From Oscillospiraceae bacterium (GTDB lineage: Bacteria; Bacillota; Clostridia; Oscillospirales; Ruminococcaceae): 64,000 bases of DNA. The notes under the pieces were generated by a model. It worked only from the letters and a program-made list of their open reading frames with translations. It had not been told where the DNA came from and did no database searches. Position numbers and translations under genes: made by a program. The stretch's first letter is position 1; every line of letters starts with the position of its first letter. The stretch covers positions 50,830 to 114,829 of the forward strand of contig JAUNSK010000011.1 in the NCBI GenBank assembly GCA_030539275.1. The letters run 5' to 3'. Positions 1 to 64,000 of the stretch are shown in pieces.

Positions 1-709
1 GCAGTCCTTCACTCATGTTCTCTGTAATAGTTATGAATTCCTGTTGTTTTCTTTTGAGCTCTTCGATCTGGAGCTTGATCTGTCTGTTCTGTGAAGCGAT
101 CTTGTCCAGAAGCGGTGTAAGCTCTTCATATACAACATTCTCATCAGGATTTTCTATATCTATGAGATTTATAGGCTTGACAATGCTCTTTGAAAGCTTT
201 GATGAAAGAAATGCCGAAAGAATAACAACTGCAATGAGAATGATCAGAATAGGCTGGAGCATTCCGAGAAGTATACTGAACATTGTATATCTGGTTCCTG
301 ACACTCGCAGAATTTCACCGCTTTCAAGACGGACCGCATAGTTATAGGTTTTTTCGGCTATCGTGCTTGAGAAACGTTCACTTGATCCGGTTCCTTCTTC
401 AAGAGCCTGTATAACCTCTTCCCTGTCGCCGTGATTTTCCATCCTGCTGATATCTGCCTGATTGTCAAACTCAACTGTTCCGTCAGCAGCAATCAGTGTT
501 ATTCTGTTAGTATCGCTTTCACTGTAATCTGCTATGGTTTTACTTGATGACGAATTGATAAATTCTGATATATTTAATGCGTCATTGATTATCTGCTTCT
601 TATATGATGATACAAAGTATCTTGACATTACATCTGATACCATAAGAAACAATACAGTCATTGATATAAGAGCTGCAAAGAAAATTGCTCTGAATATTCG
701 TTTGTTCAC
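1..709 (-). CDS. phoR: PhoR-type sensor histidine kinase, N-terminal part (cut by window edge)
   Basis: Partial reading frame starting with GTG at 709, four bases after the phoP stop, with the Shine-Dalgarno AAAGGAG lying inside the last phoP codons. About 236 codons are present. Visible are an N-terminal membrane helix (residues about 7-25), an extracytoplasmic sensor segment, a second membrane helix near residues 145-170, and a HAMP-like or linker segment that becomes a charged coiled coil toward the window edge. The dimerisation/phosphoacceptor and ATPase domains must lie beyond position 1. Translational coupling to phoP and the pst operon upstream make it the phosphate-sensing partner kinase. 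The function is inferred from context and topology, because the catalytic domain is not visible. Confidence 0.85.
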   Translation of the reverse strand, partial: MNKRIFRAIFFAALISMTVLFLMVSDVMSRYFVSSYKKQIINDALNISEFINSSSSKTIADYSESDTNRITLIAADGTVEFDNQADISRMENHGDREEVIQALEEGTGSSERFSSTIAEKTYNYAVRLESGEILRVSGTRYTMFSILLGMLQPILIILIAVVILSAFLSSKLSKSIVKPINLIDIENPDENVVYEELTPLLDKIASQNRQIKLQIEELKRKQQEFITITENMSEGL

Positions 710-713
710 TGAT

Positions 714-1391
714 TTACTCCTTTACTGACAGCTTATAACCTATTCCTCTGACAGTCTCAATATATTCTCCGTAATCTCCGAGTTTCTGCCTGAGTGAACG
801 GATATGAACATCTACCGTCCTGCTCTCACCGTCAAAGGAATAGCCCCATATTTTATTGAGCAGCTGATCTCTTGTAAGAACTATGTCTGCATTTTCAAAG
901 AAAAGACACAGCAGCTCAAACTCCTTAAAGGTAAGAGTGACTTCTTTTTCACCTATTCTGACTACATGTCTTGAAGGTGATACGAAAAGATCCTTTATCC
1001 TGTATTCTTTTTTATTTTCATCATCCGGTTTTGTTCTGCGAATAAGTGCCTTAACCCTTGCTATCAGCTCCATCATGCCAAAAGGCTTGGCAATATAATC
1101 GTCGGCCCCCTGATCCAGTCCGATCACCTTGTCATATTCACAGCTTTTGGCTGTAAGCAGTATTACAGGTAGCTTCCTGTATGCTCTGCAGGAACGCAGT
1201 TTTTTCAGAACACTCAGTCCGTCCTCTTCCGGCAGCATTATATCAAGAAGCAGAAGATCAGGAACCTTTTTTTCTATAGCAGCCCAGAAATCAGACGGCT
1301 TTTCAAACCCATGTGCCTCATACCCTGTACTGCCCAGAGAATATGTTACGAGTTCTCTTATACTGTTGTCATCTTCTAAAATATATATCAT
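714..1391 (-). CDS. phoP: Phosphate regulon response regulator PhoP/PhoB (OmpR family)
   Basis: 225 residues if started at the ATG at 1391 (MIYILEDDNS), which has GGAGA nine bases upstream; an in-frame ATG at 1406 has no ribosome site. The N-terminal receiver domain shows the acidic pair EDD near residue 7, the phosphoacceptor Asp in LLLLDIMLPEEDG, and the conserved Lys in DYIAKPFG. The C-terminal half is a winged-helix trans_reg_C domain (FKEFELLCLF, TVDVHIRSLRQKLG, IETVRGIGYKL). It is the last complete gene of the pst-pho operon in this window, 21 bases after phoU, and presumably activates the operon through the repeats upstream of pstS. Confidence 0.93.
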   Translation of the reverse strand: MIYILEDDNSIRELVTYSLGSTGYEAHGFEKPSDFWAAIEKKVPDLLLLDIMLPEEDGLSVLKKLRSCRAYRKLPVILLTAKSCEYDKVIGLDQGADDYIAKPFGMMELIARVKALIRRTKPDDENKKEYRIKDLFVSPSRHVVRIGEKEVTLTFKEFELLCLFFENADIVLTRDQLLNKIWGYSFDGESRTVDVHIRSLRQKLGDYGEYIETVRGIGYKLSVKE

Positions 1392-1412
1392 TTCTGAACT
1401 CTCCATAGTAAT

Positions 1413-2051
1413 TTATTTTGGCTGGTTTGCAAATGAGATCTGAACCCGCTCGGCTATGTTGACAGCATGATCACCTATACGTTCAAGATACTTGGCTGCC
1501 ATAAAGAGATCAATACATGACTCTCCGTTTGAATCTCCGCTTGCGATCAGCTCAACAATTTCATTTTTGACCATATTGAAAAGTTCATCTACCTTGTCAT
1601 CGTCCTTAATAACTTGTCCTGCAAGGTCTATATCCTTTTTGACAAATGACTCAACACTGTCTGTTACCATCTTAACCGCTGCATCTGCCATGTCATGAAT
1701 GTGTATTCTGCTCTTTACTTCTTCGTTCTTGACAAATGCCGCTATTTCAGCCATATCACTTGCCTGGTCACCTATTCTCTCCATATCTGATATCATTTTC
1801 ATTGCTGATGAGATCATTCGCAGGTCACATGCAACCGGCTGCTGCTGAAGCAGAAGTCTCATACAAAGCCCTTCGATCTCCCTTTCTTTTCTGTCTATTT
1901 CATTTTCCAGTTCCTCCACCTTTGCTATAAACCTTGTATCATCCTCCAGCAGAGCCTTAACTGAAATTGAGATCGCTTCCTCGCATAATGACCCCATGGT
2001 AATCAGTTCGATATTAAGTTTTTCAAGCTGCTCGTCAAAGTAATTTCTCAT
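1413..2051 (-). CDS. phoU: Phosphate signalling complex protein PhoU
   Basis: 212 residues from the ATG at 2051, ten bases after a GGGAGG site; an in-frame TTG at 2060 is too close to that site. The protein is all-helical with two PhoU repeats: the MRNYFDEQLEKLN start, then E(L)ENEIDRKEREIEGLC in the first half and AAKYLERIGDHAVNIAE in the second, the latter being the typical metal-binding E..D motif. PhoU damps PhoR signalling and Pst transport when phosphate is plentiful. It begins two bases beyond the pstB stop and precedes phoP, which is the usual order in Firmicutes. Confidence 0.95.
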   Translation of the reverse strand: MRNYFDEQLEKLNIELITMGSLCEEAISISVKALLEDDTRFIAKVEELENEIDRKEREIEGLCMRLLLQQQPVACDLRMISSAMKMISDMERIGDQASDMAEIAAFVKNEEVKSRIHIHDMADAAVKMVTDSVESFVKKDIDLAGQVIKDDDKVDELFNMVKNEIVELIASGDSNGESCIDLFMAAKYLERIGDHAVNIAERVQISFANQPK

Positions 2052-2052
2052 A

Positions 2053-2802
2053 TTATCCAAACCTCCCTGTTATATAATCCTGTGTTCTTTTTTCACGCGG
2101 AGTCGAAAACAGTGTCTGTGTATCTGAATATTCTATAATCTCACCCAGCAGGAAAAATGCCGTCTTATCGGAAATTCGCACTGCCTGCTGCATATTGTGA
2201 GTAACCATGATTATAGTATAATCCTTTTTGAGCTCAACTGCAAGGTCTTCTATCTTTGATGTTGATATGGGATCAAGTGCGCTTGTTGGTTCATCCATGA
2301 GAAGAACTTCCGGCTTTACTGCAAGTGCTCTTGCAATACACAGTCTCTGCTGCTGACCGCCGGACATTCCGAGCGCACTCTTCCTGAGTCTGTCCTTAAC
2401 CTCATCCCATATTGCAGCCTTCTTAAGTGACTCTTCAACTATCTCATCGAGCTTTACCTTTGAACGGACACCATGTGTTCTGGGACCGAAGGCTATGTTG
2501 TCATAAATGCTCATCGGAAACGGGTTAGGCTTCTGAAATACCATGCCGACTCTTTTTCTCAGAGTATTTACATCCATATCTCCATATATATCTTCACCGT
2601 CAAGCAGAAACTTTCCTGTTATCCTGCAGTTTTCCACAAGATCATTCATTCTGTTGAGAGATTTGAGAAAAGTAGATTTTCCGCATCCTGACGGACCGAT
2701 AAACGCTGTAATTTTATTTAAGTCAATATTCAGATCAATATTTTTAAGGGCATGGAAATCACCGTAAAACAGATTTGCATCATTAATTTCAAACTTATAC
2801 AT
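2053..2802 (-). CDS. pstB: Phosphate ABC transporter ATP-binding protein PstB
   Basis: 249 residues, full length for PstB. Walker A is [11 protein letters not shown], the Q-loop region is [11 protein letters not shown] (the PNPFP variant is typical of PstB), the signature is [12 protein letters not shown] and Walker B is [13 protein letters not shown], followed by the switch His in VTHNMQQA. It energises phosphate import through PstA and PstC at the cytoplasmic membrane face. It lies between pstA and phoU with very short spacing, and GAGAGG precedes its start. Confidence 0.97.
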
Positions 2803-2815
2803 ATATTATACCTCT

Positions 2816-3712
2816 CTACTTATCTGGTGCTGAAAGCTTCTTGGCGGCATATGCAGAAATGCAGTTTATTCCGGCTGTCATTACAAGCAGAACCACAGCA
2901 GTTGCATATGCTTCATCTGTATGAAGTCCCTCTGACATAAGAGAATACATATGCACAGCAAGTGTTCTGCCTGATGACATAATATCCTTCGGTATTCCGG
3001 TTACCGTTCCTGCAGTGTAAATAAGTGCTGCCGTTTCTCCGACTACTCTTCCCATACTCAGGATAACTCCTGATAATATTCCCGGAACCGCACTGGGAAG
3101 AACGACCCTGAATACTGTCCTGAGCTTGCCCGCACCCAATCCGAAGCTTCCCTCTCTGAATGAATCCGGAACTGACATCAGTGCTTCTTCAGTTGTTCTG
3201 AGTATCGTCGGAAGTATCATGATCGAAAGTGTCAGCGCACCGGCAAGCATCGAGTTTCCGAAATGGCATGCAATTACAAACATCAGATATCCGAACAGTC
3301 CGTAGATGATAGACGGAATTCCGGAAAGCGTTTCTGCTGTGACCCGTATGACCCTTACAATCTTGCTTCCTTTTTTTGCATACTCTGTAAGATAGATAGC
3401 TGCAAAGATCCCGGTCGGTACAGCAATGATCATAGAACATATTGTCATCGTAAATGTGTTTATTATTGCCGGCAGCATTGATACATTTTCTGAATTGTAT
3501 TTAAGTTCAAAAAGTCTTGGTGATAGTCTTGGAATTCCCATAATAAGAATATAACCGATAAGTAAAAGTATAACCGCCCCGGTCAGAACCGCTGCAAGAG
3601 ACATAAGGATGAAAAGTATCAGTGATAAAGGCCTGCCTGAATATGAACGCAGTTTCCGGGAAAAGCTTACCTTATTTATTGCTTTGGTACCTTTTGCATT
3701 AATATCGTTCAT
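2816..3712 (-). CDS. pstA: Phosphate ABC transporter permease PstA
   Basis: 298 residues with six predicted membrane helices and a binding-protein-dependent permease loop (EGSFGLGAGKLRTVFRVVLPSA) that docks onto PstB. The long N-terminal cytoplasmic stretch before the first helix is usual for PstA. The ATG directly abuts the pstC stop with no spacer, so translation is probably coupled. With PstC it forms the phosphate channel. Confidence 0.95.
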   Translation of the reverse strand: MNDINAKGTKAINKVSFSRKLRSYSGRPLSLILFILMSLAAVLTGAVILLLIGYILIMGIPRLSPRLFELKYNSENVSMLPAIINTFTMTICSMIIAVPTGIFAAIYLTEYAKKGSKIVRVIRVTAETLSGIPSIIYGLFGYLMFVIACHFGNSMLAGALTLSIMILPTILRTTEEALMSVPDSFREGSFGLGAGKLRTVFRVVLPSAVPGILSGVILSMGRVVGETAALIYTAGTVTGIPKDIMSSGRTLAVHMYSLMSEGLHTDEAYATAVVLLVMTAGINCISAYAAKKLSAPDK

Positions 3713-4561
3713 TTATGCATCTCTCCTATTTACCAGCGAAAACAGAAGATTTATGATAAGGATAAATACAAACAGGACAACTCCGGTTCCAATAAGTGCC
3801 TCTCTGTGAAGATCTGTTGCATAGCCCATCTCGAGTACTATATTTGCTGTAAGTGTTCTGACTCCTTCAAACATACCTTCAGGAAGTACTGCCTGGTTTC
3901 CTGCAACCATTACAACCGCCATTGTTTCCCCGACTGCTCTGCCGAGTCCTAATATAACTCCTGCTGTGATCCCTGACTTTGCCGCCGGAATAGTTGCGAA
4001 AAATACACTTCTCTCACTTGTGGCACCAAGCGCAAGAGCGCCCTCGTAATAGCTTTCCGGGACGGCTCTGACTGCTGATTCAGATACACTGATTATTGTT
4101 GGAAGAATCATGATTCCCAGCAGTATACCAGCAGTAAATATTCCCTTGCCGCCTGTACCCGTAATATTCTGAACAAACGGTATTATTACTGTCAGTCCGA
4201 AAAAGCCATAGACGATTGAAGGAATACCTGCCATCAGCTCAACTGCCGGTTTAAGTATCTTATAGACACATGCCGGACAGAACTTTGCCATAAAGACTGC
4301 ACACAGTATCCCTGTCGGGACTCCAATGATAAGTGCACCTGCAGTAACATAAATACTTCCGATAATCATCGGAAAAATGCCGTATATATTCTGCTCCGGC
4401 TTCCACGACATTCCGAACAGAAAATCCGTCAAACCTATGTTTGAGATTGCCGGGATGCCGTTTACGAAAAGGAAAATACAAATAAGGACCACAGAAACTA
4501 TTGATACCAGTGCTGCTGCCATGAAGACAGCCTTCATCAGTGATTCTTTTACTTTGTTCAT
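3713..4561 (-). CDS. pstC: Phosphate ABC transporter permease PstC
   Basis: 282 residues, six membrane helices, and the permease EAA-type loop YYEGALALGATSERSVFFATIPAA. The GIPSIVYGFFGL segment is typical of the Pst permeases and recurs in PstA as GIPSIIYGLFGY. It is the second gene of the operon, 14 bases after pstS. It forms the heterodimeric phosphate channel with PstA. Confidence 0.95.
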   Translation of the reverse strand: MNKVKESLMKAVFMAAALVSIVSVVLICIFLFVNGIPAISNIGLTDFLFGMSWKPEQNIYGIFPMIIGSIYVTAGALIIGVPTGILCAVFMAKFCPACVYKILKPAVELMAGIPSIVYGFFGLTVIIPFVQNITGTGGKGIFTAGILLGIMILPTIISVSESAVRAVPESYYEGALALGATSERSVFFATIPAAKSGITAGVILGLGRAVGETMAVVMVAGNQAVLPEGMFEGVRTLTANIVLEMGYATDLHREALIGTGVVLFVFILIINLLFSLVNRRDA

Positions 4562-4575
4562 CTTATACCTCTTGT

Positions 4576-5433
4576 TTACTGAGTTATTTCACTCCATTTT
4601 GTTATTTCGCCCATATAGATCTTTTTAACATCTTCACTTTTAAGTTCGCTGTACTGGCTTTCCTTGTTTACTATCACAGCAATACCGTCCATTGCTATAA
4701 CCTCAGCCGTAAGTCCGTCAGCCTTTTCAGAATCCTTGAGTTCTCTTGATGCCATGCCTATATCACATACGCCTTCCCTGACAGATGTAACACCGGTAGT
4801 TGAATCGCTCTGCTGAACCTGGACCTCTGCATCAGGGTTGATCGCTGTATATGCTTCCTTAAGCTTTTCCATAACAGGTGTTACTGAAGAAGAGCCTGCT
4901 ACTGAGATTTTGCCGCTTATATTTTTGCTCTTGTATGCACCGCTGCTGGCAACACTTACATAACCATTGTCAACAACTACCTTCTGTCCGTCATCACTCA
5001 TGATAAATGATATAAAATCCTTAGCTGTATCACTGAGATCATCGTTTAAGACAATATTGAATGGCCTTGATACCTTGTAAGAACCGTTCTGAATATTTTC
5101 TACTGTCGCATCAGCGCCGTCGATCTTAAGTGCTTTGACACTGTCGTTAAGCGAACCGAGTGAAATATATCCTATCGCTGACTTGTTGCCCTGAACAGTT
5201 GTCATCATAACTGATGTTGAATTTGTAATTTCTGCGCTGTCCTTTGTGGCATCGACCTTTTTCCCGTCTGTTCCTTCCTTCTGGATCTCAAACAGTTCAA
5301 CAAACGCACTTCTTGTTCCTGAGCTGTCCTCTCTTGAGATAACACTTATTGTCTGTGACGCTCCGCTGCTGCATCCTGTAAGCATTACAGCTGCCATAAA
5401 ACCTGATAATACACTTCCTAAAATCTTATTCAT
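4576..5433 (-). CDS. pstS: Phosphate-binding lipoprotein PstS
   Basis: 285 residues. The signal peptide ends in a lipobox (VMLTGCSS), so the mature protein is anchored to the outer face of the membrane by a lipid on Cys21. Periplasmic-binding-protein type 2 features include SREDSSGTRSAF near the N-terminus and ISVAGSSSVTPVMEKL in the second half, both typical phosphate-contacting segments. The two segments occur in the reverse of the textbook order: the SGTR segment comes first and the GSSSVTP segment second. This could be a circularly permuted arrangement and should be confirmed structurally. It is the first gene of the pst-pho operon, with AAGGAG before the start. Confidence 0.9.
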   Translation of the reverse strand: MNKILGSVLSGFMAAVMLTGCSSGASQTISVISREDSSGTRSAFVELFEIQKEGTDGKKVDATKDSAEITNSTSVMMTTVQGNKSAIGYISLGSLNDSVKALKIDGADATVENIQNGSYKVSRPFNIVLNDDLSDTAKDFISFIMSDDGQKVVVDNGYVSVASSGAYKSKNISGKISVAGSSSVTPVMEKLKEAYTAINPDAEVQVQQSDSTTGVTSVREGVCDIGMASRELKDSEKADGLTAEVIAMDGIAVIVNKESQYSELKSEDVKKIYMGEITKWSEITQ

Positions 5434-5468
5434 ATAAATTATCTCTCCTTATTTTTGATTGCAGTATC

Positions 5469-5474
5469 ATTATA
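5469..5474 (-). promoter_or_regulatory. -10 element of the pstS promoter
   Basis: TATAAT on the minus strand, about 36 bases before the pstS start codon. There is no good -35 hexamer at the right distance, which fits an activator-dependent promoter served by the adjacent Pho boxes. Confidence 0.55.
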
Positions 5475-5506
5475 ATAATAATTCGTTAAATCAAAAATCT
5501 CTGCCA

Positions 5507-5589
5507 GGTTAAATCTGTGTAAAAAATCTTTATGCTTTGTAAAGTTCATCTTACAGATATTGTTCTTATCGTTGTAAAATCAGTGTAAA
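5507..5589 (-). promoter_or_regulatory. Putative tandem Pho boxes upstream of pstS
   Basis: Read on the minus strand, TTTACA occurs at 5584-5589 and 5573-5578, exactly 11 bases apart. TTTACA at 5518-5523 and TTAACC at 5507-5512 are again 11 apart, and another TTTACA lies at 5538-5543. Direct hexamers of the TT(A/T)ACA type spaced 11 bases apart are the known PhoP-binding arrangement in Gram-positive bacteria. A TATAAT-like -10 is at 5469-5474, downstream of the repeats. Confidence 0.7.
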
Positions 5590-5747
5590 GAAACCGGCAG
5601 CAGCGCATTTTACAGAGCTTTAAGATTTTTTTATCATGTGCTTATTTAACACATAATTCACCTTGAATAAAGAGGCTGTGCAGTGTATAATGTAAAGTAA
5701 AATATTTAACCTGAAAAAACATTTTATAAAGAAGGAAGGTTTTAAAT

Positions 5748-7310
5748 CTGAAAAAATCCGGAAGTTTTCTATGCCTGTCGGTTATTGCTGTTATACTTGT
5801 TTATTTCTATAAGATAACTGCTGACAGCATTCTGACAGTCAACGATGATATCATTACATATATGCAGGTCTGTAAAGGAGACCTCTGGCATACGGCTATT
5901 GCTGATGCAATGCACGGCCGCATAACTCATATTCCTCTCAATCTTCTGCTCTGGCTTCCGTATATGGCAAAGAGTCACGCAGCACTCAGACTTTTTTCTG
6001 TTGCCAGTGTTGTTTTTGATATGGCCGCACTTTACAAACTTGTGAATAACATTACTGACCGGTTAAGTGCGTATATGTCCTGTCTGCTTTTTATTTCTTT
6101 TGCGTGCATTTCTAATCAGCATAATCTTTTCTGTGCCTACACTCTTGCTCACCAGATCACAATAGGACTCGTTTTTTTATCCCTTGACTTATTTATTAAG
6201 TACTACAGGGAGCCTCAGACCAAACATCTTATTTACAGTGCACTGCTCTTGTTTGCTGCATCATTTATCTATGAGGCCATGGTAGTTTATATAGTGTTTT
6301 TTGCAGCAGCAGCCATGATAAATGTTACAGGAAACATATTTCACAATCTCTTTAAAATACTTAAGGATCTGAGATTTCATATACTGTTTATGGCTGTTTT
6401 TGCCGCCGCTTATCTCTTCTGGCGTTTTCTTTATCCGAGTGATTATGACGGTGCAGTTCTTTACCTTAAAAATATTCCGGGTTCCCTTCTGACTATAGCA
6501 GTTTACTCTCTCGGAATGATCCCCGGTCTTCCGTTTGCCGCACTCATCGCTTCCGGAAAACTGCGAATATCTGAGATCCCGTCATATTTTTCGTATGAAT
6601 GGTTTATAATACCGGTTTTGTGCACGATAACATTTTACATCGTACTCCCAAAAATGAAGCCTGTAAAAAATCGTCCGCTCATGTATCTCATGTGCATTGC
6701 AGGGATCATACTTCCGAACATTCCTGTAGGACTTACATCAAAGTATATTTCATGGGTCAGACAAAAAAGCTACTCCTATGTAACCTCATTTTACAGCTAT
6801 TTCTTTGTGATTCTTCTGTTTGTTTTGTTTATAAACGGTCTTTATCATAAGCAGAAGAAAAAGAAAAAGTTTGTACATGGCGTGCTTACTGCGGTCGTCT
6901 TTATTGTTTCACTTGCCTGCAGCATAAACAACAGCATATTCAACGCAAAATTTAAAGAACAGCTTGCAGGCTATACTGCTTTTGAAAATGCTGTATCCGA
7001 CAAATACTTTGACAACGTTTCTGAAAATGCAGTTGTCTATATACCTGACTATTCAGGCATCCACAACAGTATGGAAACTACTGCAGACTTTGCTCATATT
7101 TATCTTAATGACGGCATCACATTTGAAAACGATAAGGACAAGCTGGATTTCAGCCGTCCTGTCATATGTATGCGCTTTGACGAAAAAACAGGTGCGATGC
7201 TTATAGGTGAGATAGATTCTGATTTTAATGCCTCGTCAGTTTATGTTGTCGGGGATGCTGATCCTTCATATCTGACAGGTGATCTTGTGAATATGGAGAA
7301 TGTGTTCTGA
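5748..7310 (+). CDS. Polytopic membrane protein, possible GT-C type glycosyltransferase, apparent CTG start
   Basis: The frame is open from CTG at 5748 and the first in-frame ATG is only at 5862. GAAGGAAGG (5731-5739) sits eight bases before the CTG, and the 38 residues gained form an N-terminal membrane helix (about residues 7-20) followed by a TVNDD motif, so CTG initiation is likely; the protein would be 520 residues. About ten membrane helices follow, then a soluble extracellular C-terminal domain (from about residue 385). The acidic pair just after helix 1 is typical of GT-C membrane glycosyltransferases that use lipid-linked sugars, but I see no family-specific motif. It is monocistronic, between the pst promoter region and a strong terminator. 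The function is a guess from topology. Confidence 0.75.
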   Translation: MKKSGSFLCLSVIAVILVYFYKITADSILTVNDDIITYMQVCKGDLWHTAIADAMHGRITHIPLNLLLWLPYMAKSHAALRLFSVASVVFDMAALYKLVNNITDRLSAYMSCLLFISFACISNQHNLFCAYTLAHQITIGLVFLSLDLFIKYYREPQTKHLIYSALLLFAASFIYEAMVVYIVFFAAAAMINVTGNIFHNLFKILKDLRFHILFMAVFAAAYLFWRFLYPSDYDGAVLYLKNIPGSLLTIAVYSLGMIPGLPFAALIASGKLRISEIPSYFSYEWFIIPVLCTITFYIVLPKMKPVKNRPLMYLMCIAGIILPNIPVGLTSKYISWVRQKSYSYVTSFYSYFFVILLFVLFINGLYHKQKKKKKFVHGVLTAVVFIVSLACSINNSIFNAKFKEQLAGYTAFENAVSDKYFDNVSENAVVYIPDYSGIHNSMETTADFAHIYLNDGITFENDKDKLDFSRPVICMRFDEKTGAMLIGEIDSDFNASSVYVVGDADPSYLTGDLVNMENVF

Positions 7311-7311
7311 A

Positions 7312-7357
7312 ATCTGAAAATGCCCCGGTCAATCTAATAACCGGGGCATTTTCAGAT
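7312..7357. terminator. Bidirectional intrinsic terminator
   Basis: Perfect 18-bp inverted repeat (7312-7329 and 7340-7357; core GCCCCGGT/ACCGGGGC) with A and T tracts on both flanks. It separates the convergent membrane-protein gene and the BspA-like gene and can serve both. Confidence 0.9.
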
Positions 7358-7361
7358 CTGT

Positions 7362-9548
7362 TTATTTGTTGCCCGAAAGAATATACTGTTTAAGCTTCAG
7401 TTCATCAAATATATTTACTTTACCATCTGAGTTTATATCATAGTTTACATTTTCCTGCGGACTGTCAGTTGTCGCACCGGTCTGTGTGCCGGTAATCCGG
7501 GGTGTCGTCGTTTCTGCAGGTGTTCCGGTTACAGGCGGTTGTGTCTGAACATCAACAGCTGTAAATGTAAGCTTCCTGCTTTCAGCATATGACTGGGCAT
7601 ATGAGTCTTTTATTCCCTTTATGATACTTATGCTGCTGTTTTTAAATGTATATGTTCCTACCGAAGTGACTGACTGCGGAATATAGATACTCTGAAGCTT
7701 TGTACCTGAAAAAGCAAGATCTGTTATGGTTTTTGTGTTCTCAGGAACGCTGTACTGAAGCAGCGAGGTTGACTGAGGACATCTGATAAGAGCAGATTTG
7801 TCTGCGTTATAAAGAATTCCCTTGTCAGACGAAAAATATTTATTATTTTCATCTACTGTTATTTCAGTCAGCAATGCATCACTGTAAAATCTTTCAGGAA
7901 TAGTTATAACTGACTCAGGCACTATGAGCTTTGAGATATTAACATGACTGAAAGCATCCTGACCAAGCTGTTCAATATCATCAGGCACAACCACTTCCAT
8001 AGTATTCACTTTCCATGAACTTAAGTGATTAAAAGCATTGCTGCCTATAGACGAAACATTTTTTCCAAGATCAATTTTTTTAATGGAAGTACAGTTTGCA
8101 AAAGCATTATCTTTTATAGATACAGTACTATAATCAACTGTGTATGTGATAAGTATTGTATTTGCCGGGCATCTGATAAGGGCAGATTTATCATTGCTGT
8201 AAAGAATGCCCTTATCAGAGCAGAATGACATATTATCCTGCGCCACATTAATTTCGCTTAGTGTGCTGTAATTTAATAACATATCCGGAATACTTCTTAC
8301 CGATCCAGGAACAGTTAATTTATTTATATCCGTATAGTTAAAAGCATTGTAATCCATAGCTTCTATACAATCAGAAACGGTCAGATCTGATATAGACATC
8401 TTTTTTATACTATCACCCGAAAAAGCATTTTTTCCTATAACAGCAGTGTTTTTTCCGAGATCAATACTTGCTATTGAGTAGCATTTGTAAAACGCCTCTG
8501 CTGATATCGAAGTAGTAAAGTCGCTTATTTTGTATGACATAAGAGATGTATTCTGAGGACATCTGATAAGCAGTGTCTTATCTGCATTGTAAAGTACACC
8601 TTTATCTGATGAGTATGATTTATTGTTATCCTCAACATTTATATATGTAAGATGATCATTTGAGTATAACTCAGCAGGTACACCGGAGCATGCAGCGGGT
8701 ATATTTATTCTTGATATTTTTACATAATGAAATGCGTTCTCGCCCAGTGCCTCAAGATTATCCGGCAAAGTTATTTCATCAAGGCACATCGGGTCATTAT
8801 ATGAAATACCGGCAAAAGCATATTTACCTATTACTGAAGTATTTTTACCGAGTGAAATACGTTTTAATGAAATGCAGTTATAAAAACCATAATCCGAAAT
8901 ACTTTCAACGCTGTCAGGAACTTCAAATGATTTTAAAGAAGTTTTCGCAGGACATTTTATCAGTGTTGTTTTATCATAGTTAAAAAGTACGCCGTTATCT
9001 GAGGAGTAGTAATTATTGCTCTTGTCAACAATTATCTCTGACAGCGCAAGATCAAAGGTAAACCTTATAGGAATACTCTGAACACTATCAGAAATATTGA
9101 GTTTAAGAATCTCTGCATATAAAAAACAACCGTCCGCCATAGTATCTATACTACAGGAAACAGTCAGTTCGTTTAGTGTTATCATGCTGCCTGAACCAGT
9201 TCCTGCAAAAGCAGATTCCCCTATGACTTTTATGTTCTTTCCAAGACTAAGCGTACTCATAGTCCTGCATCCATAAAACGCTTTGTCTGCAATCTCAGTG
9301 ACAGGACATCCGTCGATCTCATCCGGGATCACAAGATCGGTCAGATCTGCGTCGTCTGTATGTCCCTTTACAGTAATTGTATCGTCAGCATTTTTTACAT
9401 AGACAAGTCCGCCATATTCACAGTCATCAGCTGATATTATATATGCATTACCGGGCTGTGAGCTGCTGAACTTTATAAGTGTGAACGTACCTGCTGATAA
9501 AAGAATCAATGAAGAAACAAGTACTGCTGCTTTTCTGATGCCTTTCAT
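7362..9548 (-). CDS. Secreted BspA-like leucine-rich-repeat protein with a half dockerin
   Basis: 728 residues. An N-terminal signal peptide or anchor (residues about 7-25) is followed by many LRR_5 units (for example IGKYAFAG and SIGSNAFN). These are arranged in about five long repeats of roughly 125-130 residues, each containing a segment like YSSDKGVLYNADKTLLIRCP. The C-terminus has a short Thr/Pro linker and a single calcium-binding dockerin repeat (DINSDGKVNIFDELKLKQYI) rather than the usual two. It is probably exported and may dock to a scaffoldin or act as a surface adhesin. GGAG precedes the ATG. It lies alone between two terminators. Confidence 0.9.
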   Translation of the reverse strand: MKGIRKAAVLVSSLILLSAGTFTLIKFSSSQPGNAYIISADDCEYGGLVYVKNADDTITVKGHTDDADLTDLVIPDEIDGCPVTEIADKAFYGCRTMSTLSLGKNIKVIGESAFAGTGSGSMITLNELTVSCSIDTMADGCFLYAEILKLNISDSVQSIPIRFTFDLALSEIIVDKSNNYYSSDNGVLFNYDKTTLIKCPAKTSLKSFEVPDSVESISDYGFYNCISLKRISLGKNTSVIGKYAFAGISYNDPMCLDEITLPDNLEALGENAFHYVKISRINIPAACSGVPAELYSNDHLTYINVEDNNKSYSSDKGVLYNADKTLLIRCPQNTSLMSYKISDFTTSISAEAFYKCYSIASIDLGKNTAVIGKNAFSGDSIKKMSISDLTVSDCIEAMDYNAFNYTDINKLTVPGSVRSIPDMLLNYSTLSEINVAQDNMSFCSDKGILYSNDKSALIRCPANTILITYTVDYSTVSIKDNAFANCTSIKKIDLGKNVSSIGSNAFNHLSSWKVNTMEVVVPDDIEQLGQDAFSHVNISKLIVPESVITIPERFYSDALLTEITVDENNKYFSSDKGILYNADKSALIRCPQSTSLLQYSVPENTKTITDLAFSGTKLQSIYIPQSVTSVGTYTFKNSSISIIKGIKDSYAQSYAESRKLTFTAVDVQTQPPVTGTPAETTTPRITGTQTGATTDSPQENVNYDINSDGKVNIFDELKLKQYILSGNK

Positions 9549-9648
9549 TTTTTCACTCCTTACAGTAATATTTTACAAAATATTTTATAACTAATATTAC
9601 CATGCAGGCATATCCCTGTCAAGTACAGCAACGTTTTCCCGGAAAAAT

Positions 9649-9701
9649 ATAACCCCCGGCTGTCTGAGGCAATAAGCCTTAAACGGATAACCGGGGGTTA
9701 T
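9649..9701 (-). terminator. Intrinsic terminator downstream of pcrA
   Basis: ATAACCCCCGG (9649-9659) pairs with CCGGGGGTTAT (9691-9701), with a second small stem (AGGC/GCCT) inside. On the minus strand it is followed by a T-rich run. It lies 31 bases after the pcrA stop. Confidence 0.85.
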
Positions 9702-9731
9702 TATATTATTTTAAACGTTCTGTAATACAGA

Positions 9732-12110
9732 TCAGTCTTTTTCTATCTTCTTCATTCTTGAGAAGTTTGCCATTATATTTTTAGTGCCTGCTTCTTCAAA
9801 TGCAATAGAGAGAAGTGCATCGTTCGCCATCTTTTTCATTGATACTACTACGCCTTCGCCGAACTTTTCATGCATTACCTTATCACCGAGCGAGTACTTG
9901 ATCTTCGCTTCCGGCTGCTTTGTTTCAGGTCTGTCATTTCTCATTGCTGAGATCTGCTGCTGAAGTGTCTTTGAGCCCAGACTCGGTGCAGCCTTTGACT
10001 TTGCACTTGCAGGAACTGAAGTTGATGTTCTGTCCTCTATAAGAAGGATATCAGGATCGATCTCCTTGATAAAGCGTGACTTCATATTTCTGCTTGTTGT
10101 ACCGAACAACATTCTCTGTGAAGCGTGAATAAGTCTGAGATTTTTCTTTGCACGTGTAATAGCAACATATGCAAGACGTCTTTCCTCTTCCATATCCTCT
10201 TCACTGTAGATGCTTCTGGAGCTCGGGAAGATGTTGTCCTCCATGCCGATAAGATATACGTTGCCGAATTCAAGTCCCTTTGCTGAGTGAACTGTCATAA
10301 GTACTACACAGTCAGCATTGCTGTCCATTCTGTCAAGGTCTGTATACAGTGAAATGTCAGCGAGGAAACCGTCAAGTGTCGCATCCTCATTGTTCTTCTG
10401 ATACTCAACCATTGTTGACTTAAGTTCATCTATATTTTCAAGACGTACCTGTCCTTCATCACCCTGAAGCTTCAGATAATCCCTGTATCCTGTCTTGTCC
10501 ATAACCTCATCAAGAAGTGTGTCAAGAGGGATAGTATCGGTAAGCTCTGAAAGTGAATCAAAAACAGCTGCAAGACTCTTGAGACTGTTGGCCTTTTTGG
10601 AGAGCATAGGATATGAATCAGCATTTCGCATTACATCTATAGGAGATGCAGCGTTGCCTGTTGCTATCTCATCAAGAGATGCAAGAGTAGCCTCACCGAT
10701 TCCGCGCTTTGGTTCATTTACGATACGTCTGAATCTGAGCATATCATACTGGTTATTGAGCACACTCAGGTAAGCAACTATATCCTTGATTTCTTTTCTG
10801 TCGTAGAAACGAAGTCCGCCGAAAACTCTGTAAGGAATATTGTTCTGTACAAATGCACGCTCGATGATATTTGACTGTGCGTTCATTCTGTAGAGTACTG
10901 CGTTGTCACCGAAGTGTCCGCCGGCTTTCTTTGCTGCCATTATGGAGCTTGCAACATAACGTGCCTCATCGCTTTCATCTGTTGCATTATAAACATAAAC
11001 CTTGTTTCCCTCTTCGCCGTCTGTCCAGAGTTTCTTTGCTTTTCTGCCCTTGTTGTTTTTAATAACGCAGTTGGCAGCATCAAGAATGTTCTGTGTAGAA
11101 CGGTAATTCTGCTCAAGGCGAATAACCTTTGCATTTGCAAACTGACTTTCAAAGCTCAGAATGTTTTCGATCGTAGCACCTCTGAACTTGTATATGCTCT
11201 GGTCATCATCGCCGACAACACAGAGGTTGGAGTACCTGGCTGCCAGCAGGCTTACAAGCTTGAACTGTGCATAGTTTGTATCCTGATATTCATCAACCAT
11301 AATGTATCTGTAAAGATTCTGATAATGTTCAAGAACTTCAGGTTCCTCTTCAAAAAGCTCAACTGTAAGCATGATGATATCATCAAAGTCAAGAGCATTT
11401 GCAGCCAGAAGTCTCTTCTGGTATTCACGGTAGATCTTTGCTATCGTGGTCTTTTTAAAGTCACCCTCGGCTTCGTCTCTGTATTGTTCAGGTGATTTGA
11501 GCTTGTCCTTGGCATTGCTTATCTCAAAGCTTACGCTCTTTGCATTGAACGCTCTGTCTGTTATTCCGAGATCTGCCATGCAGTTTTTCAGAAGTCTCTG
11601 AGATTCGTCTGCATCATATATTGTAAAGTTACTGTTGTATCCAAGTGTCTCTATTTCTCTTCTTAAAATTCTTACACATGCGCTGTGAAATGTTGCAGCA
11701 TTTACGCTGAGTCCGTCTTCTCCGAGAAGTGACTCAAGTCTTGTTTTCAGCTCATTTGCCGCTTTGTTTGTGAATGTGATCGCAAGTATGTTCCATGGTT
11801 TTACAGGTGCTACAGCTGTAAGCTCGGTAAGTCTTTGTACATCATCTGTCTTACCCTGTGCATAATCTTCAAGGAACTGCATGTCTTCATCTGATGCACC
11901 GTATTCTGACTTTTCGTTATATGCATTGCCGAATCTGACCATATTTGCAATACGGTTTACTATTACTGTAGTCTTTCCGCTTCCTGCACCTGCAAGAATG
12001 AGCAGAGGGCCGTTAATAGAGAAAACCGCTTCTTTCTGAGGTTCATTCATTCTATCGAAATATTTTTTCAGCGCTTCCTGCTTTAATTCATCAAAACTTT
12101 GTAACGACAT
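9732..12110 (-). CDS. pcrA: ATP-dependent DNA helicase PcrA/UvrD (SF1A)
   Basis: 792 residues, a typical length. Motif I is LAGAGSGKTTV, motif Ia ITFTNKAANELKTR, motif II MVDEYQDTN, motif III VVGDDDQSIYKFRGA, motif IV RLEQNYRST, motif V TVHSAKGLEF and motif VI RLAYVAITRAKKNL. The C-terminal about 60 residues form a Tudor-like PcrA tail (YSLGDKVMHEKFGEGVVVS). It unwinds DNA 3'-5' in nucleotide-excision repair and replication-fork clearance. It is monocistronic, with GGGAG before the ATG and a strong terminator after. Confidence 0.97.
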   Translation of the reverse strand: MSLQSFDELKQEALKKYFDRMNEPQKEAVFSINGPLLILAGAGSGKTTVIVNRIANMVRFGNAYNEKSEYGASDEDMQFLEDYAQGKTDDVQRLTELTAVAPVKPWNILAITFTNKAANELKTRLESLLGEDGLSVNAATFHSACVRILRREIETLGYNSNFTIYDADESQRLLKNCMADLGITDRAFNAKSVSFEISNAKDKLKSPEQYRDEAEGDFKKTTIAKIYREYQKRLLAANALDFDDIIMLTVELFEEEPEVLEHYQNLYRYIMVDEYQDTNYAQFKLVSLLAARYSNLCVVGDDDQSIYKFRGATIENILSFESQFANAKVIRLEQNYRSTQNILDAANCVIKNNKGRKAKKLWTDGEEGNKVYVYNATDESDEARYVASSIMAAKKAGGHFGDNAVLYRMNAQSNIIERAFVQNNIPYRVFGGLRFYDRKEIKDIVAYLSVLNNQYDMLRFRRIVNEPKRGIGEATLASLDEIATGNAASPIDVMRNADSYPMLSKKANSLKSLAAVFDSLSELTDTIPLDTLLDEVMDKTGYRDYLKLQGDEGQVRLENIDELKSTMVEYQKNNEDATLDGFLADISLYTDLDRMDSNADCVVLMTVHSAKGLEFGNVYLIGMEDNIFPSSRSIYSEEDMEEERRLAYVAITRAKKNLRLIHASQRMLFGTTSRNMKSRFIKEIDPDILLIEDRTSTSVPASAKSKAAPSLGSKTLQQQISAMRNDRPETKQPEAKIKYSLGDKVMHEKFGEGVVVSMKKMANDALLSIAFEEAGTKNIMANFSRMKKIEKD

Positions 12111-12420
12111 AACTGGACTCCCATCAAACTTTTTACTTAGAAATATTAGTAATTAATCAATTCATTAAAATTACCCGACGAATATTTATTATATCACAAT
12201 TTTTAAGATATGAAAAGAGAAAACAGATTTATTTTATTCAAGACGGGTTCATTTGTTAGAATATATTATTAAGTACTTAATATTATTTATTTTTTATGCA
12301 ATAATTACGTGAGGGCTGACTTACATGTAATCATTTTCAAATATTAAAGGTCAGGTGCATCGTAAAATATAACAAAATTATCTCCTGCATCAGCTGCCTT
12401 TAAGAATATTTTCAGAAATA

Positions 12421-12449
12421 ATGACTAAATCAGGATTTTGTGTTATAAT
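12421..12449 (+). promoter_or_regulatory. Promoter before the unknown two-gene operon
   Basis: ATGACT (12421-12426), 17 bases, then TATAAT (12444-12449), about 39 bases before the likely ATG at 12488. The -35 is weak. The rest of the gap after pcrA (12111-12420) is AT-rich and shows nothing else that I can support. Confidence 0.5.
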
Positions 12450-12487
12450 ATAGCTTACACATTTAAATTATGTTTCAGGAGAAAAAT

Positions 12488-13249
12488 ATGGGTGACGAAA
12501 AAAACTTTAATGAGTTTATCCCGAAGGATTCATATTGCGACATTATATATTCGCAGTATATGAATCATATCTTTGACAAGGAATTAGCTGTGAGCGGCCA
12601 TGAACTGATCTGCTGCATGAGAGCTAAGAAAAAAATTAAAAACAGGCTGCAGATAAGATCCGGTCTGACACTGCTGAAAATTCTTAAGAAGAAATCCCGT
12701 ATTTCAGTAATGTTCAGAGGTCTTGTGCCTGATGATGATACTCTTGAATTTCATAAAACAACTATGGAAATGCTTGATAAAATGTATGACAATGAAATAC
12801 CTGATGCAGAAACTACGATGTCAGTTATACGCAATCTGATACTGCTGACTTCAAATATCATACTTACCAGATATACACCGGAGTACAACAAAATAGTCAG
12901 CCTGCGTATCTCAAATACAAACATTGACCTTATCATGAGCTATCTCTATGACAGAAATAAACTCATAGACAGATATGAAAAAAGCAGATCAAGGCTGTTT
13001 AAGCTGCGCAGACCTATTGAAAAAAATATTTATTATCTGCTTTTTCTCATTCCCGGCATAAGGGAACTCGCACTGCTGTATCTGTTTATAGTATTTCTTA
13101 TCTCCCTGAGACTCAGGATCATGCAGAATTACGTTTTTGAATTTAACTACCTCTGCTTTGTCTACAGTCTGACATATAAGTGCATTGTACAGATGTACAG
13201 GTCGCAGCAGATACCTGACGATGAATCACAGGAAGAAATAGAGGAATGA
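12488..13249 (+). CDS. Unknown protein with C-terminal hydrophobic segments, first gene of a pair
   Basis: Not recognised. 253 residues from ATG 12488, which has CAGGAG six bases upstream (an earlier in-frame ATG at 12470 overlaps that site). The N-terminal about 170 residues look soluble and helical, with many basic residues early (MRAKKKIKNRLQIRSG). Two hydrophobic stretches follow at about residues 178-205 and 215-235 (YYLLFLIPGI, LLYLFIVFLISL), then an acidic tail (DDESQEEIEE). It is probably an inner-membrane-associated protein. It is followed 12 bases later by another unknown gene; the two share a promoter and a terminator and so form an operon. Confidence 0.7.
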   Translation: MGDEKNFNEFIPKDSYCDIIYSQYMNHIFDKELAVSGHELICCMRAKKKIKNRLQIRSGLTLLKILKKKSRISVMFRGLVPDDDTLEFHKTTMEMLDKMYDNEIPDAETTMSVIRNLILLTSNIILTRYTPEYNKIVSLRISNTNIDLIMSYLYDRNKLIDRYEKSRSRLFKLRRPIEKNIYYLLFLIPGIRELALLYLFIVFLISLRLRIMQNYVFEFNYLCFVYSLTYKCIVQMYRSQQIPDDESQEEIEE

Positions 13250-13261
13250 CCGGAGGTGTTT

Positions 13262-14260
13262 ATGATACAGGATACATATATAAGTCTTACTCAGAATCAA
13301 CTGTCACTTATAGAAAAAGGTGATCTGAATATCTGCCCCGATGGCCTGTTTACCGCCGATAATAAACAGCTCGCATATCTTTGTGCATTAAAAAGCCGCT
13401 CCGGGGACACACCTGACAGCATATCGTTTTGCCCGGTTCCCCTGCTCGCAGATACTGAGGCATCAGACATTCTTCAGAAATTATGGCTTATAAGTCCGCT
13501 TATGACCGTCAAGAACCAGTCTGTTTTAAGTATGCAGGACAATCCTCTTATAAATACAGTAAGTTCACTTATAAATAACAGTCTGATGAATCCGGATGAA
13601 AAATCCCTGTGTGAAATTCTTCGTCTTGCGGGTGAGAGTATTAAAAACTGCGCCCACAGGCCGGTCCCCGAAAATGTCACAGTCTTCTGTGAGCTTTTAC
13701 AGAATCTGATCGGTGTATGCACCGGGCTTTTTGCCCGCACTGCTGATACAAAAGACAGCTCTCTCTTTCTTATTTTAAACAATGCAGCTGGAAGTCTTGA
13801 CAAACTTATAGAAAAAACGTACAGCAATAAAAAAAGCTTAACTCCCGGGATCGCTGAGTATGAGCTTCTGATGCTCTTTACTATGAGCCTTTCACTTCCC
13901 GTCATTATCAGTGAGTACTGCACACAGTTCTATAAACAGTCGCACCGTATGCCGGCAAGCGCAGACAGCTGGCTGTGGACATTCGGCAAGCTTGACAGTG
14001 ATCTGTTCCGCTCCGGAGTCCTTAACTGCGTAAGCTTCAGATATCCGGCACTCAGCTGCATTAAGCTTATGAACGCACACTCATTCCCCGTAAATGCCGC
14101 ATGCCATATGGCATCACTTTTCAGGGATATGATGTATTTTATCGAAAACGGTGAAGACAGACAGTCACTCAGAGAGAAAGCCATGCTGAGTATCAACAAT
14201 AAATGCTTTTCACTCAGTGAAAAACTTTACTGTGATCCGCTGATATTCTCAAAATTATAA
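13262..14260 (+). CDS. Unknown soluble protein, second gene of a pair
   Basis: Not recognised. 332 residues from ATG 13262, with CGGAGG five bases upstream. It is predicted helix-rich and soluble, with no signal peptide, no membrane segment and no catalytic motif that I can identify. A segment near residues 215-300 is enriched in Cys and Ser (for example LNCVSFRYPALSCIK). It is close-packed behind the membrane-associated protein and ends in a strong terminator, so the two probably act together. Confidence 0.7.
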   Translation: MIQDTYISLTQNQLSLIEKGDLNICPDGLFTADNKQLAYLCALKSRSGDTPDSISFCPVPLLADTEASDILQKLWLISPLMTVKNQSVLSMQDNPLINTVSSLINNSLMNPDEKSLCEILRLAGESIKNCAHRPVPENVTVFCELLQNLIGVCTGLFARTADTKDSSLFLILNNAAGSLDKLIEKTYSNKKSLTPGIAEYELLMLFTMSLSLPVIISEYCTQFYKQSHRMPASADSWLWTFGKLDSDLFRSGVLNCVSFRYPALSCIKLMNAHSFPVNAACHMASLFRDMMYFIENGEDRQSLREKAMLSINNKCFSLSEKLYCDPLIFSKL

Positions 14261-14281
14261 GCTCAGAAATTTTTAAAGAAA

Positions 14282-14328
14282 TAAGCTCTTTGTCTGAAAA
14301 TAAATCAGACATGGAGCTTAAATTTTTT
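14282..14328 (+). terminator. Intrinsic terminator of the unknown pair
   Basis: 16-bp imperfect stem (14282-14297 with 14305-14320, TAAGCTC and GTCTGA blocks paired) around a seven-base loop, followed by AATTTTTTT. Confidence 0.88.
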
Positions 14329-14451
14329 TATATAAATCTGCTGTTTTGTAATGCATATTAAAAATGTGATTGCGCTCTCATAAATTTTACTGAATAAAGC
14401 CAGTTTTTCTTGAAATACTATCAGTGAATAATTTCTCAAAGGAGTGTCAAA

Positions 14452-15789
14452 ATGGCAAAAAGACGTGAACAATGGTCATCAAACTTCGGTTTTCTGATGG
14501 CTGCAGCTGGTTCCGCCGTAGGACTGGGAAACATATGGAAGTTCCCGTATGTAGCCGGTCATAACGGCGGCGCACTTTTTCTGATATTTTACATCATTAT
14601 ACTGGTCGTAATAGGAATCCCGATCCTGATCGCAGAAATGTCTGTCGGACGTGCTACGCACTTAAACTCTATAGATGCGTGCAAAAAAATAAATCCGAAA
14701 TGGGCATTTGTCGGAGTAATAGGCTTTCTTGCTTCTTTCGTCATCATGTCCTACTACTGCGTAATAGGCGGCTGGGTACTTAAGTATATAGCGACCTACA
14801 TCGTAACTGACAAAATAAACAACCCTGCCACATTCTTCAATGAATTCTGCTCATCATCCATCGAACCGATAGTATGGCTGTTCATTTTTATCGCAATAAC
14901 AGCACTCATAGTTATGAACGGGATCTCAAACGGAATAGAACGTATAAGCAAGATATTTCTCCCGCTCCTGTTCTTATTTATAATAATAATCGCAATAAAT
15001 TCACTTCTGCTCCCCGGTGCATCCAAAGGTGTGAAATTTTTCTTCGTACCTGACTTTACAGATATAAACAGCGCCGGTGATGTCGGCAAAATATTTCTAA
15101 GTGCCCTCGGTCAGGTATTCTTCAGCCTGAGCCTCGGAATGGGAACCCTCATAACCTACGGCAGCTACCTCGACAAAAATGCCAACATTCCTAAAAATGC
15201 CGTAAGTATCCCGGTACTTGACACCCTCATAGCGATCCTCGCAGGACTTGCCATCCTCCCTGCCGTCTTCGCCTACGACCTTGAACCCGGCGCCGGCCCC
15301 GGCCTGATCTTCCAGGTGCTCCCCGTAGTTTTTGCGAACATGCCGTTCGGAAGATTTATAGCGATACTCTTCTTCGTGCTTGTATTTTTCGCTGCCATCA
15401 CCTCAGCAATTTCCCTGCTCGAAGTCGTTGCAGCATACTTCATAGACCACAAAAATGTCAGCCGGAACGCTGCCGCTCTCGGCTGCTCAGCCGGAATATT
15501 TATTGCAGCCATATTTGTTTCCCTCTCATTCGGTGCACTTGGCGGCTTCAAGGTTTTAGGCAAAAATATATTTGACCTGTTCACTACACTTACAGATAAG
15601 ATACTCATGCCTATCGGCGGTTTCCTCATGTGTATTCTCGTCGGGTATGTATGGGGGATCCCGAACATGCTCAAGGAGATATCGTCGAACGGGCTTTATA
15701 AATTCAGATATAAGACTGCGATAAGCGCGACTCTTAAGTATATAGCGCCGGCGCTGATATTGACGATATTTGTGGTGTCGTTTTTGTAA
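14452..15789 (+). CDS. Sodium-dependent transporter, neurotransmitter:sodium symporter (NSS/SNF) family
   Basis: 445 residues with about 11 membrane helices, the usual bacterial NSS length. Helix 1 carries the family's sodium/substrate motif GSAVGLGNIWKFPYV. Other typical segments are GIPILIAEMSVGR, GQVFFSLSLGMG and the helix-8 region FAAITSAISLLEVV. It should import an amino acid or related solute with Na+; the substrate cannot be read from the sequence. AAAGGAG precedes the ATG. Its last about 560 bases are repeated in decayed form at 17637-18045, across an inserted gene. Confidence 0.95.
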   Translation: MAKRREQWSSNFGFLMAAAGSAVGLGNIWKFPYVAGHNGGALFLIFYIIILVVIGIPILIAEMSVGRATHLNSIDACKKINPKWAFVGVIGFLASFVIMSYYCVIGGWVLKYIATYIVTDKINNPATFFNEFCSSSIEPIVWLFIFIAITALIVMNGISNGIERISKIFLPLLFLFIIIIAINSLLLPGASKGVKFFFVPDFTDINSAGDVGKIFLSALGQVFFSLSLGMGTLITYGSYLDKNANIPKNAVSIPVLDTLIAILAGLAILPAVFAYDLEPGAGPGLIFQVLPVVFANMPFGRFIAILFFVLVFFAAITSAISLLEVVAAYFIDHKNVSRNAAALGCSAGIFIAAIFVSLSFGALGGFKVLGKNIFDLFTTLTDKILMPIGGFLMCILVGYVWGIPNMLKEISSNGLYKFRYKTAISATLKYIAPALILTIFVVSFL

Positions 15790-15817
15790 AGTAAATAATG
15801 TGATATATAATGAATGG

Positions 15818-15851
15818 ACCCCACGCTGCTCACTAGAGAGCGGCGTGGGGT
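15818..15851 (+). terminator. Terminator of the NSS transporter gene
   Basis: ACCCCACGC(T)GCT pairs with AGCGGCGTGGGGT (15818-15830 with 15839-15851) around an eight-base loop. A damaged copy of the same hairpin appears near 18070-18105, after the decayed transporter copy. Confidence 0.8.
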
Positions 15852-15892
15852 ATTTAATAATTATATACATTGTATCCAGAATTACATTATCA

Positions 15893-15921
15893 TTGACAAT
15901 ATGTAGAAATAATTATATAAT
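15893..15921 (+). promoter_or_regulatory. Promoter of the P-loop ATPase gene
   Basis: TTGACA (15893-15898), 17-base spacer, TATAAT (15916-15921). This gives a leader of about 110 bases before ATG 16038. The canonical hexamers suggest steady expression from its own promoter. Confidence 0.75.
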
Positions 15922-16037
15922 TAATCTATTCTTAAATGTTTGCTTTATAATTAATTGATATATATGAAATAAGTAACTTCTGACCACTGTCTGTCATTTC
16001 TATCAAAGTAACTGTAAAAAAGAAAGGAAGTCAAGAT

Positions 16038-17609
16038 ATGAAAAAAGTACTTGATCTGAACCTCGGTTTTTCAGATGCACAAACCTATCTTCAAAGATCT
16101 AATAAACAAATGTTCTCGGAGATTTTTGTAAAGAATTATTATCTTGAAGATTTACTGAAACCCAATATATATTTTCTGATAGGAGAAAAAGGAACAGGAA
16201 AAACGGCTTATGCTACATATCTTACAAATAATGAATATAAGCAAAATAAATCTTTTCTTAAGTTCATATGTGGTACAGATTATGAGAAGTTTTACGAGTT
16301 GAAACGGACAGGAAAAATTGATATCAGCGGTTATGCAGATATATGGCAATGTATAATTCTTTTGATTACTGCTAAAAGTATTGCAAATGACAATAAGCTA
16401 GTTGAAAGCTTTTCAAGAAGCCGGATAACAGATTTATTAAAAGCTATTGATGAATACTATAATAAGGCATTTTCACCAGAAATAATTAATGCATTAAAAA
16501 TCGTAGATCAAAGTGGTTATGCTGCCACACTTATATCAAAACACGCAGAAGTCGGCGCAAAACAAGATAACACGACAGAGTTTACTGAACAGAAAATGCA
16601 GATGAACCTATACTATATATCCCAGCAATTTTCATCATGTCTCAATAAAATAAAACTCAATAAAAATATTAATATATTTATTGATGGTATTGATGTACGT
16701 CCATCTCAGATACCTTTCGATGAGTATCTCAACTGCATAAAAGGTCTCCTGACTTCCTGTTGGATTTTAAACACGGAATTATTTGCAAATACCAAAGATT
16801 CAAAAGGAAAAATTAAAATTATACTGCTTTTAAGGCCTGACATATATAATGCTTTAAATGTTCAGAACTCAACAAATAAGCTGCTTGATAATTCCGTTTA
16901 CTTAGAATGGAGAACCACATATTCAGATTACTATTCATCTGCTCTGTATCAGATGGCTCAAAAACTATTGTCCTATGATCAGCCAGACATATGCACAACA
17001 GATATATGGGAGAAGTATTTTAACTGGAATACATATTTAAGAAATGGCAGAACTTCGTCTAACAATGCATTTAAAGAATTCTTAAAAATATCATTAAGCA
17101 GACCAAGAGATATTCAGATCATCCTTAAACTTTTACAGGTAAATATGAAACAGAAAGGTAATCATAATGATTCAACCTTTGATTACCACACATATATAAG
17201 CGATAAATTTCAGAACGATTACTCTGAATATTTTCTTAGTTCACTTAAAGATCAGTTATCCTTCTACTATTCAGAAGATGACTATCAGTATTTCAAGAAG
17301 TTTTTTGATTTCTTTACAGGTCCTCAGTTTTCTTTTACTAAGTATCAGGAAGCATATAACCAATATGCTGATTATATTCTGGAACATGCTACAAATATAC
17401 CGCCGTATATAGAAAAACCCGAATCATTTCTTCAGTTTTTATATGACAGCAATGTTGTAGCAGCTGTTGAAGAAAATGGGCGTTTTTTTCATTTTTCGTA
17501 CCGAGAAAAAAGTCCTACCAACATTTCTCCGGAAGTTCCTTATGATATTAATATGAATTACAAGTTTCATTATGGTCTTTATAAAAAGACCCGACTGGGA
17601 CGTTATTAA
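16038..17609 (+). CDS. P-loop ATPase (STAND/Sll1717-like), putative island cargo
   Basis: 523 residues. Walker A is IGEKGTGKTAYA (near residue 55) and the Walker B-like strand is INIFIDGIDV (near residue 217). A sensor-like strand IILLLRPDIYN and a later ISLSRPRDIQIIL follow, a set of motifs I associate with the Sll1717/FunZ-type P-loop ATPases common in accessory and defence loci. The C-terminal about 150 residues have no recognised domain and may be the effector or sensor. The gene is conspicuously more AT-rich than its neighbours, has its own promoter, and sits between the intact transporter 3' end and a decayed second copy of it. That arrangement points to acquisition by transfer. AAAGGAAG precedes the ATG. 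Confidence 0.85.
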   Translation: MKKVLDLNLGFSDAQTYLQRSNKQMFSEIFVKNYYLEDLLKPNIYFLIGEKGTGKTAYATYLTNNEYKQNKSFLKFICGTDYEKFYELKRTGKIDISGYADIWQCIILLITAKSIANDNKLVESFSRSRITDLLKAIDEYYNKAFSPEIINALKIVDQSGYAATLISKHAEVGAKQDNTTEFTEQKMQMNLYYISQQFSSCLNKIKLNKNINIFIDGIDVRPSQIPFDEYLNCIKGLLTSCWILNTELFANTKDSKGKIKIILLLRPDIYNALNVQNSTNKLLDNSVYLEWRTTYSDYYSSALYQMAQKLLSYDQPDICTTDIWEKYFNWNTYLRNGRTSSNNAFKEFLKISLSRPRDIQIILKLLQVNMKQKGNHNDSTFDYHTYISDKFQNDYSEYFLSSLKDQLSFYYSEDDYQYFKKFFDFFTGPQFSFTKYQEAYNQYADYILEHATNIPPYIEKPESFLQFLYDSNVVAAVEENGRFFHFSYREKSPTNISPEVPYDINMNYKFHYGLYKKTRLGRY

Positions 17610-17636
17610 GTATTTAATTAAAATCAGACAGCTATT

Positions 17637-18045
17637 TCATAGCGATACTTGCAGGACTTGCCATCCTACCAGAAGATGTTGTCGTTCATCATACTTCATA
17701 GACCACAAAAATGTCACCCGCAACGCCGGTGCTCTCGGCTGCTCAGTTGGAATATATATAGCAGCCATATTCGTTTCCCACTCCTTCGATGCACCTGCCG
17801 ACTTCAAGGTTTTAGGCAAAAATTTAATAGACCTGTTCACGACACATACAGTTAAGATACTCATGCCTATCGGCAAATTTCTCATGTGTATTCTCGTCGG
17901 GTATGTCTGGGGGATTCCGAACATGCTCAAGGAGATATCGTCGAACGGGCTTTATAAATTCTGATATAAGACTGCGATAAGCGCGACTATCAAATATATT
18001 GCACCACCGCTGATATTTATGATAATTGTGTTTTCGTTTTTATAA
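17637..18045 (+). pseudogene. Decayed partial copy of the NSS transporter 3' end
   Basis: 17637-17670 matches 15227-15260. After an internal deletion of about 160 bases relative to the intact gene, 17680-18045 matches 15427-15789 at high identity. The translated part still reads YFIDHKNVTRNAGALGCS and VGYVWGIPNMLKE, but an in-frame TGA at 17962-17964 interrupts it and there is no start. Similarity continues past the stop into a damaged copy of the transporter terminator. It forms an imperfect direct repeat flanking the P-loop ATPase gene. Confidence 0.9.
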
Positions 18046-18166
18046 AGTAATCTGATATGGAATGAAACGACCCCACGCCGCTTGAGGAGGAGCGACGTGG
18101 AATCCATATTTTCTGACATTTCTTCTGCTAATAGTATTAATATTCTTATTTTTTTTTAATAAATTG

Positions 18167-18195
18167 TTGATTATATATTTTTTTAGTTATATAAT
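18167..18195 (+). promoter_or_regulatory. Promoter before the small zinc-protein relic
   Basis: TTGATT (18167-18172), 17 bases, TATAAT (18190-18195), followed by ACGGAGGG and ATG 18257. The transcription and translation signals look intact although the gene behind them is broken. Confidence 0.55.
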
Positions 18196-18256
18196 AAAAA
18201 TAATCCACTTAACATTTTATGTTATTTGAAATTTAGAATAAAACGGAGGGTTTATT

Positions 18257-18443
18257 ATGGTACAAGTTAAAAATATTAATGGAACGACCAAAAACATATG
18301 TCCATCTGGCTTTGACTCCTGAAAAAATTGGTAAGAAACCCGAAAAAAATTGGTATATAGTACTTTTGTGTTCTAGTTGTAACACATCAAAAAAATCAGG
18401 TATTTAGCGTAAGAGAAGACGACCTTGCCCCATTAAACGATTA
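18257..18443 (+). pseudogene. Relic of a small Cys-containing (zinc-type) protein
   Basis: ATG 18257 follows ACGGAGGG and opens MVQVKNINGTTKNICPSGF, then stops at 18322. From memory this matches the start of a widespread family of about 100 residues (VKNINGT..NTCKCGSW). Further on, in another frame, NWYIVLLCSSCNTSKKSG resembles that family's WYI.PLC..HN segment. The middle is deleted and frameshifted, so this is a pseudogene. The family assignment rests on short motifs only. Confidence 0.5.
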
Positions 18444-18526
18444 ATATCAACATAATAAGCTATAACTCCAGATTTCATATATTACCATGCAATATTAGGC
18501 TTTATTAATACATACAGGGTAAGTAT

Positions 18527-18555
18527 AAACTATTTGTTATTGAAACAAATAGTTT
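18527..18555. repeat. 12-bp perfect inverted repeat
   Basis: AAACTATTTGTT (18527-18538) and AACAAATAGTTT (18544-18555) around five bases, 80 bases before the DUF2971 gene. There is no T-run, so it looks more like an operator or RNA hairpin than a terminator. Its role is unknown. Confidence 0.6.
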
Positions 18556-18634
18556 GACTTGTAAAACATTTTAAAAGGCTTGATCACATGGTAATATTTT
18601 ATTTATCTTTGTTAAAAAGCAATAAGGAGATTAT

Positions 18635-19492
18635 ATGGATATAAACAATAATGGACCTACATTCCTTTATCACTATACAAATGTAGATTCCCTTGCATTG
18701 ATACTAAAAAATAAATCCATCAGGCTCAACTCTTTAGACCAAATGGATGACCTACAAGAACAAGATTGCGAAGATAAACAGAATTTTGGTAAATTTGTTT
18801 TTGTAAGTTCATGGACTTCAGATTCTAAAGAAAGTATACCTATGTGGAGAATGTATACCCCTAAGCAAAGAGGTATAAGAATAAAATTACCTGTTAATCC
18901 ATTCAAAAAGTATACAGTAACTGCTGAACAAATTTCAGATTGCATTACTTGTTCTCGTGAAGTTACTGATAAAGCAACAGCAAAATCTGAAATCATCATA
19001 CCTGTGAATCAATATTTTAATAACGAATTTTATGTATCAAATTTTGGATGTGACAAGCAATTATTTAAAGTTACTTATACTCAAGAAAAATCTTTGCTAA
19101 GACCACATATACTTGAAACAAATAATAAAGACTCATTTTCTGTACACTTGAGCAAATTAGGTAAATATAAAAATCAATATTGGGAATTTCAAAAAGAATG
19201 GCGATATATTTTGTTAATTTATCCTATGTCACAAATAAAATTAACTAATGAAGCATTACTAGATAAATATGACGAAATTAAACAATTCTATCACAAAACT
19301 ATTTTAGGACAAGCATCACTCCCTTTTAATTATTATGATTTGAAAATTGATGAGCAAATATTTAATCAAATGAGTATCACTTTAGCTCCTGATATATCAG
19401 AAAGTTCAAAAACTATTGTGGACTTATTAATTAAAGAATACAACCCTAATTGTAATATTGAAGAAAGTGAATTAGATAAATTACTAAGATGA
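18635..19492 (+). CDS. DUF2971 family protein
   Basis: 285 residues. The N-terminus FLYHYTNVDSLALILKNKSI, then RLNSLDQMDDLQE, FVSSWTSD and the PMWRMYTP segment are the characteristic order of DUF2971 (LYHYT... / ...MW..Y). The C-terminal half includes KEWRYILLIYP. The biochemical role of the family is not established, though it recurs in accessory and defence neighbourhoods and its fold has been compared with ADP-ribosyltransferase-like enzymes. The gene is AT-rich, as is the P-loop ATPase upstream. AAGGAG precedes the ATG. No partner gene is close-packed with it. Confidence 0.85.
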   Translation: MDINNNGPTFLYHYTNVDSLALILKNKSIRLNSLDQMDDLQEQDCEDKQNFGKFVFVSSWTSDSKESIPMWRMYTPKQRGIRIKLPVNPFKKYTVTAEQISDCITCSREVTDKATAKSEIIIPVNQYFNNEFYVSNFGCDKQLFKVTYTQEKSLLRPHILETNNKDSFSVHLSKLGKYKNQYWEFQKEWRYILLIYPMSQIKLTNEALLDKYDEIKQFYHKTILGQASLPFNYYDLKIDEQIFNQMSITLAPDISESSKTIVDLLIKEYNPNCNIEESELDKLLR

Positions 19493-19555
19493 TTACAAGA
19501 ACTCATCTCAATTCCCCAACATCTATACACCTCATTAAAAAAATTAATTTTCCCC

Positions 19556-19703
19556 TTGACTCTCTCCCCCCACCGTATATAATAGATGTTATGAGAAAAA
19601 TGTCCTGACGCACCAAATATTCCATTACATCCCCCAGACCCCACCCAAGACAGCACATATAATTCTTCAGTATCAAATTTACATCAAAGGAGGCCACCTC
19701 AAA
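19556..19703 (+). promoter_or_regulatory. Promoter-leader cassette, copy A
   Basis: TTGACT (19556-19561), 16 bases, TATAAT (19578-19583), then a conserved transcribed block AAATGTCCTGACGCACCA, a second block AGACAGCACAT, and AAAGGAGG before ATG 19704. The same arrangement occurs at 22439-22585 and 23786-23933. Similarity also extends upstream of the -35. Confidence 0.8.
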
Positions 19704-20165
19704 ATGCCAAAATTCAAAGACATCCTAAAATCCGCCGGTCTTTCAAACCTTAAACTTTCCCTTCCGTTTCTGGAAATGGAACTAACCCTTAATCAGGCTG
19801 ACCGTGATGCAGCGTGGGAGCTTTACATAGAACTGTCCACACGCTGTGCAACTCAGTCAGTTGATGAATCATCGCAGGACAACAGAGAAGCAATAACAAG
19901 CTTATACACTCTGTTCCCTATCACAAGAGAAATACTTAAGAAGTACAAATGTGACTGCATTAACTTCAGTAAAATAGCTATCCCTGTCCTTAATCAGGTT
20001 TTAAGGCCGTTTGTTTCAAAATGGCACAAGTTTGATATGGAGCACAGGAATGACGTGAGCTGTGACTGGGGAAATTTCAGAGAAGAGCTGGAAGAAATTC
20101 AGACAACACTTAAAGACTATACAGGATTATTATGTGAACTTGCACGAGTTGAAGACTTGTCATAA
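19704..20165 (+). CDS. Unknown 153-residue cytosolic protein, copy A
   Basis: Not recognised as a named family. 153 residues, helix-rich, without signal peptide or membrane segment. It starts MPKFKDILKSAGLSNLKL, contains DRDAAWELYIELSTR and ends LARVEDLS. It is nearly identical to the 153-residue protein at 22586-23047, with differences mostly in the first residue and in the last 30 residues. It is transcribed from copy A of the repeated promoter-leader cassette, ends in its own terminator, and is followed by a secreted BspA-like protein, as is copy B. Confidence 0.85.
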   Translation: MPKFKDILKSAGLSNLKLSLPFLEMELTLNQADRDAAWELYIELSTRCATQSVDESSQDNREAITSLYTLFPITREILKKYKCDCINFSKIAIPVLNQVLRPFVSKWHKFDMEHRNDVSCDWGNFREELEEIQTTLKDYTGLLCELARVEDLS

Positions 20166-20220
20166 AAATCCACTACCCAAAGTAAGACAATCACATGACA
20201 TACAACGGGCCTTCTCATAC

Positions 20221-20266
20221 AAAACCAGTACCGGGTAATTTAAACACTACGGTACTGGTTTTTATT
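20221..20266 (+). terminator. Terminator after copy A of the 153-residue gene
   Basis: 13-bp perfect stem, AAAACCAGTACCG (20221-20233) with CGGTACTGGTTTT (20250-20262), followed by more T. It makes the downstream BspA-like gene a separate transcription unit. Confidence 0.9.
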
Positions 20267-20342
20267 TTAATACCTGTATTTTATCAAGAGAAACAATTAC
20301 CCTGTATTTATTTAAAAGATTATTCACTATAATTTCTAAGTA

Positions 20343-20371
20343 TTGACTTTATAATACCAAGGATTTATAAT
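20343..20371 (+). promoter_or_regulatory. Promoter of the BspA-transglutaminase-dockerin gene
   Basis: TTGACT (20343-20348), 17 bases, TATAAT (20366-20371), 67 bases before ATG 20439. Confidence 0.75.
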
Positions 20372-20438
20372 ATCTGTGGAATCTATTTACCAGGCAATAA
20401 AACAGTAAAAAAAACATTTATCGAAAGGTACTGATACT

Positions 20439-22169
20439 ATGAAAAAATTATTAAAACTATCTATAGTTACTTTTGTAATTTCCATTATAGCAGTATCATC
20501 CTTTCACCCATCACTACTCAGTGATCTCACAAATTTCAATACCCCCGTATATGCAGATACCGATTACCCATCTCATGCACAGGTAAAATACAATGACAGT
20601 CAAGGTTTATGGACATTGGATCTTATCAGTTTCAAATGTCAGAACAGTGACGGCAGCTATATAGATCCTGAAGTGATCATAGAGAAATTTGAACCTCATA
20701 AATCCCTTAAAAATAAAAATCTGACCATACCAAAAACGGTCTCCGGCTGGGCTTATGATAAGTATAACTGTAAGCACGCTGTAAAAAATGCAGTTGTATG
20801 CGGTACAGGTAATTATGCTTTTAAATGCTGCAATTTTGCAGGCGTTACTATCCCGAATACATTTACGCAGCTTGGCTCTTACACATTCAGCGGATGCAGA
20901 AGTTTAAAAAGTGTTGACTTTGAAGCGGGTTCAAAGCTCTGCAAAAGCGGTGAATATTCATTCAGAGGCTGCAGGTCACTTAAAACAATAAACCTGCCGG
21001 ATTCACTTACAGAGATCTCCCAAAATACTTTTGAAGGCTGTACTGCCATTACTCATATATCTGTCCCCGGTTCAGTTATATCAATTGGCAGCAATGCGTT
21101 TAAGGACTGTACCTCATTATCAGAAGTTTGCTATGCCTGGGACTGCGCTTTATCTGAACTGGACACAAGTGCATTTTTAAACTGCAGATCATATACGTCA
21201 GTTACTATTCCGGATTCGGTAACTAATATTTCAAATGGTCTGGGCAGCAGTGATTATGTTGTAAATATAAACTTCAGTCCTGATAAAACTGATATGATTA
21301 AACGACGATTAAAGTGGGACTCAGATCAGAAATTCAGTCACCTGAGAACATTTAATAGTATCGATATTGTTACTAACGGTGCAATAAACCCGGATTTCAG
21401 AGAAATATTTGCATCATTTAATTTCGGTGATAATATTTTAATAGACAATGCAATGAAAACAGAAATCAGTACAATTGCATATGAACAGACAAAAAACTGC
21501 AAAAATGATTTAGAAAAAGCAAAGGTCCTGCATGACTGGATCTGTAAAAAAATTCAGTATGACAATGAGAATAAGTGTGTCAATTCAGACTTTAGTGACT
21601 ACTCTGTTTTTCTGAATGACCGGACCGTATGCACCGGATATGCAAAAGCATATACCGCACTCACACAGGCAGCCGGCCTCGAATCATATTGTGAGTATGG
21701 CACAAGTCATACATTTAATGTTGTTAAGATCGGTCAGGAATATTATCATGCTGACCTGTGCTGGGATGACGACGGCAAAGATACAACAGGTACATTTTTT
21801 GATTATGACTGGTTTCTTAATGATGATGTAGATTTTATTAACGAAAATAATAACGGTCATCACAATAATAAAATAATTTATCCGACACCATTATATAACA
21901 GATATAATTCGCCCGACAAAATAGAATGCAGCACGGTAATAGGTGATGGAAACAAAGACAGGGTAACAGATAAGAATGATATGGAACTACTTATAAATAT
22001 CATTTTACAAAATGTAAGTACCGATGATCCTGACTATAATGCATATGCTCTTGACCTGAATTTTGACGGCAGATTTAACTTCGCTGATCTGGTGGTAATG
22101 TCACAGTATTTAAATGCTCAATCATTAAACAGCAGTCTTACAATGAAAGATTATTTATTAAATAAATAA
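20439..22169 (+). CDS. Secreted BspA-like repeat protein with transglutaminase-like domain and dockerin
   Basis: 576 residues. A signal peptide (about residues 1-37, ending near PVYADTD) leads into LRR_5/BspA repeats at about 110-290 (FSGCRSLKSVDF, FRGCRSLKTINLPDSL). A transglutaminase/protease-like domain at about 350-460 carries a Cys-His-Asp triad in TVCTGYAKAY, TSHTFNVV and YHADLCWDD. The type I dockerin at about 495-570 has two calcium loops (GDGNKDRVTDKNDMELL; LDLNFDGRFNFADLVVMSQY). It is probably delivered to the cellulosome or cell surface and could cleave or cross-link protein; the substrate is unknown. It follows copy A of the 153-residue gene but has its own promoter. Confidence 0.92.
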   Translation: MKKLLKLSIVTFVISIIAVSSFHPSLLSDLTNFNTPVYADTDYPSHAQVKYNDSQGLWTLDLISFKCQNSDGSYIDPEVIIEKFEPHKSLKNKNLTIPKTVSGWAYDKYNCKHAVKNAVVCGTGNYAFKCCNFAGVTIPNTFTQLGSYTFSGCRSLKSVDFEAGSKLCKSGEYSFRGCRSLKTINLPDSLTEISQNTFEGCTAITHISVPGSVISIGSNAFKDCTSLSEVCYAWDCALSELDTSAFLNCRSYTSVTIPDSVTNISNGLGSSDYVVNINFSPDKTDMIKRRLKWDSDQKFSHLRTFNSIDIVTNGAINPDFREIFASFNFGDNILIDNAMKTEISTIAYEQTKNCKNDLEKAKVLHDWICKKIQYDNENKCVNSDFSDYSVFLNDRTVCTGYAKAYTALTQAAGLESYCEYGTSHTFNVVKIGQEYYHADLCWDDDGKDTTGTFFDYDWFLNDDVDFINENNNGHHNNKIIYPTPLYNRYNSPDKIECSTVIGDGNKDRVTDKNDMELLINIILQNVSTDDPDYNAYALDLNFDGRFNFADLVVMSQYLNAQSLNSSLTMKDYLLNK

Positions 22170-22438
22170 ATAATAATAAAGTTATTACACTTAGTTCACA
22201 GACAGGTATACTGCCGGGATGTGAACTTTATTATTATATTATTTCTAAAAAAGATATTTGTCTCAATTCAGCTCTTCATCATTAAACACGCTCAACATTT
22301 CTGCCGCACTGCTGTTGATTTCTTCTGGGCATCCAGAATACATATATATGATTTTTTCAAAAAAGCAGTCTGCAGCGAAAAAAAATACCTGTTCCCCCAA
22401 AATTAAATAAAATCCATCCAAAATAATCAAATAAATCA

Positions 22439-22585
22439 TTGACTGTCTCCCCCCAACCATCTATAATAGAACTATGATACAAATGTCCTACCACACCAGA
22501 TATTTCACAATATACACCAATCCCAACCGAGACAAAACATCTGATATTGAGTATCAAATGTACAGCATATAAAAGGAGCACTCCA
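22439..22585 (+). promoter_or_regulatory. Promoter-leader cassette, copy B
   Basis: TTGACT (22439-22444), 17 bases, TATAAT (22462-22467), then AAATGTCCTACCACACCA, a diverged AGACAAAACAT block and AAAAGGAG before ATG 22586. In the 5' gap a weak hairpin (AGTTCACA/TGTGAACT, 22193-22227) may end the preceding gene. The stretch 22236-22380 shows nothing that I can support. Confidence 0.8.
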
Positions 22586-23047
22586 ATGTCAAAATTCAAA
22601 GACATCCTAAAATCCGCCGGCCTTTCAAACCTTAAACTTTCCCTTCCATTTCTGGAAATGGAACTGACCCTTAATCAGGCTGACCGTGACGCAGCGTGGG
22701 AGCTTTACATAGAACTGTCAACCCGCTGTGCAACACAGTCAGTTGATGAATCGTCACAGGACAACAGAGAAGCAATTACCAGCTTGTACACTCTGTTTCC
22801 TATCACAAGAGAAATACTTAAAAAATACAAGTGTGACTGCATTAACTTCAGTAAGATAGCTATCCCTGTCCTTAATCAGGTTTTAAGGCCTTTTGTTTCA
22901 AAATGGCACAAATTTGATATGGAGCACAGAAATGATGTAAGCTGCGACTGGGGAAATTTCAGAGAAGAATTAGAGGCTATCCAGAAGACAATGAAAGACT
23001 ATACAAAATTATTATGTGAACTTGCAAGAGTTGAAGATCTGTCTTAA
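22586..23047 (+). CDS. Unknown 153-residue cytosolic protein, copy B
   Basis: Near-identical paralogue of the protein at 19704-20165. The start chosen is ATG 22586 (MSKFKDILKS), preceded by AAAAGGAG. Most differences from copy A are silent or lie near the C-terminus (EAIQKTMKDYTKLL against EEIQTTLKDYTGLL), so the duplication is recent or maintained by conversion. The function is unknown. A membrane-anchored BspA-like protein starts 58 bases downstream with no terminator between, so these two are probably cotranscribed. Confidence 0.85.
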   Translation: MSKFKDILKSAGLSNLKLSLPFLEMELTLNQADRDAAWELYIELSTRCATQSVDESSQDNREAITSLYTLFPITREILKKYKCDCINFSKIAIPVLNQVLRPFVSKWHKFDMEHRNDVSCDWGNFREELEAIQKTMKDYTKLLCELARVEDLS

Positions 23048-23105
23048 AAAAAAATAACAAAGCTGAATTTCATAAATAATCATGATATTTTACAGGAGAC
23101 ATGAT

Positions 23106-23702
23106 ATGAACAAGAAAATAATATTAATAATTACACTGGTCTTTGTTGGGGGGATGTTGTTTGGATTCGGCAGACGTGCTATCCAAAGACCCGGAAGAAC
23201 CGCTCTGAAAACAATTAGAACATCTTTCCTTAGCAGTTATGTAGAATACAAATGGCAAATAGGATCACCTGTGGACAGCCGTGTCAATGCAGTATTAAAG
23301 TTTGACAACGATGACCTGGTACTTACCTGTTCCGGCACCGGTGCAATGAAGGACTATGATCCGGAAAAATTATCTTTTGACTGGTACCGCCTTTATGATA
23401 AAGATGAGGGCTGGTCAACCAGTATTGACAAGATACATGTTGATGAAGGCATAATACTGATAGGCAGCTATGATTTTGCACTTATGGACCTTACAAAAGA
23501 AATCTATCTCCCGTCCACTCTTAAAACAATAAAGAAAGATGCATTTGGAGTTTCAAAGGATTGTATTATTTATTATAACGCAACCATTTCGGATTGGAAT
23601 AAGCTTGATTTAGAAGAAGGCTGGGATTGTTCGGATACAATTTCTAAAATTAACTGTACCGATGGTATTGTAGAGGTTCAAAAAGCAGCCGATAATCAGT
23701 AA
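23106..23702 (+). CDS. Small membrane-anchored BspA-like protein, copy 1
   Basis: 198 residues from ATG 23106 (AGGAG seven bases upstream). An N-terminal membrane helix (about residues 4-20) anchors an extracytoplasmic domain with BspA-family features: LVLTCSGTGAMKDYD, then IDKIHVDEGIILIGSYDF, EIYLPSTLKTIKKDAF and a closing DWNKLDLEEGW..INCTDGIVEV. This is about one LRR_5 unit plus the family's cap. It has a paralogue at 24811-25401 with the same architecture. It probably shares the transcript of the preceding 153-residue gene. Its role could be surface binding or sensing, but that is inference. Confidence 0.82.
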   Translation: MNKKIILIITLVFVGGMLFGFGRRAIQRPGRTALKTIRTSFLSSYVEYKWQIGSPVDSRVNAVLKFDNDDLVLTCSGTGAMKDYDPEKLSFDWYRLYDKDEGWSTSIDKIHVDEGIILIGSYDFALMDLTKEIYLPSTLKTIKKDAFGVSKDCIIYYNATISDWNKLDLEEGWDCSDTISKINCTDGIVEVQKAADNQ

Positions 23703-23785
23703 GAGTGCTATAAAGAACAGCTGCTTTTATAACCATTGTTCACCCCAAAATCTATAAACTTCATCCAGAATAATCAAATTCACCC

Positions 23786-23933
23786 TTGACTGACTCCACA
23801 CTACCGTATATAATAGATACTGTGAGATAAATGTCCTGTCGCACCAGTTTATCCAAAAAATCTACAACCATCTTTTCCAAGACAGCACATTTAAGAACTT
23901 GTGTTTATAATTAATAATTAAAGGAGCAGTAAA
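23786..23933 (+). promoter_or_regulatory. Promoter-leader cassette, copy C
   Basis: TTGACT (23786-23791), 17 bases, TATAAT (23809-23814), then AAATGTCCTGTCGCACCA, AGACAGCACAT and AAAGGAG before ATG 23934. This copy drives a macrodomain gene rather than the 153-residue gene, so the regulatory piece was duplicated separately from any one coding sequence. Confidence 0.8.
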
Positions 23934-24695
23934 ATGGACAAATTAAACTGGCTGATTGATTATCTTATAAATGAATATGATACAGTCCCTGATATTCCCG
24001 AATGTGATAACGAGTTTGATAAATTCCGCTGTCTTATAAATATCAGAAGACCGGCACCGATTAGTGATGAGTTTATAAAGATTCAGAATGAAGTCCTTCA
24101 GGAAATTAATTCTTCAAGAGAAATAGCTGACATAGAAGATATGAAGCCTGTAAAAGATAATCTGTATATCTGGCAGGGTGATATAACTGCTCTGAAGATA
24201 GATGCCATAGTCAATGCTGCAAACAAGGAAATGACAGGCTGTTATCGTCCGATGCATAAGTGCATTGACAACTGTATACATACGTATTCGGGAGTTCAGC
24301 TGAGACTTCAGTGTGCAGCGATAATGGAAGATCAGATGCATCCTGAATATACAGGCTTTGCAAAAATAACAAGTGCGTATAATCTTCCAAGCAGATATGT
24401 AATACATACTGTAGGACCTATTGTCTGTGAGGAAAGCGGCCCTACTGAAAATGACTGCAACCTTCTTAGAAACTGTTATCTGTCATGTCTCTATACAGCA
24501 AGACAGTTTGATCTTCGTTCGATAGCGTTCTGCTGTATTTCTACCGGGCTGTTTCATTTTCCAAACAGACAGGCAGCTCAGATCGCAATCGAAACAGTAT
24601 CCAGTTTTCTTACAGAACACCACAGCAGAATGAAAGTATTATTTAATGTCTTCACTGATGAAGACCTGAATATTTACAAAGAACTACTGGTATAA
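23934..24695 (+). CDS. Zinc-type macrodomain protein, probable protein-ADP-ribose hydrolase
   Basis: 253 residues. A helical N-terminal part (1-70) precedes a macrodomain (about 75-250). ADP-ribose-binding features include LYIWQGDITALKIDAIVNAAN and, near the end, CCISTGLFHFPN. The loop GCYRPMHKCIDNCIHTYSG, with Cys and His residues, matches the zinc-containing macrodomains that remove ADP-ribose from proteins. It is cytosolic. Expression comes from copy C of the cassette that also drives the two 153-residue genes, which suggests a shared pathway. A terminator follows, then a second small BspA-like gene. Confidence 0.9.
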   Translation: MDKLNWLIDYLINEYDTVPDIPECDNEFDKFRCLINIRRPAPISDEFIKIQNEVLQEINSSREIADIEDMKPVKDNLYIWQGDITALKIDAIVNAANKEMTGCYRPMHKCIDNCIHTYSGVQLRLQCAAIMEDQMHPEYTGFAKITSAYNLPSRYVIHTVGPIVCEESGPTENDCNLLRNCYLSCLYTARQFDLRSIAFCCISTGLFHFPNRQAAQIAIETVSSFLTEHHSRMKVLFNVFTDEDLNIYKELLV

Positions 24696-24703
24696 AAAAT
24701 TTG

Positions 24704-24733
24704 AAAGTGCAGATTAAACGCTGCACTTTTTTT
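24704..24733 (+). terminator. Terminator after the macrodomain gene
   Basis: AAAGTGCAG (24704-24712) pairs with CTGCACTTT (24721-24729), followed by TTTT. Confidence 0.88.
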
Positions 24734-24810
24734 ATCAAGCGCATATAGTAAAAACAAGCATATATTACATCTGGCTCAGTTATATGACATAAAATACAAG
24801 GAGACATAAC

Positions 24811-25401
24811 ATGAAAAGAAAAAACCGTATTTTAATTGACTTAGCTGTAATACTTGTTCTTATCCTTGGTGTTACATTATACTGCCTTCACCGCCCCGGA
24901 TATCCGATACTATACAAAATCAGCGATACACCTCTTAACCGGATGGTAAAATACACATGGAATGTTGGTACTCCTGATAAAAAGGACATCAAAGCCGTTT
25001 GTAAGTTTGACAACAATGACTTTATTCTGTCCTGCTCCGGAACAGGGGCTATGATGGATTTTGATAGAGTAAACCGTGTAGATGCATGGAATATTCTTAA
25101 TAATATAACAACCGGGTGGGCTGTAAATATTGACAGAGTTTACGTTAATGAAGGAATAACATCAATTGGCACCAATGAATTCAAATGGTTCATTGAAACA
25201 AAAGAAGTTTACCTGCCAAGCACTCTTATAAGCATAAAAGAAGGAGCAATGGACTTTGGCTATGATACTAAGGTTTACTACAACTCTACCGTTGAAGACT
25301 GGAATCGTATAGACCTCGATGAAGAGTGGCAGCGCGGCAACTGGATCACTCAGATAAACTGCACTGATGGTATCGTTGAAATACCGCGTAAAATATATTA
25401 A
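24811..25401 (+). CDS. Small membrane-anchored BspA-like protein, copy 2
   Basis: 196 residues; AAGGAG precedes the ATG. N-terminal membrane helix (about residues 8-26), then FILSCSGTGAMMDFD, IDRVYVNEGITSIGTNEF, EVYLPSTLISIKEGAM and INCTDGIVEI. The layout is the same as in the protein at 23106-23702, to which it is clearly paralogous though diverged. It follows the macrodomain gene after a terminator. Confidence 0.82.
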   Translation: MKRKNRILIDLAVILVLILGVTLYCLHRPGYPILYKISDTPLNRMVKYTWNVGTPDKKDIKAVCKFDNNDFILSCSGTGAMMDFDRVNRVDAWNILNNITTGWAVNIDRVYVNEGITSIGTNEFKWFIETKEVYLPSTLISIKEGAMDFGYDTKVYYNSTVEDWNRIDLDEEWQRGNWITQINCTDGIVEIPRKIY

Positions 25402-25420
25402 CAGAATTACTGTATTATGT

Positions 25421-25657
25421 TTATTCCTCACCCTGTAATTCATTGTAGATTCGTATCATCGTATCACGGTCAATTACACCGTGAAGATAATCCCTGAGGA
25501 GCTGACCGTAATTAATAAATCCTGATTTTTCGGCTTCGAGCGCCTTCATAACTGCAGCCTTTTTCTCATTAAGCTTTCTGTCAGCATATGAAAGAGTTTC
25601 ATCTCCCCGCTCATACTCTATAGTACCAGATTCAAAATCAATGATCATTGTGTCCAT
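25421..25657 (-). CDS. Unknown 78-residue protein, last gene of the VirD4/ClpP cluster
   Basis: Not recognised. Start chosen at ATG 25657 (MDTMIIDFESGTIEY), with GGAGG eight bases upstream; an upstream extension to 25702 would run through a hairpin. The small charged protein has a predicted helical middle (DRKLNEKKAAVMKALEAEKSG) and no membrane segment. It lies about 100 bases after the VirD4-like gene, with two hairpins between. It may be an adaptor or accessory protein of that cluster. Confidence 0.65.
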   Translation of the reverse strand: MDTMIIDFESGTIEYERGDETLSYADRKLNEKKAAVMKALEAEKSGFINYGQLLRDYLHGVIDRDTMIRIYNELQGEE

Positions 25658-25673
25658 ATATATATCCTCCATT

Positions 25674-25753
25674 ACAGGTATGCATTCCGGCTGCGGATGC
25701 ATACCTGTTTTATTTAACGTTTAGTCATAACCTGATGCTAAGATACAGGTTAT
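25674..25753. repeat. Two adjacent hairpins between the VirD4-like gene and the 78-residue gene
   Basis: The first hairpin pairs ACAGGTATGCAT (25674-25685) with ATGCATACCTGT (25697-25708) and ends four bases before the minus-strand ribosome site of the 78-residue gene. The second pairs ATAACCTG (25727-25734) with CAGGTTAT (25746-25753). Read on the plus strand the first one is followed by TTTTATTT and could terminate transcription from the BspA-like gene. On the minus strand neither has a T-run, so they may be processing or stability elements. Confidence 0.65.
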
Positions 25754-25760
25754 CTGTCAT

Positions 25761-27113
25761 TTATGATCTGTTATCTTTGCTGCTCTCCTGTTTTTGATCA
25801 TCCTTAGTCTGCTGCTGATTTCTGTGGCCTTTTGCCGGATGATCGCCAAGCTCTGAAATATCATAACCGCTCAGATCTATAGTCTGAGAAAACTCAGGCT
25901 GCTCACCGCGTCTTATTATCCAGTTAGTGCCTACAGGCATACTCAGTATTTTTGACAAAGGCTTGTTGCAGCGTACAGATACCATTTGTGCTGTCTCAGT
26001 ATCATTTCCTCCCATATAGATCATGGTATCACAGTTATCAATGATCGTATGTGCACTGTCTGAGTAGCCGGCAACAAGCTGAGTTGTTGACTGAAGAATG
26101 ATCATTGCGGAAATGTCCCTCGAGCGGATATTTGAGATCATGTTCTGAAATCCGTCGATACGGCAGTTTGTTCCGAAGTCGTCAAGGATGAATCTTACCG
26201 GAACAGGAAGTCTGCTGTCACTGCAGCATTCGTCCGCATATGAACAAAGCAGGTTCATAGCCTGGGAGTAAAAGATATTTGCAAGTGTATCCTTTGATCT
26301 GTCTGTATCACTTATCTCCACAAATACTATCGTTGGGATCAGTCCGAGAGACGAAATGTCGATGTCATTTCTGCTGAGCATTGTGCGTATTTCCAGAGTA
26401 TCGAGATCCGAGAGAATAGTCTGCAGCGTTATAATTATGCAGCTCATAGTCTTTTTTGGAACCTGACAGAATTTTCTGAATTGTTTATATGCCCAGCTGT
26501 GATCACCGGTTATTCTCCGGTATTTTTCTCTGAAGCTGTTAAATCTGAAATCTATTTCGCACGACTCATTACATTCCCATTTCTCAACATCAATTTCTGA
26601 AAGGATCACAGAAATATCATTAAAATTGCTGCGCTCTCCTAACTGCCTGCGCTCAGCAAGATAGCCGGTTATTGCTGTCAGCAGAAGTTCTGAGGCTCTG
26701 TCCCAGAACGGGTCGTAACTTCCGCCTCGTTCACTTCCGGCATAGATGAGCTGGTGTGCAAACTTCTGTACTTCGTTCGGAGTACGCACACAGCTGAGCG
26801 GATTGTAGTGATCAGAGAGTTCAGGATGGATAAGGTTAAGGTGCAGAATGTTATATCCCTGTCGGCTCATAACATCTGACCACTTACTGTACAGATTGCC
26901 TTTGGTGTCAGATACTATGTAGCTGCCGGATGCCGCCAGAATATTCGGTACAACTACACTTCTTGTCTTTCCTGCCCCGGAGCCTGCAATGACAAGCATA
27001 TTATTATTAAGCCTTGTTTCCCTCGTATCGAGGCTTATTGTTTTACCGTTCGGGAGAACGGCACTTTTTTCATTATGTGCTTTTGTTATAGCAAGTGATT
27101 TGTTTTCTGACAT
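25761..27113 (-). CDS. Soluble VirD4/TraG-like coupling ATPase
   Basis: 450 residues from ATG 27113 (AAAGGAG seven bases upstream). Walker A is VIAGSGAGKTRSVVVPN (near residue 45), followed by SYIVSDTKGNLY, and Walker B is VRFILDDFGTN (near residue 305). The TraG/VirD4 segment ISAMIILQSTTQL and the late MIYMGGNDTETAQMVS are also present. Family members in conjugation carry N-terminal membrane helices; none is seen here, and no relaxase or other type IV secretion gene lies nearby. It could be a remnant of an integrative element or an ATPase reused for another task. It directly follows a ClpP-like gene. Confidence 0.9.
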   Translation of the reverse strand: MSENKSLAITKAHNEKSAVLPNGKTISLDTRETRLNNNMLVIAGSGAGKTRSVVVPNILAASGSYIVSDTKGNLYSKWSDVMSRQGYNILHLNLIHPELSDHYNPLSCVRTPNEVQKFAHQLIYAGSERGGSYDPFWDRASELLLTAITGYLAERRQLGERSNFNDISVILSEIDVEKWECNESCEIDFRFNSFREKYRRITGDHSWAYKQFRKFCQVPKKTMSCIIITLQTILSDLDTLEIRTMLSRNDIDISSLGLIPTIVFVEISDTDRSKDTLANIFYSQAMNLLCSYADECCSDSRLPVPVRFILDDFGTNCRIDGFQNMISNIRSRDISAMIILQSTTQLVAGYSDSAHTIIDNCDTMIYMGGNDTETAQMVSVRCNKPLSKILSMPVGTNWIIRRGEQPEFSQTIDLSGYDISELGDHPAKGHRNQQQTKDDQKQESSKDNRS

Positions 27114-27126
27114 ATGATCATCTCCT

Positions 27127-27759
27127 TTAATCAAATATGTTTCTTATCCCGTCACAAATACCGAAGCTTACTGCTTCATCTGAGTTCATAAAGTTATCAT
27201 GTACAGTTACCTCGTTTATCTCATCTTCTGTTTTGCCTGTATGCTTTGCAATAAGTCCGTTTACGAGTGACTTGATATCCAGAATAGCCTTAGCTGTATT
27301 TTCTATTGTTGTAGCAGAGCCACCCAGCCCCCCGGCTATAAGCGGTTCATGGATCATAACTCTGGAATGAGGAAGTATAAATCTTCTCCCCTTCTGACCG
27401 CCTGCAAGAAGAACAGCTGCCATACTCGCTGCTGTACCTGTGCAGTACATATTTATCTGAAACTTATATGACTGAATGATATCATACATAAGAAGTCCTG
27501 AATATACTTCACCGCCCGGACTGTTTATATAAATATCCACAGGCTTTTGCTCATCTGAAAGATGAAGCATCGCCGCAGCAAAATGATCAGCTGTTTTCAT
27601 ATTGATCTCATCATCGATAAAAATACGTCCGTTTGAAAGATGCAGCGCATCAAGAGACAACGTGCAGTATCCCTTTGCATCCTCAGTTACTGTATTTTCA
27701 GCTATAGAACAGCGATACTCCTGTGTGTCTGACTTGCCTGTAAAATTATCCTTTTTCAT
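27127..27759 (-). CDS. ClpP-like serine peptidase
   Basis: 210 residues. The ClpP fold is visible in IDDEINMKTADHFAAAML and IYINSPGGEVYSG, with the nucleophile in YCTGTAASMAA (Ser near 109), the His in SRVMIHEP (near 135) and the Asp in TVHDNFMNSDEA (near 187), so the triad is intact. The first about 28 residues are an extension unlike housekeeping ClpP, and no Clp ATPase is adjacent. Its immediate downstream neighbour is a VirD4-like ATPase 13 bases away. It is probably a specialised paralogue, or is related to phage or mobile-element ClpP proteases. Confidence 0.9.
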   Translation of the reverse strand: MKKDNFTGKSDTQEYRCSIAENTVTEDAKGYCTLSLDALHLSNGRIFIDDEINMKTADHFAAAMLHLSDEQKPVDIYINSPGGEVYSGLLMYDIIQSYKFQINMYCTGTAASMAAVLLAGGQKGRRFILPHSRVMIHEPLIAGGLGGSATTIENTAKAILDIKSLVNGLIAKHTGKTEDEINEVTVHDNFMNSDEAVSFGICDGIRNIFD

Positions 27760-27851
27760 ATTTTTTCTCCTCCTGGTATTTCCGGATTTTCTTCGTTTGA
27801 CCGTAAGTTTATTGTACCAGCAACAGCTGCTTGAAGCAAACCGTCTTTCAT
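27756..27851 (-). CDS. Short leader ORF overlapping the clpP-like start
   Basis: 31 codons from ATG 27851, with GAGGA upstream. It begins MKDGLLQAAVAG and ends PGGEKI, and its TGA overlaps the ATG of the ClpP-like gene in ATATGA. The ClpP ribosome site lies inside it. It could be a small protein or a translated leader for coupling. There is no homology that I recognise. Confidence 0.45.
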   Translation of the reverse strand: MKDGLLQAAVAGTINLRSNEENPEIPGGEKI

Positions 27852-27914
27852 GAGAGTATCCTCACGAAAAAAAGCAGCGCCTGTAAACACCGCATTTACA
27901 GACGCACAGATACA

Positions 27915-27952
27915 AAAAAATCATCTTTTTTTTAATCAGGAGATGATTTTTT
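27915..27952 (-). terminator. Terminator between the HTH-repeat gene and the ClpP-like gene
   Basis: AAAAAATCATCT (27915-27926) pairs with AGATGATTTTTT (27941-27952), with a T7 run on the minus-strand exit. It lies 12 bases after the HTH-repeat gene's stop. It separates the helicase/HTH half from the ClpP/VirD4 half unless it is read through. Confidence 0.85.
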
Positions 27953-27963
27953 CATATTTATAT

Positions 27964-29367
27964 TTAATTGTTTTCATGAACCATTTTATACATCTTCTTT
28001 ATAACCGGATTAAGATCATACATGGAGTGTACAGCAATAATAAACAGAGCCCACATGATCCAGTCCTGTGATGTAAAACGCAGCTTGCACTCAATGATAT
28101 CAAAGTCAAAAATACCGTCAAGCGTTCTGAAAGTATGTTTTCGCTCCTGCTTTACCCCTTTACTGTCCTGTACCGGTTCATCCTTATACAGATCATAAAG
28201 ACTGCAGTTTCGTGTCATCACAGAAAGCATGAAACAGCTTGATGCCTCTTCAAAGCAGCTGTCATGTTCTTTCCATCCAGGCTGCGGCATCACAAGATTA
28301 TCTCTGAGCTCCTCAAAAATAATTTCCTGCCGGACTTCATTCAGCTTTCTGAACAACTCCAGAGCAGGATACAGATATTCAAAAACATCTATACCTATAT
28401 ACTCATATACGTTATTAACCGAAACCTCACCAAGCTCTTCAGGGATACGATACTTGTTTATGTAATTCCAGAACGGCTCAGCATCAAGAGGGTCTGTGAT
28501 TATATGAGTCATAACTATATCCTGAAGCTTTGAAGGCAGAAGCCTGAACCGCCTGATCACCTCATCTGATACCGGTTCATCAGTATCATGTTCACTTTGG
28601 AGCATATCCCCTAAGTTCCGAAGCAGTATTTCATTTTTTATCTCCTGCTCATTTTCTCCGCGGATCCCGCAATCAAATTCTGACTTGACGATATGCAGGA
28701 TTTTCTCTTTTATATCGTAGTCATAGGGACAGTCGTTGTCACATAGCAGATCTGTAAGGTCATCAGGAGTTACACCTGCCTTCTGAGCTAATTGTTCTTT
28801 TGTTACCCGGATGCGCCTGTCTTTTAACAGATTGTCGAGATACTGTGCAAACTTAGTCGTAATAAACCATGGACGGTTTTTCCCCATAGCCACATAAATT
28901 TCATCCCTGAATTCACGCATTTCAGGAAGACATGTACCCAGATCATCAAAGCAGGAACAGAAAAATACATTAAGTATTTCATACTGCTTTACAACATCAA
29001 CACTTCTGAGAAATGTCTTTTTCTGAAGCATGAGACTTATTTCATTCGGACTAAGCCCTGCGCTTTCAGCGAGAGCCGCACAGGTGATTCTGCCACCGGA
29101 TCTGTTAAGCAGTTTACACAGCAGATCACCGAAATCTTCAGCATTCATAAACGTGTATCCCTGATAATATATACGGCTTCGAACATACCGCTCTATTTTG
29201 CGCTTATCTGTCCGGGTGCAGCATCCGTCCTCATAGTACTCGCCGATACGTCTGCTGTTTATCTGAGTCCCTTTTGCAATTTCTGTTTTAATTATGTTGT
29301 ACTTACTTTTCAAAGTACCGAGCCATGCTTTGTATTCATAGGCATTAAATGATTCGTCTGTTATCAT
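27964..29367 (-). CDS. Unknown protein with repeated helix-turn-helix-like segments
   Basis: 467 residues from ATG 29367 (GGAGG ten bases upstream); a longer frame to 29451 would overlap the helicase gene. The N-terminal half holds three modules of similar pattern, each a helix-turn-helix-like motif: EIAKGTQINSRRIGEYYE, ALAESAGLSPNEISLMLQ and QLAQKAGVTPDDLTDLL. The C-terminal half is helical and unrecognised. It is probably a DNA- or RNA-associated regulator or adaptor. It starts 27 bases after the stop of the large helicase gene and should share its transcript, then a terminator follows. Confidence 0.75.
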   Translation of the reverse strand: MITDESFNAYEYKAWLGTLKSKYNIIKTEIAKGTQINSRRIGEYYEDGCCTRTDKRKIERYVRSRIYYQGYTFMNAEDFGDLLCKLLNRSGGRITCAALAESAGLSPNEISLMLQKKTFLRSVDVVKQYEILNVFFCSCFDDLGTCLPEMREFRDEIYVAMGKNRPWFITTKFAQYLDNLLKDRRIRVTKEQLAQKAGVTPDDLTDLLCDNDCPYDYDIKEKILHIVKSEFDCGIRGENEQEIKNEILLRNLGDMLQSEHDTDEPVSDEVIRRFRLLPSKLQDIVMTHIITDPLDAEPFWNYINKYRIPEELGEVSVNNVYEYIGIDVFEYLYPALELFRKLNEVRQEIIFEELRDNLVMPQPGWKEHDSCFEEASSCFMLSVMTRNCSLYDLYKDEPVQDSKGVKQERKHTFRTLDGIFDFDIIECKLRFTSQDWIMWALFIIAVHSMYDLNPVIKKMYKMVHENN

Positions 29368-29393
29368 TTCAGCATTTCCTCCGGTGGAGTTTC

Positions 29394-32300
29394 TTATGAC
29401 ATCTGATCGATTATTTCCATTGCTCTTTTCAGGTACGTGTTTTTTTGCCATACTTTCTCAGATCTGTCTCCAACAATATATAATCTGAACTTTGCTCTTG
29501 TTACAGCAACATTTACTATGTTTGAATTGACCCACTTTACAGCACCCTCGCTCGATTCATCACAGCCCAGAAGGAAGATCACCTCAAAGGTCTCCTTCCC
29601 CTGAAATGTATGGACAGTCCCTATATTTCTCCTGAGAAAAATATCAAAATCTTTTTCATCTATGTCAATATCCCATTTTTTATATTCATATTCAAGAGCT
29701 TTTGTTATACCGGCAACGACAGATTTAAACGGAGAAATTATATAGACCTTCGGTACTCTATTAATCTTTACATCTTCTTCATTATCTGACTGAGTGACCT
29801 GTTCACAGACTGCATTGATATTTTTAAAAGCAGTTCTTACTATCTCAAATACTGCTTTACTCTGAGCACTGACATAATGATCCTTGTTTCCTGTTTCCCT
29901 GCCCTTTACATCGATCCATCGTGAACTGTCGTAAACAAAGTTTTTCTCATCCTTCTCCTTCGGCTGCTCTGTCTGCTGCTTCATAAATCCATCATAGGAT
30001 ACGGAGTTTGATATATCATACATCGGAGAAATGCATCTTCTGTGTACAAGCAGAGGACAGCCTATCCATTCGGGTTCATCATTTTCACCGTTCAGATATG
30101 TACCGAATTTGTTCATTCTGTCCGCAAAATTCTGAACAGATAATGACTTGTCTCTGTACCGTGCAAGCACTTCATCCTTAAATGAATATTTAAGCAGATC
30201 AAGCTCATCGGTAACAACAGGTTCAACCTGCTTGGGATCGCCGACTATCATGGCTCTGCGGCTTCTGAATAAAGCTCCCACAAGACATTCCGGACTAGCC
30301 TGACCTGCTTCATCAACAATCAGTGTGCCTATAGTGTCCTGTTTTCTTACGTCCTGAAACATACGTCCTATCGAAGCAAAGGTTGATGATATGACAGGAA
30401 CAACCAGGAACAGAGTCTGAAAAAGTGCAGGGACAATTTCCAGTGCTTCATTCTTATCAAAAGTTATTGATTTTTTCCCTGTATCGGCTAGCAGCTTCCA
30501 GTACTGAGATAATGATCTGAGATTGTCTCTGCATGAACCTGAAGCAAGTACAAAGCTTTTATGAAGCTGCATGGCATAGAAAAAAAGCTTTTCTCTTTGC
30601 GTGTCATATGCCTTTGTAAGCCATGGATTTACAAGCTGGGCTTTTGTTGATTTATTCTTATCCCTGCTTTGTATCTGAGCTATAAGTTCACTGTCTGCTT
30701 TTTTATAGAAAAGTTCCTCCGGCAGTTTACTTATGCTGTATTCGTTATACACAGAAACTGTCTGTTCACACTCTTTCTTCTGGTTTAAAAGCTTTTGCAG
30801 AGCACTATTATTGTCAGCTTTCTGCTTTGACAGCTTTTCTGTATTTATTTCTGATAATTCAAGATTTTTCTGTGCATCTGAAATTTCCTCTGACAGCTTA
30901 TTTATCTGTGCAGTAAGATCATCGGCAGCATTTTTCTTCTCTTGTATATCTTCACTCAGCTGTGAGATCATACTCTCGTACTGCTTCATGAGGGCATGTC
31001 TGTCAGCTGATGTTCCTTTTGAACAGAAAAGTTTTTTAATAAATCCTGTTATACCCGGTGTAAGAGCCTGTTCCAGCAGCTCAGCTTTTTTCCGGTTAAG
31101 CTCTGCAAGTTCTTTTTTTGCATCCCTGGTCTCCTGCTCAAGAGCACTGAGCTTTGCATCACATTCACAGGCTTTGTCCTTTGCGTCAGAAATAGCTTTT
31201 TTATACTTATCAGTACTTTGTTCATATAATGATCTCTGGTCGTTCAGGCTCTCATTTTGTTTATGAAGTTCACTTTCATCTTTTTCAAAAAAACCGCTTT
31301 CAAGCTTTTTCTTTGCTGCAGTATAACTGCTTTCAATCTTCTTCATTTTATCAATATCGGATGACATCTGCCTGCGCATATCCTCAACTTTATCAAGCTG
31401 TGCGGTAAACAACTCCCTGATCTTCAGATATTCTTTTTTCCTGCTTTCCATATCAGTGTTTTTGCTGTTGTACTGATCAAAAATAATATTACTGAGTGCT
31501 TTAAAATAAAAATCAGATATGTTGCTTTTTTTTCCGAGTGCAGCTGCAACGAGTCCCCATGCCGGAACCACCTTTTCTGTACTGCTTATAAGATTTGTAG
31601 CATACTGAGAAAAATAAACATCAGGTTTCTCAACAAATTCTTTGTTTTGTGCCTTGACCTTAAGACTAAACTGCGTATCCTTTACAGCAAACATTTTTCT
31701 GACTTCTTCGTATCCGTTATATGATTTTGTTTTTGTCTTTTCATCTGTGGGAGGTTTTTTTCCGGTCTGTGCATTTTTCTTACCCGGTTCATCTTTTCGG
31801 GAAAATGAATCCACAGGCAGTTCCTTTGTAATATTTTCAACTGCTGCATTGTTGCATGAGGTCACAAGTATTCCGTAGTCATTTATCCGGTCGTTTTTCA
31901 GCGTGTACCAGTTTGAAACATTAGCGGAATACTGATTGTTTTTTTCTTTTCCGTTTATAAATTTATGACTTTCAAATGCATCATCAGGCAGATCGTAAGC
32001 ACTCAGAAGACGTGCCCTTTCAACGATATTGTTTACAACGATCTCCTTGAGCAAAGTGGATTTACCTGTTCCCGGAGGTCCGTTTACAGAGAATACATTT
32101 CCTGCCGGACCATCTCTTTTTATTTCAAGATTTATGGCTGTCTCCTGCATTAGCGCAGGCATAAATTCTGAAGGCCACTTTCCCGGAGGCGCATTCTTTA
32201 TATCCAGAATACTGTCAAATATTTTAAGGAGAGTCTTTCCGTCTGAGTTTACAAGGTCTGCCCTGCCACACTTGTTCTCATCTTCCGTATTAAGAATATT

Positions 32301-33131
32301 AAGATAGCTTATAAGTTCCGGTTTCAGATTTCCGCAGTTGTATGCGTCTGCTGCCAGCTCAAGATCACTTGTATAAAATGATTTTGACAATCCGAGATAT
32401 GTATCATCATCTTTCTTTGCTTTCACAATTTCGTCCTTATATATCCTGAAAGAGAAAATAAATTCGTCCTTTGCATCCCCGCCGGTAATACAGCTGCCGT
32501 ATGCAGACCTGAGATCCTCATATATTTTTGTCAGATCCCATAGAGTCTTGTCATCTGTCTGAGAATAATATTTTCTTTCTAATTTGTCCATATCGCTTTT
32601 ATACGTGTCATGTGACAACAGCCTCAGCTTGTCATCACAGTCTTTATTGCTGGTTATCCGTGAGATCGCCCACAGCACAGGAGACACTGAAATGCTGTGT
32701 TCAACATATTCACCGTCCGGTTTTAGCTGCAGTGCAGCAAGGCAGATACTGTCAGCAGATCTTTCAGGATGCGAGGCTTCATTAATAACTGTACCGAGAG
32801 CCCTTGCCGTCTCGTTCAGACATGCCTCTCTTGAAAAGCATCCAAGATAAACTGTTACATCTGAGCATTCAGAAAAATCAAATTTTCTGAGTTCATATTT
32901 AATAACGCTCCTGACGGCACCTGCACTTAATTTTTTAATATCATCCCGGACCATTTCCACTATATCTGACTTTTTATATTTCTCTTCGATTTCATTGTTT
33001 TTCAGATCATTTTCATATTTGATTTTTTGTTTGTGACAGTCACGGAATCTTTGCACAGGATATGCTTCCTGCTCAAGAAAGTTCAGAGTGTACCAATACT
33101 GAAGTATTGTTTTAGCTGCATCTGAGGTCAT
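29394..33131 (-). CDS. Large SF1 helicase (COG1112/Dna2-Nam7-like) with internal coiled coil
   Basis: 1245 residues from ATG 33131 (AAAGGAG five bases upstream). Motif I is VNGPPGTGKSTLL (near residue 354), motif II LIVDEAGQASPE (near 940), motif III MIVGDPKQVEPV, and motif VI NVAVTRAKFRLYIVG (near 1210). A long charged coiled coil of about 220 residues (about 565-790) separates motif I from motif II. The N-terminal 300 residues are unrecognised. SF1B enzymes of this kind act on DNA or RNA and occur in several anti-phage systems. It is the first gene of the minus-strand cluster, with its own promoter. There is no nuclease motif that I can identify. Confidence 0.9.
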   Translation of the reverse strand: MTSDAAKTILQYWYTLNFLEQEAYPVQRFRDCHKQKIKYENDLKNNEIEEKYKKSDIVEMVRDDIKKLSAGAVRSVIKYELRKFDFSECSDVTVYLGCFSREACLNETARALGTVINEASHPERSADSICLAALQLKPDGEYVEHSISVSPVLWAISRITSNKDCDDKLRLLSHDTYKSDMDKLERKYYSQTDDKTLWDLTKIYEDLRSAYGSCITGGDAKDEFIFSFRIYKDEIVKAKKDDDTYLGLSKSFYTSDLELAADAYNCGNLKPELISYLNILNTEDENKCGRADLVNSDGKTLLKIFDSILDIKNAPPGKWPSEFMPALMQETAINLEIKRDGPAGNVFSVNGPPGTGKSTLLKEIVVNNIVERARLLSAYDLPDDAFESHKFINGKEKNNQYSANVSNWYTLKNDRINDYGILVTSCNNAAVENITKELPVDSFSRKDEPGKKNAQTGKKPPTDEKTKTKSYNGYEEVRKMFAVKDTQFSLKVKAQNKEFVEKPDVYFSQYATNLISSTEKVVPAWGLVAAALGKKSNISDFYFKALSNIIFDQYNSKNTDMESRKKEYLKIRELFTAQLDKVEDMRRQMSSDIDKMKKIESSYTAAKKKLESGFFEKDESELHKQNESLNDQRSLYEQSTDKYKKAISDAKDKACECDAKLSALEQETRDAKKELAELNRKKAELLEQALTPGITGFIKKLFCSKGTSADRHALMKQYESMISQLSEDIQEKKNAADDLTAQINKLSEEISDAQKNLELSEINTEKLSKQKADNNSALQKLLNQKKECEQTVSVYNEYSISKLPEELFYKKADSELIAQIQSRDKNKSTKAQLVNPWLTKAYDTQREKLFFYAMQLHKSFVLASGSCRDNLRSLSQYWKLLADTGKKSITFDKNEALEIVPALFQTLFLVVPVISSTFASIGRMFQDVRKQDTIGTLIVDEAGQASPECLVGALFRSRRAMIVGDPKQVEPVVTDELDLLKYSFKDEVLARYRDKSLSVQNFADRMNKFGTYLNGENDEPEWIGCPLLVHRRCISPMYDISNSVSYDGFMKQQTEQPKEKDEKNFVYDSSRWIDVKGRETGNKDHYVSAQSKAVFEIVRTAFKNINAVCEQVTQSDNEEDVKINRVPKVYIISPFKSVVAGITKALEYEYKKWDIDIDEKDFDIFLRRNIGTVHTFQGKETFEVIFLLGCDESSEGAVKWVNSNIVNVAVTRAKFRLYIVGDRSEKVWQKNTYLKRAMEIIDQMS

Positions 33132-33225
33132 ATTTTCTCCTTTATACATAGAGCCTTTTATACTGATAGGATCCTTAAGTTTTGTAAACAATATTATCCG
33201 CCTTTTTTACCTGTAATCATGTTTT

Positions 33226-33254
33226 ATTATATTAGCATGCAAATGATAAGTCAA
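33226..33254 (-). promoter_or_regulatory. Promoter of the helicase cluster
   Basis: On the minus strand, TTGACT (33249-33254), 17 bases, TATAAT (33226-33231), about 95 bases before the helicase ATG. Confidence 0.75.
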
Positions 33255-33283
33255 GACCGGATACTTTTCAGGCTGAATAATGC

Positions 33284-33312
33284 TTGACCATATGATGGCA
33301 GTAGTGTAAAAT
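33284..33312 (+). promoter_or_regulatory. Promoter of the three-domain lipoprotein gene
   Basis: TTGACC (33284-33289), 17 bases, TAAAAT (33307-33312), 48 bases before ATG 33360. It is divergent from the helicase promoter. Confidence 0.65.
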
Positions 33313-33359
33313 AATATATATAATAATATCTATAAATTCAACATAATGAGGTCAAAACA

Positions 33360-34814
33360 ATGAAAAAGACAATATTAATTCTGCTCTGTGCATCATTGCT
33401 TGCATCTTGTACTGCCTGTAATGATAATAACGGCAGTCCGGCCGCTCAGACAACCGTTACAGGTTATGTAAACAAAGAAACTATAACCAGCATTTCAGAT
33501 GAAAAAGATATAGATGAAAAGGAAGAAAGCGATCCGGGTCTGGTGACTTCTGAGGTATCTTGTTCTCAGATAACGATCAGACAGACAGTTCTTGCTGATC
33601 AGGATAATATAAAGATAACCGCTGATGGACTGATCTATGACGAAGATGGTGCAAAGGTCATGCTCACGCTCGAAAATAACCGTGATGAGGACTTATCATT
33701 TTACTGTGGCGGCACCAACTCTGTCAACGGTTACATGATCGATGACGCAAATATGAGTCTGATAGTAAACGCCGGCGAGAGTCTGCAGGGAAGTGTCTGC
33801 TTTGATTATCGGGAACTGGCCGGATTTGGCATTACAGATATTGCTGATTTTGAGCTGCAATTCGAGATCTGCAGTGCTGTTCGCACTTCCTGTCCGACAC
33901 CGCTTGATACGAAGCAGATAGACCCTATCTGGCCTGAGCCTGTAAATATTAAAACCTCGGTATATGATTCATACGATTACAGCATTGATACTTATTTGGA
34001 ACAGCTGAAAACCGGTCATTACAGTGATTATTATTTCAAAAGCGTAGATTATTTATCTGAGGACGAAGTATACAGCAAAGGCGATATCCGTGTGATATCA
34101 GAAGCACTTACTACAGATGAATACGGTGAAAAGACTGTTATGCTTGAAGTTGAAAACAACAGTGATCATATGATAGATTCCAGTGCGCAAAACATACGCA
34201 TAAACGGACTGATACTTACAGGCAGCAATGGATTAAACAATTTTGTATGCCCGGGAAAACGCGCTGTACTTTATATTCCAGTTTCTTATGCTATATGTGA
34301 TGATGCCAGAGAACCATTTGGTATCAAAGAGATACAGAAAATTGATATGACCTTCACCGCTGCCGAAGCCGAAAATGACGAGTGCATTGATAACGGACCG
34401 ATAAGCATTGCTTTTTCAGAAACCGTTTTACCATTTGACAGCACAGGTGATCAGGTGTACAACAGCAATGGAGTGAGGATCATCTCAAAAGGAGTAATTG
34501 ATGATCCTATTTGCTACTATAAGTTTGATCTTCTTTTGCTTGTCGAAAATAATTCCACACACACAATAAGCTTTGATAACTATTCTTCCAGTATTTTTGT
34601 GAACGGATATGAAGCTACAAGTGATACTTCCTTTATAAAAACCCCGCCCGGCGCAAGCAGCGCTGTTGCCGTCAGTATTTCGAAAGAACAGTTCAAAAAA
34701 GATGATTTTGAACTGGAATCATTATCAGATATAAAAAATATTACGCTAAGTACCGTGATCACAAATGAAGATATGAGCAGTGAAGAAAAATGCGAAATTT
34801 CTATAGATTTCTGA
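33360..34814 (+). CDS. Lipoprotein with three tandem immunoglobulin-like domains
   Basis: 484 residues. The signal peptide ends at a lipobox (SLLASCTAC), so it is probably lipid-anchored. After a low-complexity acidic linker, three related domains of about 110-130 residues follow, each opening with a strand such as IKITADGLIYD, IRVISEALTTDE or VRIISKGVIDD and then a LEVENNSDH-like segment and an xxNGxxx loop (VNGYMID, INGLILT, VNGYEAT). They look like beta-sandwich repeats. No catalytic motif is seen and the function is unknown. It is monocistronic and followed by a good terminator. Confidence 0.8.
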   Translation: MKKTILILLCASLLASCTACNDNNGSPAAQTTVTGYVNKETITSISDEKDIDEKEESDPGLVTSEVSCSQITIRQTVLADQDNIKITADGLIYDEDGAKVMLTLENNRDEDLSFYCGGTNSVNGYMIDDANMSLIVNAGESLQGSVCFDYRELAGFGITDIADFELQFEICSAVRTSCPTPLDTKQIDPIWPEPVNIKTSVYDSYDYSIDTYLEQLKTGHYSDYYFKSVDYLSEDEVYSKGDIRVISEALTTDEYGEKTVMLEVENNSDHMIDSSAQNIRINGLILTGSNGLNNFVCPGKRAVLYIPVSYAICDDAREPFGIKEIQKIDMTFTAAEAENDECIDNGPISIAFSETVLPFDSTGDQVYNSNGVRIISKGVIDDPICYYKFDLLLLVENNSTHTISFDNYSSSIFVNGYEATSDTSFIKTPPGASSAVAVSISKEQFKKDDFELESLSDIKNITLSTVITNEDMSSEEKCEISIDF

Positions 34815-34856
34815 TCTTAAGTATTGAACATATATTATTAATATAATGTCTTTGAA

Positions 34857-34890
34857 GAGAAAACCGTCTGTTTCGGTTTTCTCTGATTTT
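34857..34890 (+). terminator. Terminator of the lipoprotein gene
   Basis: GAGAAAACCG (34857-34866) pairs with CGGTTTTCTC (34874-34883), followed by a T-rich stretch. Confidence 0.85.
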
Positions 34891-34995
34891 ATATATTTTT
34901 CTGTTTATTTGTACATAAAAAATCCGCTGACTTGATCTGGAGTTATTCCAATTTTCGTGGTGAGCAAAATTAATAAAATTTTTATGATTCGTCAG

Positions 34996-35024
34996 TTGAT
35001 TTCTGAAATATTTTACAGTATAAT
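34996..35024 (+). promoter_or_regulatory. Promoter before the 124-residue membrane protein
   Basis: TTGATT (34996-35001), 17 bases, TATAAT (35019-35024). Confidence 0.65.
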
Positions 35025-35120
35025 TATAATAAATTATTTCTAAATATTGTTTATTGCGTCTGACAAGCTATAAGCATAAAAATCTGTTCTGTTAAAAAAA
35101 GTTGAATGAGGTGACAGCGA

Positions 35121-35495
35121 ATGAAAAGTCTGCCCGATTTTGTTGTCAGACTGTTATCTGTTTTATCATTGCTGCTCTTCGTTTTTATAATTATTTTAAT
35201 ATCTCTGTGGAAATCTTCTCTCCCATGTCCGGATACAAAACTTAAACTTACCCGCTTAATGATCCGCAACAATGAACTGAATGGCAAAAATATAAGCATA
35301 TGCGGCGACTACTTCGGAGATCCGTTATCTGTCGGCATGAAAGATAACGATACTTATAAAAGAATTTACTGTGCAGGACATACATACACAAAGTTTATGG
35401 GCATGTATGACAGCCAGTACTACAATATTGCAGTTTATTACAACAGCGAAGGCATTATTACTGATGCTGAGATTTGTCTGCAAAAAGGAGGTTGA
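35121..35495 (+). CDS. Unknown small membrane-anchored protein
   Basis: Not recognised. 124 residues. A single N-terminal membrane helix (about residues 10-30) is followed by an extracytoplasmic domain of about 90 residues with two Cys (ISICGDYFGD, RIYCAGHTY) and a C-terminal Cys. GAGGTGA lies upstream of the ATG. A second small unknown gene follows 44 bases on and may be cotranscribed. Confidence 0.65.
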   Translation: MKSLPDFVVRLLSVLSLLLFVFIIILISLWKSSLPCPDTKLKLTRLMIRNNELNGKNISICGDYFGDPLSVGMKDNDTYKRIYCAGHTYTKFMGMYDSQYYNIAVYYNSEGIITDAEICLQKGG

Positions 35496-35539
35496 AAGTA
35501 AAACAGCCAGGACATTTCATTATAAAGAAGGTGAAATTT

Positions 35540-35962
35540 GTGAAAATTTTGGATATGATAGTAGACTGCCCATTTGAAAAATGTGAAGCAAAGTTAAAAC
35601 TGCATTATCAGACAACGGAATCAGACAAATTCAGAAAGCTATATAATGAGCTTAAATACCTGCAGATCACTTCCGAGCTCCCCAAAGACTTCTATATCTT
35701 CATTAAAGCCTATAAGGAAACCGATGATGAGGATATCGAAATTAAGAACTTTGATGAAAATGATCCCTCGTTATATTATGATGTCAGCGGCTACGAGTCA
35801 GGCAGTGATGTCATTTACTCAATAGCAGCCTCAAGCTATAATGATTTCATTCAGTACAGTCCTGATGAAAAGACACTGGAGAAATTTTCTCCCGAAACCA
35901 TCCTTGCACATTGTCTATGGGAAATTACATACTATGGTTATGAGGACAATGCAAAAAAATAA
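35540..35962 (+). CDS. Unknown acidic 140-residue protein, GTG start
   Basis: Not recognised. Start chosen at GTG 35540 (reads KILDMIVDCPFEKCEAKL after the initiator), with AGAAGGTG six bases upstream; the frame is open further upstream, but without a ribosome site and through basic low-quality sequence. The protein is acidic and soluble. Its size and composition resemble small immunity-like or DUF-type proteins, but I cannot name the family. It ends before a terminator. Confidence 0.6.
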   Translation: MKILDMIVDCPFEKCEAKLKLHYQTTESDKFRKLYNELKYLQITSELPKDFYIFIKAYKETDDEDIEIKNFDENDPSLYYDVSGYESGSDVIYSIAASSYNDFIQYSPDEKTLEKFSPETILAHCLWEITYYGYEDNAKK

Positions 35963-35985
35963 CGACACAATAATTTAATTTATAT

Positions 35986-36019
35986 AAAACAGTATCTTCA
36001 CAGGTACTGTTTTTTTTAT
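35986..36019 (+). terminator. Terminator after the small acidic protein gene
   Basis: AACAGTA (35988-35994) pairs with TACTGTT (36005-36011), followed by a T-run. Confidence 0.75.
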
Positions 36020-36120
36020 TTCATATCACAGCAAAATCTCATGGATTCCTAAAACTTAAGGCATAACAGATGCCATTTATGCATTTCACCCCTCTTAAAA
36101 TACAGCTTACCTTTAATCTC

Positions 36121-36149
36121 TTGAAGTGGTTATGCCTGTGACGTATAAT
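36121..36149 (+). promoter_or_regulatory. Promoter of the hydrolase-LytTR operon
   Basis: TTGAAG (36121-36126), 17 bases, TATAAT (36144-36149), then GAAAGGGG before ATG 36181. Confidence 0.65.
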
Positions 36150-36180
36150 ATGGACATACGAAAAGAAAGGGGTAATTCAT

Positions 36181-37464
36181 ATGGGAATTATTATTTTACT
36201 TGTACTTACAGCCGCAGAAATATTTTTTATGGTATGGAATCTGAAAACAAAACGAAATCATGCTGCAGAAAAATCAGTCGCAGATATTGCAGAAGCTGTA
36301 ATATTTGCAGTACTCAGCTTTACCGGCATCCTTATGTGGGGCTTTCGTTATTACACCATTGCAGCATTTCTCACAGTGTTTGCTATCTCAGGCATGATAA
36401 CTCTTATAAGAAGAAAAGAAAAGAAATATAAGAAATGTTCAACGATCAGCAAGACTGTATGGAAGATAGTGATCTTCTGCCTTGCAGTGTTCCCTGCTGT
36501 TCTTTTTCCTCAGTATAAACTGATTGAACCTACCGGAGAAAGCAATGTCGCTGAGAAAACGTATGTATTTACTGATACATCACGAAAAGAAGAGTTTTCG
36601 GACCAGGATATAAACAGAAACATAACCGTTGAGGTTTATTATCCGGAGGATCTCGCAGGAAAATGTCCTCTTGTTGTTTTTTCACACGGTGCATTCGGAT
36701 TTTACGGATCAAACGAATCAACATTTACTGAACTTGCATCCAACGGGTACATCGTTGCCAGCATCAATCATCCATATCACGCTTTATTTGATACCGAAGC
36801 CTACGGAAGGCTTGTCACATTTGATCAGGAGATAGTTCAGAAATCAAGGGAATTTGAGAATCAGGATATGTCAGATGAGGAATTTAAGCTTTCACACAGG
36901 TGGCTTAAACTTCGTGTGGATGATATGAACTTTGTTATAGATACACTTAAAAACGAAGCTTCAGAGGGTACAGACGATATTCTTTCAATGATCGACACAA
37001 CGAAGACAGGTGTTTTCGGACACTCACTCGGCGGTGCAGCATCTGCGCAGATCGGACGTGAAAGAGCTGATATTGATGCAGTTATAGTTGTTGACGGAAC
37101 TATAATCGGTGACGAACTTGAGTACAAAGACAACAAGATCATATGCAGCACACAGCCATATCCTGTTTATATCCTTGACATATTCGGAGAAAATCACTAT
37201 AATGAAGCTCAGCAGTACGCTGATATGTATCCTAATCTTGTGTTGTCTGAGTATTCAGATAAGGTCCGGAATATCGTGTTCAGAGGTGCAGGACACCTGA
37301 ACATGACTGATTTGTCTATGTTTTCGCCTATGCTTGCAAAATTTCTTGGAACAGGCGATGTAAACAGCAGAGAATGTCTCACATCGATGAATGGCGTTAT
37401 CCGTGAATTTTTTGACTGGCGTCTGAAGGATGCTGCAGAACCAGATTTTAAAGAGGAGTATTGA
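36181..37464 (+). CDS. Membrane-anchored alpha/beta hydrolase (PAF-acetylhydrolase/dienelactone hydrolase-like)
   Basis: 427 residues. Three to four N-terminal membrane helices (about 1-115) precede an extracytoplasmic alpha/beta hydrolase domain. It has VVFSHGAFGFYGS as oxyanion segment, the nucleophile elbow VFGHSLGGAASAQ (Ser near 282), an acid probably in VYILDIFGE, and the His in FRGAGHLNMTDLS. The length and order fit the PAF-acetylhydrolase-like family; the ester or lipid substrate is unknown. A LytTR regulator starts three bases after its stop, followed by a DUF3021 membrane protein, so all three form an operon. Confidence 0.88.
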   Translation: MGIIILLVLTAAEIFFMVWNLKTKRNHAAEKSVADIAEAVIFAVLSFTGILMWGFRYYTIAAFLTVFAISGMITLIRRKEKKYKKCSTISKTVWKIVIFCLAVFPAVLFPQYKLIEPTGESNVAEKTYVFTDTSRKEEFSDQDINRNITVEVYYPEDLAGKCPLVVFSHGAFGFYGSNESTFTELASNGYIVASINHPYHALFDTEAYGRLVTFDQEIVQKSREFENQDMSDEEFKLSHRWLKLRVDDMNFVIDTLKNEASEGTDDILSMIDTTKTGVFGHSLGGAASAQIGRERADIDAVIVVDGTIIGDELEYKDNKIICSTQPYPVYILDIFGENHYNEAQQYADMYPNLVLSEYSDKVRNIVFRGAGHLNMTDLSMFSPMLAKFLGTGDVNSRECLTSMNGVIREFFDWRLKDAAEPDFKEEY

Positions 37465-37467
37465 TTT

Positions 37468-37905
37468 ATGGATGTTCTCATCGAGATTAACTCTGAAATT
37501 GATAATGACCGGGTCATTATTGAATGTTCTCAGGTAACTCCCGATATTGAAGAGATAAAATGCTTTGCAATGTCAAAGCAAAAATATATAACCGGACGTA
37601 TCGATGACCAGATACACAAACTACAGCCATCAGATATATTTTATTTTGAAGTTGTTGACGAAAAGGTATTCGCATACACAAAAAATGCAGTATATGAAGT
37701 AAAAAGCCGCCTTTATGAGCTTGAAAAATCTTTTTCAGGCTGCGGCTTCTTACGCTGTTCAAAATCTGTGCTGCTGAACATTTATCTTGTCGAAAGCTTC
37801 AGCCCGGCGCTAAACGGAAGATTCTATGCAGTTATGAAAAATAAAGAAAAGCTTATTGTATCAAGACAATACGTTTCAGACTTCAAAAAAGCAATACTGG
37901 GATAA
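37468..37905 (+). CDS. LytTR-domain DNA-binding protein
   Basis: 145 residues. A short N-terminal region precedes a LytTR domain (about residues 45-143), with features such as HKLQPSDIFYFEVVDEKVF, YELEKSFSGCGFLRCSKSVLLN and LIVSRQYVSDFKKA. There is no receiver domain, which is the pattern of LytTR proteins paired with small membrane partners. It is embedded between the hydrolase and a DUF3021 protein, the common LytTR-DUF3021 pairing. It probably autoregulates the operon. Confidence 0.92.
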   Translation: MDVLIEINSEIDNDRVIIECSQVTPDIEEIKCFAMSKQKYITGRIDDQIHKLQPSDIFYFEVVDEKVFAYTKNAVYEVKSRLYELEKSFSGCGFLRCSKSVLLNIYLVESFSPALNGRFYAVMKNKEKLIVSRQYVSDFKKAILG

Positions 37906-37917
37906 GGAGGAACAAGT

Positions 37918-38358
37918 ATGAGTTTCAGATCTTTTTTTATTAAAAATGTTCTTATGCCGTTTTTTACTATCACAGCATGTGTTTCAGTTGCTATGGGGAT
38001 ACTGGGAATGATTTTTTATTCAGATATTTTTCTTCCCTATTCAGTATTGTTTGCACCGGCGCTGTACGGCATAGCAACATCATTCCCGTCACTTATTATG
38101 TATTCTAAAAATGAACTTACGGTGAGACAGGTAGTTATCAGAAAGATAATACAGGGCGTTACAATAGAAGCTACTGTCCTGTTGTTGAATTTAGCAGGCG
38201 GCAATATTAAAAATGCCTCAGTTGCAGTATCTATTGCTGTTACTGTCCTGGTCATTATGCTGGCAGTTAACGCTATCAGGTATATAAATGACAAGCGAGT
38301 CGCCAGTGAACTCAATGAAGCACTAAAAAAAATAAATAAGCGTGGAACAGACAGATAA
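37918..38358 (+). CDS. DUF3021 family membrane protein
   Basis: 146 residues with four predicted membrane helices and a basic cytosolic tail. The order and spacing after a LytTR gene are typical of DUF3021, whose members are thought to modulate the adjacent LytTR regulator. AAGGAGG precedes the ATG. The 180-base gap that follows contains no gene I can support; AAAATAAACCGC...GGTGGTTTTTT near 38370-38430 is at best a weak terminator. Confidence 0.85.
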   Translation: MSFRSFFIKNVLMPFFTITACVSVAMGILGMIFYSDIFLPYSVLFAPALYGIATSFPSLIMYSKNELTVRQVVIRKIIQGVTIEATVLLLNLAGGNIKNASVAVSIAVTVLVIMLAVNAIRYINDKRVASELNEALKKINKRGTDR

Positions 38359-38547
38359 AATAAAAAAATAAACCGCTCTCAGTCATAAGCAGGCTACAGC
38401 AGCCGCACTTATAATTGAAGGTGGTTTTTTTCATGCCGGACAGAAGAGAACAGCTTGTGTCTGTCCGGCTTAAATATATTAATATATATCTTTTGAGACC
38501 CCGTGCAAAAGAAGAACATATATTATTATCAGGATCTCAAGGAAACT

Positions 38548-38976
38548 TCAGTAGTGATGTTCCTTATCAGAATCCTCCTTGGTTTCATGTACAGTACCAA
38601 ACGGATGCTGAGGCGGTGCGTATACTGATGACAGTTTCAGTTCCCTGCATGATGCATTGACAATATTATGCCATGTTCCTGCAGGAACCAGAATGGCATC
38701 ACCGCATGAAACATTTGATACAAACTTCATATCTTTCCTGCAGGAACCCATAAATACCTTTGCGCTTCCACACTCTATCCTGATGAGCTGATCTACATCG
38801 TCATGCATTTCAACACCGATCTCTCCATCACGTCCGATGTTCATAAGAGTCATCTGAAGATTATCACCTGTCCACACTGCAGTCCTGTAATTCTTATTTT
38901 TATATGACTGATACGGCATATGAATAATAACCGGACCGGGGCCAAGATCAAACCCTTTACAATGCTTTTTCTCCAT
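38548..38976 (-). CDS. Cupin-domain protein
   Basis: 142 residues forming one cupin barrel. The first metal motif is VEMHDDVDQLIRIECGSAKV (His/Asp/Gln-type), and the second is GDAILVPAGTWHNIVN. The family includes sugar isomerases, epimerases and small sensing proteins. The tail (HPFGTVHETKEDSDKEHHY) is rich in His and acidic residues. It is monocistronic and opposes its neighbours. The substrate is unknown. Confidence 0.88.
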   Translation of the reverse strand: MEKKHCKGFDLGPGPVIIHMPYQSYKNKNYRTAVWTGDNLQMTLMNIGRDGEIGVEMHDDVDQLIRIECGSAKVFMGSCRKDMKFVSNVSCGDAILVPAGTWHNIVNASCRELKLSSVYAPPQHPFGTVHETKEDSDKEHHY

Positions 38977-39080
38977 AGCTACCCTCCTCTCAGGTTGCTG
39001 TTAATATTTTATGCAAAGCATCCTGTAATGGTGAAATATGCAGTTTAAAGCATAAGACCGATGGAGAAGTATCTCATTTA

Positions 39081-39109
39081 TTGACTTATAATAATGAATA
39101 ATATATAAT
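39081..39109 (+). promoter_or_regulatory. Promoter of the MATE transporter gene
   Basis: TTGACT (39081-39086), 17 bases, TATAAT (39104-39109), giving a leader of about 100 bases that contains a full terminator hairpin. Confidence 0.8.
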
Positions 39110-39121
39110 TATAAATATTTG

Positions 39122-39203
39122 TATCCTGGCAAAACATTATCAATAATTCTATGCCGGATAAAACTGCAGATCAAAACCGTCTGCAGTTTTATCCGGTTTT
39201 TTC
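39122..39203 (+). promoter_or_regulatory. Putative transcription attenuator in the MATE leader
   Basis: A perfect 17-bp stem (39154-39170 with 39180-39196, CCGGATAAAA/TTTTATCCGG at its base) is followed by TTTTTT and then directly by GGGAGG and ATG 39215, so it is a complete terminator just ahead of the gene. TATCCTGGCA (39122-39131) can instead pair with TGCCGGATA (39152-39160), opening the 5' arm. A 23-codon ORF (ATG 39151) runs through the hairpin and overlaps the MATE start. This suggests conditional read-through, induced by ligand or by a stalled ribosome. Confidence 0.7.
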
Positions 39204-39214
39204 GGGAGGTTCTT

Positions 39215-40570
39215 ATGAATAATGAAAAAAATCTGACACAGGGAAATATCCTATACTCTCTGTTGGGATTTGCCCTGCCTGTACTGCTGGCTTTGTTTCT
39301 TCAGTCATTGTACGGTGGTGCTGATCTCCTTATAGTGGGACATTTTTCAGATACAGCAGACGTATCAGGAGTTGCTACAGGCAGCATGCTGATGCAGACA
39401 ATTACTATGGTCATTACAGGTCTGTCAGTAGGAATAACTGTCCTTGTAGCCAGAAAAACAGGTGAAGGAAAAAACAGTGATGCAGGACGTACGATCGGCT
39501 CAGGGATCTGTCTTTTCGGAGTATTTGCAGTCATCCTCACTATTGTTTTAGGCTTCTTTTCTGATATAGCTGCACAAATACTTCATGCGCCGCCTGAAGC
39601 ATTTTCTTCTACAAGTTCATACATAAAGGTATGCGGACTCGGATGTATTTTTATTATAGCATACAATCTGCTTGGTGCAGTTTTCAGGGGACTTGGTGAT
39701 TCCAGAACACCGCTCATCACAGTATGTATTGCATGTTTTCTGAATATAGCCGGAGATCTTATTTTTGCAGGTCTGCTGAATCTCGGTGCATTCGGCGCTG
39801 CGCTTGCAACCGTTATATCCCAGGGTGTAAGTGTTTTTATTTCACTTGTTATTATTTCACGCAGACCGCTGTCATTTGAAATGAAAAAGGAGTATGTCCG
39901 CTTCGATTCTGAAATAATCAGAAGTGAGCTTAAGCTGGGTATCCCGATAGGCCTTCAGGAAATGCTGGTAGGCATGTCATTTTTACTTATCCAGACTATC
40001 ATCAATTCGATAAATGTGACAGCTTCTGCAGGAGTCGGAGTTGCTGAAAAGGTATGTGGATTCATCATGCTTGTTCCGTCTTCATACATGCAGTCAATGG
40101 CAGCCTTTGTTGCACAGAACAAAGGTGCCGGAAAACACGACAGAGCTGTCAGGGCTCTGTTGTGCGGTATCGGCACCTCTCTTATTGTCGGAGTGATAAT
40201 GGCTTCGTTCACATTTTTCCATGGTGATATTCTTGCTCATATATTTTCAAAAGACACTCAGGTCATACAAGCCGCTCATGAATACCTCAAAGCGTATGCT
40301 ATCGATACCATATCAACTTCAATACTTTTTTGTATGATAGGATATTTCAACGGCTGCGGCAATACAGTGTTTGTTATGCTTCAGGGAATAGTCGGCGCAA
40401 TTGGTGTACGTGTCCCCGCAGCTTTTGTTTTCAGCAGACTCAGGCACACAACACTGTTTCTGATAGGACTCAGCACTCCTGTAGCAACAGTTGTACAGAT
40501 TACTATGTGTGTGATTTTTTATATGTATATGAAGAAGAAAACTTCACTGCAGTCTGTAAAAATAAATTAG
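39215..40570 (+). CDS. MATE family multidrug/Na+ antiporter
   Basis: 451 residues from ATG 39215 (GGGAGG five bases upstream); the frame stays open upstream through the attenuator but those residues are not a plausible N-terminus. Twelve membrane helices in two related halves are present. MATE signatures include GFALPVLLALFLQSLYGGADLLIVG, split over helix 1, then GLSVGITVLVARKTGEG and the second-half counterpart SMAAFVAQNKGAGKHDRA. It exports cationic drugs or metabolites. Its leader suggests induction by its substrate. Confidence 0.93.
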   Translation: MNNEKNLTQGNILYSLLGFALPVLLALFLQSLYGGADLLIVGHFSDTADVSGVATGSMLMQTITMVITGLSVGITVLVARKTGEGKNSDAGRTIGSGICLFGVFAVILTIVLGFFSDIAAQILHAPPEAFSSTSSYIKVCGLGCIFIIAYNLLGAVFRGLGDSRTPLITVCIACFLNIAGDLIFAGLLNLGAFGAALATVISQGVSVFISLVIISRRPLSFEMKKEYVRFDSEIIRSELKLGIPIGLQEMLVGMSFLLIQTIINSINVTASAGVGVAEKVCGFIMLVPSSYMQSMAAFVAQNKGAGKHDRAVRALLCGIGTSLIVGVIMASFTFFHGDILAHIFSKDTQVIQAAHEYLKAYAIDTISTSILFCMIGYFNGCGNTVFVMLQGIVGAIGVRVPAAFVFSRLRHTTLFLIGLSTPVATVVQITMCVIFYMYMKKKTSLQSVKIN

Positions 40571-40636
40571 CCTGTGATCAGATCAATCAACAAATCTGAT
40601 TAATATAAATACCGGTTTGTACGTGGTTATCCAACC

Positions 40637-40807
40637 TTAATTGGTTCTGCTTTCTATTATATGAACACGTATACATTCAGCCTTTACCTTTTCATAATTT
40701 CTTATCGCATTAATAAGCTTTGTCAGCGCGACAGCAATACATGCAATACCCATTGAACAAGTCAGTACCAAAATAACAATCAGAAAGATAACAGTTTTAC
40801 AATCCAT
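40637..40807 (-). CDS. 56-residue single-span membrane protein (short paralogue of the next gene)
   Basis: ATG 40807 to TAA 40637, 56 residues. One membrane helix (about residues 5-30, VIFLIVILVLTCSMGIACI) is followed by YEKVKAECIRVHIIES. That tail matches YVKVKAVCVRVDTVFN in the protein encoded 38 bases upstream on the same strand, so the two are related and probably cotranscribed. The ribosome site is weak. The role is unknown. Confidence 0.6.
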   Translation of the reverse strand: MDCKTVIFLIVILVLTCSMGIACIAVALTKLINAIRNYEKVKAECIRVHIIESRTN

Positions 40808-40844
40808 TATAGTCACTTCTGTCAGTTTAATATTTTTAATGAAG

Positions 40845-41267
40845 TTAAAATATTTTCTTTACTGTATAATACAATATGTACATTCCTACGCTCAGCCACA
40901 GCACACCGAGTATTACCGAGCAAATATGAGCATTCTTATATACTGCGTATATTTTTTCAGGTTTTTGGGGACAGACATATATGATCTTTTCAGTTCCTGT
41001 CGGTATTTCGACACTTGATGTTCCTTTACTCATTGCCGATATATATTTTGTCTCTCCGAAATAATACTGCCAGTACGGCTTATACATTCTGTACGTGTCG
41101 CCTTCTGAATCCGTATTAAAGACCGTATCAACACGTACGCATACAGCCTTGACCTTTACATATCTGCGTCGTGCATACAGCATCCTTAATACCGGTACAA
41201 GCGGGCCGGCAAAACCCAGAGAAAAATAAATTATAAGCATTATCACTGAACCTGCCTGAAAAGACAT
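40845..41267 (-). CDS. Small membrane protein resembling DUF3592
   Basis: 140 residues from ATG 41267 (GGAGGG six bases upstream; the frame is open further upstream without a site). An N-terminal helix (about residues 6-28), a soluble middle of about 75 residues (KVKAVCVRVDTVFNTDSEGD, YKPYWQYYFG) and a C-terminal helix (about residues 115-135) are visible. This layout resembles DUF3592 proteins. The function is unknown. A shorter relative follows at 40637-40807. Confidence 0.7.
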   Translation of the reverse strand: MSFQAGSVIMLIIYFSLGFAGPLVPVLRMLYARRRYVKVKAVCVRVDTVFNTDSEGDTYRMYKPYWQYYFGETKYISAMSKGTSSVEIPTGTEKIIYVCPQKPEKIYAVYKNAHICSVILGVLWLSVGMYILYYTVKKIF

Positions 41268-41349
41268 ATACATCCCTCCAATTATAAAATATTTCATGTT
41301 TACACATTTTATAACATAATTATACTCCATACCCCGTTATATTTCAACA

Positions 41350-41393
41350 AAAAAGTCCGGCGAGTCATTTCTCCACAATGTTGACTCGCCGGA
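41350..41393 (-). terminator. Terminator of the membrane-protein/MarR operon
   Basis: 12-bp perfect stem, TCCGGCGAGTCA (41356-41367) with TGACTCGCCGGA (41382-41393), followed by a T6 run on the minus strand. Confidence 0.9.
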
Positions 41394-41421
41394 TCAATTA
41401 TATTATCCGGGTTTTATTATT

Positions 41422-42282
41422 TCAGGCTGTTTTATCTTTTGCAGCAATCTTTTCAAAAATCACCACACCTGCAGTCAGGACTAATGTATCGGTACCGCTT
41501 CTTATCAGCATCTGGGCTGCCGTATCAGCCATTATAAGTACAATAAAGCTGTTGAACCACATCCAGTTCACACCTGTCATCAATACCGGGGTCAGGATAT
41601 AGAAATGTTTGTGTCTTATAAAAACCGGTCTTAACAGAAAATAAATAAAACCGAGGGTTATTCCGAAAACTGCAGTCCATATCATAGTCTGTACCGGATA
41701 ACGGTCTGCATTGCTAGCATACAGACCCGTGTAATTTCCTGCAGTTCTTGCAGCAAAGATCATGACAGCTATGAGTAAAATACCAGAAAGCATTTTCTTT
41801 GCAGGCAATCTGCAGCCAGATGTATCACAGGATGATAAAGCTGACCTGTTCTTCAGAAATACTATCCCTGCCGCAATACCGAACAGAAATACCGGAACGG
41901 CATCGCCAAGTCCCATCCAGAACTCATATATGATAAAGTCCTTCCCGTACTCATCAAACGGCGAAGAATCTACTATAACCTCCTGCATGCCTGTAATATA
42001 CAGCAGTCCTGCAGACAACCCGTAACGAAGTCCGGTCCCGGATGCACTTAGTGTACTGTTTTTTCCGAAATATCTTATAATAAACAAAGCGTATGAAAAT
42101 ATAAAAATAAAATAGAAGCTTGCAACAGCAGGAAATCCGAAAGCTTTTACAAATATGCTGTCCATAGTTGTATCCGAAATATCTGCTCCCGGACTCGGCA
42201 GAAGGTTGTGTATAATGATCGAAGTCAGCGTACCCGCAAGCACCATTACAATACTGAGAATATTACGTTTTTTGTTATTCAT
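41422..42282 (-). CDS. Unknown polytopic membrane protein regulated by a MarR repressor
   Basis: 286 residues with seven or eight predicted membrane helices and no soluble domain. No family motif is recognised; the acidic segment VDSSPFDEYGKDF lies in a loop after the third or fourth helix. It follows the MarR gene by 18 bases in the same direction and shares its promoter, so it is probably the structural gene controlled by that regulator. MarR-linked membrane proteins are often exporters or stress factors; anything more specific would be a guess. Confidence 0.75.
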   Translation of the reverse strand: MNNKKRNILSIVMVLAGTLTSIIIHNLLPSPGADISDTTMDSIFVKAFGFPAVASFYFIFIFSYALFIIRYFGKNSTLSASGTGLRYGLSAGLLYITGMQEVIVDSSPFDEYGKDFIIYEFWMGLGDAVPVFLFGIAAGIVFLKNRSALSSCDTSGCRLPAKKMLSGILLIAVMIFAARTAGNYTGLYASNADRYPVQTMIWTAVFGITLGFIYFLLRPVFIRHKHFYILTPVLMTGVNWMWFNSFIVLIMADTAAQMLIRSGTDTLVLTAGVVIFEKIAAKDKTA

Positions 42283-42300
42283 AATGTTGTCTCCCCTTTG

Positions 42301-42759
42301 TCAGTCACATTTATCTTCTTTTATCTCTTTAAGTCTGACGCACAGCTTTTCAAGTGCTGTACAGAATACCTCTGCTTCATTGTCATCCAGACAGGAAAAC
42401 AGTTTATATACAAAGTCTTCACTCTCCCCGGGATCTTTTGTATAGATATGCTCTGCCGCCTGCGTTTTCATAAGCCTGATAGCCCGTTTATCGGTCTTGT
42501 CATGTGTGATCTCAAGATAACCCTTTTCTATGAGTCTGTCAACGATCTGTCTCATGCTCTGGTGAGTAACACCTGATATATCCGACAGCTGTTTAAGCGT
42601 AGGCGGTGAATTAAATGCATCGATCATCATAATAGTTACCCACTGCCTGGAGGTTATCCCTTCAAGCCCGCTGTCCATGACCGCCTGCAGTCTGTTGGCA
42701 CAGACAAATATATTCATGTAGGCTATCAGACGTTTATCCATATGTTCAAAATCGTACAT
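42301..42759 (-). CDS. MarR family transcriptional regulator
   Basis: 152 residues from ATG 42759 (GGAGG six bases upstream). The winged-helix core includes GITSRQWVTIMMIDAF, TLKQLSDISGVTHQSMRQIVDRLIEKGYLEI and the wing DKTDKRAIRLMKT. MarR proteins bind palindromes as dimers and release on small-molecule binding. A 13-bp-arm palindrome sits over its own -10, so it is probably autorepressed and co-represses the membrane protein downstream. Confidence 0.93.
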   Translation of the reverse strand: MYDFEHMDKRLIAYMNIFVCANRLQAVMDSGLEGITSRQWVTIMMIDAFNSPPTLKQLSDISGVTHQSMRQIVDRLIEKGYLEITHDKTDKRAIRLMKTQAAEHIYTKDPGESEDFVYKLFSCLDDNEAEVFCTALEKLCVRLKEIKEDKCD

Positions 42760-42778
42760 TATTCTCCTCCTGTAACAC

Positions 42779-42833
42779 AAAGGTAGTATACTTCCTATAT
42801 ATGCAGTATACTACCTTTATGTTTTATTGTCAA
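42779..42833 (-). promoter_or_regulatory. MarR operator and promoter
   Basis: AAAGGTAGTATAC (42779-42791) and GTATACTACCTTT (42806-42818) form a perfect inverted repeat with 14 bases between. On the minus strand, TTGACA (42828-42833), 17 bases, then TATACT (42805-42810); the -10 lies in one arm, so repressor binding would block RNA polymerase. Confidence 0.88.
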
Positions 42834-42881
42834 GAGAATTCTGTTATTTTTTTCAGTTTACAGCCATTATACCTGGACATT

Positions 42882-42918
42882 AAAAAGCCTTCCGCGCAAT
42901 TAAAGCGGAAGGCAGTGT
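42882..42918 (-). terminator. Terminator of metY
   Basis: GCCTTCCGC (42887-42895) pairs with GCGGAAGGC (42905-42913), with a T-run on the minus strand, nine bases after the metY stop. Confidence 0.85.
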
Positions 42919-42926
42919 TAATTATA

Positions 42927-44219
42927 TTATTTATTTTTTACTGCATCAAAGCCGCGTCCGAGATCAGCAATGATATCATCAATATGCTCAGTACCTATTG
43001 AAAGACGGACAGTATTTGGTCTGATACCGCTTTCAAGCAGCTCCTCCTCATTCATCTGACTGTGTGTTGTTGATGCCGGATGAATTACAAGACTCTTGAC
43101 ATCAGCAACATTTGCAAGCAGAGAAAACAGTTCAAGACTCTCGGTAAACTTCCTGGCAGTCTGTGCATCGCCTTTTATGTCAAAGGTAAATATCGACCCT
43201 GCTCCATCCGGAAAATATCTGTCGTAGAGTTCTTTTTCGTGACCCTCTGCCAGTGACGGATGATTAACACGTTCAACCTGCGCATGATTTTTTAAGAAAT
43301 CAACTACTCTGAGTGCATTGTATACATGACGTTCTACACGCAGTGAAAGTGTCTCAAGTCCCTGAAGCAGCAGAAATGAGTTAAATGGAGAAATGACTGC
43401 TCCCTGATCTCTCATAAGTGTTGTGCGTATCTTCATGATATATGCGATATTCCCGCATGCCTCGCTGAATACAACACCATGGTATGACGGATTTGGTTTT
43501 GTGATACCCGGGAACTTGTCATTTGCGCTCCAGTCAAATTTTCCGCTGTCAATGATAACTCCGCCCATTACCGTTCCATGTCCGCCGATGAACTTTGTAG
43601 CCGAATGTACTACAATGTCTGCACCGTGTTCAATAGGTCTTATCAGAAACGGTGTCGCAAATGTGGAATCAACAATAAACGGTATCCCGTTTCTGTGTGC
43701 AGCATCAGCTATAGCTTCAAGATCAATAACATCTGAGTTGGGATTGCCGAGTGTTTCAGCGTATATGAGCTTTGTGTTTTCTTTAATAGCTGCCTCAAAG
43801 TTTGCCGGATCAGAAGGATCAACAAATGTAACTGATATTCCCTGTTCTCTTAGTGTATTTGCAAACAGATTATATGTTCCGCCGTAAAGATCAACGCTTG
43901 ATACGATATGATCTCCGGCACGTGCAATATTCTGTACTGCATAAGTTATCGCAGCCGAACCGCTTGCTGTCGCAAGTGCCGCAGCACCGCCCTCGAGGGC
44001 AGCGATTCTCTTCTCAAATACGTCCGAAGTCGGATTCATAAGACGTGTGTATATGTTGCCGGGTTCACTGAGGCTGAATCTTCCGGCTGCCTGATCTGAA
44101 TCTGCAAATACATATGAAGTTGTAGCATAGATAGGTACTGCTCTTGCATCTGTTGCCGGATCAGGTGTCTCCTGTCCGACATGTACCTGAAGTGTTTCAA
44201 ATTTATATTTATTACTCAT
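42927..44219 (-). CDS. metY: O-acetylhomoserine sulfhydrylase (MetY), PLP-dependent
   Basis: 430 residues. Cys/Met-metabolism PLP family: the PLP-binding Lys is in VVHSATKFIGGHG (near residue 208), preceded by the phosphate-binding ALATASGSAAITYA and PFIVDSTFATPFL. The ends SLVIHPASTTHSQ and PNTVRLSIGTEHIDD are typical. The length of about 430, rather than about 390, favours MetY over MetB/MetC. It makes homocysteine from O-acetylhomoserine and sulfide. Monocistronic, it has its own promoter and a 145-base leader. GAGAGG precedes the ATG. Confidence 0.94.
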   Translation of the reverse strand: MSNKYKFETLQVHVGQETPDPATDARAVPIYATTSYVFADSDQAAGRFSLSEPGNIYTRLMNPTSDVFEKRIAALEGGAAALATASGSAAITYAVQNIARAGDHIVSSVDLYGGTYNLFANTLREQGISVTFVDPSDPANFEAAIKENTKLIYAETLGNPNSDVIDLEAIADAAHRNGIPFIVDSTFATPFLIRPIEHGADIVVHSATKFIGGHGTVMGGVIIDSGKFDWSANDKFPGITKPNPSYHGVVFSEACGNIAYIMKIRTTLMRDQGAVISPFNSFLLLQGLETLSLRVERHVYNALRVVDFLKNHAQVERVNHPSLAEGHEKELYDRYFPDGAGSIFTFDIKGDAQTARKFTESLELFSLLANVADVKSLVIHPASTTHSQMNEEELLESGIRPNTVRLSIGTEHIDDIIADLGRGFDAVKNK

Positions 44220-44402
44220 TATAAAATTTTCCTCTCTTACGAATTTTTTTTTACTTAAGTTATGATAAAATATGATTCATTAACTTCAGCACATTCGTCC
44301 GAAACGGAAATTGGCTCTCACCAGACTTACAAATATCTTCTCCATATATCACACATCCTTTTAGAATAATGTGATTATATCATACATATCCTATAAAGTC
44401 AA
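44220..44402 (-). promoter_or_regulatory. metY promoter and long leader
   Basis: TTGACT (44397-44402), 17 bases, TATAAT (44374-44379) on the minus strand, then about 145 transcribed bases before the ATG. Within the leader, a TCTGGTGAGAGCC segment and a small TCCG-TTT-CGGA hairpin (44304-44314) stand out. I do not recognise a SAM riboswitch or a complete T-box. The leader may still be regulatory. Confidence 0.55.
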
Positions 44403-44451
44403 TAGGTTTTATTAACTTTATATATAAAAATTTCAGAAACTGCAAACAAAA

Positions 44452-44477
44452 AAAGCCATCAGAAAACTGATGACTTT
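44452..44477 (-). terminator. Terminator of the AIM24-family gene
   Basis: AAAGCCATCAG (44452-44462) pairs with CTGATGACTTT (44467-44477) around AAAA, with a T-run on the minus strand. Confidence 0.88.
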
Positions 44478-44500
44478 CATATGTACAAATTATGCTTTTA

Positions 44501-45181
44501 TTATCCCTTTGATACTATACCCCTGACCCATGCACCAAGAGCACTTGGATTTCTTGTCTGTATCAGAATAAATCCAGGACCTCTGAAACGGCATACAAGA
44601 CATTCACCTGACATAATGCTTGACATCCAGCCGTTTGATGCCTTTTCAATTTTATAATCCATTGTATCGACCCATGCTACAAGATGTCCGTTATCTATAA
44701 CAACCTCTTCGCCTGCTGCTAAATCTATTCTGTGTACTGCACCATAGCTGCTCAGGAACACTGTGCCTGTTCCGTTTATCCCAAGAACGAACAGACCTGC
44801 ACGTGAAAACAGACCCTGTGCCAGATTCTGAACTGCAGTTGAAACATTTATATTGCAGGTTGATGCAAGATATCCGTTTTTCTGAACCCTGAGTCCGTAT
44901 GAACCGTTAAGCTGCAGATCATGTATTGCACCAGGAAGTGCCGGTGCAAACAGAACCTGTCCGCTTCCCTTTGTAGCAGCTACCTCCTGAAAGAAGAAGC
45001 TTTCACCGGCAAGCATTTTTCTGGCAAGTCCGCCGAGGACGCTGCCCTTGAGCGCTCCGTTTATTTCAAGTGTCGGAGACATAGCGACCATTGCATCAGA
45101 TTCTGCCCTGACTGTTTCTCCGGGACCGAGCTGACACTCGAGAAGAGGAAATGCATCCCTGTATAATATCTGATATTTCAT
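44501..45181 (-). CDS. AIM24/TIGR00266 family protein
   Basis: 226 residues from ATG 45181 (AAGGGAG upstream). It is a beta-rich protein with the family's start (YQILYRDAFPLLECQLGPGE) and glycine-rich strands, including LARKMLAGESFFFQEV, GINGTGTVFLSSYGAV and ECLVCRFRGPGFILIQTRN. The bacterial family is widespread and of unknown biochemical role; the mitochondrial namesake helps organise inner-membrane complexes. It is monocistronic. Confidence 0.9.
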   Translation of the reverse strand: MKYQILYRDAFPLLECQLGPGETVRAESDAMVAMSPTLEINGALKGSVLGGLARKMLAGESFFFQEVAATKGSGQVLFAPALPGAIHDLQLNGSYGLRVQKNGYLASTCNINVSTAVQNLAQGLFSRAGLFVLGINGTGTVFLSSYGAVHRIDLAAGEEVVIDNGHLVAWVDTMDYKIEKASNGWMSSIMSGECLVCRFRGPGFILIQTRNPSALGAWVRGIVSKG

Positions 45182-45352
45182 TTTATTACTCCCTTTCAAT
45201 TTGCATTAGTAAAATTTTACAAATGTGTGTTGATTTTCGGTTTATTTTTCTGTTACATATTATATATCGACTAAAAGATACTTAATTAAATAATATTATA
45301 ACATATTTCAGAGATCCATACCACTAAAATACTCCGTTAATAATATTCTTAC

Positions 45353-45397
45353 TTGAAAGCATACAAAACCTATGTTATAATAGTACAAAGATGTACT
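45353..45397 (+). promoter_or_regulatory. Promoter and possible operator of the Rrf2 regulator
   Basis: TTGAAA (45353-45358), 17 bases, TATAAT (45376-45381). Directly at the start site, AGTACA (45382-45387) and TGTACT (45392-45397) form an inverted repeat with four bases between, a plausible autorepression site. Confidence 0.7.
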
Positions 45398-45420
45398 GAG
45401 TAAAGAAAGGACAGATAAAT

Positions 45421-45858
45421 ATGAAAATTTCAACAAAAGGAAGATACTCTCTGAGAATGCTCCTGGACCTTGCTACGAATCAGTCAGACAACTATGTCGC
45501 ACTGAAGGATATTGCCGCAAGACAGGGTATTTCAAAAAAATATCTTGAACAGATAGTGCCTATGCTTAACAAGTCAGGACTCCTTAAGACCAACAGAGGC
45601 TATCAGGGCGGTTATATGCTCACAAAGAGTGCAGCCGACTATACAGTCGGTGAGATACTCAGGGTAACAGAAGGCAGTCTTGCTCCTGTGTCCTGCCTTG
45701 ACTTTGAGCCCAACGAATGCCCGCGCGCAGACAGATGCATGACACTGAGTGTGTGGGAAGGGCTCTATAAGACAGTAACACAGTATCTGGACTCGATAAC
45801 GCTGCAGGATATTATCGATTCAAACAAAGCTCTCAGGGCAGATGAATACTGTATCTGA
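45421..45858 (+). CDS. Rrf2 family transcriptional regulator (IscR/CymR-like)
   Basis: 145 residues. The winged-helix N-terminus (MKISTKGRYSLRMLLDLA, KDIAARQGISKKYLEQIV, TNRGYQGGYMLTK) and the C-terminal segment CLDFEPNECPRADRCMT, with three Cys spaced as in IscR-type Rrf2 proteins, suggest an Fe-S cluster or thiol-based sensor. It lies near metY but is divergent from it and separated by the AIM24 gene, so control of cysteine/sulfur or Fe-S genes is possible. AAAGGA precedes the ATG. Confidence 0.9.
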   Translation: MKISTKGRYSLRMLLDLATNQSDNYVALKDIAARQGISKKYLEQIVPMLNKSGLLKTNRGYQGGYMLTKSAADYTVGEILRVTEGSLAPVSCLDFEPNECPRADRCMTLSVWEGLYKTVTQYLDSITLQDIIDSNKALRADEYCI

Positions 45859-45883
45859 AACTCTGAAAATCTACTTAAAATGA

Positions 45884-45930
45884 TCCGTATGTTAAGCTTT
45901 TTAAAGTTGTCAGCATACGGACCTTTTTTT
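45884..45930 (+). terminator. Terminator of the Rrf2 gene
   Basis: TCCGTATG (45884-45891) pairs with CATACGGA (45914-45921), followed by CCTTTTTTT. Confidence 0.85.
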
Positions 45931-46006
45931 AGTTTTTCTGTTTGTACGATAATAATATTCAGATCTATATCATAAGACTGACAGTCTCAGTATGAAACAT
46001 TGAAAC

Positions 46007-46046
46007 AAAAACGGCACCGCAGTCATCAGACAGCAGTGCCGTTTTT
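46007..46046 (-). terminator. Terminator of the tRNA operon
   Basis: AAAAACGGCAC (46007-46017) pairs with GTGCCGTTTTT (46036-46046). On the minus strand it lies 13 bases after the last tRNA and exits into a T-run. Confidence 0.88.
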
Positions 46047-46059
46047 GATAAAAAAGAAA

Positions 46060-46132
46060 TGGGAACAATAGGGCTCGAACCTATGACCCTCTGCTTGTAA
46101 GGCAGATGCTCTCCCAGCTGAGCTATGCTCCC
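46060..46132 (-). tRNA. tRNA-Val (anticodon TAC)
   Basis: 73-base cloverleaf. The acceptor GGGAGCA pairs with TGTTCCC, the anticodon loop is CTTACAA and the T-arm is TAGGTTCGAGCCCTA. CCA is not encoded. It is the last of five tRNAs in one minus-strand cluster and identical in sequence to the first. Confidence 0.97.
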
Positions 46133-46167
46133 ATTTTTGTTGTTGCCCAGTCTTAATGACTGGAAAG

Positions 46168-46238
46168 AGGCGCCAGCCGGATTTGAACCGGCGATCAAGG
46201 TGTTGCAGACCTACGCCTTACCACTTGGCTATAGCGCC
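46168..46238 (-). tRNA. tRNA-Cys (anticodon GCA)
   Basis: 71 bases. The acceptor GGCGCTA pairs with TGGCGCC (one G-T pair), the anticodon loop is CTGCAAC and the T-arm is CCGGTTCAAATCCGG. CCA is not encoded. Confidence 0.97.
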
Positions 46239-46245
46239 TTATAAG

Positions 46246-46318
46246 AGCGGATTACGAGGCTCGAACTCGCTACCTCCACCTTGGCAAGGTGGCGCTCTAC
46301 CAGATGAGCTAAATCCGC
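46246..46318 (-). tRNA. tRNA-Gly (anticodon GCC)
   Basis: 73 bases. The acceptor GCGGATT pairs with AATCCGC, the anticodon loop is TTGCCAA and the T-arm is CGAGTTCGAGCCTCG. CCA is not encoded. Confidence 0.97.
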
Positions 46319-46327
46319 AATGAAAAA

Positions 46328-46401
46328 CGACCTGGATGGGAATCGAACCCACGACCTCTAGCGTGACAGGCTAGCGTTCTAACCGGCTGAACTACCAGGC
46401 C
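46328..46401 (-). tRNA. tRNA-Asp (anticodon GTC)
   Basis: 74 bases. The acceptor GGCCTGG pairs with CCAGGTC (one G-T pair), the anticodon loop is CTGTCAC, the T-arm is TGGGTTCGATTCCCA and the discriminator is G. CCA is not encoded. Confidence 0.97.
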
Positions 46402-46409
46402 AAAAATAA

Positions 46410-46482
46410 TGGGAACAATAGGGCTCGAACCTATGACCCTCTGCTTGTAAGGCAGATGCTCTCCCAGCTGAGCTATGCTCCC
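46410..46482 (-). tRNA. tRNA-Val (anticodon TAC), second copy
   Basis: Same 73-base sequence as the tRNA at 46060-46132. It is first in the cluster order Val-Asp-Gly-Cys-Val. Confidence 0.97.
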
Positions 46483-46532
46483 ATCATTATTCCGGGACTA
46501 AAAATTTACCATAAATCCCGAGAACATGATTA

Positions 46533-46561
46533 ATTATACACGATAAAATTAATATTGTCAA
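46533..46561 (-). promoter_or_regulatory. Promoter of the tRNA cluster
   Basis: Minus strand: TTGACA (46556-46561), 17 bases, TATAAT (46533-46538), a consensus promoter about 50 bases before the first tRNA. Confidence 0.85.
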
Positions 46562-46580
46562 TACCTTTTTTAAATATTTT

Positions 46581-47450
46581 TTATCTGATAAGCTTTCTCA
46601 GATCATCACTTGAAAACAGATAATTTTTATTACAGAAATGACACTTTACTTCTGTCTCTTCCTGTTCATCTGCCATTGAGTTAAGCTCATCTCTGCCCAG
46701 ACTTATAAGTGCATTTCTCACTCTGTCCTTGCTGCAGTCACACTTGTATGATACCTTTGATTCATCAAGGATATTAGGATTGAGTCCATCCAGAAGCCTG
46801 AGTGAGAGTTCTTCCATAGTAATGCCCTGCGACATCATCTGGGTAACCGAACTGATATTTCTGATATTGTTTTCTATCGTGTCAATAACGCTTTCAGACG
46901 CAAAAGGAAGCAGCTGAACGATATAACCGCCTGCTACATTTACACTAAGGTCAGGGTTTACAAGAACACCAAGTCCGCATACAGTTGGTATCTGCTCGCT
47001 TGATGCATAATAGTTTACTATATCCTCGGCAATTTCTCCTGATACTATCGGAACTGTTCCTACATACGGCTCCTTGAGACCCATATCCTTGACTACAGAA
47101 AGTGTTCCCTGCTTACCGACAGCACCTGACACATCAAGCTTGCCGTACTTGTTGAGAGGTATTTCTACTACCGGATTGCTGACGTAGCTCTTGACATTTC
47201 CCTTGTAATCTGCAACGGCAATAAGAACTCCGGTCGGACCCTTGCCGTCCATCCTGAGAGTAACAGAATCACCTTTGTTTTTCAGAGAATATCCGATTAG
47301 TGAAGCAGCTGTAGAAAGCCTTCCGAGAGCTGCTGTAACCACCGCTGATGTTTCATGTATTTTTTCTATTTTTCCTACAATATCAGTTGTATCCACAGCA
47401 ATAGCGACTGCAGATGCATCAGCTGAAATGGCTCTTTTTAAAATTCCCAT
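46581..47450 (-). CDS. hslO: Redox-regulated chaperone Hsp33
   Basis: 289 residues from ATG 47450 (MGILKRAISADAS; GAGGT upstream). The substrate-binding N-terminal domain has typical segments (PTGVLIAVADYKGNVKSYVS, GKQGTLSVVKDMGLKEPYVG). The C-terminal zinc switch is intact: CDC near residue 237 and CHFC near residue 270, the C-x-C...C-x-x-C set. Oxidation releases zinc and turns on holdase activity in the cytosol. It is the last of a three-gene run with a methyltransferase and a YerC-like regulator. Confidence 0.96.
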   Translation of the reverse strand: MGILKRAISADASAVAIAVDTTDIVGKIEKIHETSAVVTAALGRLSTAASLIGYSLKNKGDSVTLRMDGKGPTGVLIAVADYKGNVKSYVSNPVVEIPLNKYGKLDVSGAVGKQGTLSVVKDMGLKEPYVGTVPIVSGEIAEDIVNYYASSEQIPTVCGLGVLVNPDLSVNVAGGYIVQLLPFASESVIDTIENNIRNISSVTQMMSQGITMEELSLRLLDGLNPNILDESKVSYKCDCSKDRVRNALISLGRDELNSMADEQEETEVKCHFCNKNYLFSSDDLRKLIR

Positions 47451-47491
47451 AAAATAAGACCTCACTAAAATATATTATGAATTGTGGTAAC

Positions 47492-48244
47492 TTATGACTT
47501 CTTCCGTGCCACGTATATCACTCGCTGACTTTTTTCATGCACGGGATCCATACTGTCATCATCAAAATGTGCTGCTATTTCAAATCCGGCATTGATGAGC
47601 AGATCATCCATTTGCTCTGTTTCGAGTGCTATTTCGGAAATTGTCTGCGTGAATCGTTTGTAATAATTATTTTCTGTCTTTTCAAAAAAGTCAAGGCATA
47701 TTTCTACACTTTTGTCATCATTATTATAAAAATTCTGCCAGGCACAAAATACCTGGTCATTTTCAAAAGTAAATGCATTGTTTCCTAATACTTCCCTGTG
47801 TTTATATACAGTATTTGCATCAAAAATAAATACACCGCCGCACTCCAGAAACAGATATGCACGTTCTATTGTCTTTTGTATATCCTTTGCACAAGACAAA
47901 TGATTTATGCTGTCAAGTGCACAAATTATTATGTCTGCATTTCCGTAAAGCTCAAACTCTCTCATATCCTGACACACGTACTGTATATCAGAACCCGAAT
48001 CATATTTCTTGTCCATTGCCTCACCCAGCATATCTTCTGAGTTGTCAATGCCTGTTACATCGTATCCGAGCTCACAGAACTCCTCTGACAGACTTCCTGT
48101 ACCGCAGGCCAGATCCACAAGGTAATTTCCGCCCGATTTTTTATATTTTTTTATCAGGATGTCAAAATACAAAGCACGTTTATGATACTCAACGTTTTTT
48201 GTAAGCCCGTCATAATAGAACGCAAAATCAGAGTATTTACTCAT
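47492..48244 (-). CDS. Class I SAM-dependent methyltransferase
   Basis: 250 residues, Rossmann-fold methyltransferase. Motif I is LVDLACGTGSLSEEF, motif II DVTGIDNSEDML, then YVCQDMREFEL and the strand ADIIICALDSINHL. The start MSKYSDFAFYYDGLTKNVEY is typical of a widespread clostridial family. The substrate is unknown. Its ATG overlaps the end of the YerC-like gene by eight bases, so translation is coupled. Hsp33 follows 41 bases later. Confidence 0.9.
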   Translation of the reverse strand: MSKYSDFAFYYDGLTKNVEYHKRALYFDILIKKYKKSGGNYLVDLACGTGSLSEEFCELGYDVTGIDNSEDMLGEAMDKKYDSGSDIQYVCQDMREFELYGNADIIICALDSINHLSCAKDIQKTIERAYLFLECGGVFIFDANTVYKHREVLGNNAFTFENDQVFCAWQNFYNNDDKSVEICLDFFEKTENNYYKRFTQTISEIALETEQMDDLLINAGFEIAAHFDDDSMDPVHEKSQRVIYVARKKS

Positions 48245-48542
48245 TTTTACCTTCCTTATCGGCCAGTCTGCTGAAAACTACATTATAGCCGTCACAGCCA
48301 TAATTAAGTGATCTGTTTACGCGGCTGATCGTTGCTGTACTTGCTCCTGTTTCATTAACTATATCATTATATACATAATGCTCGCTGAGCATTTTTGCGA
48401 CCTGCAGTCTCTGTGCCATTGCCTTTATTTCAAGAACTGTACAGAGATCTTCAAAAAACTTGTAGCATTCGTCTACAGTTTCAAGACAAAGTATTGCTTC
48501 AAAGAGTCCGTCCGTATTTTTGTCCTTTATTTTACTGTTCAT
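48237..48542 (-). CDS. YerC/TrpR-like transcriptional regulator
   Basis: 101 residues from ATG 48542 (AAGGTG six bases upstream; an ATG at 48548 is too close to the site). TrpR/YerC superfamily: FFEDLCTVLEIKAMAQRLQVAKML, then the helix-turn-helix YNDIVNETGASTATISRVNRSLNYG. It is the first gene in the run with the methyltransferase and Hsp33. Target genes are unknown. Confidence 0.9.
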   Translation of the reverse strand: MNSKIKDKNTDGLFEAILCLETVDECYKFFEDLCTVLEIKAMAQRLQVAKMLSEHYVYNDIVNETGASTATISRVNRSLNYGCDGYNVVFSRLADKEGKNE

Positions 48543-48736
48543 AGCCATCACCTTATACTTTCGCAAACATATTTTTATACAATAATTATATCTCTATTTT
48601 AGCACACTGAACTATAAAAGTAAAGTTTTAATATAAAGAAAATATTAATTATGCAGTTATACTTCACAATAATTCTTCTCCTGTCAGAATTCCATAATAT
48701 AACAGATATCATTTTAACGGTTTACGTGTCTGTATA

Positions 48737-48765
48737 TTGATTAATATCTGTTTTTGTGATATAAT
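48737..48765 (+). promoter_or_regulatory. Promoter of the 100-residue protein gene
   Basis: TTGATT (48737-48742), 17 bases, TATAAT (48760-48765), followed by GAAAGGA and ATG 48807. The rest of the 48567-48736 gap is AT-rich with no feature that I can support. Confidence 0.7.
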
Positions 48766-48806
48766 CATTCCTGACAAGACATTAAACCGAGAAAGGATTA
48801 ATTAAA

Positions 48807-49109
48807 ATGGATTTAAACGATATTATGGGTATGATGGGCAGTATGCCGGGAGTTGCTGACAAAGCAAACGAAATGCTGGCTGGCGGATTTGATTTCAGTG
48901 CTTTCATTTCTGACGATTTTGTGAGAGAATACACTGACTTTTCATCAGCAAAAGACATGATTGACAACTGTGGATTTTCAGTAAAGTCACTTGATGACAT
49001 CATGAGTATCTCACCGGATAAGCTCAATGCTTTTGTCAAGGAACATACAAAATTTGAATCGCCTCAGCAGATGATAGACGCTGTTACCGCACAGCTGTTT
49101 TCTAAATAA
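48807..49109 (+). CDS. Unknown 100-residue protein
   Basis: Not recognised. It is soluble and acidic, opening MDLNDIMGMMGSMPGVADK with Met/Gly-rich character, then two helical segments with a related pattern (SAKDMIDNCGFSVKSLDDIM and SPQQMIDAVTAQLF). It is a single gene with its own promoter and terminator, so it is probably a real small protein of Ruminococcus-type genomes. Confidence 0.75.
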   Translation: MDLNDIMGMMGSMPGVADKANEMLAGGFDFSAFISDDFVREYTDFSSAKDMIDNCGFSVKSLDDIMSISPDKLNAFVKEHTKFESPQQMIDAVTAQLFSK

Positions 49110-49111
49110 TC

Positions 49112-50131
49112 TTATGAGCCGCTTAAGGTGTTTTCCTGAGCGGCTTTTTTTATTTCGAATACACACAAAAAGTCCTGCATCGTATCATTTACAGCACTGT
49201 TGTGGAAGCCCAGTGCAAATGTCTCTGTGTATTTTCTGAGATACGATATAAGTGCAGGATTATCAAGAAGCTGCATATACCCGCAAAAAGCCTTTCGGGC
49301 TGCATCATATGCATGTTCCTCAGAAACAAGCTGAAATTCACTTGTAAGCTGCAGACAGTCAAGCTTTGTGATCTCAAGTGTTTTAAGCGGTTTATGTGCA
49401 ATTGCTGCTGCCAGTGCGTTTATCAGAACCACTTCGCAGATATTGAACAGCTGTGTTGAATAATCCACCGAATACTTTGCTCCGTGCTGCTCAAGAAGTG
49501 CATCCAGTTCTTCCTTTTTAAACAGTCTGCAGAACTGATTTTCAAACATAAGTGATGTATAGTATTTTTTTATATACAGCACACCCCTGAGCCCCAGCCA
49601 GTTTCCATACAGAAGCGGATAATCGATCGCAGCCGGAATATTCTGCGGAGCAAACTTGAAATCATAGTGCAGATAATACTGATCAAACACCTTGAGTATC
49701 GTATCTGTGTACTCCTGACTTTTTACCTCAAGCCTTGTTTCATACACCTTTCTGAAAATAACTCTTGTCTCCTGAAAGTACTTCCATATAAGAGAACGTC
49801 CGTTCTCATATGCCGACTCAATTGAGTTGTTTTCCAGATAAACTACACATGCATCTGCATCAGGAAGGCTCAGAAAAAAGACATCACATGCAAACAGAAC
49901 AGATTCAAACAGTGTCTGGGATGTTTTGACCGGCAGAGAACTGCTGTTTCCTTTTGTAAAAGCAGTTGCAGTATTTTTGAAGAGTTCATTTATTTTGTTT
50001 CGTATTTCCATCAGTTTCTGAGGACTCAGTATTCCGTTTATCGAGCACTGTGCAAGCAGTGAAAGCGTATAATTTTCATTGTCAGTTTTTTTCGGATCAA
50101 TATGTTTTGTATCATGAAGCTGCAGTTCCAT
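49112..50131 (-). CDS. DUF6179-like protein
   Basis: 339 residues, helix-rich and soluble, with no catalytic motif seen. The length, the partner gene just upstream and segments such as YDFKFAPQNIPAAIDYPLLY fit the DUF6179 family as I remember it, which pairs with DUF6323 in clostridia. The function is unknown. It starts 14 bases after the DUF6323-like gene and has GGAGAG upstream. Confidence 0.75.
   Translation of the reverse strand: MELQLHDTKHIDPKKTDNENYTLSLLAQCSINGILSPQKLMEIRNKINELFKNTATAFTKGNSSSLPVKTSQTLFESVLFACDVFFLSLPDADACVVYLENNSIESAYENGRSLIWKYFQETRVIFRKVYETRLEVKSQEYTDTILKVFDQYYLHYDFKFAPQNIPAAIDYPLLYGNWLGLRGVLYIKKYYTSLMFENQFCRLFKKEELDALLEQHGAKYSVDYSTQLFNICEVVLINALAAAIAHKPLKTLEITKLDCLQLTSEFQLVSEEHAYDAARKAFCGYMQLLDNPALISYLRKYTETFALGFHNSAVNDTMQDFLCVFEIKKAAQENTLSGS
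49117..49150 (+). terminator. Terminator after the 100-residue gene
   Basis: AGCCGCTTAAGG (49117-49128) pairs with CCTGAGCGGCT (49135-49145) with one bulge, followed by TTTTTT. It overlaps the last codons of the convergent gene. Confidence 0.85.
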
Positions 50132-50145
50132 TCAGGTCTCTCCTT

Positions 50146-50622
50146 TTACTGTTCATACATATCATCATCAGAGTATACATTCATTGCCTTGTTTCTTATA
50201 TCTCTTGTTATATACTCCATATCCCTTGTCTGCAGAAGTTCAACACTGCCCATACTTGTATTTTCAAAGCAGTAGAACATTATGTCGAGCACATCATCAT
50301 CGCTCAGAACATCGCAGCTCTGGTCTTTTACCTCGTAGAACACATCGATCAGAGCTGCTATCGTCTGTGCAAAATCCACCTGTGAAACATAACTGCTCTG
50401 AGCAAACTTTTCTATAAGCTTCGGAGTAATACTGGAACCGAATTCTACTCTGTCCTTCGTTTTGAGAGCTTCCTTTCCCGCTTTAACAAGCATTTTTGCC
50501 TGGTCCTGAGAAATACATAATCCGTACTGACGGCTGTTTTCATTTGTACTTAGTATCTCATCAGTAAGCTGTGCTTCTGTAAGACCTGTATTATCCATAT
50601 ATCCTGCCAGTTCATATTCCAT
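50146..50622 (-). CDS. DUF6323-like protein
   Basis: 158 residues from ATG 50622 (GGAGG six bases upstream; the frame stays open upstream without a site). It is helical; NSRQYGLCISQDQAKMLVKAGKEALK, RVEFGSSITPKLIEKFAQS and GSVELLQTRDMEYI match my memory of the DUF6323 family. The function is unknown. It is the first gene of a pair with the DUF6179-like gene. Confidence 0.75.
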   Translation of the reverse strand: MEYELAGYMDNTGLTEAQLTDEILSTNENSRQYGLCISQDQAKMLVKAGKEALKTKDRVEFGSSITPKLIEKFAQSSYVSQVDFAQTIAALIDVFYEVKDQSCDVLSDDDVLDIMFYCFENTSMGSVELLQTRDMEYITRDIRNKAMNVYSDDDMYEQ

Positions 50623-50716
50623 ACTGTACCTCCTGTTATGTCTTGCTGCACCATACTTATCCTGTACACTTAAGCGGCGACAGAAAAACCGGCTGTTATA
50701 CCGGTTTTTGTTCAAG

Positions 50717-51067
50717 TCAATATATTATTACTGCTGCCTGTGCATATGTCTTTGTATGTGTGATGCTGACACTGACACTTCTGTCTCCGAGAAGCCTGAG
50801 TGCATTTCCGCTCAAAACGATATACGGCCTGCCCAGTTCATCATTAAGAGTTGAAACTTCATCAAGCTCAAAATTTCGTACTCCAGTTCCAAGTGCCTTT
50901 GAAAAAGCTTCCTTGACACAGAACCTTCCTGCCAGCACCTCGGGATTTTCCCTGCGCTTTTTATAGATCTCTATTTCCTGCGGTGAATACACCTTCTCTA
51001 TAAAACCGGGGATTTTTATGCTTTTGCTTATTCTGTCTATTTCTATCATGTCTATCCCTATATTCAA
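50717..51067 (-). CDS. acpS: Holo-[acyl-carrier-protein] synthase, TTG start
   Basis: 116 residues. The family start GIDMIEIDRI (metal-binding Asp), then VYSPQEIEIY, the second metal site GRFCVKEAFSKALGTG and the end VSVSITHTKTYAQAAVI are present. The TTG at 51067 is needed to include the conserved GIDMIEI segment and overlaps the previous stop in TTGA, with AAGGA nine bases upstream. It transfers phosphopantetheine from CoA to ACP in the cytosol. It is the second gene of a pair with a DUF6106-like membrane protein. Confidence 0.94.
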   Translation of the reverse strand: MNIGIDMIEIDRISKSIKIPGFIEKVYSPQEIEIYKKRRENPEVLAGRFCVKEAFSKALGTGVRNFELDEVSTLNDELGRPYIVLSGNALRLLGDRSVSVSITHTKTYAQAAVIIY

Positions 51068-51612
51068 TCGCGCTCGTCCTTTCCTTCATCCAGCATGATA
51101 TCAGGAATATTGTTTCTGAGTGTGCCCTTAAGAAATGGCTTTATATTCATAAGCATATTGTCGTCCGGTGTAAATACAAGTCTGCATCTGCCGTATTTTT
51201 CATCTTTAAAGTCAGCGTAATACTTGTCACGGTCCGGACCGCTTGCAGAAATAAGTGTTACCTCAGAGTCCGGTTCCCAGTTGGTCTGTGTACACTTTTC
51301 AAAGCTTTCAAAATTTTTTACTTCTGCTGTGAGCATATGCATTCTTTTTCTTTTTGCAAGTATCTTATCCAGATCAAATTCGCCATTGGTAACGCTGTAC
51401 TCATATTCAACATCAAAATTTGCACTCAGATATATTCCTGCATATACAGCACCTACTGCAAGAAGTGCCCCTACAAGCAGAAAGCCGACCGCTGTTCCTA
51501 TAACTACCAGAAGCAATCCGACAGCAAAGCTTGCACAGACTATAAGTCCACGTTTCATGGTATCCCGCTTAGCGCCTTCCTTAGTTACTATCTGTTCTGC
51601 AAATGAATCCAT
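51064..51612 (-). CDS. DUF6106-like membrane protein
   Basis: 182 residues. Two N-terminal membrane helices (about 20-40 and 42-62) precede a cytosolic domain with YEYSVTNGEFDLDKILAKRKR, a pattern I associate with DUF6106. The function is unknown. It overlaps acpS by four bases. GGAGGTT lies upstream of the ATG. Confidence 0.8.
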   Translation of the reverse strand: MDSFAEQIVTKEGAKRDTMKRGLIVCASFAVGLLLVVIGTAVGFLLVGALLAVGAVYAGIYLSANFDVEYEYSVTNGEFDLDKILAKRKRMHMLTAEVKNFESFEKCTQTNWEPDSEVTLISASGPDRDKYYADFKDEKYGRCRLVFTPDDNMLMNIKPFLKGTLRNNIPDIMLDEGKDERD

Positions 51613-51745
51613 TTTTTAACCTCCGATGATCTTTCCATCTCATTTATATACTATTATATTCTAACACATTCTTATATAAAATTCAATATAAGTAATAATA
51701 ATATATAATTTTTTCTGAGATATAACCTTATTATGGCTCAAAAAA

Positions 51746-51780
51746 AAATACAGGAGTACATAATGTATTTTCCTGTATTT
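51746..51780 (-). terminator. Terminator left behind the GH9 relic
   Basis: AAATACAGGA (51746-51755) pairs with TCCTGTATTT (51771-51780), with a long T-run on the minus strand. It lies just past the relic's stop. Confidence 0.8.
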
Positions 51781-51789
51781 TTTTATTTT

Positions 51790-51982
51790 TTACTGTGGTC
51801 CGAGTGTCACTTTTTCCTTATCGATATACTGGCTGAGAGCTGTAAGGTCTGTAAGCTATACAACGTCGCTGAGATCTGCATCATCATACAGATTGTCTGG
51901 TTTTATTTTTGTAACTACCGGTGTTGTACAGGCAGATCATAATGAACACAAATGACAACACCAATGCTCAATAGTGTACTTA
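51790..51982 (-). pseudogene. C-terminal relic of a fourth GH9-dockerin gene
   Basis: Minus-strand translation, in pieces, gives GVVICVHYD (compare GIVLSVHYD in the 973-residue cellulase), a frameshift, then TTPVVTKIKPDNLYDDADLS, an in-frame stop, LTDLTALSQYIDKEKVTLGPQ and a stop. The two dockerin repeats are fused by an internal deletion. It retains its own terminator, so it is a decayed member of the cellulase array about 1.3 kb beyond the present last gene. Confidence 0.88.
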
Positions 51983-52050
51983 ACAATAAAGAAATAGCCA
52001 GCCCTGGATATATGTCCATGACTGACTATTACCTGAAAGTTCGTGTAAAC

Positions 52051-52132
52051 TAAAAAACCGCCGTACACGGAACCGTACATACGGTGGGCTGAGAGGTCGG
52101 CTAATCAGATAATGGTTAGCCTCCTACCCGAT
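52051..52132 (+). mobile_element. Group II intron 3'-end fragment
   Basis: AACCGCCGTACACGGAACCG, then ACGGTGGGCTGAGAGGTCGG, a GGCTAA...TTAGCC hairpin (52099-52121) and CTCCTACCCGATT match the segment that commonly follows the reverse-transcriptase ORF of bacterial group II introns. No reverse transcriptase remains, so this is an immobile remnant. Confidence 0.75.
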
Positions 52133-52186
52133 TATTTGTATTAATTAGGAAGAGAAAAATCAACGACAATGTCTCCGTCTTTCTCA

Positions 52187-52510
52187 TTATTCAAATTTTG
52201 TGACTTTGATACTAAAACTTTCTGAGGCACCAACCGGATCGGCTATGTATATGCCTTCTCCAGCCGGTAATTTTGTGATAGAACCGTCGCAAACGCCTTC
52301 GAGTACCACGTCATCTTTTGCAGCCTTATGGTCTCTCTTGACACAAAATGAAATTCCAGCCGGACAGCTCCATTTTACCTTATTGCATGGCGCAAAGGCT
52401 TCTTTGGTAAACAGATAATTTCCGCTTGAACGGTGGTCCTCACCGTTTAATTTGTCTTTTTGTGACACCATTACTACTTCTGTAAAACCATCATACTTAA
52501 AATCTGGCAT
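52187..52510 (-). CDS. Unknown 107-residue beta-rich protein behind a palindromic operator
   Basis: Not recognised. 107 residues without signal peptide, probably a small beta-rich fold, with four Cys (in AFAPCNKVKWSCPAGISFCVK and LEGVCDGS). GGGGAAG precedes the ATG. The promoter is consensus-like and overlaid by a 28-bp perfect palindrome. It lies in a stretch of broken mobile elements and could be cargo of one of them. Confidence 0.65.
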   Translation of the reverse strand: MPDFKYDGFTEVVMVSQKDKLNGEDHRSSGNYLFTKEAFAPCNKVKWSCPAGISFCVKRDHKAAKDDVVLEGVCDGSITKLPAGEGIYIADPVGASESFSIKVTKFE

Positions 52511-52535
52511 AATAAACTTCCCCTTTTCTTAATAA

Positions 52536-52592
52536 AATGTAAATGTTGTACAACATTTACATTATTATAACATGTTTAATTTTTCCAGTCAA
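52536..52592 (-). promoter_or_regulatory. Promoter with 28-bp perfect palindrome at the start site
   Basis: Minus strand: TTGACT (52587-52592), 17 bases, TATAAT (52564-52569). The next 28 bases (52536-52563, arms AATGTAAATGTTG and CAACATTTACATT around the central TA) are perfectly palindromic and cover the predicted start of transcription. This is a textbook position for a dimeric repressor. No repressor gene is adjacent. Confidence 0.8.
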
Positions 52593-52638
52593 GTGATAAA
52601 TCAAATATAATCAAAATATTTTTTATAAGGGTGAATTG

Positions 52639-53034
52639 TCAAAGTAAATGCAGGTTGGAAAATACTCTTGCTGAATTTATTTTGAATGTAATGAAGTTGC
52701 GTTTAGTCTGAAAGTAAACCAGGGAGAAAGAATCAAACAATGCTGAAACGTATAGTTTGCCGTCTGAGGCTTTGATTTCAGTTATATCTGTTACCGCCTT
52801 CTGGTTTGGTTCGTCAGCTTTAAAATCACGTTTAAACAAGTCATCAGACTTTCTTGCAAGTATCGGCTCGTGTTATTCCATTAGTTTTTCTATCAATAAA
52901 CTTTAATCGTTCGTTTTTCCCGACTTCTGACGGCGTGCAGCAAAAAAAGCGCTTGCTTTCTTGGCACCTGTTGCTTTAGAAAGCTTTATCGCTTGTTTCC
53001 TGTATTCTGAATCGTATGTTCCTGACTTTTGCAT
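52639..53034 (-). pseudogene. IS3-family transposase relic (OrfA and OrfB fragments)
   Basis: On the minus strand, 52903-53034 reads as a 43-residue OrfA-like start (MQKSGTYDSEYRKQAIKLSK) that ends early. Then 52639-52839 reads RDFKADEPNQKAVTDITEIK, the first-Asp region of an IS3-type DDE integrase core. Most of both frames is deleted. Upstream, CCTGACAACT (53037-53046) and AGTTGTCAGG (53091-53100) are inverted and may be part of the element end. Confidence 0.8.
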
Positions 53035-53154
53035 ATCCTGACAACTCCTTACCGTTTCCTATTATTTTTATTATAGATTTGATGAATTAAAGTTGTCAGG
53101 TATTATTATACTATATTACATTTTTCCAAAAATAAAAAACATATATTCCTTAAA

Positions 53155-53184
53155 AACACCCCGACTAAACCAAGCCGGAGTGTT
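53155..53184 (-). terminator. Terminator of the third GH9 gene
   Basis: AACACCCCGACT (53155-53166) pairs with the arm ending CCGGAGTGTT (53175-53184), including G-T pairs, with a T-run on the minus strand. The same hairpin type follows each GH9 gene. Confidence 0.8.
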
Positions 53185-53232
53185 TATTGTGATTATGTTA
53201 TTAACTTTTTAAGCTACCAGGAATCAAAGCTG

Positions 53233-56154
53233 TTATTTTGGCTGAGGTCCAAGTATTACTTTCTCCTTGCCGATATACTGCTTGAGATGCATCAGGTCAG
53301 CAAGATCAACACCGTTGTCACCGGTTACATCTGCATTTATCATAGCCTGATCACTGAGATTCTTAATATCGTTAAGAAGATACTGGCTGAGAGTCGTAAG
53401 GTCTGTAATCTCTACAACACCGTTGAGATCTACATCACCATAAATATTGTCAGGTTTTATGGTTGTGACTTCCGGTGTTGTTGTGACTGCCGGTGTTGTT
53501 ACAGGTGGATCATAATGAACACTGAGGACAATACCATTATCATAGTCCTCAACAAAGTCAGCCATCCAGGCAAGCGGAGCATTCCAGTTTACTGTACATT
53601 CGTTTGTTGACCAGGCTTCGATATGATCCAGGTAGCAGAGCTGAGGAGCCATCTGACCTGCGACATAGCCGGAACCCTTTACATATGGATCCTGAAGGCC
53701 TGAGTTAGGTCCGCCTGACATAACACCAGAAGGTGCTACAGGGAACTGATCAGCATCAAGCTGTCCTGACCAGTAACGATGATGTACAAATGTTGTATGA
53801 TGTGTACCGTAACCAGTTACATAAGAAATTTCGTTTGGATTACGTCCGAAGATGTAGTCGATAGCTGTTACAGCACCGTCTGCATACTTTTTATCACCTG
53901 TTATATTATAAGCAAGAGCAAGAACAACTGCGTTGTTGATTACAAATGAGTTTGAACCCCATGTATAACCCCCGATCGTATGCTCAGTACCATCTGCTTT
54001 TGAACTGATCATCATTGAGCTCTGTCCGAACGGATCACCGTAGCCCTGTGAATCTTCTATTTCGAGGAACTTGTCAGCTGCCTTTGGAATGTTGTCAAAA
54101 ACTATTTTTGAAATATCAGCAGGTATCCTGCCTGCATTCAGTGCAAGTGATATTGTTCCGAGTCCCTGAGTATTTCCCCAGTTAAATGAACCGATATCTC
54201 CTGAGTTCTCACCGCCTGTAAGCAGTGTAGGACACTCAAGATAATGTGTGCTTGCCTTCATATCATTCAGATATGATTCATCACCTGTTGTAATATATAG
54301 TTCGCAGGCAGCCCAGTAGAAATCATCCATGAAGTATGTATCACCGTAAGGACCACCACCGAAGTTGGTATCGAGAGGAGCAATTTCTTTATCAAATTTC
54401 TTTGCTGCTTCATAGGCTGCCTTAGCAGCACTTAGACATTCATCAGCATATGCTGCATCGTAATCCTTATAGAGACGCGCAAACTGTGCTGCTGTTGCGG
54501 CAACGTTAAGTGTGGCCGGAGTTGTCGGTGGCTTGATTATACGAATCATATCCTCTGTATTAGTTGACTGTTCAGGTGAAACAGCAAGACCTGTCCACTT
54601 GTAGTCATGCATCTTGTGGTAAACCATGCCCTTCTTTTCACCGCTCTTAACGATCATCCTGAGGAAGAAGTCCATTTCAACCTTTACTTCGTCGAGAAGG
54701 TCAGGTGCACCGTTTGATGATTCAGGAATTACCATTGAACCGTCTTTGTATCTGTCCTGTGTACCGTTAGCAAGTGCTCTTTCATAGATGTTCATAAGAG
54801 TCCATACAGAAATACCGCCGTTTACAACGTACTTACCGTAGTCACCGGCATCATACCAGCCGCCAGTAACATCCTGAGCCAATGATTTATCAACATCTGC
54901 TGCACTGGCATATCTGTATACCCATTCCGGCTGAACATATGCAACATCCTTTGTATGTCCGGCTGCACGTGCAAGACTATTCTTTGTAAGAGCTGTACCA
55001 TTTACAGACTGTGCATTTGCAGATTTAACCTGGCTGTCATAGTTGTTTGCTACAACATATTTTGATTCGATCGGAACACCGCTTCTGTTGAGGTAGAAGT
55101 AGTTCAGTGAGTCTTCAAGAAGTCCTTCATATACATCTGAACCCTCGCCTATGCTGAACGGATAGCTCTCCTGACCGTCTACAGTAATTGTGTATCCTGT
55201 ACCTTCTGTCTTGAAATCTGAGAAGTCAAGAACATATGTATAGTTTCCTGAGTCAGCATCCTTTGTAGCTGCCTTGGAAGTTCCCTTGTATACTGATGTG
55301 CCGCCTTTTTTGATCTCAAACGGTACTGTTCCGCTTGCTGATACAGGCTCTCTGTGTCTTCCGGTTTCACCGTTTGAAGGTGCATATGTAGCCTGTTTCT
55401 TAAGATCAGTAATGTAACCTAACTGGTTTACTGATATATCCCTGTATACATATGGATCAGGATGCGGTGGGTCAATTCCATAAGATGTTTCATCTATGAG
55501 CGACATATTATCAAATGAAAGTATTGTTCCTTCCGGGAAACAGTCACTAGGTGTATACTGGCCCATGCCTCCGAACTGGAATGCCCACTCAGCAACCTTA
55601 AGCGTTCCTGTAGCAGTCCACTTTGCAGTAACCTTAAGAGTTTCACCTGCTTTTATAGGGTTAAGTTCCCAGCCCTGATCATACTCAACAGTTTTTGAAG
55701 TTGTTGTGCCGAGGCTGCTTTCTATAGTAACCTCACCGTTATTATGCCATGCTTCACCGGCATTGTATCCGCCTTCTTCTACTGCATCAAGGTTACCGAT
55801 CTTTGTGTAGTATTTACCAGCTGTATCTGATGTGATCTCGTATGAAAGTGTATATGTATGTCCTTTTTCAATATGGAGACCTCTGTGACGGAACTGACAG
55901 TCCCATCTGTCTTCACCAAGATGTGAAGTACCACCTGGGTTTACGATTTCAATATTGTACTTTTCATCTGTGATGTCAAAATTTAATTTACCTGTTCCTG
56001 ATTCAAGGATATGCCATGGAAGGCCGATATTTTCTTCAAATGATGTGTTTCCGAGCAGCTCTTCTGCAAATACTGACACAGGTGCACATACAGCACCTGA
56101 AAGCACGGCAACTGCAGAAATACATGCCAGAGTTTTTTTCAGGTTGTTTTTCAT
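53233..56154 (-). CDS. Cellulosomal GH9 cellulase with CBM4 and dockerin (copy 3)
   Basis: 973 residues. Signal peptide (1 to about 30), CBM4-like module (about 33-215, from GNTSFEENIGLPWHI), N-terminal Ig-like domain of GH9 (about 235-335, DISVNQLGYITDLKKQATY) and GH9 catalytic domain (about 345-880). The catalytic base Asp is in GGWYDAGDYGKYV (near 434), the substrate-binding His in THHTTFVHHRYW, and the proton donor Glu in STNECTVNWNAP (near 852). A Thr/Pro linker and a two-repeat type I dockerin (GDVDLNGVVEITDLTTLSQY; ADVTGDNGVDLADLMHLKQY) follow. It is exported and assembled on a scaffoldin to cut cellulose. The CBM4-Ig-GH9 order is typical of the CelK/CbhA-type group. Confidence 0.96.
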   Translation of the reverse strand: MKNNLKKTLACISAVAVLSGAVCAPVSVFAEELLGNTSFEENIGLPWHILESGTGKLNFDITDEKYNIEIVNPGGTSHLGEDRWDCQFRHRGLHIEKGHTYTLSYEITSDTAGKYYTKIGNLDAVEEGGYNAGEAWHNNGEVTIESSLGTTTSKTVEYDQGWELNPIKAGETLKVTAKWTATGTLKVAEWAFQFGGMGQYTPSDCFPEGTILSFDNMSLIDETSYGIDPPHPDPYVYRDISVNQLGYITDLKKQATYAPSNGETGRHREPVSASGTVPFEIKKGGTSVYKGTSKAATKDADSGNYTYVLDFSDFKTEGTGYTITVDGQESYPFSIGEGSDVYEGLLEDSLNYFYLNRSGVPIESKYVVANNYDSQVKSANAQSVNGTALTKNSLARAAGHTKDVAYVQPEWVYRYASAADVDKSLAQDVTGGWYDAGDYGKYVVNGGISVWTLMNIYERALANGTQDRYKDGSMVIPESSNGAPDLLDEVKVEMDFFLRMIVKSGEKKGMVYHKMHDYKWTGLAVSPEQSTNTEDMIRIIKPPTTPATLNVAATAAQFARLYKDYDAAYADECLSAAKAAYEAAKKFDKEIAPLDTNFGGGPYGDTYFMDDFYWAACELYITTGDESYLNDMKASTHYLECPTLLTGGENSGDIGSFNWGNTQGLGTISLALNAGRIPADISKIVFDNIPKAADKFLEIEDSQGYGDPFGQSSMMISSKADGTEHTIGGYTWGSNSFVINNAVVLALAYNITGDKKYADGAVTAIDYIFGRNPNEISYVTGYGTHHTTFVHHRYWSGQLDADQFPVAPSGVMSGGPNSGLQDPYVKGSGYVAGQMAPQLCYLDHIEAWSTNECTVNWNAPLAWMADFVEDYDNGIVLSVHYDPPVTTPAVTTTPEVTTIKPDNIYGDVDLNGVVEITDLTTLSQYLLNDIKNLSDQAMINADVTGDNGVDLADLMHLKQYIGKEKVILGPQPK

Positions 56155-56300
56155 TTTAGCTTCTTCCTCTCTTTTAGCATTATTGAATATAGTTTTACCG
56201 GGAGCCCGGCTTTACGTTTTCTTTTCAGTCTCTTATAAAGAAGCAATGATTTTTCCGGGTCACTTATACATTAATTCAGCGTTTATAACTGTATATGTTC

Positions 56301-56338
56301 AGCAAACACTCCAGCTGTTTCAAACCGGAGTGTTTGCT
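56301..56338 (-). terminator. Terminator of the second GH9 gene
   Basis: 12-bp perfect stem, AGCAAACACTCC (56301-56312) with GGAGTGTTTGCT (56327-56338). Confidence 0.85.
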
Positions 56339-56381
56339 GTGTTTATGCTGATAACTATTATATTACTGAAAATCAGAGGTA

Positions 56382-59300
56382 CTATTTCGGCTGAGGTCCA
56401 AGTATTACTTTTTCCTTGCCGATATACTGCTTGAGATGCATCAGATCAGCAAGATTAACACCGTTGTCAGCGGTTACATCAGAATTGATCATAGCCTGAT
56501 CACTGAGATCCTTAATATCGTTAAGAAGGTACTGGCTGAGAGTTGTAAGGTCTGTAAGCTCTACAACGCCGTTGAGATCTACATCACCGTACAAATTGTC
56601 AGGTTTTAATGTTGTGACTTCCGGTTGTGCTGTTGCTTCGAGTGTTGTTGTTTCAAGCTGCGGCGTTGTTACAGGCGATGGTGTTGTTGTTGTTACAGCG
56701 GGTGTTGTTGCTGCAGTCTGCCACGTAGTTGTAGTAATAACCGGCATATCTTGTGACAGTGTGATACAGTCTGAATAATCATCAAGGAAGTCAGCCATCC
56801 AGGCAAGAGGTGCATTCCAGCTTACGTCACATTCGTTTGTAGACCAGGCTTCGATATGATCAAGGTAGCATAGCTGAGGAGCTGCCTGACCTGCGACATA
56901 GCCTGCACCCTGTACATATGGATCCTGAAGTGCTGAGTTAGGGCCGCCTGACAATACTCCTGAAGGCGCTACAGGGTACTGATCAGCATCAAGCTGTCCG
57001 GACCAGTAACGATGATGTACAAAAGTTGTATGATGTGTACCGTAACCTGTTACATACGAAATTTCGTTTGGATTACGTCCGAAGATGTAGTCGACAGCAG
57101 TTGATGCACCGCTTGCGTACTTAGATTCACCTGTAATATTGTATGCAAGAGCAAGAACAACGGCATTGTTCACGATAAATGAGTTAGAACCCCATGTATA
57201 ACCATTGATCTCATGCGCAGTACCATCAACTGCTGAACCAACCTTCATTGGGCTCTGTTTGAACGGATCACCGTAGCCCTGTGACTGTTCTAAATCAAGA
57301 TAGTGATCAGCAGTCATTTCTATGTTCCTGAAAACAGTAGTTCTTATATCTTCCGGCATCCTGCCTGCGTTCACAGCAAGAGATATTGTTCCGAGACCCT
57401 GAGTATTTTCCCAGTTGAATGATCCGGTATCTCCAGAGTTTTCACCGCCTGTAACCTGTGTAGGACACTCAAGATAATGTACGCTTTTCTTCATATCACT
57501 AAGATATGACTGATCACCTGTTGTTATATAAAGTTCACAAGCTGCCCAGTAGAATTCATCCATAAAGTATGTATCATAGTTAGAATAACCATTGGAGTTG
57601 CCGTCGATAGGAGCCGTTTCATAATCAAATTTCTTTGCAGCTTCATAAGCTTCCTTTGCCGCTGCCAGGCACTTTTCAGCATATACTGCATCGTAATCCT
57701 TATACAGACGTGCAAACTGTGCTGCTGTTGCGGCAACGTTAAGTGTGGCAGGAGTTGTCGGTGGCTTGATTATACGATAAACTGCTGCAGTGTTTTCATC
57801 CTCGACAGGTGAAACTGCAAGTCCTGTCCACGTACTGTCAAGCATCTTATGGTAAACCATGCCCTTCTTTTCACCGCTCTCAACGATCATCTTAAGGAAG
57901 AAGTCCATCTCATACTTAACTTCATCGAGAAGGTCAGGTGCACCGTTTGATGATTCAGGAACTGACATTGAACCGTCTTTATATCTGTCCTGTGTATCGT
58001 TAGCAAGTGCTCTCTCATAAATATTCATAAGAGTCCATGCAGAAATACCGCCGTTTAAAACATACTTACCATAGTCACCGGCATCGTACCAGCCCCCCGT
58101 TACGTCCTGTGTAATGGTTTTAACAACGTCTTTTCCATTAGCACTATATCTATAAATCCATTCTGGCTGTATATAAGCTACATCCTCAGGATGTCCTGCC
58201 TCACGTGCAAGTTTGCTCTTGGTAAGCGCCTGGCCTTTTACTGCACTATTGTTAGCTGATTTTACCTGTTCGTCATACTTGTTTGCAACGACATATTCTG
58301 TTTCTATGTCAATACCGCTTCTGTTGAGATAGAAATAGTTGAGTAAATCCTCAAGAAGTCCTTCATAGATATCGGAACCCCTGCCAATGCTGAACGGATA
58401 GCTCTCATGACCGTCAACGGTAATCGTATATCCTGTTCCTTCGGTCTCGAAGTCTGAGAAATCAAGAACATATGTATAATTGCCTGAATCTGCATCCTCT
58501 GCAGCCGGCTTTGATGTTCCCTTATATACTGAAGTACCATCCTTTCTGATCTCAAACGGTACTGTTCCGCTTGCTGATACAGGCTCTCTGTGTCTTCCGG
58601 TTTCACCGTTTGACGGTGCATATGTAGCCTGTTTCTTAAGATCAGTAAGGTAACCTAACTGGTTTACTGATATATCCTTGTATGCATATGGATCAGGATG
58701 CTGATAGTCAAATTCATCAGATGTTTCATCAATGATCGACATATTATCAAATGTAAGTTTTGTTCCTTCCGGGAAACAGTCTTCAGGTGTGTACTGGCCA
58801 TCGCCTCCGAACTGGAATACCCACTCAGCTGACTTAAGTGTTCCGGTAGCAGTCCACTTTGCGGTAACCTTAAGAGTTTCGCCGGCTTTTATAGGATTAA
58901 GATTCCAGCCCTGACCATACTCAACAGTTTTTGTAGTTGTACCGCCAAGACTACTTTCAATAGTAACCTCACCGTTATTATGCCAGGCTTCACCGGCAGA
59001 GTATCCTCCTTCGTCTGATACGTCAAGATTACCGATCTTTGAGTAGTACATACCAGCTGCATCTGATGTGATCTCGTATGAAAGTGTATATGTATGTCCT
59101 TCTTCAATATGGAGACCTCTGTGACGGAACTGACAGTCCCATCTGTCTTCACCGCCATGAGAAGCACCACCTGGATTTATGATCTCAATATTGTACTTCT
59201 CATCTTTGAAATTAAAATCTAATCTGCCTGTTCCTGATTCACAGATATGCCATGGAAGACCGATATTTTCTTCGAATGATGTGTTTCCAAGCTGTTCACC

Positions 59301-59390
59301 TGCAAGTACTGACATAGGTGCACATACAGCACTTGAAAGCATAGCAACTGCTGAAATACACGCCAGAGTTTTTTTAAAATTGTTTTTCAT
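56382..59390 (-). CDS. Cellulosomal GH9 cellulase with CBM4 and dockerin (copy 2)
   Basis: 1002 residues, with the same module order as its neighbours. It is the most diverged of the three in the catalytic domain (for example TITQDVTGGWYDAGDYGKYV preserved, but EYVVANKYDEQVKSANNSAV). The Thr/Pro linker is clearly longer (about 60 residues with repeated TTTP/VTT units). The catalytic Asp and Glu are present (YDAGDYG; STNECDVSWNAP) and the dockerin has two calcium loops. Divergence suggests altered substrate preference, but that is inference. GAGAGGAAG lies upstream of the ATG. Confidence 0.96.
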   Translation of the reverse strand: MKNNFKKTLACISAVAMLSSAVCAPMSVLAGEQLGNTSFEENIGLPWHICESGTGRLDFNFKDEKYNIEIINPGGASHGGEDRWDCQFRHRGLHIEEGHTYTLSYEITSDAAGMYYSKIGNLDVSDEGGYSAGEAWHNNGEVTIESSLGGTTTKTVEYGQGWNLNPIKAGETLKVTAKWTATGTLKSAEWVFQFGGDGQYTPEDCFPEGTKLTFDNMSIIDETSDEFDYQHPDPYAYKDISVNQLGYLTDLKKQATYAPSNGETGRHREPVSASGTVPFEIRKDGTSVYKGTSKPAAEDADSGNYTYVLDFSDFETEGTGYTITVDGHESYPFSIGRGSDIYEGLLEDLLNYFYLNRSGIDIETEYVVANKYDEQVKSANNSAVKGQALTKSKLAREAGHPEDVAYIQPEWIYRYSANGKDVVKTITQDVTGGWYDAGDYGKYVLNGGISAWTLMNIYERALANDTQDRYKDGSMSVPESSNGAPDLLDEVKYEMDFFLKMIVESGEKKGMVYHKMLDSTWTGLAVSPVEDENTAAVYRIIKPPTTPATLNVAATAAQFARLYKDYDAVYAEKCLAAAKEAYEAAKKFDYETAPIDGNSNGYSNYDTYFMDEFYWAACELYITTGDQSYLSDMKKSVHYLECPTQVTGGENSGDTGSFNWENTQGLGTISLAVNAGRMPEDIRTTVFRNIEMTADHYLDLEQSQGYGDPFKQSPMKVGSAVDGTAHEINGYTWGSNSFIVNNAVVLALAYNITGESKYASGASTAVDYIFGRNPNEISYVTGYGTHHTTFVHHRYWSGQLDADQYPVAPSGVLSGGPNSALQDPYVQGAGYVAGQAAPQLCYLDHIEAWSTNECDVSWNAPLAWMADFLDDYSDCITLSQDMPVITTTTWQTAATTPAVTTTTPSPVTTPQLETTTLEATAQPEVTTLKPDNLYGDVDLNGVVELTDLTTLSQYLLNDIKDLSDQAMINSDVTADNGVNLADLMHLKQYIGKEKVILGPQPK

Positions 59391-59654
59391 TCTGGATTCT
59401 TCCTCTCTTTAAATATAATTATATAGTTTTAATGACACCCCAGAGATACTTTATCCACCATTACATACTGTTTCCAGCGGCATTTCTCCTGTATGCACAG
59501 ATGAAACTGTAAATACTGATGACTTCAGAAGCTTTCTGGGATTTCAATTAAATATTTTCCGTTGCTTCATTTATTTTTTATTAAAAGAAAAAAATATTAT
59601 ATATATATTTATATATACATTTATGTAAAAAATATGAACCTTTAATTTCTAAAA

Positions 59655-59684
59655 AACACCCCGGCTGATATAAGCCGGAGTGTT
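59655..59684 (-). terminator. Terminator of the first GH9 gene
   Basis: AACACCCCGGCT (59655-59666) pairs with AGCCGGAGTGTT (59673-59684), with a T-run on the minus strand. The gap 59391-59650 upstream of the next gene is AT-rich and shows only that gene's leader. Confidence 0.85.
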
Positions 59685-59732
59685 GGTTGCGTTTATGTTA
59701 TTAACTTTTTAAGATACTGGAAATCAGAGCTA

Positions 59733-62666
59733 TTATTTTGGCTGAGGTCCGAGTATTACATTTTCTTTACCAATATACTGCTTGAGATGCATAAGGTCAG
59801 CAAGATTAACATCGTTGTCGCCAGTTACATCTGCATTGATAAGAGCCTGAGAACTGAGCTGCTTAATATCGTGAATAAGGTACTGGCTGAGAGTTGTAAG
59901 GTCTGTAAGCTCTACAGTACCGTTAAGATCTACGTCACCATACAGATTTTCTCCGGTTGTTGGTGTTGTTGTTACTGCCGGTGTTGTTGTATCCGGATCT
60001 CCTGCCTGATCAAGTTTTACTGAAGGATTGCTGAGGACAACACCATTATCGTAATCTTCAACAAAGTCAGCCATCCATGCAAGCGGAGCATTCCAGTTTA
60101 CTGTACATTCGTTTGTTGACCATGCTTCGATGTGGTCAATGTAGCAGAGCTGAGGAGCTGTTTTGCCTTCAGTATAACCTGCACCCTTTACATATGGATC
60201 CTGAAGACCTGAGTTAGGACCACCTGACATAACACCTGAAGGTGCTACAGGGAACTGATCAGCATCAAGCTGTCCTGACCAGTAACGATGATGTACGAAT
60301 GTTGTATGATATGTACCGTAACCAGTTACATATGAAATTTCGTTTGGATTACGTCCGAAGATGTAGTCGATAGCTGTAGTAGCACCGCCTGCATACTTCT
60401 TGTCACCTGTTATATTATAAGCAAGACCAAGAACAACAGCGTTGTTGATTACAAATGAGTTTGAACCCCATGTATAACCCTGGATCTCATGCTCATCACC
60501 ATCTTTTTCTGAACCAAGCTTCATTGAGCTCTGTCCGAACGGATCGCCGTAGCCCTGTGAATCTTCTAATTCGAGGAACTTGTCAGCTGCCTTTGCAATG
60601 TTGTCAAAAACAGTTTTTGACATATCAGCAGGTATCTTGCCTGCATTGAGTGCAAGTGATATTGTTCCGAGTCCCTGAGTATTTCCCCAGTTGAATGAAC
60701 CGATATCTCCTGAGTTTTCACCGCCTGTAAGCTGTGTAGGACATTCAAGATAATGTGTGCTTGCCTTCATATCCTTCAGATATGATTCATCACCAGTTGT
60801 GATATAAAGTTCGCAAGCTGCCCAGTAGAAATCATCCTTGAAGTATGTATCACCGTAAGGACCACCACCGATGTTTCCATCGAGAGGAGCTATCTCGTTA
60901 TCGAACTTCTTAGCTGCTTCATAAGCTGCCTTAGCTGCTGCTATGCATTCATCAGCATATGATGAATCATAATCCTTGTAGAGACGTGCAAACTGTGCTG
61001 CTGAAGCTGCAAGGTTGAGTGAAGCTGCAGTCGACGGTGGTTTGATTATACGAAGCAGATCTTCTGTTTCTGTAGACTGTTCAGGTGAAATAGCAAGTCC
61101 TGTCCACTTGTAGTCATGCATCTTGTGGTAAGCCATGCCCTTCTTTTCACCGCTCTTAACGATCATCTTGAGGAAGAAGTCCATTTCAACCTTTACTTCG
61201 TCAAGAAGGTCAGGTGCACCGTTTGATGATTCAGGAATTACCATTGAACCGTCTTTATATCTGTCTTCTGTACCGTTAGCAAGTGCTCTCTCATATATGT
61301 TCATAAGAGTCCATACAGAAACACCGCCGTTTACAACGTACTTACCGTAGTCACCGGCATCGTACCAGCCGCCTGTAACATCCTGAGTCAATGCTGTATC
61401 AACATCATTTGCACTGTCATATCTGTATACCCATGTTGGCTGAACATACGCAACATCCTTTGTATGTCCGGCTGCACGTGCGAGACCGCTCTTTGTAAGA
61501 GCTGTACCCTTTACAGACTGTGCATTTGCAGATTTAACCTGGCTGTCATAGTTGTTTGCTACAACATATTTTGATTCGATCGGAACACCGCTTCTGTTGA
61601 GGTAGAAGTAGTTCAGTGAGTCTTCAAGAAGTCCTTCATATACATCTGAACCCTCGCCTATGCTGAACGGATAGCTCTCCTGACCGTCTACAGTAATTGT
61701 GTATCCTGTACCTTCTGTCTTGAAATCTGAGAAGTCAAGAACATATGTATAGTTTCCTGAGTCAGCATCCTTTGTAGCTGCCTTGGAAGTTCCCTTGTAT
61801 ACTGATGTGCCGCCTTTTTTGATCTCAAACGGTACTGTTCCGCTTGCTGATACAGGCTCTCTGTGTCTTCCGGTTTCACCGTTTGAAGGTGCATATGTAG
61901 CCTGTTTCTTAAGATCAGTAATGTAACCTAACTGGTTTACTGATATATCCTTGTATGCATATGGATCAAGATGCTGATAGTCAAATTCATCAGATGTTTC
62001 ATCTATGATTGACATATTATCAAATGTAAGTTTTGTTCCTTCCGGGAAACAGTCACTAGGTGTGTACTGGCCACTACCACCGAAATGGAATGCCCACTCA
62101 GCAACCTTAAGTGTTCCTGTAGCAGTCCACTTTGCAGTAACCTTAAGAGTTTCACCTGCTTTAATAGGGTTAAGTTCCCAGCCCTGACCATACTCAACAT
62201 TCTTTGTAGTTGTGCCGCCGAGGCTGCTTTCTATAGTAACCTCACCGTTATTATGCCAAGCTTCACCGGCATTGTATCCGCCTTCTTCTACTGCGTCAAG
62301 GTTACCGATCTTTGAGTAGTATTTACCAGCTGTATCTGATGTGATCTCGTATGAAAGTGTATATGTATGTCCTTTTTCAATATGGATACCTCTGTGACGG
62401 AACTGACAGTCCCATCTGTCCTCACCTTTATGGCTCTGTCCGCCTGGGTTTACGATTTCAATATTGTACTTTTCACCTGTGAGGTCAAACTTTAATTTAC
62501 CTGTTGCTGATTCACAGATATGCCATGGAAGACCAATATTTTCTTCAAATGATGTGTTTCCGAGCTGCTCACCTGCAAATACTGACATAGGTGCACATAC
62601 AGCACTTGAAAGCATAGCAACTGCAGAGATAGATGCCAGAACCTTCTTAAGCTTCTTACTTAACAT
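59733..62666 (-). CDS. Cellulosomal GH9 cellulase with CBM4 and dockerin (copy 1)
   Basis: 977 residues from ATG 62666 (AGGAGG six bases upstream; an upstream extension to 62687 lacks a site). Signal peptide with a lysine-rich start (MLSKKLKKVLASISAVAML), CBM4-like module, Ig-like module, GH9 with YDAGDYGKYV and STNECTVNWNAP, short linker and dockerin ending GKENVILGPQPK. The Ig-like domain is essentially identical to that of copy 3, while the end of the CBM module (TKLTFDNMSIIDETSDEFDY) matches copy 2: a mosaic. It is the first gene of the array, with its own promoter. Confidence 0.96.
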   Translation of the reverse strand: MLSKKLKKVLASISAVAMLSSAVCAPMSVFAGEQLGNTSFEENIGLPWHICESATGKLKFDLTGEKYNIEIVNPGGQSHKGEDRWDCQFRHRGIHIEKGHTYTLSYEITSDTAGKYYSKIGNLDAVEEGGYNAGEAWHNNGEVTIESSLGGTTTKNVEYGQGWELNPIKAGETLKVTAKWTATGTLKVAEWAFHFGGSGQYTPSDCFPEGTKLTFDNMSIIDETSDEFDYQHLDPYAYKDISVNQLGYITDLKKQATYAPSNGETGRHREPVSASGTVPFEIKKGGTSVYKGTSKAATKDADSGNYTYVLDFSDFKTEGTGYTITVDGQESYPFSIGEGSDVYEGLLEDSLNYFYLNRSGVPIESKYVVANNYDSQVKSANAQSVKGTALTKSGLARAAGHTKDVAYVQPTWVYRYDSANDVDTALTQDVTGGWYDAGDYGKYVVNGGVSVWTLMNIYERALANGTEDRYKDGSMVIPESSNGAPDLLDEVKVEMDFFLKMIVKSGEKKGMAYHKMHDYKWTGLAISPEQSTETEDLLRIIKPPSTAASLNLAASAAQFARLYKDYDSSYADECIAAAKAAYEAAKKFDNEIAPLDGNIGGGPYGDTYFKDDFYWAACELYITTGDESYLKDMKASTHYLECPTQLTGGENSGDIGSFNWGNTQGLGTISLALNAGKIPADMSKTVFDNIAKAADKFLELEDSQGYGDPFGQSSMKLGSEKDGDEHEIQGYTWGSNSFVINNAVVLGLAYNITGDKKYAGGATTAIDYIFGRNPNEISYVTGYGTYHTTFVHHRYWSGQLDADQFPVAPSGVMSGGPNSGLQDPYVKGAGYTEGKTAPQLCYIDHIEAWSTNECTVNWNAPLAWMADFVEDYDNGVVLSNPSVKLDQAGDPDTTTPAVTTTPTTGENLYGDVDLNGTVELTDLTTLSQYLIHDIKQLSSQALINADVTGDNDVNLADLMHLKQYIGKENVILGPQPK

Positions 62667-62871
62667 ACTTTTCCTCCTAAATTTCAAGAATTTTTAATAA
62701 ACTAAAAACCTTCAAAGCAACCAATAGTAAACCGTCTCTGAAGTAACAGTTTATCTTCAGCCTGCATCAGCACGAGATAATCCTTCAGGACGATTATATG
62801 CCTTATAAGGAAGTAATCCTTTTTAGTGGATTTTCACTAAAAATTCATCAACATACCTTATTGCTATTATT

Positions 62872-62900
62872 ATTATAATATGTTTATTTGTCATTGTAAA
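62872..62900 (-). promoter_or_regulatory. Promoter of the first GH9 gene
   Basis: Minus strand: TTTACA (62895-62900), 17 bases, TATAAT (62872-62877), leaving a 5' leader of about 200 bases. No known riboswitch is recognised in the leader. Confidence 0.65.
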
Positions 62901-63119
62901 GGCTGTTTTGAAAACTTTGTTAATGCATATAGAAGTTTATTCTTTTTTTTGTACAGATTCACTTAGATTGTACTATAAATTTTTACTGCATATATAACAA
63001 ATATTTACTTGATAATATGTTTAATATAGTGTACTATATATTATACAAGTGCGATAAATTGCATTTATCCGCAATTTATGCAGTCTGCACTGATTCTATA
63101 TATAAAAGGAGATAAGAAT

Positions 63120-63356
63120 ATGCCTCATATTACATTAAAAATGCTTGCCGGACGAACTGATGAACAGAAACGAAATGCTGCCCGTAAACTTAGTGAAGCA
63201 CTGACAGAAGCTATCGGATGTACTCCGTCACATATTTCAGTATCTGTTGAAGAGTATACACCACAGCAGTGGCAGGATATTTATAAGAAGGATGTTGCCG
63301 AAAACGACAAACTCATTATTACGCCTGATTACGATCCAAAGGATATGCTTAAATGA
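63120..63356 (+). CDS. 4-oxalocrotonate tautomerase family protein
   Basis: 78 residues from ATG 63120 (AAAGGAG upstream). After removal of Met the N-terminus is Pro (PHITLKMLAGRTDEQK), the catalytic base of this family. Helix and strand pattern and length fit. The real substrate is unknown. Its stop overlaps the maf start (ATGA). Confidence 0.92.
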   Translation: MPHITLKMLAGRTDEQKRNAARKLSEALTEAIGCTPSHISVSVEEYTPQQWQDIYKKDVAENDKLIITPDYDPKDMLK

Positions 63357-63919
63357 GTCAGATAATTCTTGCCAGTGCATCTCCGAGGAGACAGGAGCTG
63401 ATGAAGCTCATAGCACGATCATTTCTGACCATACCGGCCAGGTGTGATGAATCAGTTTTTAAGGATCACAGACCGGTCTGTGAGATCCCTGAGAAGCTTG
63501 CATTACTCAAGGCTCAGGAGATATCAGCCGGTAATCCGGGCAGTATTGTAATTGGCTGCGACACCGGTGTTTTTATTAATGATACAATGCTCGGCAAACC
63601 GGAAAACACAGCTGACAGCATTAATATGCTGCGGATGCTTTCCGGCACAACACATACCGTTATAACCGGGTGTGCACTCATCTCTGATACAGTTACCGAC
63701 TCATTCAGTGTCAGGACTCAGGTAACATTTTATGACCTTACTGATGAAGAAATCAGCCGGTACGTGAAAACAGGCGAACCTTCTGACAAAGCCGGCGGAT
63801 ACGGTATCCAGGGATACGGATCACTTCTTGTCAGGAAAATTGATGGCGACTACTATAATGTTGTCGGGCTCCCGGTTGCTCAGCTCAGCCGGCATCTTTC
63901 AGAATTTATAATGCTATAA
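63353..63919 (+). CDS. Maf family nucleoside triphosphate pyrophosphatase
   Basis: 188 residues. It opens ILASASPRRQELMKLI (the SxSPRR phosphate-binding motif), then IGCDTGVFINDTMLGKP, where most Maf proteins have ADT.V, and GEPSDKAGGYGIQGYGSLLV. It hydrolyses non-canonical or modified nucleoside triphosphates in the cytosol. It overlaps the tautomerase gene by four bases. Confidence 0.95.
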   Translation: MSQIILASASPRRQELMKLIARSFLTIPARCDESVFKDHRPVCEIPEKLALLKAQEISAGNPGSIVIGCDTGVFINDTMLGKPENTADSINMLRMLSGTTHTVITGCALISDTVTDSFSVRTQVTFYDLTDEEISRYVKTGEPSDKAGGYGIQGYGSLLVRKIDGDYYNVVGLPVAQLSRHLSEFIML

Positions 63920-64000
63920 ACAAAAAAGTGGATCTCATCGGATTGTGATATGTACCCAGAATTCTGGACACATTGATTTATGAATTAGACACAACACATG

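What the first reader, a model, noticed from the sequence alone, without database searches (positions are those of the whole stretch)
25421..33191. Helicase / HTH-repeat / ClpP-like / VirD4-like cluster: candidate undescribed system
Five or six minus-strand genes with tight spacing combine a 1245-residue SF1 helicase with an internal coiled coil, a protein with three HTH-like modules, a ClpP-like peptidase with intact triad, a VirD4/TraG-type ATPase lacking membrane helices, and a 78-residue protein. No relaxase, integrase or other type IV secretion gene is present, and no Clp ATPase. A protease next to a DNA-pumping type ATPase is not a standard conjugation or housekeeping layout. It could be a stripped integrative element, or a defence or DNA-processing system in which the soluble ATPase feeds the peptidase. 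The grouping is seen; the function is inference.
Basis: partly seen in the sequence, partly recalled or inferred. Interest (0 to 1): 0.78.

Follow-up and report, generated by a model that had tools for sequence, protein, structure and literature searches.

The report
ClpP protease paired with conjugation-type ATPase
Many gut bacteria carry a two-gene unit that pairs a specialised ClpP protease with a cytosolic ATPase derived from DNA-transfer machinery, which looks like an undescribed kind of ATP-driven protease whose job is still unknown.

Summary
Of 154 distinct VirD4-family genes examined, 110 have Asp instead of the second Walker B acid Glu; 100 of these have ClpP beside them, against 1 of 43 with Glu (one gene unclassed). 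The paired ClpPs keep the catalytic triad (S 70/70, H 70/70, D 67/70) but their ClpX/ClpC-docking face is remodelled (aromatic at position 82: 0/70, versus 29/29 other ClpPs). They are split from ordinary ClpP by a fully supported branch. The genome's only PF03432 relaxase sits beside its membrane VirD4 on another contig. The HTH gene is a recurrent neighbour with a terminator before clpP; the helicase and the small ORF were found at none of the other loci searched. Best reading: a dedicated cytosolic ATPase-ClpP machine whose ring ATPase comes from conjugation. Physical coupling and biological role are inferred; no structure could be predicted (queue full, 19 attempts). Local enrichment of defence genes was tested and not seen. 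Eight paper searches found no description.

The parts
27127..27759 (-). ClpP-type peptidase of the VirD4-paired clade (core gene 1)
   Evidence: Pfam CLP_protease 3e-51; triad kept, docking face changed; on the paired side of the ClpP tree
25761..27134 (-). Soluble VirD4/TraG-like ATPase with Walker B LDD instead of LDE (core gene 2); its ORF overlaps the clpP stop by 8 bases
   Evidence: NCBIfam CD1115 VirD4 309 bits; no TM-like segment, D319 as in 70 of 70; ClpP beside 100 of 110 such genes
27811..27819 (-). Extended -10 promoter-like site (TGG TACAAT) before clpP-virD4
   Evidence: read; terminator followed by a -10 in 12 of 17 gaps scanned, shuffles mean 0.3, max 3
27877..27905 (-). Intrinsic-terminator-like hairpin between the HTH gene and clpP
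27964..29451 (-). Protein with degenerate HTH modules; recurrent upstream neighbour, possibly a regulator or adaptor
   Evidence: 8 of 8 non-self matches of this one sequence in 297 genomes lie within 2 kb upstream of a soluble virD4 on the same strand; two further distant members found with a profile do not
29394..33191 (-). SF1 (AAA_11/AAA_12) helicase with internal coiled-coil-like stretch; local neighbour, not a conserved part
   Evidence: PADLOC MkoC 3.9e-58; not found at other clpP-virD4 loci
25421..25702 (-). Small orphan ORF (78 aa from an internal ATG); not a conserved part
   Evidence: no family; not found at other loci

Best explanation
The core is a dedicated two-component machine: a ClpP barrel whose unfoldase-docking face has been remodelled, working with a cytosolic ring ATPase that descends from conjugative coupling proteins (VirD4) and has lost its membrane anchor. 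Most likely the VirD4-like ring sits on the ClpP barrel in place of ClpX/ClpC and, in an ATP-dependent way, gates it or threads substrate into it. The Walker B Glu-to-Asp change suggests slow, switch-like ATP turnover rather than a fast pump. A variable third gene (multi-HTH, macro+HTH, a ~250-aa family X, or a YbjN-like protein) may supply regulation or substrate choice. SHOWN: conserved gene pair, intact catalytic residues, altered docking positions, class-specific Walker B change, correlated divergence of the two proteins. INFERRED: ring and barrel assembly, physical contact, direction of substrate flow, role of the third gene, biological function.
For: Adjacency: 100 of 110 Asp-type VirD4 genes have ClpP within 1.6 kb on the same strand, against 1 of 43 Glu-type (Fisher p 8e-27); median clpP-to-virD4 ORF gap 4 bp, 77 of 88 at most 50 bp. 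Catalysis kept: S 70/70, H 70/70, D 67/70 (3 Asn). Docking face changed: position 82 is Tyr/Phe in 29/29 other ClpPs and aromatic in 0/70 paired; position 28 is Ile in 28 of 28 rows that cover it, but Lys/Glu/Arg in 46 of 70 paired; E14 in 28 of 28 versus 0 of 70, R15 in 28 of 28 versus 6 of 70. PMC6110781 and PMC12521514 (passages) place the pocket and hairpin in the unfoldase interface. Paired and other ClpPs are split by a 100/100 branch of length 1.23; the two partners' distance matrices correlate, r 0.77 (2000 permutations, max 0.115), 0.40 among distant pairs only (1000 permutations, max 0.128). Walker A Lys and D318 70/70; D319 70/70 versus Glu 41/41 in membrane VirD4. TM-like segment in 3/70 soluble and 40/41 membrane forms.
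Against: No structure or complex could be modelled. No ORF matched both profiles, so there is no natural fusion among the loci in hand. Ten Asp-type VirD4 genes lack an adjacent ClpP: two are cut by a contig end (L091, L095), one has stops inside (L041), and two whose flanks were read further (L237, L238) have family X directly upstream and no ClpP within about 3-5 kb, so VirD4 may act without its own ClpP. Walker B Asp may mean weak hydrolysis, which fits poorly with processive unfolding. One Glu-type VirD4 (L219) also has a ClpP. The correlated divergence is expected of any two genes inherited together. The docking pocket is remodelled, not erased: position 62 is still Tyr in 38 and Phe in 11 of 70, and position 90 has become Tyr/Phe in 28 of 70. 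Glu-type loci had a median of only 1.1 kb beyond the ORF on each side, 6 of 41 less than 0.7 kb on one side, so a more distant ClpP would have been missed.
Confidence: 0.6

Rival explanations
1. Signal-activated (defence-type) protease: VirD4 is a sensor of incoming DNA or of a phage or plasmid protein; on binding it opens ClpP, which degrades host or invader proteins. This would parallel SIR2-HerA, where a ring ATPase is paired with an effector enzyme. The third genes are sensors or immunity parts.
For: Patchy accessory distribution (39 of 396 family genomes at E below 1e-105, up to four copies per genome); one locus in a Slackia genome (L115), another phylum by general knowledge; Walker B signature; among 43 upstream proteins scanned, Pfam TIR_2 in 1, kinase in 2, Card1-like in 1, Macro in 5; MkoC-like helicase beside the window copy; SIR2-HerA pairs confer phage resistance (PMC11514479, passages).
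Against: PADLOC models matched by genes within 2 kb were not more numerous than by genes more than 5.5 kb away (50 versus 65 models, 127 proteins each). Neither core protein is a confident match to a PADLOC model. Some copies sit among housekeeping or metabolic genes.
Confidence: 0.25
2. Decayed conjugative or integrative element: VirD4 is a truncated coupling protein and ClpP a passenger.
For: VirD4 passes the CD1115 conjugation model; integrase-like genes lie near a few copies (L158, L161, L165, read by eye); Resolvase/Recombinase families occur among neighbours.
Against: Conserved motifs, own clade, own Walker B state and conserved partner across 110 distinct genes; the genome's only PF03432 relaxase is on another contig; relaxase and type IV genes are not in the 25 rows shown for near or far neighbours (92 and 154 families in all, so most single matches are not shown).
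Confidence: 0.05
3. Regulatory proteolysis switch: the HTH or macro-HTH protein encoded next door is the substrate or repressor, and ClpP-VirD4 removes it on a signal (analogous to the ImmA-ImmR pairing, recalled).
For: HTH gene next to the pair in 8 of 8 non-self single-sequence matches; a macro+HTH family in 14 loci, 12 of them upstream on the same strand; gaps carry terminator plus promoter, a place for an operator.
Against: X and YbjN-like partners show no HTH match and overlap or abut clpP; of 90 pair loci scanned, 26 had no same-strand gene close upstream at all; two distant HTH relatives stand alone.
Confidence: 0.2

Closest known systems
ClpXP / ClpCP / ClpAP ATP-dependent proteases
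   Same: ClpP peptidase with intact triad next to an ATPase of a ring-forming class; possible adaptor-like third proteins
   Different: The ATPase is of the VirD4/TraG class (FtsK-HerA superfamily, recalled), not AAA+ Clp; docking pocket and N-terminal hairpin positions differ
VirD4/TraG type IV coupling proteins, CD1115 family (NF045973)
   Same: Profile match 309 bits; Walker A, D318, Q348 and Q352 conserved
   Different: No membrane segment, shorter N-terminus, Walker B DD not DE, ClpP partner, no PF03432 relaxase near the window copy
SIR2-HerA (GAO_19) defence pairs
   Same: Two-gene pairing of an effector enzyme with a ring ATPase of the HerA class (PMC11514479, passages)
   Different: Effector is ClpP not SIR2, ATPase is VirD4-like; no defence activity known; no sequence comparison with HerA was made here
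Mokosh MkoC / COG1112-like helicases (window neighbour only)
   Same: Helicase region matches PADLOC MkoC at 3.9e-58
   Different: No nuclease domain found by Pfam after the helicase core; not part of the conserved unit

Membership tests
Type IV coupling protein (VirD4/TraG, CD1115) | profile score above curated cut-off | tested here: met
   309.4 versus 250 bits
Type IV coupling protein (VirD4/TraG, CD1115) | N-terminal membrane helices | tested here: not met
   TM-like segment in 3/70 of the soluble class, none in the window protein; 40/41 in the membrane class (hydropathy only)
Type IV coupling protein (VirD4/TraG, CD1115) | Walker B DE (defined here from 41 membrane forms) | tested here: not met
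   Asp at the second acidic position 70/70; Glu 41/41 in the membrane class
Type IV coupling protein (VirD4/TraG, CD1115) | relaxase or transfer genes in the same element | tested here: not met
   only PF03432 relaxase of this genome is on contig C6 beside the membrane VirD4; other relaxase families and mating-pore genes were not searched genome-wide
ClpP proteolytic subunit of Clp proteases | Ser-His-Asp triad | tested here: met
   S 70/70, H 70/70, D 67/70; window has all three
ClpP proteolytic subunit of Clp proteases | hydrophobic pocket and N-terminal hairpin residues for IGF-loop ATPases | tested here: not met
   aromatic at 82 in 0/70, E14 in 0/70, R15 in 6/70; position 62 partly kept (Tyr 38, Phe 11 of 70)
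ClpP proteolytic subunit of Clp proteases | tetradecameric assembly and ATPase-dependent proteolysis | not testable with these tools
   no structure job accepted (19 attempts, machine busy)
Known anti-phage system (PADLOC-DB 2.0.0) | core genes match a system model | tested here: not met
   ClpP: no family; VirD4: only mad8 at 3.8e-4
SIR2-HerA (GAO_19) | SIR2 effector gene paired with HerA ATPase | not tested
   ClpP in the effector place; no direct comparison of VirD4 with HerA was run
Mokosh (MkoC), for the helicase | helicase core plus C-terminal PLD nuclease (recalled) | tested here: not met
   protein ends 22 residues after AAA_12; no nuclease in Pfam

The most novel reading that the evidence does not exclude
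A ClpP protease driven by a motor that is not AAA+: a coupling protein freed from the membrane and re-tuned at Walker B has replaced the Clp unfoldase, giving a new class of ATP-dependent compartmental protease, with exchangeable adaptors (including macro domains that could read ADP-ribosylation as a degradation mark).
Probability: 0.4. Interest if true: 0.92.

Novelty: categorically new. Interest (0 to 1): 0.8.

Why it matters
From general knowledge, the bacterial proteases known to use ClpP are fed by AAA+ Clp ATPases. A conserved ClpP whose docking face has changed, tied to a DNA-transfer-type ATPase, would be a second way to power or gate ClpP and would show how conjugation parts are re-used inside the cell. 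It was found in 39 of 396 sampled genomes of this family, and in named isolates such as Ruminococcus flavefaciens Y1 (L066) and Slackia equolifaciens DSM 24851 (L115), so it can be tested.

Tried and rejected
Helicase as part of the system: rejected, as no counterpart was found at other loci (many of these have short flanks) and its two relatives in 148 genomes lie on other contigs than the virD4 copies (drafts, and only the first few candidates per genome are scored). The 78/93-aa ORF: no relative at any locus searched. The L068 VirD4 N-terminal extension as a family X fusion: not supported by profile comparison. L219 (Glu-type VirD4 plus ClpP) as a second conserved lineage: its one close relative in 197 genomes (L221) shows no ClpP in its short flank, so it stays a single case. 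Defence-gene enrichment: tested with near and far neighbours, not seen. Phage origin: one IMG/VR contig (L171) carries the pair; by eye its surroundings resemble L099/L102 rather than a phage. A first regular-expression count of Walker B states was unusable and was replaced by a column read from a profile alignment. Literature: eight searches about the system showed no paper on a ClpP-VirD4 pair; two more looked for docking residues and found none. I saw listings only, except passages of PMC12521514, PMC6540193, PMC6110781 and PMC11514479. Subscription journals, preprints and supplements were not searched.

Rows left out or capped. One search kept the best 80 of 257 matches. Alignments A4/A5 hold the window plus 69 of the 74 pairs listed (L068, L074, L076, L077, L097 left out). 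A6 and A7 hold 127 of 140 sampled neighbours each (several macro-HTH genes, the second of some duplicate loci, and pair genes left out), so the Macro count is a lower bound. Fifteen short or duplicate loci were dropped before the upstream-gene list and 14 before the gap count. The 'other' ClpPs are the best ClpP of 29 genomes, taken as housekeeping by inference; only L002 was seen with its neighbours; a few came from ORFs with a stop or a contig cut; L213 was left out because it is a paired ClpP. The promoter scan left out L073, L074, L097, L159 and L161 and cut the L077 gap short where the clpP start was uncertain. G753 (L175) has the short class at only 1.4e-95, so the 39 of 396 at E below 1e-105 may be an undercount.
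Full report
WHAT IS THERE. The window is part of a 3.68-Mb genome in 49 contigs. Two details differ. One HTH module just reaches a curated Pfam cut-off; the others are weak. And the run is probably not one operon: between the HTH gene and clpP lie a terminator-like hairpin (27905-27877) and an extended -10-like site (27819-27811).

THE CONSERVED UNIT IS clpP-virD4. A search of 100 related genomes with the window VirD4 gave mostly long, ordinary coupling proteins, but three of the fetched loci (L004, L005, L012; ORFs of 510, 410 and 438 aa) had a ClpP gene directly beside them. Shortness alone was not the mark: L024 (511 aa) and L032 (447 aa) had none. A profile of the window protein and these three separated two classes in 396 family genomes: one, mostly 380-545 aa, at E below 1e-105 in 39 of 396 genomes (counted by hand from the table; up to four copies in one genome), and the usual class of about 600 aa at E above 1e-97. 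The one scan of genome contigs kept the best 80 of 257 matches, 79 loci, by their titles mostly Ruminococcus, Lachnospiraceae, Oscillospiraceae or unnamed Clostridia, with one Slackia and one Christensenellaceae. After removal of duplicates, 91 of 101 loci of the short class had clpP within 1.6 kb on the same strand. The final count over all loci in hand, sorted by the Walker B residue: Asp-type 100 with ClpP and 10 without; Glu-type 1 with and 42 without; one incomplete gene with ClpP not classed (154 genes, Fisher p 8e-27). The Glu-type loci had a median of 1.1 kb beyond the ORF on each side, less than 0.7 kb on one side in 6 of 41, enough to see a directly adjacent ClpP but not a more distant one. 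The clpP-to-virD4 ORF gap has a median of 4 bp, and 77 of 88 are at most 50 bp. clpP was upstream in 102 of 105 pairs before duplicates were removed. No ORF matched both profiles. Outside the family the pair is rarer: among 398 phylum genomes, at E up to 1e-85, two outside the family had the short class, both with ClpP.

THE ATPase HAS BEEN RE-TUNED. Membrane VirD4s have a median of 127 residues ahead of the point that is residue 34 of the window protein. TM-like segments occur in 3 of 70 soluble forms (not in the window) and 40 of 41 membrane forms. Walker A Lys, the first Walker B Asp and Q348 are kept in 70 of 70. The second Walker B residue, the catalytic Glu of this superfamily (general knowledge), is Glu in 41 of 41 membrane forms and Asp in 70 of 70 soluble ones. 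This is a class-defining change, not decay.

THE PEPTIDASE HAS A CHANGED DOCKING FACE. In 70 paired ClpPs the catalytic Ser and His are invariant and Asp is kept in 67 (Asn in 3). PMC6110781 (passages) names human CLPP L104, Y118, Y138 and W146 as residues of the pocket for ClpX; with an offset of 56 (my inference) these are positions 48, 62, 82 and 90 in the E. coli-type numbering used here. Position 82 is Tyr or Phe in 29 of 29 other ClpPs and aromatic in none of 70 paired ones. Position 28 goes from Ile (28 of 28 rows that cover it) to Lys, Glu or Arg in 46 of 70. E14 (28 of 28) is found in none of 70 and R15 (28 of 28) in 6 of 70; PMC12521514 (passages; numbered E15 and R16 there) lists both among the contacts between the ClpP hairpins that meet ClpC. 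Against a total loss: position 62 stays Tyr in 38 and Phe in 11 of 70, and position 90 has become Tyr or Phe in 28 of 70. So the pocket looks remodelled rather than erased. The 29 other ClpPs are each the best unpaired ClpP of their genome and are taken as housekeeping by inference. A tree puts all 70 paired ClpPs and all 30 others (29 plus B. subtilis) on opposite sides of a 100/100 branch of length 1.23, and the distance matrices of the two partners correlate at r 0.77 (2000 permutations, maximum 0.115), 0.40 for distant pairs alone (1000 permutations, maximum 0.128). That correlation shows long joint inheritance; it does not by itself show contact. The window genome has another clpP elsewhere, between genes that look like trigger factor and clpX (by eye).

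NEIGHBOURS. (a) The HTH protein: searched as a single sequence in 297 family genomes it found eight other places in seven genomes, and all eight lie within 2 kb upstream of a soluble virD4 on the same strand (one of the eight matches is weak, E 5e-4). A profile made from these (so the same hits return by construction) added two distant places in 392 genomes, neither with clpP or virD4 in the 10-12 kb read. (b) A family with a macro domain and HTH in 14 loci, 12 of them upstream on the same strand; some members are truncated, and Pfam Macro was reached by 5 of the 43 upstream proteins scanned. (c) Family X, about 250 residues, sometimes split, which overlaps or abuts clpP, and stands directly upstream of virD4 in three loci without clpP. 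(d) A family of five proteins that overlap the clpP start; Pfam YbjN was reached by two of the 43 upstream proteins scanned. In groups (a) and (b), 12 of 17 gaps scanned hold a terminator followed by a -10 site, against a mean of 0.3 and a maximum of 3 in 200 shuffles, so clpP-virD4 probably has its own promoter there; in (c) and (d) the genes overlap or abut, which suggests a closer part in the machine. The helicase and the small ORF were found at none of the other loci searched.

NOT CONJUGATION, NOT SHOWN TO BE DEFENCE. The genome's one PF03432 relaxase (C6:200242) lies beside its membrane VirD4 (C6:202822), on another contig than the window. Relaxase and transfer genes were not among the 25 Pfam rows shown for 127 near or 127 far neighbours, but those lists are cut from 92 and 154 families. 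PADLOC models matched were 50 near and 65 far, so there is no local enrichment of defence genes. The nearest parallel in print that I saw is SIR2-HerA, a defence pair of an effector enzyme and a ring ATPase (PMC11514479, passages), which keeps a defence reading open.

MECHANISM. I think it most likely (0.6) that the VirD4-like ring and the ClpP barrel form one cytosolic machine in which ATP binding or hydrolysis opens ClpP or feeds it substrate. That they work together in some way I would put at about 0.85. The Asp in Walker B argues for slow or switch-like turnover, so gating may be nearer the truth than fast threading. The biological purpose (regulation, conflict with mobile DNA, stress) stays open. 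Against: no model of the complex, no natural fusion, and ten soluble VirD4 genes without an adjacent ClpP.

NOVELTY. The pair fails tested defining features of both parent families (membrane segment, Walker B Glu and nearby relaxase for coupling proteins; docking positions and Clp ATPase neighbour for ClpP), matches no PADLOC model well, and eight searches of the held papers showed no account of it. If the machine is real it lies outside the known ATP-dependent proteases, hence 'categorically new'; if ClpP proves to be only co-regulated, or the pair proves to be a SIR2-HerA-like defence pair with another effector, the label should drop to a new variant.

Noticed in passing
window 19704-20165 and 22547-23047; 23082-23702 and 24811-25401: Two nearly identical proteins of about 153 aa and two LRR_5-like proteins that resemble each other alternate just left of the cluster, like a duplicated cassette.
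   Followed up: no
window 23934-24695 (+): Stand-alone macro-domain gene 0.7 kb beyond the cluster on the other strand; a macro+HTH family occurs beside clpP-virD4 in 14 other loci.
   Followed up: partly
L219 (6266-8674): A distant VirD4-like protein with Walker B Glu is also followed by a ClpP; its relative L221 shows no ClpP in a short flank.
   Followed up: partly
L117 (4990-9177): 1395-aa protein upstream of clpP-virD4 with a kinase-like N-terminus by eye; it may be the member behind one Pkinase and the Card1-like match, which does not name members.
   Followed up: no
L130, L138, L141, L142 (gene before clpP): Four of the five YbjN-like proteins end in a tail with TDLF followed by a Gly-containing stretch; the fifth (L144) has MDPF there.
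   Followed up: no
window 46059-46483: Five-tRNA cluster with two tRNA-Val(TAC) genes of equal Rfam score.
   Followed up: no
G285 (C34, C40, C61, C156); L081; L118: One genome holds four diverged soluble VirD4 copies; L081 and L118 each hold two clpP-virD4 pairs within about 10 kb.
   Followed up: partly
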